Assembly (NCBI GenBank): GCA_900095095.1
Contig: FMBT01000100.1
Coordinates: 1-52,048, forward strand
Direction: 5' to 3'
Length of the DNA stretch: 52,048 nucleotides
Source: Fragilariopsis cylindrus CCMP1102
Taxonomy: Eukaryota > Bacillariophyta > Bacillariophyceae > Bacillariales > Bacillariaceae
Part shown: positions 1-52,048 of the stretch, one piece after another
How the letters are laid out: each line of letters begins with the position of its first letter
How positions within the stretch are numbered: position 1 is the first letter of the stretch
Position numbers and translations under genes: made by a program
Notes under the pieces: model-generated
Database searches by the model: none
What the model saw: the letters and a program-made list of their open reading frames with translations, nothing else
What the model was told of the DNA's origin: nothing

Positions 1-1236
1 TGGCTAAGTCTCCATCAGATAAAAAATCACCATATTCGTCTGAGGCATCTTTGATAATTGACGAATGTTCTGTCTTATTCGCTTCTGAGGATGAGGTTAT
101 TTTGTCAGAGCTCGTGTTATTAAAATCATTGACACTTTCTTGTACGGTTACTTTCGAAGGAACTTGATCTTTTATATCTTCTCCGAGATTATTATTTAGA
201 CAAAATGATGCAGTGGACTGGCATATTACATTGGACTGTGATAACGTCAGGGAATCAATTGCAGCAATATCGTCTTCGGAAAATTTAATATCATCGAATT
301 CATCGTCGTTGTTACGAGATTCGCCATTAGTATTGTCATTCCCCCTACCACAAACTCGATCGCTTGTGTCACTGTCGTGCTTTTTTGAATCGGTTGTTGG
401 TTGTATCTGACGATGAGTACTATTCGATTGAAAGGTGGAAGCCGCTGGCAGTTGCGGAGATATTATATCATTTTTCATCGAACAGTTGAGATCGATATCA
501 TTCTCGGATTTTCTAGTAGCATCGGTAAAAGTGTCTTTTAGCTTTTTTGTACAAGAATAATCATCTTTACTTTCTTCCTTTCCATCTGTCTTTGTCGTTG
601 CTGTTGTATTCTCGTCCACCAAGGCAAGAGGCGACCGTGATAGCTGACTTCCTGTCGATATATTATTTGGTGTCGTGATTGCATCGAGTAACACCGCAAA
701 ATCATCATGTGCTGATGACGTCGTTGATTTTATATTCTTATTATCGGTAACATTGTTTAAATTATTGATTGCTGGGGTCGTAAAGACAGTTGTTGAGACT
801 GAGTTCGTGGTGGATGTTACTACATCAATGCTTTGTTCCTTACGCTGCTGACGACCAAACTTTTCATTGTCCGTTGTATATTCCGTTGTTCTTCGACGTC
901 GATGACGAAGAGCCAATGAAGTAGAGGAAGATTTTAGTTGTTGGTTGTTTTGGTAATTATGAGTCTTCGGGTGAGTATGGTGTCTTCGAAGTTCTCCTTT
1001 GGTCAGCTGTTGGTTAGTATTATGCCGTTTCGGTGTCGGCATTAATGAATTAGTCGATAATGGGGACGCCGAAAAAGCGTATTGCGTTCGAGCATTATTG
1101 TTGTTATTGTCATTGTTGAGAGTGCTACTAGTGGTACCGCCTTCCATGTTGAGAACGTCTAGAATACCGTTTATTTCTGTTTCCGCCTTTTCACTCCTAA
1201 TTTTTTTACTGTGATCGTTCATATTACTATTATTCG

Positions 1237-1270
<34 letters not shown>

Positions 1271-1612
1271 GGCACTTGTGATTCCATTTCGACAAAGAGG
1301 ATCTAATTGGCGTTTGACATCCAAAAATAGTGAGGAATTCGTTGAGGATGCTGACGTGGGAGTGCGTTTCTTTTTTCCATTACTACTACTGCTACTACGA
1401 GTTTTTCGTTTCGTGGTTCCCCTGCTACTACTGCATGATGTACCAGGTGGTGGTTGAGGAGATCTATACATTTGACATAAATCCGTATTTTTACTTTCAT
1501 CCCATTCAATAACATCTTGGGTCATCTCATTTAGGTAGTTGGACTGTTCATCCTCGCCGTTGTCCCCATCGCTGGAGTCATTATTGTTAATTCCTTGGAG
1601 ATCTTCGTTCAT
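1..1612 (-). CDS. Low-complexity, probably nuclear protein, 3' end beyond the left edge
   Basis: The frame starting with ATG at 1612 on the minus strand stays open for 537 codons to the window edge, which is far too long to be chance in AT-rich DNA. The product starts MNEDLQGINNNDSSDGD, has a Lys/Arg- and Ser-rich stretch (SRGTTKRKTRSSSSS), a poly-Asn tract encoded by the GTT repeat near 1237-1271, a second basic patch (LALRHRRRR) and many acidic/Ser/Thr segments. Toward the visible C-terminal side lie short acidic, hydrophobic motifs such as EFDDIKFSEDDIAAIDSL and EYGDFLSDGDLA, which look like linear interaction motifs at the N-terminus of a larger nuclear enzyme. No catalytic domain is visible and I do not recognise the family. 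The basic clusters suggest nuclear location (inference). Confidence 0.75.
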
Positions 1613-3041
1613 TATTGAAGAAGAAGCAGAAGTTGAAAATGATCGACACCGAATTTTGTCAAACTGCAGTGCAGTTAATATCGAAGCAAATCAAAAACAG
1701 CCAATAATATTGATGGAGGAATGAATCACAACAAAAGTGGACAGTATAGTTACAATCCTTGGTGATAGAATGCAATTCTTAATACAGTATTGGTCGTTTC
1801 CATCGAAAGATGCGACGTGGATGGCGGAAGGAAAGTATATATTGAATATGACGTGATGGTGATGTGATAGAACCAATCATTAATAAAATTGCTGCCGACG
1901 AGTAACTTATTAGTAGTAATTTTGCACAAATTTTAAAAATCGACGAAGAAAGATCGACGTGCTTTTTTTGTCCAGAAATTTAGGGTTGTTAACTGACGTA
2001 CAAACGACGTGATAACCTGGCCCAATGCTTACTTACTTTTAAAATCTATCTGGTGCATGCGCGCTATGCGTATATTCATAAAGCAAGCATCATCTCGGGT
2101 TTTACGTTGATACAAGTACAAGAAGCAGAACTATACTCTACTCATGGGAACAATGTATTTTGTCTTCTAGACTTAACTGCTTCAGTTGGAAATTTAGCTA
2201 TCAAGCTGACAGTCTACTGTATTTAGTCTGCTGAAGGTGCTGAAGGCATCATATTATGTAACCAATACATCCATCATCACCTATTTATCTTACTCTACTA
2301 CTTCAACATACCAATACTAATATAGAATAATCATAGGCAGGCCAACCGTTGTCTCACTAGCCTTTCTAAGGCGGGGAGGAGTGACATGACAGCTTTTAAA
2401 TAACAAATTATATAATTAACACAAACATAGGCAATACTAGAAATCTGAATTTATTCTATCAACATATGTGTTTGTATGCAGTACCTTTTATTTGTTTTAT
2501 GTAACATCTCAACCACATATTGGAATTCATCCCAAAGTGCAAATGTGAGAATAATATAGTACTACTACTACTGTTAACAACTACTACTAATAATAATAAT
2601 ATAATGATGATGATGATGTTCTTCTTCACAACACAACGCTACTGCAGCTAGCTGTGATGATGTGATTGAGTGTCTCATTTCTTAACATATAATATACTAA
2701 ACCCAATAGGGAAAGAAGAAATATTGTAATAGCAGATATAATCTAGATGTAAAAGGGATCTCTCTTAATAAAAAAGAGGTCGATCGATATCTACAGCTAT
2801 GGTTCCCAGTCGTGCTATCCATTGAATCCCGGTTAACATGATTGATTCACGATCTAATAATCACCATTGAAAAACGCTAGCTTGAAAAAGAGATCAATAA
2901 AACTTCAAATTATTTTTCTGTTTTATTTTTATAAATCACATTCAATATATTAGCTAGAGCTAGATAGAACATCCAAGCTACTTTGAACTTGTAAAAACAC
3001 TGTACCGATACGTTTTCTTTATAATTTAACAGTTTAACACA
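1613..3041. other. Intergenic region between divergent genes
   Basis: This AT-rich stretch shows no convincing coding frame. It serves as the upstream region of both the leftmost gene (minus strand) and ESF1 (plus strand). It holds one copy of a dispersed repeat (2341-2420, listed separately) and short ATG/ACT trinucleotide runs near 2570-2620. Confidence 0.6.
2341..2420 (+). repeat. Dispersed repeat, copy 1
   Basis: The segment shares ordered blocks with 17972-18060: a GTTGTCTC block, CCTTTCTAAG, a GGGG-containing block, then TTTTAAATAACAA and TAATTAA. Two diverged copies in separate intergenic regions suggest a small dispersed element or a shared transposon tail. No ends or target-site duplications were resolved. 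Confidence 0.45.
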
Positions 3042-5405
3042 ATGGGAAAGCGAAGCAAACAAAATGATACGAAAAGGGGAGCAAAACCTAGCAAGAAAGA
3101 TGATAACAGATTCGAGAACGACGACGCAATAGAAGAGCGTTTCGCCGCAGCTGAGACTCGTCCTCAATTCCAAGCTCCAAAACAAAATTCCTCAAAAATT
3201 GTTCTTGACGAAAGGTTTTCATCTGTTCTGACTGATTCACGTTTTCAACTTCAAGAAAAGGATAAGTATGGAAGGAAGAAAAAGAAAAATGAACGAGCTG
3301 CGGCGAAGGAGGACCTCGAGTCGTTTTACGTCGTAGAGAATCAAGAGGAAAAGAATGAGAATGGTTCTGACGAGGATAATAAGAAGCCTGAAGCTGATAA
3401 TGATAGCGACGAATCGGATGAATCAGACGGCGAAGACGTAGATGACGGTGAAAAAATTGAAGATCCTGAAAAAATTGAAGACCCTGTTTCGAGAATCGCA
3501 TACCTCACTGCCTTTTCGAGGGGTGAATTAGACGGCTCGTCGTCTTCAGAGGATGATGATTCCTCTCAGTCATCCGATGAAGACGAAGATGAAGAAGGGG
3601 AGGATCCAGTGTACGGAACAGCTGGTGTGTTGGATCCGTCAACGAACAACGAAGAAGGAATAGAATTATCATATGATTCTTCTCCCTACTTAGTTGTCAC
3701 CAATATGGATTGGGAGAACATCCGAGCGGTTGATCTTTTTTCTATTCTTTCTAGCTTTGCCCCTCCTGGAGGTATAAAAAAGGTGCAAATATTTCAGAGC
3801 GACTATGGTATGGAACAAATGGCGAAAGACAAGGTTCTTGGTCCAACCGGTATCTGGAAAAATAATAAGAAAATTAGTAAGCAAACAGTTTCGCACGATG
3901 CCGATTCTGGAGAAGATTCCGAAGAAGAACATAGTAGCGACGACGATGATTCAGATAACGAAGATAGTGAAGATAGTGAAGCCGACTCGAATTCTGACGA
4001 CCAAAATCTCCCTGACGAATCTGATTTTGATTCAGAAAAACTTCGTTCCTACGAAGCATCCAAATTAAAGTATTATTTCGCCGTGACTGAATTTTCTCAT
4101 GCTGATCATGCCGATATAATCTATCGCGAGGTAGATGGAATGGAATTCGAGCACTCTAGTACAGCGATCGACTTGCGAACTCTTCCCAAAGATGATCTAG
4201 AGAGTGTTATCGCTAATCGTCCCATGCGAGATGAAGCTACGTCAGTACCGGGAAAATATGAGCCGCCAGAATTCGTAGTTAGTGCCCTTCAACAAACAAA
4301 AGTACAATGCACTTGGGATCAGGGAGACAAGGAAAGAGAAAGAAAACTAACTAACTATGGTAGTACTGGATGGGAAGCTAGCTTTGAGGCGGACGACTTA
4401 AAGGCTTACCTTGCATCGGACGGTTCTAGCGATGAGGACTCGGACAGCGATAATGAAGGAAAATCTGATAAAAGATCTCAGATGCGAAAATTGCTGGGTC
4501 TAGAAAATGACAGTGATGATTACTCGAATGGACACAGTCAGTCGTCGAAAGCGTCTAGTGACGACGACGATGACAGTGACGATGAAGAAGAATACGGTGA
4601 TGATGGTGGTGAAGGTGACAAAATGTCCAAAGAACTCAAAATTATACCAGGTAAAAAAGACTTGGAGGAAAGGATCCGGTCCAAATTGAAGCCAAAAGAA
4701 GAAACGGCAGAGCTTACACCTTGGGAAAAGTACCAGGAGAAACGTAAGCAAAAACGAAAAGACCGACGACAAGCTTCCCGTGGGAATAAAGATGGTTCGA
4801 CCAAGGATAGTAAAAATGGAAATACTCGAGTGAAGGATAAAGATGACTTCTTCGCGAACAGCGATGAAAGCGACAATGACGAAAAGTTCCAACCAGAATT
4901 GAACAAAAAAGAAACGAACAATAAAAATTCTTCATCTAAAGAAGATAAGGCAAAAGCAGAACTCGAATTGTTATATGCCGGCGAGCACGAAGACGAAGAG
5001 GCCAGGGATTATGATATCCGTGGCATTCAACGAATGGAGAAAAACAAGGGAAAGAAACTTACTGGGTCGAGAAAACGAAAGGAAGCTAAGATTGCCGCAG
5101 ATGTTTCTGGTTCCAGCTTCAAGGTCGACACTAAGGATAATCGTTTTCAGGCAGTTTTGGATGGAAGTGATGCTCGTTTCGGAATTGATAAAACAGATCC
5201 AAGTTTCAAGGATACGTCTGCAATGCGTGAGATTATATCTGAACAGAATATGAGGCGAAAGAACAAACGCCAGAAGAAAGCTCAACCGATGGAAAATGCG
5301 GTTCCAGATGTTAATGCCGACAGTTCGAAAGGAGTGAAGACAAGTGGAGCAAATGCCTTGAGTTTCCTTGTGCAAAAGCTTAAGTCTCGGGTAGGTAAAA
5401 ATTAA
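3042..5405 (+). CDS. ESF1: ESF1-like pre-rRNA processing protein
   Basis: This single-exon 787-residue protein is of ESF1 length (yeast about 630, human about 850). ESF1 is a nucleolar factor of the small-subunit processome needed for early 18S rRNA maturation (established for the family). Visible hallmarks are the N-terminal DERFSSVLTDSRFQ motif (about residues 57-70), a conserved core with SSPYLVVTNMDWENIRAVD (about 215-235) and YYFAVTEFSHADHADIIY (about 345-362), and a C-terminal NUC153-type motif around DNRFQAVLDGSDARFGIDKT (about 698-717). Long Asp/Glu/Ser tracts separate the conserved blocks, and basic stretches typical of nucleolar proteins are present. The start is the first ATG of the frame, and the TAA stop lies about 850 bases before the piggyBac C-terminal remnant. 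Confidence 0.93.
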   Translation: MGKRSKQNDTKRGAKPSKKDDNRFENDDAIEERFAAAETRPQFQAPKQNSSKIVLDERFSSVLTDSRFQLQEKDKYGRKKKKNERAAAKEDLESFYVVENQEEKNENGSDEDNKKPEADNDSDESDESDGEDVDDGEKIEDPEKIEDPVSRIAYLTAFSRGELDGSSSSEDDDSSQSSDEDEDEEGEDPVYGTAGVLDPSTNNEEGIELSYDSSPYLVVTNMDWENIRAVDLFSILSSFAPPGGIKKVQIFQSDYGMEQMAKDKVLGPTGIWKNNKKISKQTVSHDADSGEDSEEEHSSDDDDSDNEDSEDSEADSNSDDQNLPDESDFDSEKLRSYEASKLKYYFAVTEFSHADHADIIYREVDGMEFEHSSTAIDLRTLPKDDLESVIANRPMRDEATSVPGKYEPPEFVVSALQQTKVQCTWDQGDKERERKLTNYGSTGWEASFEADDLKAYLASDGSSDEDSDSDNEGKSDKRSQMRKLLGLENDSDDYSNGHSQSSKASSDDDDDSDDEEEYGDDGGEGDKMSKELKIIPGKKDLEERIRSKLKPKEETAELTPWEKYQEKRKQKRKDRRQASRGNKDGSTKDSKNGNTRVKDKDDFFANSDESDNDEKFQPELNKKETNNKNSSSKEDKAKAELELLYAGEHEDEEARDYDIRGIQRMEKNKGKKLTGSRKRKEAKIAADVSGSSFKVDTKDNRFQAVLDGSDARFGIDKTDPSFKDTSAMREIISEQNMRRKNKRQKKAQPMENAVPDVNADSSKGVKTSGANALSFLVQKLKSRVGKN

Positions 5406-6250
5406 ATAGACAAATGATTTGCTGTTGCATATCCAAAAACTAATTTCTATAGATACCAAAGCATCAAAACGATTTTTTTCCTTCTAGTCCTAAAACTAAG
5501 GTGATGCTCTGAAAAGAACCTCGACATCCTCTCTCTATATATCGTTAATTGGGAACACACTGAAAATGGATTGAAAACACCCGCCTTCAGTAAATTGACT
5601 ATTTATCGATGGATATGGATCAAATGATTAGTTCTTGACTTGCAAATATTCAATACGATAACGTTAGATGAGATGAATAATTATTTATAGTTAATAATTC
5701 TTAATAAATGTTTGATTTAGCAATTATAAGCAAATCATTTTTTCGGATTGGTGAATCTTACTCAGACTTGACTCCCACTATCATAGTATTGAGACGAGAG
5801 CATTGTCAAAAGTATGTACTAGTATAGTTTCCCACTATTAGCATATTACCAGGTAACACAATGTTGTTACCGTATGATTCTATGGTATTAATGATATCAC
5901 ACTCGGCTATTGAAGGGGGGGGGGGGGTCATTGAATTCAATGACTTTTGATTTTTGTTATTTTGCCATAACTACTTAGACGTTGCCTATAACACTGCAAC
6001 GGATAGAAAGCTCTTTGTATGTAGTTTATCAAACACCCTTCCATTGAATTCAATGGTAACGGTGTTGATGTGTTACTAAGTTACTGTATGAAGTACACCC
6101 CAAAACTGAAAAAGTGGCAATCATTGAATTCAATGACCATAGGACTTGATTAAGTATCTCAACAAGCAAAACAGATAGCACTTCCAATCAAAGACAACTT
6201 TTACACAACTTTTGATTCTAAAGAGATCTATACCTTTACTTTTAGCTACA
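5406..6250. other. Intergenic region with G13 run and three palindromes
   Basis: No coding signal is visible. The stretch contains an uninterrupted run of 13 G (5915-5927) followed directly by a 14-16 bp palindrome, and two more copies of that palindrome at 6041-6056 and 6121-6136. I read its right part as the terminal region of the adjacent degenerate transposon (inference). Confidence 0.55.
5929..6136. repeat. Cluster of three palindromes with core ATTGAATTCAAT
   Basis: Perfect palindromes lie at 5929-5942 (CATTGAATTCAATG), 6041-6056 (CCATTGAATTCAATGG) and 6121-6136 (TCATTGAATTCAATGA). The last is followed by CCATA. Related copies recur at 10.75-10.9 kb on the other side of the piggyBac-like element. 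They may be subterminal transposase-binding repeats (inference from position). Confidence 0.6.
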
Positions 6251-7046
6251 TTAGAGTAGAACCATGATTGTATTGTGATCAAATCTAGAAAATCCTGATA
6301 GGGCATGATGAACATGTAACACATGGTATGATGTACAATAGAATGTTCCCGGATCACAGGAATAGAACGTACAAGGCTGCGTTGTACAACCGGTGCTGCA
6401 ACAAACCTGTTGATATGAATTTCTACAATTTTTTACCCAATCTTCCCTTACATTCCACTTACTACAATTTTTGGGTGCACTTGTTAATACATGATTGTTT
6501 GCCGTTGCTTGTCTTGGACTTCGTCTCGGCTTGCTGTTTCTATCCTCTACTCCATTCTTTTCATCCTTATTTTTCATTATTTCTATTGACAATCTTCTCC
6601 TGAATGCATGAAAATACATTATGCCCACTTTATTCCATACCCAATGTCAAAAGCAAAGAAATGAAATGCATTGACTTCAGATGCAGCAAGAAAGAAAGCA
6701 AGCACACGTGGAACCCATCAGTGTGCTTTCCATGTTTCTTCAATGGACAGCCGCATATTGCACAAGTGATTGTTGTCATCAACACAATGCCAAAAGTCAA
6801 GATTATCTGCTATTCGAATTCAACTTTGTTACCATTCGCTATCGTCCTCCTTGCTTTCATTCTTTGACGCATAGGGGGGCAGTTACTACCATATGTTGCC
6901 ATTATCTTCATCACATAATCTTCTTCTTTCATACAAAAGATACCATACGATATGCCATCAAGCACCCTATGTAGAACATCTGTCTTTCCAACTTCATAAT
7001 CATAACAAAATTGTTATGAGTAGTATCAACAATAGTTTTTTATTGC
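6251..7046 (-). pseudogene. piggyBac-like transposase, C-terminal half (broken)
   Basis: Minus-strand translation in shifting frames gives the order expected for piggyBac DDE transposases. First comes EVGKTDVL..LDGISYGIFCMKEEDYVMKIMATYG (about 6999-6870), then CVDDNNHLCNMRLSIEETWK and WVPRVLAFFLAASEVNAF (about 6790-6650). The last part is a Cys-rich C-terminal finger-like tail in which CCSTGCTTQPC, FYSCDPGTFYC and a following H-rich segment are visible (about 6390-6290). Stop codons and frame changes separate the blocks, so no functional protein is encoded. It continues the half found at 9150-10523 after a 2.1-kb insertion. Confidence 0.8.
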
Positions 7047-7137
7047 TACTGTATACTTAAACCTTATATTAAGATTTAACTATTTTAACTATACAATAGC
7101 AATGAAAAAGTGATATATATATATATATATATTATCA

Positions 7138-7515
7138 AACGGTTGTCGCAGCCTGCCCCTCCAGGTATTGCCCCTCTTGGAGCGATTCGAAAAAATCATT
7201 CTCTGGATGGACAGCGACGAGCCCGGCAAGGAAGGTGCCCAGAAGTTTGCCAAGAAATTGGGAGTCAACCGCACATATATAGTCCATTGCCTCGAGGCGA
7301 AGGATGCCAACGATGCCCTGCTGATGGGCGACATCGATATGCAGGCGTGTGTCGACGAGGCGGAGTTGCTCCCGCACGACCGAATCGTCACCTTTCGGGA
7401 TTTGCGAAAGGACTTTTTGAAAGAACTCCTGGAACCGGACCTGTACTCGGGGACGGCGATTCCGAGCCTTCCGCGGTTTACGCAGCTGATCAAAGGATTC
7501 CGTAGGGGAGAAATC
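7138..7515 (+). pseudogene. Fragment of Twinkle-type organellar primase-helicase
   Basis: The plus-strand frame reads NGCRSLPLQVLPLLERFEK, then IILWMDSDEPGKEGAQKFAKK, then KDANDALL, and ends at LIKGFRRGE. This is the second half of the TOPRIM domain of Twinkle (the phage T7 gp4-like helicase of organelle DNA replication, including the LWMDSDEPG acidic motif), followed by the linker into the helicase domain. The piece ends right where the Walker A segment should start; the frame then runs on into unrelated sequence. The first part of TOPRIM and the whole RecA-like helicase domain are absent, and no splice partners were seen nearby. It is a truncated copy, not an expressed helicase. The homology is intact with no internal stop, so the copy may be young. 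Confidence 0.8.
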
Positions 7516-7684
7516 AAAGCAACAAATCCATCGAGATGCAAGTCCAACCCCTTACTCAGCAAATCAAACATAACTAGAATTCGTGGGTATATAACGATGG
7601 TACCGTCTAATGTTGAATTGGTTTGCCTCTATTTATACCCATTGCTTTCGTAGAACTACTTGTATTTAATAGAACCAAACAATG

Positions 7685-8953
7685 TCAGTACCTTATGATA
7701 TCGTTCAGTTTCGACGGGGGGACAATATAGGATGGTGCACCAAACAGGGACTGGCCGATCAGGTTGGGAGCAATCCAGTTCGCAAACACCAGTACCAACA
7801 CTACCGAAAGCGTTCCAAACACCAGAGGTAGGTTGGCTTCGAGGTCGTCCTCCGACTGGCCCTCGATGTACATAGGATCCATCATTCCCGGAACCGACCT
7901 CCATGGCAGCGATTCGGTCACGAGGTCTTCCCAATACTTGTATTGCTGTCGCGCGTTTGTGTTACTGCCATTCAAGGATAGACTATCATTATCGCCATTT
8001 CTCGTGTTCCCTTGCTTCCCTCCACCATCGATCCAATACTCCGGCGGTTTGCGGGCGACCTCCAAAAAGAACTGTAAGTCCCTCGCACACAACCGGTTCG
8101 ACACAGCTCCCCGGTTCAGGTCCTGCGCGTAGGCCAGATCCTCGGTGATGGATTTGATCTTTTTTGTTTTGGTGCAGTTTTCGTCGCCACCATTCTTTTC
8201 CTCGCGAAACTCACAGGTCGCTGTCCCCTCGATACAGGCCAGCGGCACCCTGAGTTTCCCCGTAGCAACCGCATCGGCAAAGAGCCTTCCCAGGGCCGAA
8301 TAGGAAAACTTTCGAACCTCGGATACCTTGTCGGTATAGGGTCGAAAATCGGGTGTCCATCCCGGGATGGTTTCCGAAAGGGACACCAACCACGAAACGG
8401 ACGGATCGATGTAGGTGACGTTCCACCGCATCAGAAGGGTTGTCGGCGAGACGGTAGTGGATACGGAGGTTTTCAACCGGACCTGTCGCAATCGCAGCGA
8501 ATCATCCTCGTTCGCGTCGATGCCAAAATCATCACCGTCCACTTCGGTTCGGAAATCGCTTTCCCATTGCTCGATGCTACGCTCAAGCTGGTCTCGGCCC
8601 ACGATTCTTGTGCTGGTGGCGCGCTGGAAGAATACGACCTCATCGTCGTATTCAAACGAGGACGGAAGACGGGGAATCATTCCGATGGTTGTGGAGGATA
8701 CTTTCGCTCTTGTTTGGGACTGTTGGTATTGGGGTTGTGGTGGCCGAAACGCCGATACACCTCCACCCGTAGCTGCAACAGAGTGGCGGTCAACAGAGTG
8801 GCGGTCAACCGTGTTGATGGTACCACCACAACGGCCGGGACGTTGTGTGTGCAACACCAGTAAACACAGCACAAGCCTTGCTGCTGCCGATACTAGCAAT
8901 CCAAAGGACCATGACCGTCGCAAGGACTGGGGCAACATAATCATCGTTGTCAT
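7685..8953 (-). CDS. Unrecognised protein with N-terminal signal-like segment and C-terminal membrane helix
   Basis: An intact minus-strand frame encodes 422 residues from the ATG at 8953; the same frame is open a little further upstream without another ATG. The N-terminus is basic then hydrophobic (SFGLLVSAAARLVLCLLVL), followed after about 40 residues by GGGVSAFRPP, which resembles the diatom ASAFAP plastid-import motif but lies far from the hydrophobic core. The middle (DEVVFFQRATSTRIVGRDQL, then LLMRWNVTYIDPSVSWLVSL) has the look of an NTF2/SnoaL-like fold (tentative). A strong helix near the C-terminus (VFGTLSVVLVLVFANWIAP) suggests membrane anchoring. A 15-bp direct duplication at about 8784-8812 gives DRHSVDRHSV. 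The gene sits inside the transposon-interrupting segment next to a Twinkle fragment, so it may be a transposed or captured copy. No specific function is claimed. Confidence 0.75.
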   Translation of the reverse strand: MTTMIMLPQSLRRSWSFGLLVSAAARLVLCLLVLHTQRPGRCGGTINTVDRHSVDRHSVAATGGGVSAFRPPQPQYQQSQTRAKVSSTTIGMIPRLPSSFEYDDEVVFFQRATSTRIVGRDQLERSIEQWESDFRTEVDGDDFGIDANEDDSLRLRQVRLKTSVSTTVSPTTLLMRWNVTYIDPSVSWLVSLSETIPGWTPDFRPYTDKVSEVRKFSYSALGRLFADAVATGKLRVPLACIEGTATCEFREEKNGGDENCTKTKKIKSITEDLAYAQDLNRGAVSNRLCARDLQFFLEVARKPPEYWIDGGGKQGNTRNGDNDSLSLNGSNTNARQQYKYWEDLVTESLPWRSVPGMMDPMYIEGQSEDDLEANLPLVFGTLSVVLVLVFANWIAPNLIGQSLFGAPSYIVPPSKLNDIIRY

Positions 8954-9149
8954 GTATGATATAGTACGATGGATGAATGAATTATCATTATCAAACAATC
9001 ATCTGAGTTGGATTTATTTGAGATTTTCTTTTGTTGATGGATCTGTGGTACGTGTACGGTAGCAGTAGACAAACTCCTACTAGAAGTAGTACGTACGAAT
9101 AATCAATCGGATGAGTCGAACACGCGATCATCAAAAAGAAGTCAGTACT

Positions 9150-10523
9150 GTACATCTTTTCTTTATGATTGCACCTGCATACAAACCACTCCTCTTCAAA
9201 TTAATAAGAGCTTATAGTACAAAAAATCCACTATCTTCTCAGAGTGCCAGATAAATTGTGTCAGTCTTGCTAGTAGTGAACTTGTTTTGCCTTCCTCCTT
9301 TTCATATTGGTGTACATAATCTTCCAGTGTGTCTTTTCCCATTACAATTTTTTGCATAAAGAATAGTAGTAACGCTGTCAGCAATAGTATGATACTCATT
9401 ACCTACTGGATGTGGTTTTCTTGGACAAAAGACATATCCTGGACATGTCCATCATATGTTCCATATTGATATTGATTCATCTAAGCAGCTGACCCAAGAT
9501 ATCTGTCCTGCATGTTTTCATTCCATGCAGAAATAAGATTTATCATTTTCCAGAAAGGATCGCTTTGATTAGGTGTACTTGTTGTAGTAGTGAGACAACT
9601 CATAATCTGTTGAAATTGGTACTCGGGCGGGCATGAACTGATTCAATTGATATGGTGCACCTGCCTCTAATGATATTGGTTCAGATGAAAAGAATTCGCT
9701 AAAGCATGACATAAAAAAATTGCAACCAAGGAAGCGCACAAAGTCACCCAACGACAATTGACTGTGTGCTTGTCCTACTAAGGTCTTGCTTGTTTCTATC
9801 ACAATAAGATTCTCGAGATAATTGAAAGGAAAGAACAATAGAAACACATCAAGCTTTGATAACTTTCTAAGATTGTTCTTGGTATAGTCCTTGATTTGAG
9901 GTCTTACATTAGTATGATTTACGGATTTTCGATGACAAGTGCCACCCCATCCCTGCTGGAATGTTTTCTGGTGCAGGTTCGTTATCGTCATCAACATCTA
10001 ATCCTTGACTTCAAGCCAAAGCAATGTCTTCACTTCTTGAACCTGAGCCACCCATGTCAAGAAGAGAAGTGTCCATTGGTTTCCACAGATCATCAGGTGT
10101 AAAAGTTGGTGCATTAGTAAAGAGAGGCAAGTCTGTTTGTTTTTGATCAAAGTAGCCATCAGCTTCACCCTCAACCGTAACTTTTGCATATTGTTGAGCA
10201 CAATAGATCAAGTTACCACCGAATGAATCATGCTTCACAACAATACAAACTTTTGGTTTTCTTTTTATATTCCTTATTTCTTGACTCACAACAACACAAT
10301 CGTGTAGTTGTTGTTTATGTTCACAACCATTTATAGGTATGACTTGATCAATCTTTTTTGTTGAGGATATAAGTACTTCAATAGAATGCTGCAATGAGTA
10401 CCAACGCCCTGTTGCTTGCGTTTTTTCTGGGGGGGGAATGGCAAAAAAACTATTTTAAAGTTGTGCGTGTTGTACTGCTACATCTATTGCAAAACTATCA
10501 AAGTTGTCAGAGATTGAGCTCAT
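9150..10523 (-). pseudogene. piggyBac-like transposase, N-terminal half (broken)
   Basis: Starting at ATG 10523, the frame reads MSSISDNFDSFAIDV, hits a TAA at codon 23, then continues in the same frame through PPEKTQATGRWYS and PTFTPDDLWKPMD. After frame changes it reads LSLGDFVRFLGCNFFMSCF, GAPYQLNQFMP and DPFWKMINLISAWNENMQ. These are followed by PGYVFCPRKPHPVGNEYHTI, EKEEGKTSSLLARLTQFIW, DSGFFVL and ALINLKRSGLYAGAIIKKR. This is the order of the piggyBac (DDE_Tnp_1_7) N-terminal and first catalytic blocks. At least four frame disruptions and several stops show decay. Homology ends abruptly near 9150, where foreign sequence begins. Confidence 0.85.
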
Positions 10524-11499
10524 TGTGATTGGGAGACAAATGGGAAGGAGACCTTATATTCAAATATTGGTTCAAAAGCATCAGAACGGAAGGTATGTTG
10601 TATTTAAACAATTGGCAAGTGTTTCTTTTTTGAATTTTTTGAAATATTACAAATTATGGCGAATTAGTGCGTGCCAATTGCGTAGTTTTTTGTTGACACT
10701 ATTACTATTCAATCACAGTTTATTTAGAAAGGTTCACCTAAAGTAAAAATTGATGAATTCAATTAGAATGTAATTGATGCCAATAGTATGATAGGTATTT
10801 GTCCAAGGAAGAAAGTCATTGAATTCAATTAACTACAGTAGATCTCGAAGTTTTATTTTTCTCCTACATCGATCCGCAAGCTAAAATTGAATTCAATGAC
10901 CATAATATGTCATTTGAATACTGTATTTCTATAACGTAGCACTGCAAGACGGCGATATGTGCTGGCAGCGCGCCAAATTTACATGCTGGAATTCGCAATA
11001 AATTTATATATATTACTAGATTACGGTACTTAATGAATTAATGATATTAATGACCATAAAATTGTGACACAAACGTTAAGTAATGACAGATGTACAACAT
11101 TACGTCGTACGTGTACTGTACAAATTTTATGATATATGATGTGACAGTAACTTATGATGCGATGTATAATAGCACTTGAAATGATGGGCGGTGGGTGATG
11201 CTTCGCTTTTTCTTTTTTTGCTTTGCAGGTATGCAGTTTTCTTATCATTTTTCGGCCACTTGTACTTCTGATGACCTGTACGTTACTAGTATGTCGATAG
11301 TGCCTATAACAATTAGCAATTACAACATCGTCACTAAGTAGTTTACATACTGTACTGAGCGAGCATTAGGTTGAATCAATCCAATTAGCCGGTTACCTGC
11401 ACTAGCTAGTTAGTATTTGTGTCGTTCCATTCAAAATACAAAAAATCATAATTTCCTTTACCTAGTTATTCCACACGACAAAAAGAAGCAATAACGAAG
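10524..11499. other. Intergenic region; right flank of the transposon and kinesin upstream region
   Basis: No convincing gene is visible; a small plus-strand frame at 10504-10746 has no recognisable content. The stretch holds three ATTGAATTCAAT-type copies (near 10752, 10816 and 10885) and an E2F-like GCGCGCCAAATTT at 10968-10980. The last part is upstream of the kinesin start. Confidence 0.5.
10751..10902. repeat. Second cluster of ATTGAATTCAAT repeats
   Basis: Copies are GATGAATTCAATTA (about 10751-10764), TCATTGAATTCAATTA (10816-10831) and ATTGAATTCAATGACCATA (from about 10885). The last shares its CAATGACCATA extension with the copy at 6121 on the far side of the piggyBac-like element, so the clusters plausibly mark the two ends of one element. 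Confidence 0.55.
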
Positions 11500-14221
11500 A
11501 TGACAGCCTCTGTCAGCCCCTCTCATTTTGATGATAGTAGTGGTGTAGATACCGGTGATAATGTTTTTCCGGCATCGGTATCGGTTTCGGCATCGGAATC
11601 GGGAAATCCACACCAAGCAAATCAGAATATCAAAGGTATGTGATGTGATGTGATGTGATGTGATGTGTATAACGAGTATTCGTATTATTTGTGTATGCGT
11701 CGTTTTGTACTTATCTCAACTATTCAACGTTGACTCTAACTCTGACCATTTTTTTAGTTGCTGTGAGGTTACGTCCATTAATCGAAAATTCGGCTGGTCC
11801 TATGAAAGAAGAGAAACGAAAAAATCATCAAGAACATATTAAGATGGCATGGAATATTGAAAAGACGGGAGCAATGACTGCATTAATCCAAAAAGGTTCT
11901 GTACGAAAGGCTGAGGGTCGTACGGTCTTTCATTTTGATCAAGCTTTTGACGAAGCTGTTAAAACTCCACGCGTGTACAAGAGTATAGCAAAACCGATGG
12001 TGAAATCTGTTTTAAATGGAAAGCATGCTACTATATTTGCCTACGGTCAGACAGGATCAGGGAAAACTTTTACCATGCAGGGCGATGGTTATCAGAAGGC
12101 CGGTATAATACAACTGGTAACATCAGATTTGTTCAGATATATGCGGAAGGGGGAAGCAAAGAAACGAGATTTTGTGATCAAAGTATCATATTTTGAAATC
12201 TACAACGAGAAGATTCGCGACTTGCTCTCAGATGAAATTGTAGGGAGCACATCATCATCAGCATCATCATCATCATCGCCAGTAATCAATAGAAATAATA
12301 GGGATAAAGAAATTAAAATCAGAACAAACGAACATGGGGAGATAGTTGTCAACGTAATACAAAAAGAGGTTTCTAATGTCGACGAAGCTATTGAGTTACT
12401 AAATGAAGGAAAATCTCATCGCACAGTAGCTGCAACAGATATGAATGAATACTCTTCTCGAAGTCATACTGTTTTTCGCATCACCGTGGAAAGTCGTAGT
12501 CGTGACATTATGGATGAACAGCAAGAACTATCTGTGAAATGTCAGGGTCAAGAAATTGTAAGAATATCTGATTTCAATTTGGTTGATCTTGCAGGATCCG
12601 AGAGTTTGAAATCTACAAATAATACTGGGACTCGACAAAGGGAAGGAGCAACGATCAACAGAAGGTGAGTATCATACTATACTATCTGTTAATCTATTTA
12701 TTCTTTTATTGTCTGCATCCTACCGGAGTATCAATATTAATTGCGTTTAACATAATAGAAACATAATTTTGTTGCTCACACTTACATTATTCCCTTTCAT
12801 CTCGAAGCTTGCTAGCCTTAACTACGGTAATCCAATCTTTAAGTCAACCAGTAAAGAAAAGACCGAAACATATCAACTATAGAGATTCAAAACTAACTAG
12901 AATACTTCAGCCCCATTTGTCTGGAAATGCTGAGATGGCAATCCTATGTTGTGCAACACCATCCAAGGCTTTCGTAGAAGAGACGAGATCTACTCTTAAA
13001 TTTGCTGCACGAGCGAAACTTGTACAAATGAAACCGAAAATTAATGAGGTTATGGATGATGGCGCAATTATCAACAAATTGCAAAAGGAGTTATTAGAGG
13101 TCAGAGAACAACTCGCGGAATTAAAATTACAAGAACAGTCACGAGAAGATCGTATGGATGATTCTGACGAGTACGAAGATGATGAATACGGCACCCTACA
13201 AAATAATGATCAGCCCTTGCCAGAGTTAGTACAAGAAAAAGATTGCGATACTTCAAACGACACATCATTAATATCACTAAATAACATAGCGACGACCCAC
13301 TCAACGTGTAGTAGCAATGAAACACAGATAATATTTGATGAAAGAATGAGCGATTCGAGTTCTTTGGGATCTGGCTTTCAGTTAGACGCAGCCGATCCTG
13401 ATGTAGCCAAAAAGGCTGTTAAAAGATATATGAGAGGCCAAGTCGAGTCGTTAGACCCAGACGACTGCGTCGATTCTTCCGACGAAAGTAGTGCATACCA
13501 GTCTGGTGCAATCGAGTCATTTGATTCGCCTGGTAAGCGAACCAAAAACACAGAAATAACAGAAGTTGACAGTTTCAACAATCCTGAAGAAAGTTACGCT
13601 GAGATTTCTTCAAATGCTGATAGTAAAGTATGTAATCCTGAAAGTATTCGTATAAACGATCGGGGAAGATCTAGATTTGGATCGATAGATTCTTGCGATA
13701 TTGCTCCAAATGGACGGTTAGAAAACACTTGGTCGTGGGATGCAATGGATTTGATCCCAAAGCATTCAATGAAAGTTGGGCAGTCCCTACGAGCGCTCCG
13801 AAGTCTGACCAAACGAAATTGTCATATTCCGGACGAAGTTACTATCATCAACACTGCATCGATCACCGGAAATAATAAATGTTTGACTGATCGTTTGAAC
13901 GATGCCGGAAATCGAATCAATTTCTTGGAAGGAAAACTGGATGTATCAGATGATGTGATTGAAGCGACCTTCCGAGACTTGGAAAAAGCAAGACAATGTA
14001 TCCAAGACCTAGTATATCGCAATGTTCAAATGAAGGTTAGACTGAATAAAAAGCAACGAGAGGATACAAAGGAAGAGTACGAACGTGGCGAGGTGATGGT
14101 CGAACAATACTGGATTTTGAAGGGATCACTTTATATCAGCGTATTATTTTTCTTAACAGGTTCACATGAACTATTTATGGCAGCAGTGATCTTTGTTTGG
14201 TTGGTAATGGAAACTTCATAA
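11500..14221 (+). CDS. Kinesin, probably kinesin-7 (CENP-E-like) group, with hydrophobic C-terminus
   Basis: Three exons, 11500-11635, 11758-12664 and 12808-14221, join in phase to 818 residues. Introns are GTATGT..TTTTTAG and GTGAGT..CGAAG. Splicing restores NIKVAVRLRPL at the motor start and ATINRSLLALTTVIQSL after switch II. Motor signatures are GQTGSGKT (P-loop, about 141-148), NEYSSRSHTVF (switch I), LVDLAGSE (switch II) and YRDSKLTRILQ. The SSRSHTVFRITVESR style points to kinesin-7 (inference). A short coiled coil (INKLQKELLEVREQLAELKL) follows, then an acidic low-complexity region and a second coil. The last 40 residues contain two hydrophobic runs (SLYISVLFFLT and AAVIFVWLV) that look like membrane segments, which is unusual for a kinesin. 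The first intron carries a GATGT minisatellite. Confidence 0.92.
11636..11680 (+). repeat. TGATG pentanucleotide repeat in kinesin intron 1
   Basis: About five to six tandem copies of a GTGAT-type unit start right after the GTATGT donor, at about 11638-11668. They are intronic and their length is likely to vary between strains. Confidence 0.7.
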
Positions 14222-14364
14222 GTACAATATCAACTTCGAACTCATTTCAGCTATTCTGATTATTTATTTTGTTATTAGATAATTTCAAACATGACAACTG
14301 TGTTAAAACTTTTTAAGAAAGATTTATTTTATAAACTGACTATTCAATAGTATTTATTTTTCTT

Positions 14365-15537
14365 TCAGGATAATTCAAGACTAATTGGCACAATATGTTT
14401 ACGTGGCTCCGTTTCCGAATTTAAGCTAAGACCTTCGTCGTGCAAAGCGTTTTCTGCATCTTTCAAAAGTTCCGGCATGTAAGATTGTAACATATTCATC
14501 ATATCCGGTGGCAGACTATCGACAACGTCAATACCATTCGGTGTTACCGATGTTGGTGGTAATTCTAATTTCAATAGATGTAGGCATATTCGTTCTCGCT
14601 TCAAGTCCCACTTTTCTATCCATTCTCGATTTGTTTTTGAGATTCCGTGTGTCGAATCTCCTATGATCGGATGAGAAAGTCCATTTAGGTGTTTACGAAT
14701 TTGGTGCCATCGTCCAGTCTTAATCCTGGCTAAAACTAGACTTGCACGAGGTCTGGTACCGTTCCCATCATCTTGTCCGGCAATAAATCGAAAGTAACTG
14801 GTTGCGTTTTTTAAGTTGCCCGATTCATCCTTAATTGGTCGATCAACTTCAAACCATCCCTCCTGTCGAAAATCTCGTCCTTTCAGTAAACCTTCTCCGC
14901 GTACTATCGCAATATATGTCTTGTGAGTGTCACTGGTAGAGGAAGAGTCGTTTGTCATGCATTCTTGCATAATAGCGGTAGCGTTGCCACCATCTTTATC
15001 CGACTTTGCGAAAGAAAACAAAAGACATCCACTAGCACCACGGTCTAATCGATGAACAAGATTGACTTTTTCTCCAACAGCCTCTCGAACTCGCTGAAGC
15101 ATGGGTACTTCTTCGGATGTGATAATGCTTTCTTTCTTTCTATTTCGTCTTCCGGTCCAATCACTACGGTGACAAATCACAGCTGAGGGTTTGCTTACCA
15201 CTACATGATTGTCACCACGATCCAAAATAGATACGGTCGCGTTAAAGATGAATGGCGTTTCTTCGTTGCAGTTTGATTCTACTGACGCAACCGACGCGCT
15301 ACTAATACTACTACTACTGCTGATAATTCTTCTTCTTATCGGCGTCGTTTTTGTACTATCATTATCGAAGTATCTTTGTGGTAGTGGTCTACGTGTAGAA
15401 ATACAAATTCGTGTTCGTGTCGTCCAAGCGCCGACTTGCGAACAGTGGGAACAGAGTGTCCAAAGTAGTAGTAGTAGTAGTAGTAGCAGCAGGAAACGCA
15501 TTACAATAATAATAATGATCAGCGATGATGCATTCAA
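14365..15537 (-). CDS. RluA/TruC-type pseudouridine synthase with organelle-type presequence
   Basis: This 390-residue single-exon enzyme converts uridine to pseudouridine in RNA. It shows the RluA-family core VVSKPSAVICHRSDW (about 113-127), the catalytic motif HRLDRGASG (162-170, catalytic Asp 165) and the RNA-contact motif GRWHQIRKHLNGLSHPIIGD. The latter, together with STHGISKTNREW, is closest to TruC-like enzymes that act on tRNA (inference). The N-terminus has a long Leu core ([14 protein letters not shown]) ending CSQVGAW, followed by a Ser/Arg-rich stretch, as in diatom bipartite plastid presequences; the aromatic after VGA fits the ASAFAP position. Translation could start at codon 1 or at Met13. 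The gene converges with the kinesin gene (143 bases between stops). Confidence 0.9.
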   Translation of the reverse strand: MNASSLIIIIIVMRFLLLLLLLLLLWTLCSHCSQVGAWTTRTRICISTRRPLPQRYFDNDSTKTTPIRRRIISSSSSISSASVASVESNCNEETPFIFNATVSILDRGDNHVVVSKPSAVICHRSDWTGRRNRKKESIITSEEVPMLQRVREAVGEKVNLVHRLDRGASGCLLFSFAKSDKDGGNATAIMQECMTNDSSSTSDTHKTYIAIVRGEGLLKGRDFRQEGWFEVDRPIKDESGNLKNATSYFRFIAGQDDGNGTRPRASLVLARIKTGRWHQIRKHLNGLSHPIIGDSTHGISKTNREWIEKWDLKRERICLHLLKLELPPTSVTPNGIDVVDSLPPDMMNMLQSYMPELLKDAENALHDEGLSLNSETEPRKHIVPISLELS

Positions 15538-16042
15538 GATATAAAATAGAAATAGATGAGAGATGATGTAATAAGATTATCGATTAGCTTAGCATACTGA
15601 TACTACTATCTTATAATCTTCCCTTTTCGATGGTCGATGATTGATGATTATTGTCGATGAGGAGCATGTGTTTTTGATTGTGGCGAGAGCAAATCTAAAC
15701 AAAGAATGGCGCGCCAAAAATGAAAGGTACGTTGAGAAACACTATTCAGTACTCGAGTACCGAATGAGTAAGTCATGATCTTCATTCAAACGATCGATTT
15801 CAAATTTTTCACACAAATTTTAATTAAAAGTCGTTTGTGGCGTTGATGTGTCGATTTCTATATTTTGAAGGAGCATCGCCATGAGGACGAATGATTCTGG
15901 TAAAAAAATCAATCGTAATAGAAGACTTTTCACAGCAGTTCATTATTATGCATTGCTCAAGACTAAGAAATGATTTGCTCGTCGATTGAAGCAACACAGC
16001 AGTAGTAGCATAATAAAAAAAGTATTCAATGGCGGCAATGAT
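15538..16042. promoter_or_regulatory. Divergent promoter region of the RluA-type and NDUFAF5 genes
   Basis: The two genes start divergently about 500 bases apart. In the middle lies GGCGCGCC (15708-15715) flanked by A-rich sequence; on the minus strand it reads TTTTTGGCGCGCCATT, a strong match to the E2F/DP consensus TTTSSCGC. A short plus-strand frame at 15881-15973 starts with ATG and might encode an upstream piece of the NDUFAF5 presequence, but no clear splice join was found. Confidence 0.45.
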
Positions 16043-17288
16043 ATGCGCCCGAATAGATATTTTTCTGGTGTTGATACGAGTGTTACGAAAGCTTTTGATC
16101 GGGAACTAAAGAAGAAACAGCGAGATAACGCCGCTAGATCGAGACGGGCTTGGAAATCTGCAGCAGTTGACGACGTAATAAGTAGCAGCAGTGTTGATGC
16201 TGCTGCTGCTGCTGATGATGATATTGTCGACTACGAATATTTTCGACAAGAAATGGCCATTCGTTTGGTAGATCGTCTAGACGATATCAAAGTTGGATTT
16301 CCTTTAGCGTTAGATGTCGGTGCAGGATCTGGACAAATTTATCGAGCAATATGTTCCGATGATGCTTTTGAAGGAGAAGGTGGAATTGGTGGTGTACGTA
16401 AGATGGTGTTGTTAGATTCTAGTGATGAAATGCTTCATATAAACGACGATGACGATGAAGATTTTGAAGGTTCTCATCGATGTGATGCATATAAGTTACA
16501 TTCAGACGAAGAAGAAAGACTCCCCTTTCCAGATGGAACGTTTGATATCGTAATGAGTTCGCAATCTATACATTGGGTTAACGATTTGCCGAAATTATTT
16601 CAAGAAGCGTTTAGAGTTTTGAAACCAAATGGTTGTTTCATGTTCTCTATGATTGGAGGTGAGTGTAAATTGAAAATTCAGATCTTAGAAAATTCTAAGG
16701 TCGAAACTTAGTCGATAATGCATCCGACTTTTGGCATTAATGCTTCGATGATATTAATCTTGTTACCAGTACTCAGTTTTCTGTTCGTTCCCTTTGCTCG
16801 TCATCAATGCTGTAGGTGCAACACTTCCAGAGCTACGCATAGCCATGACCCTTGCAGAACTAGAACGGGAGGGAGGCATCGGTGCTCACGTTGGACCATT
16901 TGTTGAGCTTTCAGATGTGGGAATGCTCATGCAGAACGCGGGATTTGCATTGCCAACTATTGATATTGACACGGTGAAGATTAGTTATCCTAGCGCTCCT
17001 ATCCTTATGGAACATTTACAACGAATGGGTGAAGGAAACGCGTCACTTCGACGGCGAGAATATACTACAAGGGATGTGTTTCTGGCAGCCTCGTGTATAT
17101 ATGACGAAATGTATCCTATCCAAGTAGAAGGAGAAGAAAATAGAGATGTCGAAGCTACAGCTCAAGTCATATATGCTATTGGATGGACACCTCATGCTTC
17201 TCAACAAAAACCAAAAAAACGAGGCACAGCAACACATCGGATGGGAGATGATGTAGTTGTAGAACACAGTAATACTAAGAAATCCTAA
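16043..17288 (+). CDS. NDUFAF5: NDUFAF5-like mitochondrial complex I assembly methyltransferase/hydroxylase
   Basis: Two exons (16043-16658 and 16816-17288) are joined through GTGAGT..GTAG to give SMIGG^ATLPELR. NDUFAF5 is a SAM-fold mitochondrial protein that modifies complex I subunit NDUFS7 during assembly (known for the family). Visible features are FDRELKKKQRDNAA, the SAM-binding LALDVGAGSGQIYRAI, LPFPDGTFDIVMSSQSIHWV and LRIAMTLAELEREGGIGAHV. Further motifs are MEHLQRMGEGNASLRRRE and a C-terminal IYAIGWTPHASQQKPKKRGTA, all typical of NDUFAF5. The frame is open 57 bases upstream without ATG, so a presequence exon or an alternative start may be missing; the ATG at 16043 is conservative. 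Asp/Ala homopolymers between exon-1 blocks are species-specific filler. Confidence 0.9.
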
Positions 17289-17851
17289 TCATTTTCTAAT
17301 CTAAATCTTTAGAGGACTTCACAACAAAATCATTTTAAACATACTAAGATTCCAAATATTTCTCTATCTTTACTTCCTATCATTCATTATCTTTCACTCC
17401 ACCACTCTCTGTAGCAAAATTTTGTGCCTTCGGTTATACACCACTAAAGCAGACCAATGGCTAAAACTGTAGTGCTTTAAGAGATATACATAGTAAATAA
17501 TTGACCAGCTATATAATATAAATATCATCAACAACATGCTAATTATTGTTTTGCAGTTAATTGGTTGTAATGCAATTTCTGTTGCAAAAACTGAACCGGC
17601 CATTGTTTGCATCATGTTGATGATATCTCCATTGTAAAAAGCCTGCAGGGCACGTGGTTACATGCTGCTGTAGAATTGAGATCTATGAACATTTCCCTTT
17701 TAAATAAACCAAGAGGACTGTCCTGTAACAATATTAATAGACAACTTCTATAAATCCACTTCCTTCCAGCATAGCAGTCTACAAACATGCACCCTACAAA
17801 TTAGAAGTGGTTAAAGTTAATGATTTATAACTAAATTACTCTCCAATTATT

Positions 17852-17950
17852 AGGAGAGAGAGAGAGAGAGAGAGAGAGAGTGTGTGTGTGTGTGATGTGT
17901 GTGTGAGAGAGAGAGAGAGAGAGTGTGTGTTTGTGTGAGAGACAGAGAGA
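17852..17950 (+). repeat. Compound (GA)n-(GT)n microsatellite
   Basis: Two long GAGA runs alternate with GTGTGT runs across about 100 bases. Minus-strand open frames here are only Ser/Leu/His/Thr dipeptide repeats and are not genes. Confidence 0.9.
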
Positions 17951-17971
17951 CCAATATGACCAACACGAAGG

Positions 17972-18060
17972 TGTCAACTGTTGTCTCTCTATCTAGGCCC
18001 TTTCTAAGCCTGTAAGGAGCGGGGTGGTAGTTTTTAAATAACAAGTTATCTAATTAATAG
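17972..18060 (+). repeat. Dispersed repeat, copy 2
   Basis: Shares ordered blocks with 2341-2420 (GTTGTCTC, CCTTTCTAAG, GGGG, TTTTTAAATAACAA, TAATTAA) with small indels. It directly follows the GA/GT microsatellite. Confidence 0.45.
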
Positions 18061-18455
18061 AGCATCCTATAATATAATATCAGCATGTATCTAGGTCGTC
18101 ATCCATCACATCAAGTGCAGGTTGCAGATTAATTAATAGATTCATCATATATTGCTACTAAAATGAGCTGGTACTGTGCTTTCAATTGTGTCAGCTCAGA
18201 GGAAAGTGAATAATAATGTTGCTTGTAGCAATGTTTCATACCATAGTGTTAAGTGGTCTGTCATTCGTCAGTATTGTTAAAAATAATCGACCCATCAAAA
18301 ACATTAATTTTTAACAAAAAAAAGTTGAGTGCTCTTGAGAAAGCACGAAAACGAGCCATAAAGTAAATCGAAAGAACAACAAGAGAAAAGTATTATTCTA
18401 TTGAGTGTTCAGTTTGTTACTACTATACACATTTGTACCGTAATCCGCTGTCATT

Positions 18456-19951
18456 ATGACAAACAACTATACGAGTCGTCTTGTTCTCCTGGTGACAATT
18501 ATTCTTTCCGAATTTTCTTCGTCATTTCAACCTCATGCAGTAAACAGGAGGTATGGGCATACTTCTGGATCATTCTTCTCGTTTGATCATTCTCCATCGT
18601 ATGCCTATTCTCAGTCGTCAGCTATCGGAGTATCAAAAACTATAGGTATTGATGGCAATAATAACAATAATAATGCCGATATGGATGAAGAGAACGACGA
18701 CAAGGAAAATCAACAATCCGATGATTCTGTACAGGAATTGCAGCTTCTACCAGAAATTAAGAAGCAATTTTGGATAACAGGTATATCTCCCCACGAGAAA
18801 CCTCGCTCAATGAAGCTGTAAGTCGTATGGCGGAGGTGTCTTTGGAAGATGCCAATCAACTTATTAGTATTGGAGCTGTATGGGCCAAGATGGAAACCCT
18901 GACAGAAGAGGACCTTTTGGCGCAGTATGCTGAAAATGGCGAGGATGAGTTATATGCCGATCTTCCAAAGGGATGGGGAAGTGGAACATTTGAACAGAAG
19001 GACGACAATCAAGACGGGAATATTGACGATTATATTACAAAAATGGAATCACAACGATTTCGTAGAATACTTACACCATCTGTGGTACAACCAGGGACAG
19101 ACTTGCGAATATATCCAAAACCTAGACGATTTCCAGCTTGCTATAACATCAATCTGAGAAGTCTACTCTACCAGGACACGACATTTCTTGTTATCGATAA
19201 ACCACCCATGTTACCTACTCAGCCTGATGCGAGTAACTATGACGAAAACTGTCCTGGGTGTGCGCAGGATATACTCGGACCATTTACAGATATCAGAGGA
19301 GACACCATCCGACGGCCACTCATATGTCATCGCGTAGATTCGGTTGTAGGTGGTTGTGTGGTCATGTCCAAGGATAGGAACGGTCAGAAAGTTTTTCAAG
19401 AGTTGCAACGACAGCGTAAGATCAAGAAATTGTACCTCGCTGTTACGACTAAACCAGTTCCTATTGGTATGCATCTACATTGGATGTGGTCCCCTCAGAG
19501 TAAGAGGGGAAATGCTGGTGGACCTCCTTGTCAATTGGTGAGTCATTCGCTCCCGATCGAGACGAAAAGCCCGACAATATTGGACGAGATGCACCTTGGA
19601 AGTGACGAAATGTGAGCCCATTGTCTTACAAAAAAATGACAACGGTTAGAACCTGGAGATAAACAGCATTATCAGAGCACAATTCGGTTGGTGACTGGGC
19701 GAAAACATCAGGTTAGAGCACAACTCAGTAGCTTGGGCTGCCCTATTATTCGCGATACGCTCTATGAACCGATGTCAGGTGTTACATTGGGAGATTTGGA
19801 TATAGATGAAGATACATTGGATGAAGCAATCGCTCAATGCAAAGTACCTTCGGAACCGATAGGTTTGCAAGCGCATGCAATTTTATTCGGCGGAGTAAAA
19901 GCAAAAGCCCGAGAACCATGGTGGGGGAATAAAGTACGTCAAATTCTATAA
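18456..19951 (+). CDS. RluA-family pseudouridine synthase, reading frame interrupted three times
   Basis: Homology is continuous but the frame is not. The N-terminus MTNNYTSRLVLLVTIILSEF..SSSFQPH looks like a signal peptide plus ASAFAP-like Phe. An Asn/Asp/Glu linker follows, then RYISPRETSLNEAVSRM, the RluA core LVIDKPPMLPTQPD, the catalytic HRVDSVVGGCVV (Asp of HRVD) and LHWMWSPQSKRG. Next come RQYWTRCTLEVTKCEPIVLQ, then LVTGRKHQVRAQLSSLGCPI. Frame changes are needed near 18768-18771 (TTTT), 19570-19572 (CCC) and 19644-19647 (GGTT); the last two cancel. Each is a single-base step at a homopolymer, so assembly error is likelier than decay. The first could instead be an intron (GTATGG at 18551 to ACAG at 18780), which would join ..NRRYIS in phase. 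The target RNA is unknown; plastid location is inferred. Confidence 0.78.
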
Positions 19952-20310
19952 ACATTTTCATAATTATCAATCTCCATTCCACTTTACTTTAAAAGTGACC
20001 ATACTTCTTTGTTTTCTCTCTGATATAATTTGTATCAGTGCGCAGTGAACTTACTACTATAGTCTTATAATTATTGGTTTAAGACATAGAGCAATGTTCT
20101 TTACCGTTGGCTTTGCAGAACAACAAAAGGGTTTGAGTGTGTATGTATTATAAGATGTTATCTAGTGCAGTTTATATCAGTTTAATATTAGGTTTTTTTA
20201 AACGGCCGTAAGATTATGGCAATACTTCCTTTTCTTATCATCTTCGATGTTGGCTAATTCCCTACGAAAATAGATCCTACTATGTATCAAACGATATTGT
20301 ATGATACAGC
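19952..20310. other. Intergenic region between convergent genes
   Basis: AT-rich spacer between the ends of the RluA-type gene (+) and the NOL8-like gene (-). I see no gene or repeat in it. Confidence 0.6.
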
Positions 20311-22602
20311 TTATCTTCTTTTGGTTTTCATTCTTTTTTGAATTCTGTTGATGGCATACTTGCGCTTGCGCTTCCAGTCTAGAGTAAGACTTTGCCGCTC
20401 CCTATTCCATTCAGCTCTTTCTCTATCATCATTCTTGAAACCATCAACATTACGCATTATATTAAGACCATTGTTACAACCAAAAAAATTGTCTACATAT
20501 CTTTGAAGATCTTGTTCAGGTAGATTGATTCCCCTACGACGAGGTGCTACTACTGTATCACCATCTATGTTCTTGTCATCATCGGTAGCATCTCTCTCAG
20601 CCCGGGACGATATGCTAACATTTGTATACTCAAGATCTTTTTCTTTTCCAGTAGGAATATTGATTGTAGTTGAACCTACATGAGCTTGAACAGGAACAGA
20701 AACAGGAACATCAAAGGAGAAACTAAATGTATCATCTTTTGTTGGTTTCTTCTCAATCACTTTTTGCTTGTTCGCTTTATCGTTATCGCTCAAGTTAAAT
20801 CCAAAACTAAAAGCGCTTGTCCCTGACGAAGAGTCGGGATTTGTACTTGTTGAAGTGTTATTCACCAGAGTGGTTCGGGTGTCTTGCCCTTCCCAACCAT
20901 CTCGTGCATCACGGAAAACATTTTCTAACTTGTCTTGATCATAGACACCATCCTGAGTCAACGCAGGCGTCGTATCTACCTCATTCTCAGCAGGATTCTT
21001 CAGCTTTTCCCCTGTAACGTTGTCGTCGTCGCAATCATCCTCAACTGAGGCATCATCTTCAGAGTTATTCTTAGAAGAAGACTCGTTCGTAGGAGAGATA
21101 TCACTTCCATCTTGTTCGGTAGGCAACTTTTCCACGATATATTGTTTACTAGATTTCGCGTTAGGATCGAAACGTGGCATGATTCCATTCGGCACGCTTT
21201 TATTCCTGTTAGTGCTTGAAGTGATATTGGTATTGTCCAAATTTGGGTCATGTTCACTACTAGGATTAACTGGTTTAGCATCGACCGCCATGTCGGGAAA
21301 GATACTTGATAATATATTTAAATTTGACGAAACATCACCTGTCAAACCAGACTCAATATTGCTATCACCACTCTGGTCATAGTTATCAGAACTTTCAGTA
21401 TCTTCGAGCTGTCCATCCTCGCTGTTCTCGTCGACAGATGATGCATCGTCAAACCCTGCCGCAAACTCATCAGTCCCTGAGATCTCTACTGATGACAACA
21501 GTCTATTATTCCCTAACGGTGGACGAAAATTGGAATATTCTTCCTCATCGTCGTCATCGTCACTCGATTCGTCTTCTGAGCTGCTCCAATGGTATTTATC
21601 GACTATTACTTCTTTTTCTTTTACGTTCATCGAAACCGAAACCTCTTGGAGTAAATTCTCTCTTTCCTTCTCGTCGTGTTCGATGGATGAATCACCGTCA
21701 CTGTCACTATCACTGTCACTTGACGATATTATTGAAGATGATTCATTATCGGCATTTTTTTTCACTTCGTGACTTGTGATATCATCGGTACCACTATTAT
21801 TATTATTCTTTGGATTTATATTTTGAGATACAGACTTCACCTTATCTTGGAATCGAATATGCACTGCTCGATGCATCAATGGTTTTGCCACTAATCTAGC
21901 ATGGGGTGGCCTTTTGTTATTGATGATAGTATCGATATGGTACTTCTCCACTCGGTCTTCAAGTTTATCTCGTGCCTTATTGAAAAAAAACCAATTATCG
22001 ACTGACCAAGGTTGAGTGTCGACATGGAATGCCGCATGTCCGTGTTTTTTTCGTACTTTTAAACGTCGTGGAATCAAACCAGTTGTTTTTGTTGTTGTTG
22101 TTGCTGCTGCTGTATTATTTGATAGTTGCTGTTCCTGTATCTCCTCTGTCATGATGACACCATCCTCCGAAACTACCGTAGTAGATTCTATCGCAGTAGA
22201 TGTAGCCAGTGCAAGTGCCTCATCCCTTACTTTTCGTTCCTCTCTCAGTCTTTCCAAAAAATGCGGTTTGGCTGCTTCTACAACTAACTTACATCCTTTC
22301 CATTTAACATTATGATATTGTTTGGTTATAATGGAAAGGGCTGTTAAGTCTTCATCTTTTGATATGGCAGTTACGTGCAAATATGGTTTGTTGTCGTTTC
22401 CGTTGATGTAGCTGTCATCGTCGCTGTCATCATCATCGTCGTCGCCGTTATCTTTGTTATTATTGCAGCATGTTGCCGATTCAATCTCAATCCCTTTGAC
22501 AGCTTTCAACCGTCGGAGTACATCGGTGGGAGAAAGTCGAGGAGGATCCAATCCACCAATGTATATTCTTTCTTTGATTGGTAGAACGTTTTCTCCCATC
22601 AT
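20311..22602 (-). CDS. NOL8-like nucleolar RRM protein
   Basis: The single exon encodes 763 residues. An RRM lies at the N-terminus: RIYIGGLDPPRLSPTDVLRR (about 12-31), an acidic loop insert, then KPYLHVTAIS and YHNVKWKGCKLVVEAAKPHF, followed by LERLREERKVRDEA. The KWKGxxLxxExAKxxFLxRLxxER string is the hallmark of NOL8, a nucleolar protein required for ribosome biogenesis in animals. Next is RLKVRKKHGHAAFHVDTQPW. A long acidic, Ser/Asp-rich middle follows. The basic C-terminus (DWKRKRKYAINRIQKRMKTKRR) is preceded by EQDLQRYVDNFFGCNNGLNI. A role in pre-rRNA processing is inferred from the family. An Asp tract inserted between RRM strands is unusual but fits the low-complexity habit of this genome. 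Confidence 0.78.
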   Translation of the reverse strand: MMGENVLPIKERIYIGGLDPPRLSPTDVLRRLKAVKGIEIESATCCNNNKDNGDDDDDDSDDDSYINGNDNKPYLHVTAISKDEDLTALSIITKQYHNVKWKGCKLVVEAAKPHFLERLREERKVRDEALALATSTAIESTTVVSEDGVIMTEEIQEQQLSNNTAAATTTTKTTGLIPRRLKVRKKHGHAAFHVDTQPWSVDNWFFFNKARDKLEDRVEKYHIDTIINNKRPPHARLVAKPLMHRAVHIRFQDKVKSVSQNINPKNNNNSGTDDITSHEVKKNADNESSSIISSSDSDSDSDGDSSIEHDEKERENLLQEVSVSMNVKEKEVIVDKYHWSSSEDESSDDDDDEEEYSNFRPPLGNNRLLSSVEISGTDEFAAGFDDASSVDENSEDGQLEDTESSDNYDQSGDSNIESGLTGDVSSNLNILSSIFPDMAVDAKPVNPSSEHDPNLDNTNITSSTNRNKSVPNGIMPRFDPNAKSSKQYIVEKLPTEQDGSDISPTNESSSKNNSEDDASVEDDCDDDNVTGEKLKNPAENEVDTTPALTQDGVYDQDKLENVFRDARDGWEGQDTRTTLVNNTSTSTNPDSSSGTSAFSFGFNLSDNDKANKQKVIEKKPTKDDTFSFSFDVPVSVPVQAHVGSTTINIPTGKEKDLEYTNVSISSRAERDATDDDKNIDGDTVVAPRRRGINLPEQDLQRYVDNFFGCNNGLNIMRNVDGFKNDDRERAEWNRERQSLTLDWKRKRKYAINRIQKRMKTKRR

Positions 22603-23048
22603 GGTGAGTACTTTACAATTAATTTGATTTGTACTAATACTACGGTAGTAGGTTTTTCAATTTGGAGTTTCAAGATTAAAAAGAGCATGTCGTTATTCAA
22701 TTTAAAGAAATTGATGGTTCGTGCGTAGTTGCTGGGCCATCCTCACAGGCGGGACTGAATACTCTCAAATCATAGCATTCAAACAATCATGAATCAATCA
22801 ATCATCAACAATCAATTACTGTGTCATGTGCGGCGTTTAACGTGACAGTTGTGTGATTGACAATTGACAATCACAACAAATACAGCAACAGTTTTTATAC
22901 TGTAGATCATAAGACCGAACAAGCTCAAGCTAAACACGACGAATAAGACTCGACTTCAAGGAGACTGCAACCGCAACAGAACTCTGAAGTTTGAAGTTTG
23001 GAAGTTTGACATACAAAGTAGAATTGAGAAGGAAATAATAATTACGGT
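22603..23048. promoter_or_regulatory. Divergent upstream region of the NOL8-like and SmpB genes
   Basis: The 446-base spacer between two divergent starts has no coding signal. It contains CAATCA-rich repeats (about 22780-22870) and no TATA box that I can assign with confidence. Confidence 0.4.
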
Positions 23049-23675
23049 ATGCTGCGTTTTGCCCTTGTATTTGTAATATGCAGTGTTTATTGCGTCAATT
23101 TTTCTCTTTCGTTTATGGTGGGAGGAGGACAACCGAGAATATTCCAAACAATTGTACCGTCAACGACTAGTCTTAATGCCAAATCGGGAAAGAAGAAGAA
23201 GAAACCTAAAGATACCACTGTCTGTAGGAATCGTCAAGCACGAAGGAATTACGAGATAGTTGATACTCTTGAAGCAGGAATTTCTCTATTAGGAACCGAA
23301 GTCAAGGCCAGTCGGGATGGGAAGATGAATCTCCAAGACGCATTTGTGAAAGTTTCGAAAAATGGTAGGTCGTGTACATTAATGAATTGTCATATTGGAA
23401 AACATGACATGTCGGGTGCTTATTTTCAACACGAAGAACGACGGCCAAGGATGTTGTTGCTACACAAGGAAGAGGCGCGGAAACTGTTAAAGAAGACAGA
23501 AACGACGGGTATGACGGTCGTTCCTCTTGTGGCATATTTCAACGACGATAATAAGATGAAACTTCAAATCGGACTTGCTAGGGGTAAAAACTTACGCGAT
23601 AAACGGCAAGATCTTAAAGAGCGAGATATGAAAAGAGAGAATAGTCGCATAATAAAGAATTTTCGAATGAACTAA
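23049..23675 (+). CDS. smpB: Plastid-targeted SmpB (tmRNA-binding protein)
   Basis: The 208-residue protein has a bacterial-type SmpB core of about 150 residues: VCRNRQARRNYEIVDTLEAG (about 58-77), ISLLGTEVKASRDGKMNLQD, CHIGKHDMSGAYFQHEERRP and LLLHKEEARKLLKK, then VVPLVAYFN and LARGKNLRDKR. SmpB binds tmRNA and loads it on stalled 70S ribosomes for trans-translation. The N-terminal extension has a hydrophobic signal-like segment (MLRFALVFVICSVYCVNFSL) followed by SFMVGG, matching a diatom signal plus plastid transit peptide with Phe at the cleavage position. Diatom plastid genomes are known to encode tmRNA, so a nuclear-encoded plastid partner makes sense. Single exon; the first ATG of the frame is used. 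Confidence 0.95.
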   Translation: MLRFALVFVICSVYCVNFSLSFMVGGGQPRIFQTIVPSTTSLNAKSGKKKKKPKDTTVCRNRQARRNYEIVDTLEAGISLLGTEVKASRDGKMNLQDAFVKVSKNGRSCTLMNCHIGKHDMSGAYFQHEERRPRMLLLHKEEARKLLKKTETTGMTVVPLVAYFNDDNKMKLQIGLARGKNLRDKRQDLKERDMKRENSRIIKNFRMN

Positions 23676-23916
23676 ACTAAACTAAACTAATGAATGAACA
23701 ATAAACCGTACACGAAACATCCATTCAACTCTTTTTAATAACTAAACATTGATAGTTTTATAATCTCGTCGATATGTGGAACAACAGTATTACAAATAAC
23801 TCCGAGAAAACTGGCAAGTATATTAGATGATGCAACACTATCCCCAGCGATGCTGCCAAACTCTTTTTTCTTGTTATATTGGCGACATTATCTCATTCAA
23901 AAAGACAAGAAACTTT

Positions 23917-26900
23917 TTAATTCATTCGTCCGATGCAGTTGGGTGCACCACAAGAACATTTCAAACTTCCATCTTCCACTGGAAACTTGTAATCATACGT
24001 AATCTCTTCTCCAGCCTTGATGTCTGTATTGGAAAATACCATGATTTTGGGTTCTTGTTTTCCTTGATCTGTGTCGACAGAAATAATCTTGGCGTATGCA
24101 TTTGCCTGACAACTGTGATTCATGAATCGCGCCATACATCCAATTTTAGTGGCGTCTACGATTCGCAGCAAATCTAGGCGAAACATATAGCACGATCCTT
24201 CTCCGGAAATCTCGTATGCCTTTTCTCGGGCGTCTGCGACGCTCTTCCGAATAACTTCGCCCATATATTCAACTATCATGGAATCCTTAGGAAGGTCCAT
24301 CTTCGTAAACAGACCCCATCCATGAATATGTGAACGTTTTGGAGTCAAACGCTGTTCGATCGGTACAGCTTTCATTTCACGATACATACGCTGGATTCTG
24401 TTTCTGTCGGCCTTGATCTTTTCCGAATCCGCCTTTTTACTCACAGCACCAACATCTGTGTTGTCCCCATTCTCTACATTTCGAACCAAGGCTCTAGTGA
24501 TACGATCACTGCCACCGCTCTTAGTAACCGCACTCATACCTTCCGCACGAGCACACCCACTGGCATTCTCCAGTTGTTTCTCGGCTGCCAAGGCCGCACG
24601 CTGACGTTGAAGGTCCATAATGACATCAACTGAAGGCTGTGTATAACAAAACAGATACTGTGGAGAACTTTCCGTCAATTTCGTTACAACTGCCTCTGTG
24701 CCGGGAAGTCCCTCGATAAGCTTACGGATATGATTCGTACCAAAACCAAAGAATTGAGGACCACTCAAACCGAAGAATTTTTTAAAACTGTGACGCTCAG
24801 TTGGTAACTTAGAATAAAGGTTTCCATGGGAAAATTCAGAATCATTCGTATCTTTGACGCGCTCCATTAGAATGTTGTAGGCTTGAGTAGCTGATGACGC
24901 TTTGATCTTACCGAGTGGGTTATCACCCGGTGTGATGCAAAATAAAGGCTTTCCCCTTGCTGATTTCTCGATCTTCAATACGTACACCGTGCGTTGCTTT
25001 GGTTTCATTGTTGACCAATAAATGCGTGTTGCTGTGTAGCCCAATGGTATTATATAGTCTTTGGTATGAAAGCCGTCACGATTCTGTTCAATTTCTCCCA
25101 AAGCGTGTACGAGAATGGCTCCGTATCTTGGACAGAAAGAGGTATCATTACCATCTGCTTCTTTTTCTGACATAGATTTGCTTTTTTCTTGGTGAACGAT
25201 GAGAGTTTCCATCGATTCACTACTTGGGTTCTTAATAATATCTTCTGCACAATCCTTGTGGATAGCACAGAGCATTTGCTTTGACGATGTAAATGCTGCG
25301 CCGCAAGCAAAGGCACATGGGAAATGGAAGTTGACAGAACAATTTTGTTTGACACAGCCAACCGTTGCTCCGGGACGTCCGCATCCAAAACAACGAAGCT
25401 GAGCCCCGCGAGATCTTGCTTTTTCTGTGGCGTGCACAAGGCCACCACTAGGAGCTTCCCAGGTTTCGGAGCTCCAAAGAGCGCAGGCAGAATGGACCCA
25501 TAATCCATCTACCATTGGTAAGAGGCGACCAAGGCGGGCAATGATTGGTTTGGTTCGATCCGCTGTTTGTTCTGGAACGTCGTCAGATAGGCCAGCGTCG
25601 TTGTCACCGCAGATATGACAGAGACAGCACTCACGTGGATCACTCCATTTATGACCCATATCTTTATCATCCAATACGTGGTTCCAGCCGCATAATGGTT
25701 GAGCAAGCTTATACTCGATTGCCGTTTGATTCCCAACGGTGCTTGCTAATCCCATTCCTGGTGGTGGTTTCCTTATCTCCTTGGGCGCGGCAACGGCAAA
25801 TACAGCGGATTGGACGTATGGTTTCAACCTAGGTTCATGTATCTTAAGCCATTCATCCTTACTAATAAGATTTCGGTTTCTCTCGCATCTGATAGGGTCA
25901 AAAGCTAGATCGACCGATCCAGATGCATGGGGAGCTACAAGCAACTTCGTCACCCTGTCGTATCCCTTCACATTTTTCTTTGTCTTCAGTCCCATCATGC
26001 TACAGGCAACTTTAAGCCAGCTAGCTGCAAGTTTTGAAATCATCACACAATTTTCAATTCGTCTTGCCGAAAATCCAACGGTATCGAGATTTAATTTTTT
26101 AGCTATGTGAAGGAAGCGAGTTGCCCGTTGACCCATCCATTTCGGCAAATCTTCATTCTCGTGCCAGAAGCGATCCATCAGATATCTTGGGTCTCCAAAT
26201 TTCTGCCGAGCAAGGTTCAGAAAACGGACACCCTCCAAAACAACTTTTCGGTACTCATCTCGCCATAAATTACGAGTTTTCCAATCGATTTGCTCCATAA
26301 GCTTTTCTTCCAATTCAGAATTCGAAAAAGGGTTGCTGCCGGAATCAACCAATATGCCTTGGGAAACAACCATCGAGACAAAGTCAGCCATGTGATCTCG
26401 AGTCACTTTTCCGTCCCCCTTGTTGATCCCCTGCTTCTTCCTACAAGTAGGGCACTGATATCTTGAGCTTTCAACATCATCATTTCTCTCAGTGCCCATT
26501 TTCTTGATATGAGCATCTGCTTTGGAATCACATCGTGTATGTGTTTTTGTGTCGCAATCAACGCATCTAGCTAGATCTACATCATCGTCCCTCCAATTGC
26601 CCAAGCAGACAGAGCATTTTTGTGCATTCATCTGATTTTCCAGTTCAGCTAACCCGTCACAACCCCCACATCTGTAACAGATATGTGGATCGCGTGACCA
26701 ATGCTTGAGGCTCGCCCCTTTTGGCTCGAGGGTATTATGACACTTGGTGCAATCAACGCATTGTCCACATATCCAAATTCCAGGAGGAGCTGTTAAGAGC
26801 GGTGGATCTAACAAATCAAGAGAAAAACCACGATCGCACATTTCACAAAAGAGCATTTTTGTTTCGTCTTGAGGGGCATCTCCGGATATCTCGCAAATTT

Positions 26901-29900
26901 TGCAATTTGGACATCTCCAGGCAGCAACCGATGATGCATCCATACTATGAATTGGGGCATTGACACAAAAGGAATGGAAGGCTTCTCCACAATCTACACA
27001 AAAGATCATGGTATCAGATGCACCGCTACTACCGCATGTAAAGCAACATTCTAACCAGGCACAGTAATATGCGTCTTTGGGTTTGTGTTTGACTACATGG
27101 CAGGGTAAACATGATGGCTGATCTGGTGATTTCTCCCGAAGTGCAGGTAGACTGATAGTGACAACTTTAGATCCAGCGACCAGATCTTTTTTTTCGGTTG
27201 TTTTATCCTCTTGGATACGGTCTTCTTCCGCCTGCTTAGCCTTTCTAGCCTTCTCAAAATTCTCTAGAATATCGGCTTCGTACTTGCTGGGCGGGGCAGC
27301 TTTTCCCATGGTCATAAAGACATTATTGAGGCAAGCATCGTAATAGCGCTTTGCTTCGAGCCAAAAAGCAGTGTGGTACCGATTGAAAGTCAAAGCGTTG
27401 AGAACCATCAGTTCAAAAAGCTCTCTAACCCAAGCATAATTCTTGTATTCGTCTCGTTCAACTCGAATCAGCATGGTTTGCAGATCCATAGGATTTTTAA
27501 TGACATCCAAGTAATTAGGTGCAACCTTATCTGTGACGGGTTCAGCAAATAAGAAGAGCTTGTCTTCTTGCGTGAGCCTGTTGATGATTTCTAAGCTTCG
27601 ATTTCTGCAACAGATACGACATAAAAATTCGGTATTGTAAATTGGATGGTCGCCATTAGAGGTTAAGTCGTATTCTTTTTCGTTCACTCCAGCGCAACCA
27701 GCGTGGACCCATAACGAGCAACTGTCACATGTTAGCATATCCACTTCAGTGAATCCCCATTTCGATGTCTCTGGATGGTACCACATTGGATTGACAGTAG
27801 CTCCTTCGGGCAATGGATCTTCGGATCGGATGGTTGCCGGTGCCGTAAAGGAATGGAAGTCGGCTGATGACGTAGGATCATCCATTTCCGACTTACGCTT
27901 GCGTCCTCTCTTTTTTGGTCTATTCTCCTGTTGCCACCGAATCTGTTTCTGAGCATGTTGAAAGTGTTCGTCGTCCCATGAATGCGCGCAGTTTGGGCAG
28001 AATTGTTCCTCATTGTAATAATGGGTGCACATCGAACATAACATCAGATCTTTTCCATCTTGGAATGACAAAGTTTTGGGAATAACACGACGATGACTCC
28101 CGAAACTTATGTCCTTCTGGTAACATCCAGCACAGACTTGGCACTTTGAACAAACAAACGATTTATCTTCTCCGCCGTATACAATCTTGTGGTAGGCATC
28201 CTTGGTGAGAGGAGGATCACAACAACCAAGATGATATGAACTATCGCAAACGCTACAGCTAATTTTAGTTTCGTTCTTTTTCCAATAGTCTGAACATCCA
28301 GAGCAGCACTTAACTCGCAATGCTTCTAGATGCGCATCGGTATCTTCTTCGGGATCCGAAACTTTTGGACCAATGTATTTGAACCCCTTCACAAAGGGCA
28401 AAATATCAAAGTTCGACAATTTGTTCTTGTTGGGTTTTTCTAATATCTGTAATTTATGTTCCTTCGATTGCAAGTTTATCCATGACGAATCGTATTTTTT
28501 TTTCGTCTTATCAGACATCTCGTATACGATTAACCATTTGTTCAGAGATTCACTATACTGTTTGACTCGACCAGCAACTGTATCCCCGTACGGATAATTG
28601 ACGTCGTCCCTCCATATCTGAATTCGACTTCCCACAAGATGTTGACCAACTTTTGTATTTGACATTTCCAATGCCTTCTGCGCGTAAAACCGTGCAGCAT
28701 TGTTGCGGCAACTTTGAATCTCCCTTTCTTCTTCTATGGCCATATCTATTGCGGCAGAATTTCGTTTCTTTTTATTCTTTTGAATGACTGAATCAATGTG
28801 ACCATTTTCAAATGGTCGTAAACTTTCTGGATTATCACGAAGGGATGCCACCTCATTGGTTCCAAAAAATTCTACATTCGTACAACCATCTCGGGCAGGA
28901 TGGACATCTGATTCCATAACCATAGCCGGCCACCAGGCATATCCCTTCACGTGAGCCCATACTAATCGGGTTGAGATCTGCACTCCCTCTTCTAACCGTA
29001 AATGTAACCAGGCACAATTTTCTTTATCGACCTTGTCCAAAGACCTTGGTTTGTCATCAAACTGAATCTTGTGTTTGTGTGTACAGGGGTCGTAACGGAC
29101 GATTCGTCCGATCTTCCAATCTCCGTGTTTATCGTCGGATATACGAATCCGCCATCCTATCTTTTGATAAGTTGGACTATCCGGATCAAAATGTACAGTT
29201 GATAGGTGGGACTTCCCATATTCAAGAGTACTTTCGGGATCAGTTGGAGGTTCTATTTCTATTTCTATATCTTCGTTGTCCGTGGCATTGTCTTCATCAT
29301 CATCATCTTCTTCATCTCCTTCTCCATCATTAATGGTTTCTATGCTGTCGGTACGTGCTCGTTTGGCGGATGATGACATTTTTGGCATTTTAATTTTTTT
29401 GTCCGACGAATCATTATTAAGCTTCTTATTTTTTGACGCAATAATATTTTTCGGTTTCTTCTTATATTTCTTCTTTGGTGGTTCAACAACCTGTTTCTTC
29501 TTTTTCGGTTTCACCTCTACGACTATCTCCTCCTCCTCGTCGTCTTCAGATTCAGATTCGTCGTCGTCATCCTCGTCGTCGTCAGTATCGTCGTCGTCGT
29601 CGTCGGTATCATGTGGCATTTCGTTTCCGGGATCCTTTGTCAAATCTAATGCAATTTTAGGTTTTCGTCCCGGTTTCCGCCCGGGTTTTTTCCGATTCTT
29701 GAGTTTATTACTTTTACTCATCATTTTTGATGATGGTGGTCGACCACGTTTACGTTTAGGTTGAGACGTCGGCAGGACTGTATCGGCTGGTAACATACCC
29801 AGTTCTACAGATATTGCCAGAGCTTTGGGAATGCTATCACAAGACCGATTATTTGGGGCGATCCATTTTCGACGTTTTCGTTTCTATGTTATTATTTTAT

Positions 29901-30268
29901 ATATGTATATATATATATATATATATATTTATTTTAAGTCAGAGTTTTTGGAATCGTCGTCGTCGGCGTCGTATTTCGGTAAATTTCAATTAAAAATAAC
30001 ATTAATTAAATCGACGTAAAAAGAATAGAAAATTATGTTAGATTCAGATTCAGATTCGATTCAATTCAATATAATGAAAATTAATAAAAGCGTATTTATA
30101 TATACTTAAAAATATATTATAAAATTAAATTAATGATCGCAGACGGCTTTTGGCTTCACTTACATCGAGTTCGACACTCCAACCATCTGGAAGTCCACGG
30201 CTTTTGGCCTCTTTCAGGGCTGCCACCTTATCTTCAGGCGTCATGACCCATCCTCGACCGGTACTCAT
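23917..30268 (-). CDS. Trithorax/MLL-like SET-domain histone methyltransferase, two exons
   Basis: Exon 1 is 30164-30268 (35 codons, donor GTAAGT); exon 2 is 23917-29883 (acceptor CATAG). The spliced protein has 2023 residues. The join gives PDGWSVELD^KRKRRKWIAP..SIPKAL, an MBD/TAM-like DNA-binding motif (tentative). Then come AT-hook-like KRKRGRPP and GRKPGRKPK, acidic tracts, Tudor-like segments and a PWWP motif (RLVWAHVKGYAWWPAMVM, about 338-355). PHD fingers start near 561 (CCSGCSDYW) and near 973, with a bromodomain-like region (about 800-860) between them. An extended PHD (about 1449-1580), an FYRN/FYRC-like region (about 1620-1765) and a C-terminal SET plus post-SET (about 1870-2023: FMNHSCQAN, EEITYDYKF, CSCGAPNC) follow. 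Known relatives methylate H3K4; the target is inferred here. The second PHD of the pair near 973 lacks its His and a Cys ligand. Confidence 0.93.
29884..30163 (-). other. Intron of the SET-domain gene, with TA microsatellite
   Basis: This 280-base intron has a consensus GTAAGT donor and a CATAG acceptor on the minus strand. It contains a (TA)n run at about 29900-29928 and is very AT-rich. Exon lengths on both sides keep the frame (105 nt, phase 0). Confidence 0.85.
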
Positions 30269-30588
30269 GATGCCAATAGCTACTGAGGTTTATGGTGTAG
30301 TGCTGATATTGCTGCTTGCTATTTGCTATTTACAGCGTGTGTGTGTGTGTGTGAAGTATGTTTGAATATAGTTATTGCAATGATGATGCGAATGTCTCAT
30401 ACTTCAAGTACTAAATACAGTAGGATAATATTAGAGTGAAAAGCGCGCGCTTTTGAAACACAACCGTTCTTCGTAGCTGTCAACAGCTGTCATACAAAGA
30501 ACACTTCTTTGGCGGAGGGAGTGTCGATTAAAAAATCTTTTTAGTAAAACAAATTTTTAAAAGAGCCAAAAATGAAACGATAAGCACA
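30269..30588. promoter_or_regulatory. Divergent promoter of the SET-domain and GNAT genes
   Basis: The 320-base spacer between divergent starts contains a short GT microsatellite (about 30338-30352) and a 16-bp palindrome AAAAGCGCGCGCTTTT (30439-30454). The palindrome resembles an E2F/DP-type or other GC-core regulatory site in otherwise AT-rich DNA. Shared control of both genes is inference. Confidence 0.45.
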
Positions 30589-31351
30589 ATGACAACAATT
30601 ATTGGCAAAGCGATTGCATCGTTTCATATCCCAAAACAGCCAAGTAAAGTCGTATATATCATCCCCATCGAGGAATCACACGCCGAGGAGCCTTTCGATG
30701 TTGTAGATTCAAACCGAGATCATTTGAAGGAATGGCTTCCATGGCTTGATATGTATGAACAAAACAGTTGACGATCAAAGAAACTTTTGTAAATTCGTTG
30801 CAACGGAGAATACTAAAAGTCCCGATGATAGAAGTTCATTTTCCTGTGTCTTAATAACCACTACAGAAGAGAAAGAGGGGAGGACGTTGACGTTGACGAT
30901 GACGATGACAACAGCAGACATGAAGAATCGAAAAAGAATTTTATCATTATTGGGAGGTTCATTTGAAAAAATCAATCAAACAATAAAGACTGGTATCATT
31001 GGGTACTGGCTAGCAACAAAATATCAAGGAAAGGGCATCGCTAGTGCTGCAGCAGATTCAATAATAAAATATGGTTTCGATATATTTAAATTTGATTATA
31101 TTGCACTTCAAGTGGAAGTCGAAAATTATGCAAGTCAGGCAATACCAAACCGACTCGGATTTGAAAGACTTTCTTTGGAAAGTACTGGTAGAATTACAGA
31201 AAATCTATATGGAAAAGAAATCGTACTTTCTACATACGTAAAAAGCTCACCTTATATAGTGATAGTAGAAGAAGAAGAAGAGAAGGAAGGAAGAATACCG
31301 ATACTAAGCATAAAGGATATTGATTGGCGCACTGCTGGTAAAAAAGAATAA
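30589..31351 (+). CDS. RimJ/RimL-like GNAT N-acetyltransferase with one frame break
   Basis: The first frame (from ATG 30589) reads MTTIIGKAIASFHIP and NRDHLKEWLPWLDMYEQ, the typical RimL-like N-terminal block. The second, shifted by one, reads TVDDQRNFCKF, IGYWLATKYQGKGIASAAAD (acetyl-CoA-binding QxxGxA/G loop) and LQVEVENYASQAIPNRLGF. The shift falls on the AAAA run at 30761-30764; one A fewer would make one continuous protein of about 253 residues. A sequencing or assembly indel is the simplest explanation, a real frameshift allele the alternative. RimJ/RimL relatives acetylate N-terminal amines or small amines; the substrate here is unknown. A Glu-rich C-terminal tail is not part of the domain. 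The gene converges with the kinase gene. Confidence 0.78.
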
Positions 31352-31559
31352 ACAAACGAAGGGAAAGTCTAATTGTCGGCTTTATCAATACTCAATAACC
31401 AACAAGCCTATGTCATCTAACATTAGTTGTCACGGTAATTCTGCTACGAAATACAACACCGCTCGTAAAATCACATTTCTTGCTTTAATCTTAATTGACT
31501 TCTTGTTTTGCGATCTATCTATTAAATATTTGTAATTACTTACTTCGATCTAACTCATT

Positions 31560-33789
31560 TCACGATTCGGATTCAGTTTCAGTTTCAATTTCGTCGTAGA
31601 CTAGTTTTAGGGCTTTCCACAGCATATCAACAACTTCAAAAATGGTTGGTCGATCTTCGTGTAAATATTCATGGCATCTATCAATAACTTCAACAAGCTT
31701 AGCTTCTGCAAGACTTCTCTCTTTATATCTTGGATCAATATAGGCCCTCTCACCAGATGCTACAAGTTCTTGTATTGTCGCATAGTCGTCTATATCATAA
31801 AACACCCACAAGCCTGTCAACAAAGTATAGATGTTGTTACCTAACGAGAATACATCAACCTTCTCATTAAGATATTCGTTATAATATTCTTCTGGTGATC
31901 TCCACTAAGATAAACGAAGACACAAAAATGGGTTAGACAATAGAAAAGAACCTGCTCTGAACTCACAACAAATCTGAATACTCACATTACCCATTCCAAA
32001 ACCTTCCTTATATCCACAATATTTCTGCTCATGTTCATCCCACATCATAAATTCAGCTCTGTGTCTCCCGAGTGAAGAAGCAGGAATGTAAGTAATGATA
32101 TTAGGAAAAGAAAAATTGCGCGAAGTCAAAGCTTCATTTACTAAATTTACCTGTTAAAATCGTTCAGTATCACTCCATTCATGTTAGGATTTAAGAAAAA
32201 TTGATCCATTTTCTATGAAGCATGCATGCATTTGTTCGTTTGTTGCGAGCGAGTGAGTGAGTGAGTGGGTTTCTTTCCATACAAATTACGGACGGTTTGA
32301 CAGGAATCAATCATATTCGTCGCATTGAAAAATTTGGGATTCGTTTCGTTTACGTACAATATCTTGATGAACAATAATACCACCTGGATATCCGTGTAGA
32401 TCTGCTATCGCTTCAGCCATATGAAGCGATATCTGAAGTTTTGTTATACCAGGCAAGTCGTTATAACAGTACAAAGGACCCTCTTCGTCGTGATCGTCGT
32501 ACAAGTATCCGCCCTCCGGCAAGGCAATTTCTTCAATATCTCCATGAGTGAAGTATTCTGCAATGATGCCAATACCACAGGTACCATATATATTATAGAT
32601 TCTATGACTTGATGTCAGTCTTTCAGCAATTAGGGCATCCATTCGTGTAAATTCGTACGAGTCGTACTGAAGATCGGTGCTACAGTAGAAAGTAAGAAGG
32701 AACCAACATACAATATATCAGTTTCGATAGTCCAAATTCTGTGCAATTCAAATGAGTAATGAAGTGCTCTACTGTATGGTAACTTCAATTTATAGGCTTA
32801 CTTACTTACCTAAAGCGAATATCTTTGACAACAATTGTCTCATTCTCCTGCCCAAAATAATGTTTTAACCTCATTGCTTCACGATAAGTTCCTCTCCCGA
32901 TATACGTCGCTTGAGAATCCAACATGGGAGTTTCGTGAAATGAATTGCAGTTCGGAAAGTATAGACGATGTTCACTGATTCTTCGACAGGATTTACCATC
33001 TGTTTCTATACTCTTAGACTCATCCTCTCCATTCGACTCGTCTTCCAGATTCCGCTCATCCACAGATCTGAAAGGGTTCCGCACTACATCGTCATCATAC
33101 GCGTAGTAGTTATCCTGATCATCATCTCTTGGTACAATGTGGTGGTCTCTGTATTCTGACTGCATCGACATTGCATCGTGTCCGATTTTACGTGCCATGT
33201 TGCTGTTTTCAAAGAAAACTAAATCTAACCCACCAAAATCCATAGATTCTGCTTCCTCAATTATCGCGTCGTCTGATTCTGATTCTAATTCTGATCCCTT
33301 TTTCTTTTTCTTCTTCTTTAAATCCCTTGAATATTTACCGTAGTTTGATGGAGATATATTTTCAAATTCTACATGCAGGGGTCTTATTGTGGGGAAAGAT
33401 GTTGATGTCTGTTTCTCTTCCTCTCCTTCTCCTTGGTTATAATAATTATGTGAAACAACTGGATTAATTTTATCGTTTTCTTGATGGTGCTCTTGAAATA
33501 CCAAAACTGAAAATACATAGTACGCAAAAATTACGAATGCAACTCCTAAGGCTGCAACAGTCAGGAAAAATAGCCTATCTCGGTCACGGCGAAGTAAGAA
33601 TAGACCAGTCTCTCTTTGTTGTATTATGTTGTACGATCCCTGTGCTTGTCGTCGACGTCGTCGTTCAGCCTCCTCTGGGTACGTGCAGTTACGATCCACT
33701 GTAGCTTCTTTATTGTGATGAGGTGTATCATCGCTTTTTCTATTTGTAGCGGTTACCCTTCTCGTAAGTCTTTGATCTTGATGATTCAT
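31560..33789 (-). CDS. Membrane-anchored protein kinase-like protein (DFN instead of DFG), five exons
   Basis: Exons are 33789-32810, 32679-32358, 32212-32151, 32058-31986 and 31904-31560, all GT-AG and in phase, giving about 593 residues. The frame is open upstream to at least 33858 without ATG, so a further N-terminal piece is possible. One transmembrane helix (LFFLTVAALGVAFVIFAYYVF) lies near residue 75-95, then a low-complexity acidic region with a poly-Lys run. The kinase domain follows: YIGRGTYREA (Gly-rich loop), IVVKDIRF (Lys), HQDIKMDQFFLN (catalytic loop, HxD kept, Asn replaced by Gln), ILNDFNRAEF (DFG replaced by DFN), MGNWRSPEEY (APE-like) and VDVFSLGNNIYTLLTG. A final RPTIFEVVDMLWKAL matches subdomain XI. 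Diatoms carry many kinases of this DFN type; activity and substrate are uncertain. Confidence 0.87.
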
Positions 33790-34090
33790 CGGGTTTTCTA
33801 TAAAAGTTACTAATAGGGTCGGCCCATCGTTGATGTCAACATTGTCATTGTATTGCACAGTATTCAGGTAAAAGGGCCTATCATATCGGAGGCAGTTTCA
33901 AAGAAGAGTAAAAAAAGCATCTACGTACCAAAGAGAAAAAAAAATCAAACGAAAAAATCATAAAAAATCACGTCCCCCAGCCCGCTTTACCCCCCCCCTC
34001 CAAGGGGTAGTAATTTGTTTTACTGCCCCCCTGTACACCCCCGTAAAAAGAATTCAAGCATAAGTACGAGGAGTATTCGATTTTATTTAA

Positions 34091-34284
34091 TGCGCGACTA
34101 AACAATTCAAATTAAAGTATTTACTTACAAGGAAACAAAAAGAATGCATACAGGAACGGCAAGAACAAAGAGAACAACATACTGTAATATCAATTTAAAA
34201 TTACAGTATTTGCACGACTAGGAAACAAAAAGAATGCATACAGGAACAAAGAGAACAAAGAGAACAACATAATATCAATATAAA
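34091..34284 (+). repeat. Imperfect tandem duplication
   Basis: Two units start with TGCGCGACTA (34091) and TGCACGACTA (34211). They share GGAAACAAAAAGAATGCATA, CAGGAAC, AGAGAACAACATA and an AATATCAAT(A/T)TAAAA end. The second unit lacks a stretch near its start. It looks like a recent local duplication with a small deletion. Confidence 0.75.
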
Positions 34285-35201
34285 ATATATTTTATGGTAC
34301 TGTACTCTACGTTTTTTTGGTTCTATTCTTCTGGTCCTTCAGCATTTCAGCCCTACCTGCAATGACATCTAATAGGTGGTGCAAATAGAATTTGTAGCTA
34401 GTGTGCAACTCATTTTCCCATTACCAAACATTGGCTGCAGCAACGATGAGGTCCAATCACTGGTGGGCAAAGCAATGTCGGTAATATCTATAATAACAAT
34501 AATATTATATCCTACTTACAGACTATATTTAGGGAGTTAAGCTTATGCATCTGTAGGAAAATTTCTTAAAGGTCACGCGTCTTTTAGGTACTTTTTCATA
34601 ACTGTAAAACAGTAATATAAAAAGGGCTTCATTCACAGGATTGTGTATGTAATAATAGTAGAAAATATTATGTTGGAGATGAAGCCGAAGCTAAGGGAAA
34701 GAATGTATCGAGGCTAGGGGAGGGAAACATATAGAGAATGTTTATCAACAACAAATTGGAAGAAGACTATGTACTATGTACGTAGTATTTGTTGGTAATA
34801 GTGAAGTAAAATATTAGTTTACTCTGCTATTTTGCACAATGAAAGAATAATTCTAAAATACATAAATGCTGTATACATACCTGCCGTACGTACAACTTGT
34901 ATGTTGTAATCAACAATTTGTTGCCACGTGGGCGTGAGAATCCAATCGTCCTCATGTTTTATTTAAGAAGGAAAAGATAATAACAAACAATCCGTGCGTC
35001 AGAATTTGTGTTCTCCCTATTCTGTGTACGTCGTGGAACCACAGATATTTTAATAATTTACCTCAGTACTTAATGGTTGATCAACGAGTAATTGAATTCG
35101 GGAATCATGTGTCGTGGCACAAACTTCACTCTACGATCAACGTAAAATGTCGATCGGTTGTGTTTTAATTTTGTGTACTGTGAAATGAATATCAACTGAT
35201 A

Positions 35202-35242
35202 CAACATCGACGCGCAGTGAACAGTTCAAACAGTCGATGTTG
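35202..35242. repeat. Inverted repeat upstream of the HSF gene
   Basis: The arms CAACATCGAC (35202-35211) and GTCGATGTTG (35233-35242) are perfect 10-bp reverse complements around a 21-base loop. The repeat lies about 245 bases before the ATG of the intronless HSF gene and may be a binding site or a small hairpin in the 5' region (inference). Confidence 0.6.
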
Positions 35243-35486
35243 AACCGCACAGTACACACTGATAGTGCAAGAAGAAGTACTTGACTAAATACGCCTCTTT
35301 TAAGACCTCATACGCCACATATATATGAGAATTTGTCGATCAATTAAAATAAATAAAAAGAACTGTCACCAATCTTCGCTTGCTACTTACTTAATCCTAT
35401 TCCTTCTTGTACATTCTTTCATCACAACAATTGATTGCTACCGATAAAAGAATAAAAGGTATCGAGATTGAATAACTCATAAAACA

Positions 35487-37040
35487 ATGGATCAGTCGAA
35501 TATAAAGGGAAGTAACAACAACAACAACAACAACAATAATCCAAATATGAATATGGTAGCTACTGCGCCAGTTAAATTAGAGGCATCGCAACATCAAGCG
35601 GGAATGAACGAAACAGCAATGCCTGTTTCATTCCAGTCCGATGGAAATATTAACGTCCAGTCCATCCTATCTCAAGCCATGCCAAATCATTTGGCTAGTC
35701 GTCCCATTCATACTCACTCATCGATTCAACCTGCAGCGATATCGTCAATACCATCGACGCCAGCTTCAGCATCATCCGCTGGAGTAGCAACGGGACCGAA
35801 CCAACCCCATCATCCTGTTGCTGAATTCCTTTACCAACTCACGAAAATGCTAACAGATGATAACAACGAGATCATTGAATGGGTTGAAGGGCGAATCAAG
35901 GTTCATTTTCCAGAACGTCTAGAAAGTGAAGTCCTACACAAGTATTTTCGTCATTCCAAATTCGCCTCCTTCCAGCGACAGTTGAACTATTTCGGTTTTA
36001 GAAAAATTGCCGGTAAGGGAAAGATGTCTCCATGTTCCTACGTGAATGAATCTGCAACCGCAGATATTCGTAGTCTTTTACTCATTAAACGAAAAACAAA
36101 TGGATCTGCTGCACGGAAGGCAATGGCCCAAAGAGCTTTGAATCTCGGTGGTGGAATGAATCAAGCCCTTGGTCTTGGTATGCCTGGCCTAACAGGTGCT
36201 CAAGGTTTCGGAAACTTTGGCGGACCTGTTGGTTTCGCGACCGTCGGTCAACAGCTTCAATTACAAAAGCAACTTGGTATGGGATTGATTGATAACAATA
36301 GCAACAATGTGTTGTCACAACTACTGATGCAAAATCAACAACGTCAGTCTCTAGAAGACTTTCAGCAACTAGGCCAACTAAAATCTACCGTACCGTCCAT
36401 CGAACAATTACAGGCTCAGATCGCATCTCTAACGCAGCAGCAAAATCAAGGGGGTACAAATGCCTTCAATGCTGCGCACGCTCTGAATCTTGCTTCTGGA
36501 GGGGTAGCCACCACCAATGCTGCTCTGGGTCTATCTCAACTCCACCATCAATCTATAGAAAACCCAGCTACTGCTGCCTTGAACGCATCAAATACAGGCC
36601 CATCTACTATGTCTACCATGCCCGCTACTGCAGCAATGAATAACAGCGCCTCTGCTGGGCAGACAAATAATCTTTTTGAATCTGCCACCAATCTCAAGGC
36701 CTTGATCGGCAATGATACGGTCGGTAGTCACAATCATAATGAATCACAAAGATCATTCGGTACTGCCAACGCTTTGAATAACTTGATCCCTAATGGCGCA
36801 TCTATGGGAAATCTCCTCGCAAGCTCCAACAGACTATCATCTTTACTAAGTTTGAATAGTTTCCTGTCCAGAGAACCTTCCCTTGCTGACTTAGCAATGA
36901 TACCTAATGGCGCTGCTCAGTTTGCTGCTTTTCATCAGCATCAGGCGGCTGCGGCGAATCCACAACATTCCATGCAGATGCAAATGCAAATGCCCAGCGA
37001 CAACCACCAGAATACAAATAACAATCACACATCTTCATAA
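35487..37040 (+). CDS. Heat shock factor-type transcription factor (intronless)
   Basis: The 517-residue protein has an HSF DNA-binding domain at about 111-205: [36 protein letters not shown], then the recognition segment [19 protein letters not shown] and [20 protein letters not shown]. HSFs bind nGAAn repeats; diatoms have a greatly expanded HSF family of mostly unknown roles. The short poly-Asn N-terminus and the Gln/Asn/Ala-rich C-terminal half (for example [14 protein letters not shown]) look like a weak oligomerisation and activation region. A clear paired heptad HR-A/B coiled coil is not obvious. Near the C-terminus [18 protein letters not shown] shares the LxDLAMIP string with the neighbouring HSF. 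Single exon; the first ATG of the frame is used. Confidence 0.94.
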
Positions 37041-38728
37041 AGCTTCTCTTCTCTCGGTGTTATTTATTTTGTGAAAAAAGGAATGTATATGTTTGAATAT
37101 ATATATAGCATAATATATTTGTTCTGAAAATTTGGTAGAATGGGGAGATAATATGGCAGGGAGCAATGTAGATAACAAAACAAAAAATAAAGCACCTTTC
37201 CACATAGCTAAAGGCTAATGAGATGAACATATAAAATTTAAAAAAGCTGATGCAGGTGCTAGGTGCTAAGATATTGAATTAATTATATAAAAATAGGTTT
37301 AAAATATATATGATTAATTGTTTAATTTCCTATACAGTGTTAGAATAAGTAGTAGTACGACTATTTACTGCTAGGTCCTACTTAGTAGTTGTTATTGCTA
37401 TACTTGATTATTTTTCATATTAGCATTGCTTGGTTCATAATTTTTTCCAAACATAATTTTGCAATTCATGCGATGATCTTGTGTTTCTGTTCGAAGGAAA
37501 TTTTGGTTTGAGACGTGATAACCAGAAGAAGGTTTCTTTGAGAACAAACGAATGATTCGTTGGTTGTGGTTGCGTTCTAACTTCAAGCAGATCCCTTCTT
37601 TCTGACTCATCCACTTATTTTGTACATTCTACATTCTTCTCCTGGATGGATAGGAGACCGTACTAAAACAATTTCAAACGTGGTTTTAGCTATCATAGAA
37701 TCTGCGCGGCCAACAGGTTGCTCGCGCGGTTTTTTAAACTAGAAAAACAGGTTAGATTATTTTTTCTGTAATAATTTATTTATTTTAGATGAATTAACGT
37801 TACAAATAGAGTATCATAGTAAAAAAGACAAAAAATAAAATCCAAACGTTGTTGATGTTTAACTACTCTTATTATTTGTGATGTTTCAAATTTACAATAG
37901 AAACCCCCTATTTGAATAAAATTAGTATTCCATTTGACTTATTGAAGTTCGTCAACTAATTTATGTGTACTGCGTAATACTTAATGCTTGTTGCTAGTAC
38001 CCACATGATTCATTACAAAATTCTTTTTAAAACAAAAAGAGAACAAATAATGCAATTCAATATCAACTACAGTGCATTATTCGTGATACTTCTGATCTTA
38101 GTAAAATCATACTCACAAAGGTAAAAGATATTATTATCTTTAAGCTCATTTGCAGGACATATATTAGAAGATCAGACTTGCACTCATACGAGCTTTCGGA
38201 ATATAATTGTAATGATACAAAAATAGTAACGATCTGAATCAATCTAACAACGATAATAAAATTGGTTGACTGATCTATTTATTATTTGTATTGAACCTTC
38301 CATATGAAATAATCCACACGAAGTGATTTCGTTTCAATGAGCGTTATTACTAAATAAATTCGCATTATAACGATCATCAGAAAGAGTATCCTGATGCGTA
38401 GTGCTCTTCAATCCAACACAGTGATGATGTGAATAAGATATAAACATGGATCTCGCTTCTTTTTCTCGTTCGATGGGATGTAATATTTTCGAATCTTTGC
38501 GTGCAATACATAGAATAACTTGGATAAAGATAATACAGAATATTTTATTGATTGATTCCTGGCAAAAAGCGGTTTTGCGTAGGAAGCTCAATCTAATTTT
38601 TCTTCTTTTTCAGTGATCAACCTCCAAAAGAGAATAAATCGAGACGTTTGAATGAAAGATATCTAATTTTGACTTCCCGAATACGACGCAACGTATGTGA
38701 ATCAATGGAGGGGAGCTGAACAAGAAAA
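37041..38728. other. Intergenic region between the two convergent HSF genes
   Basis: Very AT-rich spacer of about 1.7 kb with no convincing coding frame, tRNA or transposon remnant. Small minus-strand frames at 37398-37610 and 38334-38591 have no recognisable content. Confidence 0.55.
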
Positions 38729-40811
38729 TCATATGGGGTCGTCATTGGAGAAAAAATCGGCGTCGAATGGAAAATCCACGAAGGAAAATCCAGTGGACGA
38801 TGTGATATTATCTTCGTTTGTTATTTCTTCGTCCCCAATAATGCCAGGAATCATTGCCAAGTCGACAAGCGAATCGTCTCTATGAAGGGATCCGGGAACA
38901 TACCCTACCTCTACTTCATGATTCGGTATTGCCAGTGCCGAATTTGCTGCTGCAGGGTTTCCTTCGATTTCATTGGTGCTGTCAGTTGCACCCTGTAAAG
39001 ATTCGTTAAAATTTTGAGTAAGAGCATTAAGACTTGCCTGGACCGGTGTAGGTGCGACCGGTCGTGTTGACACCTGTGCATTATTACTACTACTAGCAGC
39101 AACAGCAGCTGCTGCAGCAAGAACATTCGACGATGAGTTAGTATTCTTCAATATGTTATTTTGATGGAGTTGATGTGGAACAAACCCGTGGCGGACACCT
39201 TTCCCAACTGCCACACGCGCAATTGCTTTTTGTGATTGTTGCAAAGTATTATTGATGCTATTGGTGTTAACATTGTTGTTGTTCGATGTCGTGATGGCAT
39301 TGTCACTCGAAGAACGATATAGGATCCCAGCCAATACCGGATTTACACCATCATTGGTGGCGCCGATAGTATTACTGCATCTACCAATATTCCGACCGGT
39401 GGCAGGCTTCCCCTGTTTTCCGCTTCGATCTCTTTTCTTCCCACCCTTCTTGGCTGTGGGTTCGTTCCCTTGTTTTCTCTGTGAAAAATTATTTTAAAGT
39501 CGATACGGTATTGCGGTAGAAAGATATTATATTAGAATAGAAGAGTAAGAGAGTCGCTCAATCAAATAGAAGCACAGGTAAAAGCATTGGCTGGTAGTGT
39601 ACCATATGACTGATACGATACGAAAGGACATGAATACGATATGATGATAGATACGCGAATACATAGAACATAATACACAGTAGTACCTACCTTGATAAGT
39701 AGTAGACTTCCAAGTTCATCAGTAGTAGCATCATTAACGTATGAGCATGGTGCCATCTTCCCCTTCCCAGCTAACTTGCGAAAGCCAAAGTAATTCAACT
39801 GTCTCTGGAACGAAGCGAACTTGGAATGTCTAAAATATCTATTGAGAACAAGCGTTTCTAACTTATGCGGGCTGTGTACTTCTATCTTGGCTATAGTAGA
39901 AAAAGGAGAGTGAGGGAGTGAGTGGTTAGGTGATAGTGATGATGATTGGTCAGAAAAGAATACTCAAGCAAGCCAAAGGTTTTGAGAAACATGTTCATTC
40001 TAGCAAACCAAAACGATCTAGGACAGAATTGAAAAATAAAAACAGGAAGAGTAACGGCAGGACAATCAACGGTTCAAAACGCCTAAGCTACCCTGACTTT
40101 ATCTGGCGTGACTACCTTTGACACCTATCTGTTTTTATTTCACTTTTGACACTTACAGTTCGACCATTCAATAATATCCCGATTATTGTCAGTTAGCATC
40201 TTCGTGAGTTGGTACAAAAATTCTGGTACTGTATTAGCATTGGCAGTGTTACTATTCGTTACAGCCGATGCCATTACGACACCACCGGTGGAGGGTGGTA
40301 TTATTTGCATTGAACCTGTTGCTATTATTCCAGACGATTGTACTGGTATGACTGCCAATGATGCAATGGATGATGTAACAGCCAATGGATGTTGTTGCAA
40401 TTCCTGACTATGATGTTGTTGATGCTGCTGCTGTTGTTGTTGTTGCTGTTGTTGCTCCATGATATCACCTCCCGCGCTAGCTGCTGTTGTTGATGTTGTG
40501 ACTAATGTGTTACTGCTAGTTCTGGATTCCATCAAAGAAGGCAATAATGGTGATGGTACTATAGATTGCTGATTATTTATATTTGTATATGCATGTGTAT
40601 TCGGAAAATTAAAATCAAGACCTTGGCCTATATCATTCAGATCTTCGTAACCGGTAGTTTCGAGTGAGGATAACGATGATACCGTTCGTGGTCCACGAAC
40701 TATTGTTGTTGATGATGATGTACTTTCCTGTTGTTGCTGCTGCTGCTGCTGCTGCTGTTGTCCCTGACTCTGTCTCACATCTACATCATTATTATTAGGG
40801 GATACCATCAT
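38729..40811 (-). CDS. Heat shock factor-type transcription factor, three exons
   Basis: Exons are 40811-40157, 39890-39691 and 39478-38729. Introns have GTAAGT and GTAGGT donors with CTATAG and TTTCACAG acceptors; the total is 534 residues. Both introns lie within the region of the DNA-binding domain. Splicing yields [23 protein letters not shown]^[36 protein letters not shown] and [19 protein letters not shown]^RKQ, a complete HSF domain at about 195-285. Long poly-Gln tracts (CAG/CAA runs near 40424-40456 and 40729-40758) precede the domain. The C-terminal part is Asn/Ala/Ser rich with [20 protein letters not shown], the LxDLAMIP motif shared with the facing HSF, and ends in an acidic, aromatic [15 protein letters not shown] that could be an activation motif. 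Target genes are unknown. Confidence 0.92.
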
Positions 40812-42059
40812 GTTCCTATTTGATTACACTACAAGTCTACAACTTAGCTGAATAGTTTTCTTATTGTCAATGATTAAAGTTACGTTACGAATGATGACAA
40901 TTAAAATATATGCACCAATGAAAAGGAAGTGTTCAGCCTAAGAGTCACAGTGATCTAATACAATTCTAGTACACGAACCAAAGATTTGTTTCTGCGTCAA
41001 TATGCCGATCTTTATAGTGCTATGGTCTGCTAAGGAGGGACCGGGCATTGGTTATATCGACTCAGTCGTCTTAAACTAGACACACAACCTCCCGTGTTAA
41101 TAACTACTAACAATTCATTTATATTTCTTATTTTTTGTGATGGGTGTCTGAATTCTCGTTACTCACTCAGCAACAACACGACACAAGCAAGGACACGACA
41201 GTATAATGAGTAGTATGTGTGAGTCAGTGAGTCTATGAACGCGCAATAAAGTAGGCTAAAAATAGAAAAAAAGCGAATTATTCAGCTAGTCGGCGGTATG
41301 ATGATGTATAACTTCATGACGTGTCCAGTGCGTGCAATCAATGCGCATGGGTGGTGTTCTTCTTTAGTCACAAGTTTTGGAAGTTCTCGCCTGCACTCTA
41401 CGCTAGATAGCTAGTGTAAGACGTTATATTTAAAATTTTGATGTTGTACTGTACTGCATTCCATTATCTAGCTACGTTTCTTGATTTCATCAGTGTTGCT
41501 AGTAGTAGTAGTAGTAGTATAGTATTTGTATCGCAATTATATCTGTGTGTACATTTTCTTTTGTTTTGCTACTATAGGTGACTCCAACTCCTGCATATTT
41601 CCCCTTTCATCTGTCCAAAATGAGTGTCCAGCCAGCAGCCATCATAACAATAAACACCATGTGCTACTATACACAACCATTTGTTGTTGCTATTTTTCAC
41701 ATGCTATCAATGGAGCCTTCATCAACTTAACTACATTTGTAGTGCATCTTTTGTTGCCCTGTTTGGGGGTAGTTGATCCAGAAACGGGTAATTCTGCACT
41801 CTGCCACCAGGTATTAACATTTTTGGATAAGGAGAAATTGAACTGAAAAATCTCACTCATCCTACTTTTAACATGGGATTGCCAACGCATTGCAACCAAA
41901 AATTCAGAACTCAGGGGGTTAACAACATGTACAGTACTGCACCAAGCTATACAATTCTTTAATTCATACTTCTGTCTAAACAAACAAAACAAAAAGCACA
42001 TTGGGGAACAAGCTAGAAGCTCAGCTACCAAATATATCATCTGATCTCCTGTTACTTTC

Positions 42060-42125
42060 CTTCTAGTCCAGTGGTGAAAATACCACCGAGTTGTCATGAA
42101 GGTCCTGGGTTGGATCTTATGTAGA
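42060..42125 (+). other. Degenerate tRNA-like relic (possible SINE head)
   Basis: TAGTCCAGTGG (42064-42074) fits the A-box consensus TRGYNNARNNG exactly. GGTTGGATCTT (about 42109-42119) is a damaged B box at roughly tRNA spacing. The intervening GAGTTGTCATGAAGG resembles an anticodon arm with GTC. A closed acceptor stem was not found, so it is not called a functional tRNA. Confidence 0.25.
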
Positions 42126-42895
42126 GTCGAAGCTCAATTTATTTAGTTAGTAGACGCATTCATCATCTCTATTTGGATCTTCAAAGATTTTCATTTTTTT
42201 AGGTCTATTCATCTACTAATTAACCGTGTTTTTAACACGCAAAAATACCTACAAAACCCTTATAACCGAATCCTGATAATAATACATCACTTAATTGATA
42301 ATAAATTGAGGAATTTTTGCGTGCATGCAATATTTTACTTGTTGCTGGTTTTATCATTATAAATTGTTGTTCTTTTCTTTCCAACTGAAAACCGGATTCT
42401 TTGTTGGAATGATGTTCTGAATGGTTGTGCTGTTGTGTGGCATGTTGTTCTCTTTGGTCAGGTCATTGCATTGCATCATCGCATCTTCACAGCACATCAC
42501 CTCAATGAAATGATGATATATGTTACTCCTATAAAATTATGTTTGGCATAAAATAACTATGGTACTCCTAGATCTGTTATAATTACTAAGCTTTGGGATT
42601 TTCCACCAGTGGTAGTATTAATATTATATCCCTGGTAGGATGCAGGATGGTATGTCGTCATCTCATTGAATCCTCCCCCTTTTAATCTCCATCCTACCTA
42701 TAGTTGACGCAATGCAAGTGCTGCGTTTTTAGGGTGTATTGAATGAACCCTTTTCTAAACCAAAGTAGCCCTGTGAAAAGGAATGTTGATGTAACTACAG
42801 TGTAGCTCAAAAGACCTCTCTATGAGAGTTGCGAATACATCCCCGCATTTCTGAAGATCTGTGCCATTGTACTGATTTAGCTTTATTCTAGTAAA

Positions 42896-42966
42896 ACAGC
42901 TCAGATTTTTCAAGCTTTTATGAGCCTCGAGCCTGGTACTCTCACCTTAAAGTTCGATTCCCTTGT
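42896..42966 (+). other. Second degenerate tRNA-like relic
   Basis: AGTTCGATTCCC at about 42951-42962 matches the B-box consensus GGTTCGANTCC at all but the first base. CAGCTCAG at about 42898 resembles the TAGCTCAG A-box region. The distance is a little long and stems do not close, so this is at most a relic or a chance match. Confidence 0.2.
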
Positions 42967-43200
42967 ATTTGCTCGGATTATTCTGATTTATTACGACTTC
43001 GCCGACGTTCGTTACCGACGTACGATTTAATGTTACTTCCTCTATCTTATTGACATCGACTCAAGAAATAAAACAGAAAAAGCCAAAGCGCTTATTGATC
43101 ATACAATATCGCAGACTACTTAAGATTGTTGGGTAACCAAATTATAGCTCAGATTCTATCTCGACAGGCTACGTCTTGATCCTTTTCAAATTGTATCCGA

Positions 43201-46200
43201 ATGCGAAAAGAGATTAGAAAACTCTACCGTATCTTTCTAGTAGTAGTCGCGATCTCACTTTCCCAACGAGTCTCTAGTTTTACGCTGATAAAGAAAAAAA
43301 CAAGCTCTAGTTTTACGCTGAAAATGGGATTATTAAAAGTGGGAGTACCCAAAAGTTGGGATGATTCCAAAAAGGATCTTGAATACATCCGCAAAGCTGG
43401 TGTTCGTCAATTTATTTCGACGTATAATCGAGTGAAAGATCTTAAAGGTGATGAACTTTTATGGGGAGACGAAGTTGAATACGGAATCTTTCATATAGAT
43501 CCAGAAACCAAAAAAGTTCGCCTGTCCCTTCGAGCCAAAGAGGTGAGTATTCAACAGAGATGTACAAAACCCCGAGAAAGAGAATGAATATATGAATCAA
43601 ATCCATCATCATGCAAATTGTTTTGGTACCCAAATAGTTCAAATACTGACATCATATTCTTTCCCATTTCATTTTCATTCGGTATGTTAGGTCATGGATG
43701 AATTAAATCGGAAGGAGGCAGTGCATTCTCAAATTTCCGAGGGTTGTAATTGGGTACCTGAGTATGGTGCCTGGATGGTGGAGGCAACACCCAGTCGTCC
43801 ATACACTGGATTCTCAACCGATCTGCTTCGTGTCGAACGAAATATGAGACTTCGACGAAAACGGATCTTGACAGTCCTCAATGAAAACGAAATCGCTCCA
43901 ACTGTATCTGTTTTCCCATTGCTTGGCTGCTTGGGGGACGATGGATCGGTTCCACCCACTGCAGTGGGCGGACCTATCACCGAAAGTGAATACATAGGTG
44001 ATGGAATCATAAATCCACACCCTCGCTTCGGAACTCTGACTGCAAATATTCGTCAACGTAGAGGATCGAAAGTTAACATTAAGATTCCTCTATTCCGTGA
44101 CACCGACACACAAGAATTTAAAGAACTTGATATGCCCAAGTCGGGTGTCGATGGATGTTGTGGAAGCGATTCTCAGCATGTAAGAGCGATGACTGATATT
44201 TGTTCCATTTACAATACACATCCTGAAATGGATCTGTAATGATAGACAATTCATTGTAATCGAACTAACATGCATTCTTTTATTTTTCATTATTCAGCTG
44301 TGGCGCTATGGAAAAGGCGACGCCTGTGACGAAGAATTTGGCAAGGACTTTGTCACTGTCGGTTGTTCGGCTACGTATAGAGACGAAGCAAACGATGACT
44401 CGACTGGAATGGCGACAATGGAAAAATGGCTCATTGATGTACAGTGCGTTGGATGTAAGGGCTTGTTTTATCGCAGCGCTCCCAACGTTATCGTACCAGA
44501 TGCAGACTGGCCAAGAAATGGCGACGTTGTTATGGGTAACGAAATCTGTAATAATCCCGGTAAGTTGAGATAACTAGAATATCCGTTTCACCACACAAGT
44601 ATTTACAATATATGTATATATATATATATATATTATATATCATTATTTCGTCTTATTTTCTTGTTGCTATTTTTGTTGTATAATATTTTTCATGCAAAAG
44701 GTTGGATTCGACTCCAAAATGGTTACTACCTCCCTATGCATAGCGATGATGGGAAGGTAGAATTTCTTCATAAAGTGTCAAAACGGGCTCAGACACAGAA
44801 CACAGAGATGAAAAGGATCGGTTCAAATACTCCTCTATTCAGGATGGCAGAGGAAGACCAGGAAAATGTTGCTACGTTGCTTGGAGGGACAGTGGCAGTT
44901 GCTGATGCTTCTGTGAATGGAAATTCAAGCAGTGACGAGAAAGACAATAACTCTGGCGACATGTTGAGAGCAGCTGTTCACGTGGATGCAATGGCGTTTG
45001 GTATGGGTTGCTGCTGTCTACAAATTACATTCCAAGCCAAAGATGTAGATGAGAGCCGTTTCATTTTTGATCAGCTTGCCGTGATGGCTCCTATGTACGT
45101 CTTTACAATATTTGTCTTTGTCTGTGTATTTAATGGATGACTTTGTCGTACTTTTTAGTGACATTTTGAATCGTGCTTCCCCGCAACTTTTCTCAATAAA
45201 TTCCGTTTCGTTCTTCGTCATTCAGTATGATGGCACTTACAGCTTCTACTCCTATATTGAAGGGTCGTCTATTAGACACGGATGCACGATGGGGTATAAT
45301 TAGCGAAAGTGTGGATGGTAGAACTTTATCGGAGCGAGGACGCGCCGATCCGAATGCTCCACATGATTACTACAATGCGAATGGTCAGCGACAAATCTAC
45401 AAGAGTCGCTATGATTCTATCAGTACCTATATCTACCAAGGAAGTATGACTGGAGGTCAGGACGCGAAAGACCTATCGAATCGTGTACTGAACATTTACA
45501 ATGATATTCCCCTCGCAATCGATGAATCGTGTTACCAAGACCTCAGAGAAGCTGGAATAGACCCAGCACTAGCACAGCATGTTGCACACTTATTTATCAG
45601 GGATCCATTAGTTATCTTCAATGGTGCTGTCGATGAAGTAGATGACGAGACCCAAACTGAACACTTTGAAAGTATTCAAAGTACTAACTGGCAAACAGTG
45701 AGATGGAAACCTCCTCCACCACGTGATAGTCCCAATGCCCCTCACATTGGCTGGCGTACAGAATTCCGAAGTATGGAAATTCAGCTTACAGATTTCGAGA
45801 ATGCGGCGTTTTCTGTCTTCACCGTATTATTGCAGAGAACGATATTAACCTTTGACCTAAATTTGTACATACCTATCAGCAAAGTCGATGCCAACATGCA
45901 AAGAGCGCACAGTAGGAACTCTGCAGCTAAAGGGAAATTCTTCTTTCGACGTCACCTGGCGCCATTAGAAGAAGGTGACGATGGATATGGCGTGAAATAT
46001 GTTTCTATGTTTTCTCAAGGTGTGAAAGGGGCCTACAATGAAACATCAGAAAACTTCGAAGCAGAAGATGCCGATGGCGTCAGCAACTATCGAAAAAGTG
46101 CTCCCACTGCCAGAGGTAGTGCGGAAGAAAATGCATTTGAAGAGATGACAATGGAAGAGATAATGTGCGGTAAAGATGATCATTACCCTGGACTCATCCC

Positions 46201-46772
46201 ACTAGTCAGAGCTTACCTTGACCATATAAGTGCTGACTCCACAAGCATGGCTCGTCTTCACACATACCTTGATTTCGTTGAAAAGCGTTCAACAGGTGAA
46301 CTCATTACTACGGCGACTTGGGTCAGAAACTTTGTACGAAACCATCCTGACTACAAGCAAGATTCGCATGTTACTGAAAAAATTGCGTAAGTATTATCCC
46401 TTTCCACTCGTGTTCTCTCACTGCAGTGAGATTATGAATGATTGCCAAATCTGCTTTTCGATATTTGTTTTCTTACGTCGTTCCCTTTTCTTCTTTATTA
46501 GTCACGATTTGTTAGTTGCTAGCAAAGAAATTGGCGAAGGAAAACTTCATGCTCCAGAATTGCTTGGAGATGTGCAGATCCAAGAGATATCAACTGACGG
46601 TGCATACTCTACGAAATTAGACTCCAGAAGAGTAACAAACCAGCGCATTGTTGAACTTTTACAACGATATACCAAGCGACAAAGTCCTTTCGACACAGAA
46701 TTCTCATCCGAACTTGCACCGGATTCCAACAACGCTGAACCTAGTCCTGCAGAGGTCGGTATAGAATTTTGA
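43201..46772 (+). CDS. GCLC: Glutamate-cysteine ligase with plastid-type presequence and inserted domain, six exons
   Basis: Exons 43201-43542, 43691-44179, 44298-44559, 44701-45094, 45226-46386 and 46502-46772 are all GT-AG and in phase, giving 972 residues versus about 640 in animals. The enzyme joins glutamate and cysteine using ATP, the first step of glutathione synthesis. Eukaryotic GCLC motifs are present: MGLLKVGVPKSWDDSKK, LLWGDEVEYGIFHID, WVPEYGAWMVEATPSRPY and HPRFGTLTANIRQRRG. Others are VDAMAFGMGCCCLQITFQ, DARWGIISESVDGRT, AQHVAHLFIRDPL, STNWQTVRWKPPPP and GWRTEFRSMEIQLTDFEN. MRKEIRKLYRIFLVVVAISL..VSSFTL looks like a signal plus plastid transit peptide; Met43 begins the conserved core and could give a cytosolic form. 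Residues about 270-455, encoded by the end of exon 2, exon 3 and exon 4, are absent from known GCLs and include an SH3b-like piece (GWIRLQNGYYLP). Confidence 0.94.
43272..43321 (+). repeat. 17-bp direct repeat in the GCL presequence
   Basis: The 17-bp unit at 43272-43288 recurs exactly at 43305-43321, in the same reading frame apart from neighbouring residues. It encodes SSFTL twice, so the presumed plastid cleavage motif with Phe is duplicated. Confidence 0.9.
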
Positions 46773-47259
46773 TTAATTCTTTTATGATAATCCTGCTGAA
46801 GTCGGTATGTAAAATGTAGAATGCCGTTTGGCGTAAAAAATAACCTTGATTAATTCTTTTATGATAAGTGTTACATTTATTTCATGTGAATATAGAAATA
46901 CATTTATTTCATATGAATATAGAAAGTAGGGCTATTTTTTGAAGCCGTAGATATCCACGAGCTCTGCATGATATGATGATCCGTAATAGTAATATTCTGT
47001 AGAAGAAAAAGAGTGGATGCATCTAGTTGTTATGCTCACGAAAAACAATTAGATCACATCATTGAGGCATTCATTTATACAGTATATGTTATTATCATAG
47101 CTTGACTCTTCCCAAAATAAGAATGGATTTCATAAAAACTAATAGCAAAGATTACTGAAAAGGGAAAACGCTTATACACTTTTAATTGGTATAGTCTATG
47201 TTTTAAGAAGTAACTATAGTTGGATCGTTTTCTTCAAATACCTACTACCAAATCATTTA
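46773..47259. other. Intergenic region between convergent genes
   Basis: Spacer between the stops of the GCL and nucleotide-sugar transporter genes. It contains short direct repeats (TTGATTAATTCTTTTATGATA at 46771 and 46850, and TTACATTTATTTCAT-type units at 46873-46915) and no gene. Confidence 0.55.
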
Positions 47260-48597
47260 TCATTTTCGAGGTGCCGATTCTGGAAGAATTGGTTTCCGTC
47301 TTCTCTTCCTTTCAGGTTGAGCATACAAGGCCGTTGACATAACCACCAAGGACGCTCCAGCGATAAAGGCAAAACTAGCGTGAAAATCAAAAAATATTGC
47401 TGACAACACACAACTCACAACAATCGAAAATGATGTTGCAAAGACTTTCAAAACATTGTCAGCATACTTGACTACTACAGCCACAATAAGTCCACCAACG
47501 GCTTGTACCGTAACGACGGTCCAAACGAGGGGGGTGTATCCTCCCAGAAACCCCTGTCTCGATACCGCTGCTCCGTCCTTGGCATAGATAGTGATGAATG
47601 CAATTATAACACTCGGGATTCCCATTTGAACATTTCGTAACCACAACGATGTTGTAGCCCCTTTAAGGATCTTCTCAAAGTAAACCCCTGAAAATCCTGA
47701 AGTACATGCAGCACACAAAACTGCAATCAAACCAATAAATTGGCTGTGCTTTTCAGTTTCTGATTTAGAACTGTCACGCGATCCCGAAATTTGTACAATA
47801 GATACACCAACAGTTAATAGAACTAAAGCTGCCCATTTTTTGGGAGAAAATTTTCGCTAATCATACACAACATTTTAAATTTAAAGTGAAAGGTTTGTTG
47901 TGAGTAAGAGAGAGAGAAGAGATATTGAAGGTATAATTTTTTGTTCACTGATTTTGGTTCCTAACATTGACTGGAATAAATGAAAAAGAAGAACAAAACA
48001 AGAACTCACCTGTAGTAAGATCATACTAAACACAGCAGTCGTTAAGATTTTGAGTTGATAGCACACTTGATATGTTGCTGCATCCAAATTTGTCAGAGCA
48101 AAGTACAAAAGATTATTTTGTACTGTATATAAAAAAGATGGAACAGTAAGTTTCATCATTTCTATTGGAGACTGCATGACATGTTCATTAAGTTCAGATA
48201 ACAGTGATTTGTCCGATTGATAAGTGATTACACAGCAACAAATTCCGAGTTTCATTACCTCCATAATGAATACTGCAGTAGACGCTAAATAAAGTTCAGC
48301 ACCCTCCGTTTGATTTGTTCTTGTTATCCGCATCAATAATACCAAACCGACCATTTGTGCAACCAACAATAACAATGCACCATATTTGATTAAGATATTT
48401 TGAGATGCAGCATCGTCTCTTTTCTTGCCCCGCCTCCTTCTAGTTGTACTCCCAGGTTTACGTCCTTCTGCTCTACTCGTGCGTTTCTTTGCTCCATCCG
48501 CCATGTCGCCCGATTTGCTGCCCGGAATCATTTGTTCTTCTACATTATCCCCCCCAGAAGGGAGTTCTACAGAGTAATCTTGCTCGTCGCTTCCCAT
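47260..48597 (-). CDS. Nucleotide-sugar transporter, SLC35A-like, two exons
   Basis: Exons 48597-48010 and 47856-47260 (donor GTGAGT, acceptor GATTAG) join in phase as ILLQ^RKFSPKKWAAL, giving 394 residues. Family members exchange cytosolic nucleotide sugars for luminal nucleoside monophosphate in Golgi or ER membranes. The SLC35A style shows in TVPSFLYTVQNNLLYFALTN, LDAATYQVCYQLKILTTAVF, TSGFSGVYFEKILKG, LWLRNVQMGIPSV, QAVGGLIVAVVVKYADNVLK and a conserved FATSFSIVVSCVLS. About ten hydrophobic segments are visible. A cytosolic N-terminal tail of about 70 residues is acidic then strongly basic (TTRRRRGKKR), and the C-terminus is basic (ERKRRRKPI). The sugar carried (UDP-galactose, UDP-GlcNAc or CMP-sialic-acid type) cannot be told from the sequence. 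Confidence 0.93.
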
Positions 48598-48888
48598 TCT
48601 CTCTTTCTCTTTTGTATTTCTTTAGTGATAACAAGTATGAAAGCAGTAACTAGCTTTCACTTCATACTACTGTACAGTATGGCAATTAATAATTTATTGA
48701 ATGTGAATAAATGACCGAGAACAATGGTTTAATTAAGTTACGTAGTAAAATTTTAAATTTCAAAACATTTTTATATTTGTCCGTCCGGCCGTCGCTCGTT
48801 AAAAACAATTTTCTTTTTTCCTTTTATTTTAGAAATTAAATTAAAACAAGAAAACTTTCATAAACAAAATTTGAAAATAATACTGCAA
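48598..48888. promoter_or_regulatory. Divergent upstream region of the transporter and PUS3 genes
   Basis: About 290 bases of AT-rich sequence separate the two starts. It contains a small GC patch (GTCCGGCCGTCGC near 48783-48795). No specific site can be assigned. Confidence 0.35.
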
Positions 48889-50898
48889 ATGAAAACGATA
48901 TCTGCCTTGTTCTACTCCATTGTAGCAACTACAGCAGCTACAGTACAAGTAACGTTCATTTTACGACAGTCGTTACAGTTTCAAGTTCTCTTATTGTATA
49001 TAGATGATTGTACGACCATGACATTACTTCCAAAGAATAGTAATACTTCCCAGAAGAAGAAAGGAAACTTCCATCCATTGCTTGAAGAACTAAATATCGC
49101 AGCTAAACCTGTAGAGCATTCTTCAACATGTGATTCTTCTGAAGATGCATCATCATCTAGTAGTTTGAGTTCTATCTCTCCTTCTGACTTATTGAGTTAC
49201 CTACTTGAAACAAATCGACTTACAGAGAAAACTCTCAGGGTCGCGGTGCAAGCAATCCACAAGATAGAGCAACAATCTTTGAAAGATAATAGTGATAGTA
49301 ATAATAATAATCAACCGCACGCCATCGATAAGATTGGGAACGCAGATCCTTCTACTTCTATCCCTCCTACACCTGCACCTGCACCTATTGCTACTACTAA
49401 TACTACTACCACTACGCAAAACACAACTGGTGAACGTTATCGGCACATAGCATTAAGATTTCATTATGACGGTGCTTTATTTAGTGGTCTCGCTCAAAAT
49501 ATCGGTCAAGAAAAAGACAATTCTGTGGAACGTGAACTTTTTGACGCACTCCTCAAAACTCGATTAGTAGTTTCTAGATCGGAATGTGGTTATTCACGTT
49601 GTGGTAGGACAGATCGTGGAGTTAGTGCTGCGAGTCAAGTTGTAGCCTTCAATATCAAGAGTGCATTTCCAGTAAATGCATCCTGGACGGAAGATGGTAC
49701 TTCACTTTTAGAAGCGAAGGATTTGCCAAAGAATGAGGATGAATCACGAAAAGTATGGAATCTCCCCCGATCAAGGAATAAAAAGTCAAATACGACAACG
49801 TCGACGATGAATAGGTTGGAAAAAGATATGAAAGAATATCCATATTCAAGAATTCTCAACAGTATTTTGCCACCGTCCATTCGTATTCTTGGTTGGACAC
49901 CAGTCACAGAGGAATTTTCAGCTCGTTTTTCATCAGGCGCACGAACGTATCGTTATTTCTTTTGCAAACGTCAAATGAATATGGATTTAATCCGAGATGG
50001 ACTTCGTAATTTGGTGGGAAAACACGATTTTCGGAATTTATGTAAAATGGATGTAGAAAAGGTTTATAATTTTGAACGAGTCATACATTCTGCCGAGCTA
50101 ATACAACTCTCGACAACCAAGACTGGAGATGGAGAAGAAAAAGATTCCAATCGTCATCAAGATGTGTACTATCTTCAAATCATTGGACAGGCATTTTTGT
50201 GGCATCAGATCCGTTATATTGCAGAGGTCATCTTCATGGTTGGCAGGGGATACGAACCTCCCTCTATCATTTCAGAACTGTTAGACGTGAAGAAATATCC
50301 TGGAAAGCCGAGTTATTGTCTTGCAGACGAGAAACCGTTGGTTCTACATAACTGTAGTTATCCTAATCTGCAATTTGGATATTCTGTTCAAAATATGTGG
50401 AAAGTATCCTGTGAGCTTGAAAAAGAATGGGAAGAACTAACCCTTGCAGCTGCTCGTATTCGTAATACCATCGATAGTTTTAGTCAAATATCTGTATCCA
50501 AGGAAGAATTGATCGCATTTTCTACTGGTAAATTGACTAAGCACAAAGAGAAGCTCCTTCGCAAGGGATTGAAAGATAATAGCAACATCAACCATCGTGG
50601 GGACCAGGACCAAGGAGATTCATTGGCATCCTCTACAATTATTCCTTGGGAGGATAGTCTCTCTTGGCTAAAAGAAAGAGATCTCTTTCCATGTGCAGAT
50701 GGCCTAACCAGTTCAGTCCATATACCGTTGATGACACGTTCAATGGGGCCCTCGTACGAAGAAAAGGTGGAATCTTTGAAAAAGTCTGAAAAACGTCGAC
50801 TAAGGTTTGAAACAAACGTTACTAAAAGGAGTAAGACGGCAGAGGAAGATCAAGAATTTTATGACCACAAGATCAAGCAGGGTGGATCTGGAATATAA
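48889..50898 (+). CDS. PUS3: tRNA pseudouridine synthase PUS3/DEG1-like
   Basis: From the ATG at 48889 the protein has 669 residues; Met44 (49018) is an alternative start lacking the hydrophobic leader. PUS3/DEG1 makes pseudouridine at tRNA positions 38/39 (known). The TruA-type fold shows in RYRHIALRFHYDGALFSGLA, VVSRSECGYSRCGRTDRGVS (catalytic Asp in GRTDRG), FSARFSSGARTYRYFFCKRQ, LVGKHDFRNLCKMDVEKV and QAFLWHQIRYIAEVIFMVG. YSRCGRTDRGVSA and NLCKMD are typical of the PUS3 branch rather than bacterial TruA. A poorly conserved N-terminal region (about 180 residues, with Asn and Pro/Thr tracts) and a lysine-rich tail are present. The leader MKTISALFYSIVATTAATVQ could be an organelle signal, but mitochondrial, cytosolic and nuclear roles all remain possible. 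Single exon. Confidence 0.93.
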   Translation: MKTISALFYSIVATTAATVQVTFILRQSLQFQVLLLYIDDCTTMTLLPKNSNTSQKKKGNFHPLLEELNIAAKPVEHSSTCDSSEDASSSSSLSSISPSDLLSYLLETNRLTEKTLRVAVQAIHKIEQQSLKDNSDSNNNNQPHAIDKIGNADPSTSIPPTPAPAPIATTNTTTTTQNTTGERYRHIALRFHYDGALFSGLAQNIGQEKDNSVERELFDALLKTRLVVSRSECGYSRCGRTDRGVSAASQVVAFNIKSAFPVNASWTEDGTSLLEAKDLPKNEDESRKVWNLPRSRNKKSNTTTSTMNRLEKDMKEYPYSRILNSILPPSIRILGWTPVTEEFSARFSSGARTYRYFFCKRQMNMDLIRDGLRNLVGKHDFRNLCKMDVEKVYNFERVIHSAELIQLSTTKTGDGEEKDSNRHQDVYYLQIIGQAFLWHQIRYIAEVIFMVGRGYEPPSIISELLDVKKYPGKPSYCLADEKPLVLHNCSYPNLQFGYSVQNMWKVSCELEKEWEELTLAAARIRNTIDSFSQISVSKEELIAFSTGKLTKHKEKLLRKGLKDNSNINHRGDQDQGDSLASSTIIPWEDSLSWLKERDLFPCADGLTSSVHIPLMTRSMGPSYEEKVESLKKSEKRRLRFETNVTKRSKTAEEDQEFYDHKIKQGGSGI

Positions 50899-51575
50899 CT
50901 TCCATTACGATTAGTAGAACAAAAAAAGGAAGTGACTTCCCAATCTATGATGAAAAGATATTCAACAATATACGGTAGTTGATGAGTATTTGGCAATCAC
51001 CTTAGAGCTCTAAAAATAGAACTGATTACATTCTTTAACATCCTATACTACTAAGAGACAGTATAATATCTTCATTTTAGCTCCTATTTGTCTATCCATT
51101 GACTGTTATAAGACTTGTGTGTTACTTGTATTACAAGTATGACTAAATAAAATATCTACTACAGTAGTAATAGAGCGCCGGCGACGTGGGGGATGGAAGA
51201 ATCAATCTTCTCTCAATTTTTATTTTAGCGCGAACGATAATAGTATTTTGTCGCGTCTTCGTGACGCACAATTGAAGTAGGTACAGTCAATACAATTCAA
51301 GAACACAAGAACACATTAGTACATAATATTTAAAATGAATTTGGAAAACATCAATGAGCAGGAGAAGTAAATTTGACAATACAAGTGCCGTAGCTAGCTT
51401 ATTCAGATATATAGAAAGAAAGAGAGGGGAGGGAGAGATACAGAGGACGAGAGGACATGATAGTGAGAGCGTGCTTGAGTTCGCGATCGATACCAATAGC
51501 CAATCTCAAATCATAAATTCAGAGATAGAAAGGACGCACATAATATTTCTACGTACTGAACGAACAAGATTGGCG
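50899..51575. other. Intergenic region before the right-edge gene
   Basis: No gene is visible. A GC patch with TTTTAGCGCGAACG (about 51223-51236) resembles an E2F-like site. AG-rich runs lie near 51415-51460. Confidence 0.5.
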
Positions 51576-52048
51576 ATGGAAGACAGCGAAAGAACACCTC
51601 TGAAAAGCAATCCGCCGAAGGACGTTGGATTCCAGCAGGAATATTCCTCTGTAAAAACTGCCAATGATCCTAATACTAGCTCTACAAATGGGACAACCAC
51701 AATATCTTCAAACGGAGAAGATGGAAGGAGAATCAATCAACATTCCAATAAGAAAAATATCAAACGAAAAAAGAAAGAACGACGAAAGCAACAACACGAT
51801 ACAGCCAATAATAACAGTATTTCCCTTCGAAATAATAGAAACACAACTAAGAAGCAAGTCACGTCATCGGGACGATCTTGCGTTGCGAAACGGAAACGCA
51901 ATGGGAGAGTAGTTCGCCTTATTGCTATTGACTCAAATGATAATCAAGAGGGGGAACCGACTGTATCAAAAATTACGAGTGTTCCACCTCTTCCGAGAAA
52001 TCAATACAGGACAACTTTGCGGCGACGGTCGATCCGCAAACTCGAAAT
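51576..52048 (+). CDS. Basic low-complexity protein, continues beyond the right edge
   Basis: An ATG at 51576 opens a frame that stays open for 157 codons to the end of the window. The product starts MEDSERTPLKSNPPKDVGFQ, then is rich in Asn/Thr/Ser with strongly basic clusters (KRKKKERRKQQ, KRKRNGRVVRL, RRRSIRKLE) that look like nuclear localisation signals. I do not recognise a domain; the visible part may be the disordered N-terminus of a nuclear protein. Confidence 0.6.
   Translation, partial: MEDSERTPLKSNPPKDVGFQQEYSSVKTANDPNTSSTNGTTTISSNGEDGRRINQHSNKKNIKRKKKERRKQQHDTANNNSISLRNNRNTTKKQVTSSGRSCVAKRKRNGRVVRLIAIDSNDNQEGEPTVSKITSVPPLPRNQYRTTLRRRSIRKLE

Follow-up and report, generated by a model that had tools for sequence, protein, structure and literature searches.

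Glutamate-cysteine ligase (GCL) is considered to catalyze the step that limits the rate of glutathione synthesis (PMC6272303). Plant GCL (GSH1) carries a redox switch, the Cys186-Cys406 disulfide, is activated by oxidation and is confined to the plastid in higher plants (PMC9426629). The corresponding enzyme of Plasmodium falciparum, gamma-GCS, is located in the parasite cytoplasm (PMC6272303). Among diatoms, GCL model 13064 of Thalassiosira pseudonana has 636 residues, 231 of which precede the catalytic domain, and cleavage is predicted to follow residue 36 (NRV-KDL); the model is incomplete and has no start codon, and for both GCL and glutathione synthetase of this species, prediction suggested the cytosol (PMC4523565). 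Import into the diatom plastid involves an ASA-FAP motif, of which F is crucial (PMC4523565).

The window analyzed here, that is, the whole stretch of 52,048 nucleotides, is one entire contig (C51) of the Fragilariopsis cylindrus genome, which was searched as 67.9 Mb in 818 contigs. It carries a GCL gene on the forward strand (43201-46772), the spliced model of which consists of six exons (43201-43542, 43691-44179, 44298-44559, 44701-45094, 45226-46386, and 46502-46772) and encodes 972 residues without internal stop. Its introns are all of the GT-AG type and 115-148 nt long. The parts of the gene are as follows:

43201..43323, + strand: putative bipartite plastid presequence (residues 1-41) with a basic n-region, the core IFLVVVAISL, and the motif VSS^F
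43324..43542, + strand: conserved part of exon 1, from M42 (MGLLKVG, aligned to yeast M1; phmmer against 3ig5; codon score 0.26 bits)
43691..44179, + strand: exon 2, conserved GCL through KIPLFRDTDTQEFK (residue 258), then the 19 first insert residues (spliced model, phmmer)
44123..44179, + strand: first piece of the insert, residues 259-277, with C270 and C271 (spliced model)
44298..44559, + strand: entire exon 3, all of it insert, residue 278 to the first base of 365, with C287, C300, C327, C330, and C361
44418..44777, + strand: segment read as SH3b-like, residues 318-390, with intron 44560-44700 inside (homology putative)
44701..44969, + strand: last piece of the insert, in exon 4 to residue 454, the GWIRLQNGYYLP segment followed by a Ser/Asn/Asp/Glu-rich stretch
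44970..45094, + strand: conserved part of exon 4, AAVHVDAMAFGMGCCCLQ... (phmmer; C468 and C470 aligned with yeast C264 and C266)
45226..46386, + strand: exon 5, bulk of the PF03074 catalytic part (PF03074 E 1.1e-122)
46502..46772, + strand: exon 6, C-terminus and stop (spliced model)

The encoded protein matched PF03074 over residues 457-893 with 505.9 bits (curated cut-off, 25), and nothing else in Pfam matched the full protein at E<=1. Searching PDB sequences with it at E<=0.001 returned only yeast Gsh1, as 3ig5 and three further entries of this protein, and the alignment fell into three blocks. The yeast enzyme belongs to the same family, starts likewise with MGLL, and is 42% identical over the aligned blocks as typed; in the two-row yeast-diatom alignment of these blocks, the columns of yeast E50, E52, E96, E103, Q268, R313, E470, and R472, which we take to be catalytic or binding residues, are invariant. 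The gene is thus a GCL of the animal/fungal type (PF03074), with the activity predicted. Its family differs from that of plant GSH1 (PF04107), to which the genome had no match at E<=0.001. The window GCL is the sole GCL found in this genome, where it occurs in two near-identical contig copies.

The diatom protein differs from yeast Gsh1 in that residues 1-41 have no counterpart there and in the length of an internal site, where phmmer left 198 residues unaligned; yeast has only 24 there (chain 228-251), so that the diatom protein is longer by 174 residues net. Delimited by the conserved blocks KIPLFRDTDTQEFK, which ends at residue 258, and AAVHVDAM, which starts at 455, the insert comprises residues 259-454 (196 residues) and extends over the end of exon 2, the whole of exon 3, and the ∼90 first codons of exon 4. 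An earlier note had described an extra stretch of about 185 residues here, running across these three exons with clean phases; the stretch was confirmed, the length proved slightly low, and the spliced model supports the exon course. The span of 20-40 residues that the note had given for this site in animals and fungi holds for yeast, the sole species compared. As the introns inside the insert are in phases 0 and 1, exon 3 is no symmetric shuffled exon.

Comparison within the diatoms is possible via the sequence NRVKDL, which both GCLs contain: counted from M42, its V is residue 37 here, only one residue off the T. pseudonana position, so that the two numberings are comparable. If the catalytic domain of the published model begins where PF03074 does, which is residue 457 in the present protein, then 414 residues precede it here, counted from M42 (931 residues), compared with 231 in T. 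pseudonana. This difference of 183 residues approximates the size of the insert, which makes it most likely that the T. pseudonana model is without it; the gene predictor may, however, have dropped exons. If the model is taken as it stands, the insert is dispensable for a diatom GCL as such. It is probably lineage-specific within the diatoms and would then be restricted to some of them. No report of such a GCL insert was found in the open-licence literature, as judged by titles and the beginnings of abstracts. The lack of a start codon in the T. pseudonana model, in turn, would fit a true start further upstream.

The N-terminus of the present protein reads MRKEIRKLYRIFLVVVAISLSQRVSS-FTLIKKK..., which is signal-peptide-like and ends in VSS, followed by F at +1 of the putative cleavage site, in the manner of diatom plastid import, whereas M42 is the counterpart of the yeast Gsh1 start. 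A home-made presequence test, which was set up after the sequence had been seen, scored basic residues, a hydrophobic core, and a cleavage motif with F. The window has 446 ATG frames with 41 or more residues, nested ATGs being counted apart, and four of them passed the strict form of the test (two basic residues); core hydrophobicity was 3.3 for GCL and 2.2 for the three others. Eight of the 446 frames passed a looser form (one basic residue); GCL, the gene for SmpB, and a frame above a pseudouridine synthase reached at least 3.0, the remaining five at most 2.3. The codon score of the presequence was neutral (-0.03). Regarding the start contexts, position -3 is C for M1 but A for M42, and M42 is also followed by G at +4; leaky initiation and a dual location of the enzyme would be possible with these contexts.

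Glutathione synthetase (PF03917, C75:141824-143379) has the same build, that is, MTLRLLLPFLAIIFSQTTT-FALSS with the putative cleavage motif TTT^FALSS and a second Met later on. Like the SmpB gene, it failed the strict test because it has one basic residue instead of two, and passed the looser one. The combined features suggest that GCL is imported into the plastid by its presequence; possibly, it is also made from M42 as a cytosolic form. A plastid or dual location is likewise putative for glutathione synthetase. Against this reading stand the neutral codon score of the GCL presequence, the design of the test after inspection of the sequence, and the cytosol suggested for both T. pseudonana enzymes. 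The finding of a plastid-type presequence together with a second Met on both glutathione enzymes is new, and it renders plastid or dual glutathione synthesis in a diatom directly testable.

Beside these features, the end of the GCL presequence contains SSFTL twice (residues 25-29 and 36-40, 11 apart), which corresponds to a short DNA repeat at window 43273-43320. The SmpB gene (window 23049-23672; PF01668, 163.9 bits) has a signal-peptide-like start with an SLS^F motif and probably encodes a plastid-imported trans-translation factor. A further ATG frame, at window 18456, has a signal-peptide-like start with SSS^F and is situated 314 bases above the pseudouridine synthase frame from 18770; the two may be separated by an intron and together encode an RNA-modifying enzyme that is imported into the plastid.

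The earlier note had also pointed to several cysteines in the insert, and indeed 7 of the 14 cysteines of the protein are located there (270, 271, 287, 300, 327, 330, and 361), although it makes up only 196 of the 972 residues. Two of them form a CVGC motif (residues 327-330). Only thirteen residues lie between the end of the insert and C468 which, like C470, is aligned with a yeast cysteine (C264 and C266, respectively), while C469 is extra in the diatom enzyme. By this alignment, the insert adjoins the conserved Cys cluster of the GCL core on its N-terminal side.

Taken together, these observations are compatible with the following mechanism. An animal/fungal-type GCL would be read from a start that provides it with a plastid presequence, and maybe also from M42, which would yield a cytosolic form. 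The Cys-rich insertion of ∼196 residues, presumably lying on the protein surface, would act in cis as a regulator of the enzyme, most likely through a thiol/disulfide change at CVGC and the five other cysteines, and glutathione synthesis would then follow the redox state of the compartment. This reading of the sequence, a GCL with a plastid presequence and the insert as its thiol regulator in cis, is put forward tentatively, as a possibility to which we assign clearly less than an even chance. Because plant GCL is plastid-confined and activated by oxidation, the selective reason for a switch in the diatom enzyme would be the same. That an animal-type GCL and glutathione synthetase both moved to the plastid, and that the Cys-rich insert is an independently acquired redox sensor domain and a convergent, unrelated counterpart of the plant thiol switch, is a more far-reaching idea and appears doubtful at present. 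With its Cys-rich insert next to a conserved Cys cluster, the enzyme offers a specific site at which a non-plant GCL might be under redox control.

The alternative that competes best, and which we consider not far below an even chance, is that a permissive loop took up a lineage-specific insertion which is tolerated or weakly structural and has no regulatory role, as may hold for other protist GCLs. It draws on the isolation of the insert: searched alone against domain libraries, as the earlier note had proposed, it yielded no match in Pfam or NCBIfam at E<=10, and none among PDB sequences at E<=10, in searches where the filters of HMMER discard most weak matches. Among phage families (Phrog), the best E values were only 0.14 and 0.22, which were taken as chance, and in the own genome only the two GCL copies were recovered among the best first-look candidates scored. 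Scans of viral contigs returned no relative of GCL or the insert (queried with the full protein, the insert, three yeast-diatom alignments, and a DNA pattern), nor did scans of a collection of genome contigs return a GCL relative (queried with two yeast-diatom alignments); these are weak negatives in that only two peptide patterns per alignment were used and that the scans may omit records of this or a very near genome. The insert is, by these comparisons, not shown to belong to any known family.

A tolerated insertion is also in line with the T. pseudonana model seemingly being without the insert, and with the low-complexity look, by eye, of the last ∼50 insert residues. In addition, there is a precedent from another protist. 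Large insertions in the GCL of P. falciparum were reportedly described by Luersen in 1999, a work considered here by its title alone, and the HA-tagged protein is given as 130 kDa. On the other hand, codon use in the insert equals that in the core, half of the cysteines are concentrated in a fifth of the protein, and the middle of the insert shows Gly-Trp and aromatic patterning that has, again by eye, the look of a folded module. These features speak against a neutral loop.

According to a second alternative, the insert contains an SH3b-like interaction module, which would dock GCL to a partner, for example glutathione synthetase, cysteine synthase, or a membrane. It originates from the earlier note, where the succession RSAPN, GDVVMG, and GWIRLQNGYYLP had been read as SH3b-like, and a pattern of the SH3b type is visible to the eye in this part of the insert. 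Proteins with SH3b-like repeats are encoded elsewhere in the genome, and in an alignment of 25 columns with one such repeat, only 3 of 1,000 shuffles matched or beat the score of the insert segment. This result did not extend to other comparisons: in a second pair, 342 of 1,000 shuffles were as good or better, and with an SH3_3 consensus, 55 of 1,000. Against a profile of four own-genome repeats, 59 of 1,000 shuffles were equal or better (877 scored). In hhalign, the probability was 0.7%, over 8 columns. The lack of Pfam and NCBIfam matches also counts against such a module. Single-sequence AlphaFold2 models of the insert had a few strands but carried no confidence (mean pLDDT of 31.7 and 36.7). 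The SH3b-like nature of the segment is, consequently, not established, and a docking module appears unlikely.

The repeat proteins themselves, in which the repeats are divergent, are encoded on contigs C206/C678, C155, and C648. Their designation as SH3b-like is the reading of the analyst; the best match of the repeats to PF08239 had 19.8 bits, which is under the cut-off of 27. The protein on C155 has apparent C2H2 fingers at its end.

Whether the insert is coding at all was judged from codon usage. Of the 18 other frames in the window that reach 200 residues, 13 served for training and five were omitted by the analyst's choice. In the predicted frame, exon 3 had log-odds of 0.15 bits per codon and the exon 4 portion of the insert 0.18, compared with 0.26, 0.16, 0.16, and 0.19 for exons 1, 2, 5, and 6, respectively, while all five GCL introns scored negative in each of the three forward frames. 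GC content of exon 3 was 0.485, that of the introns 0.22-0.37. At their own composition, the chance of an open frame was ∼0.006 for exon 3 and ∼0.003 for the exon 4 portion of the insert. Stops are, however, also absent from a second forward frame of exon 3 (score -0.03) and from a reverse frame (-0.11), so that openness is weak evidence and the frame-specific codon score is decisive. By this signal, the insert is coded and no retained intron, an artefact that the earlier note had named as a refutation of its claim. That the insert is an intron removed from most transcripts, or that its exons are skipped in them, to which the additional stop-free frames of exon 3 might lend some credit, is very improbable in view of the frame-specific codon signal, the jump in GC, the canonical splice sites, the normal intron length, and the fact that the conserved exons downstream would be read out of frame if exon 3 (262 nt) alone were skipped.

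The second copy of the gene resides on contig C139. Over 9.5 kb, the GCL region of the window (40367-49869) is 99.58% identical to C139:217500-227000, and of the 57 differing columns listed by the aligner, one falls into a GCL exon, where it is synonymous (GCG to GCA). The two copies were taken as haplotypes (haplotig) or as an assembly duplicate. With this synonymous change as the sole exon difference, dN/dS calculation from the C139 copy was dropped, and selection on the insert cysteines is not judgeable from the two copies.

In the genome, the silicon transporter family PF03842 gave 27 exon-level matches, which, like the diatom-type presequences, are in keeping with a diatom. The reverse strand of the window encodes, at 23917-29796, a single-frame protein of 1959 residues with PWWP, PHD, bromodomain, FYRN/FYRC, and SET domains, which is, by these domains, a trithorax-like histone methyltransferase.
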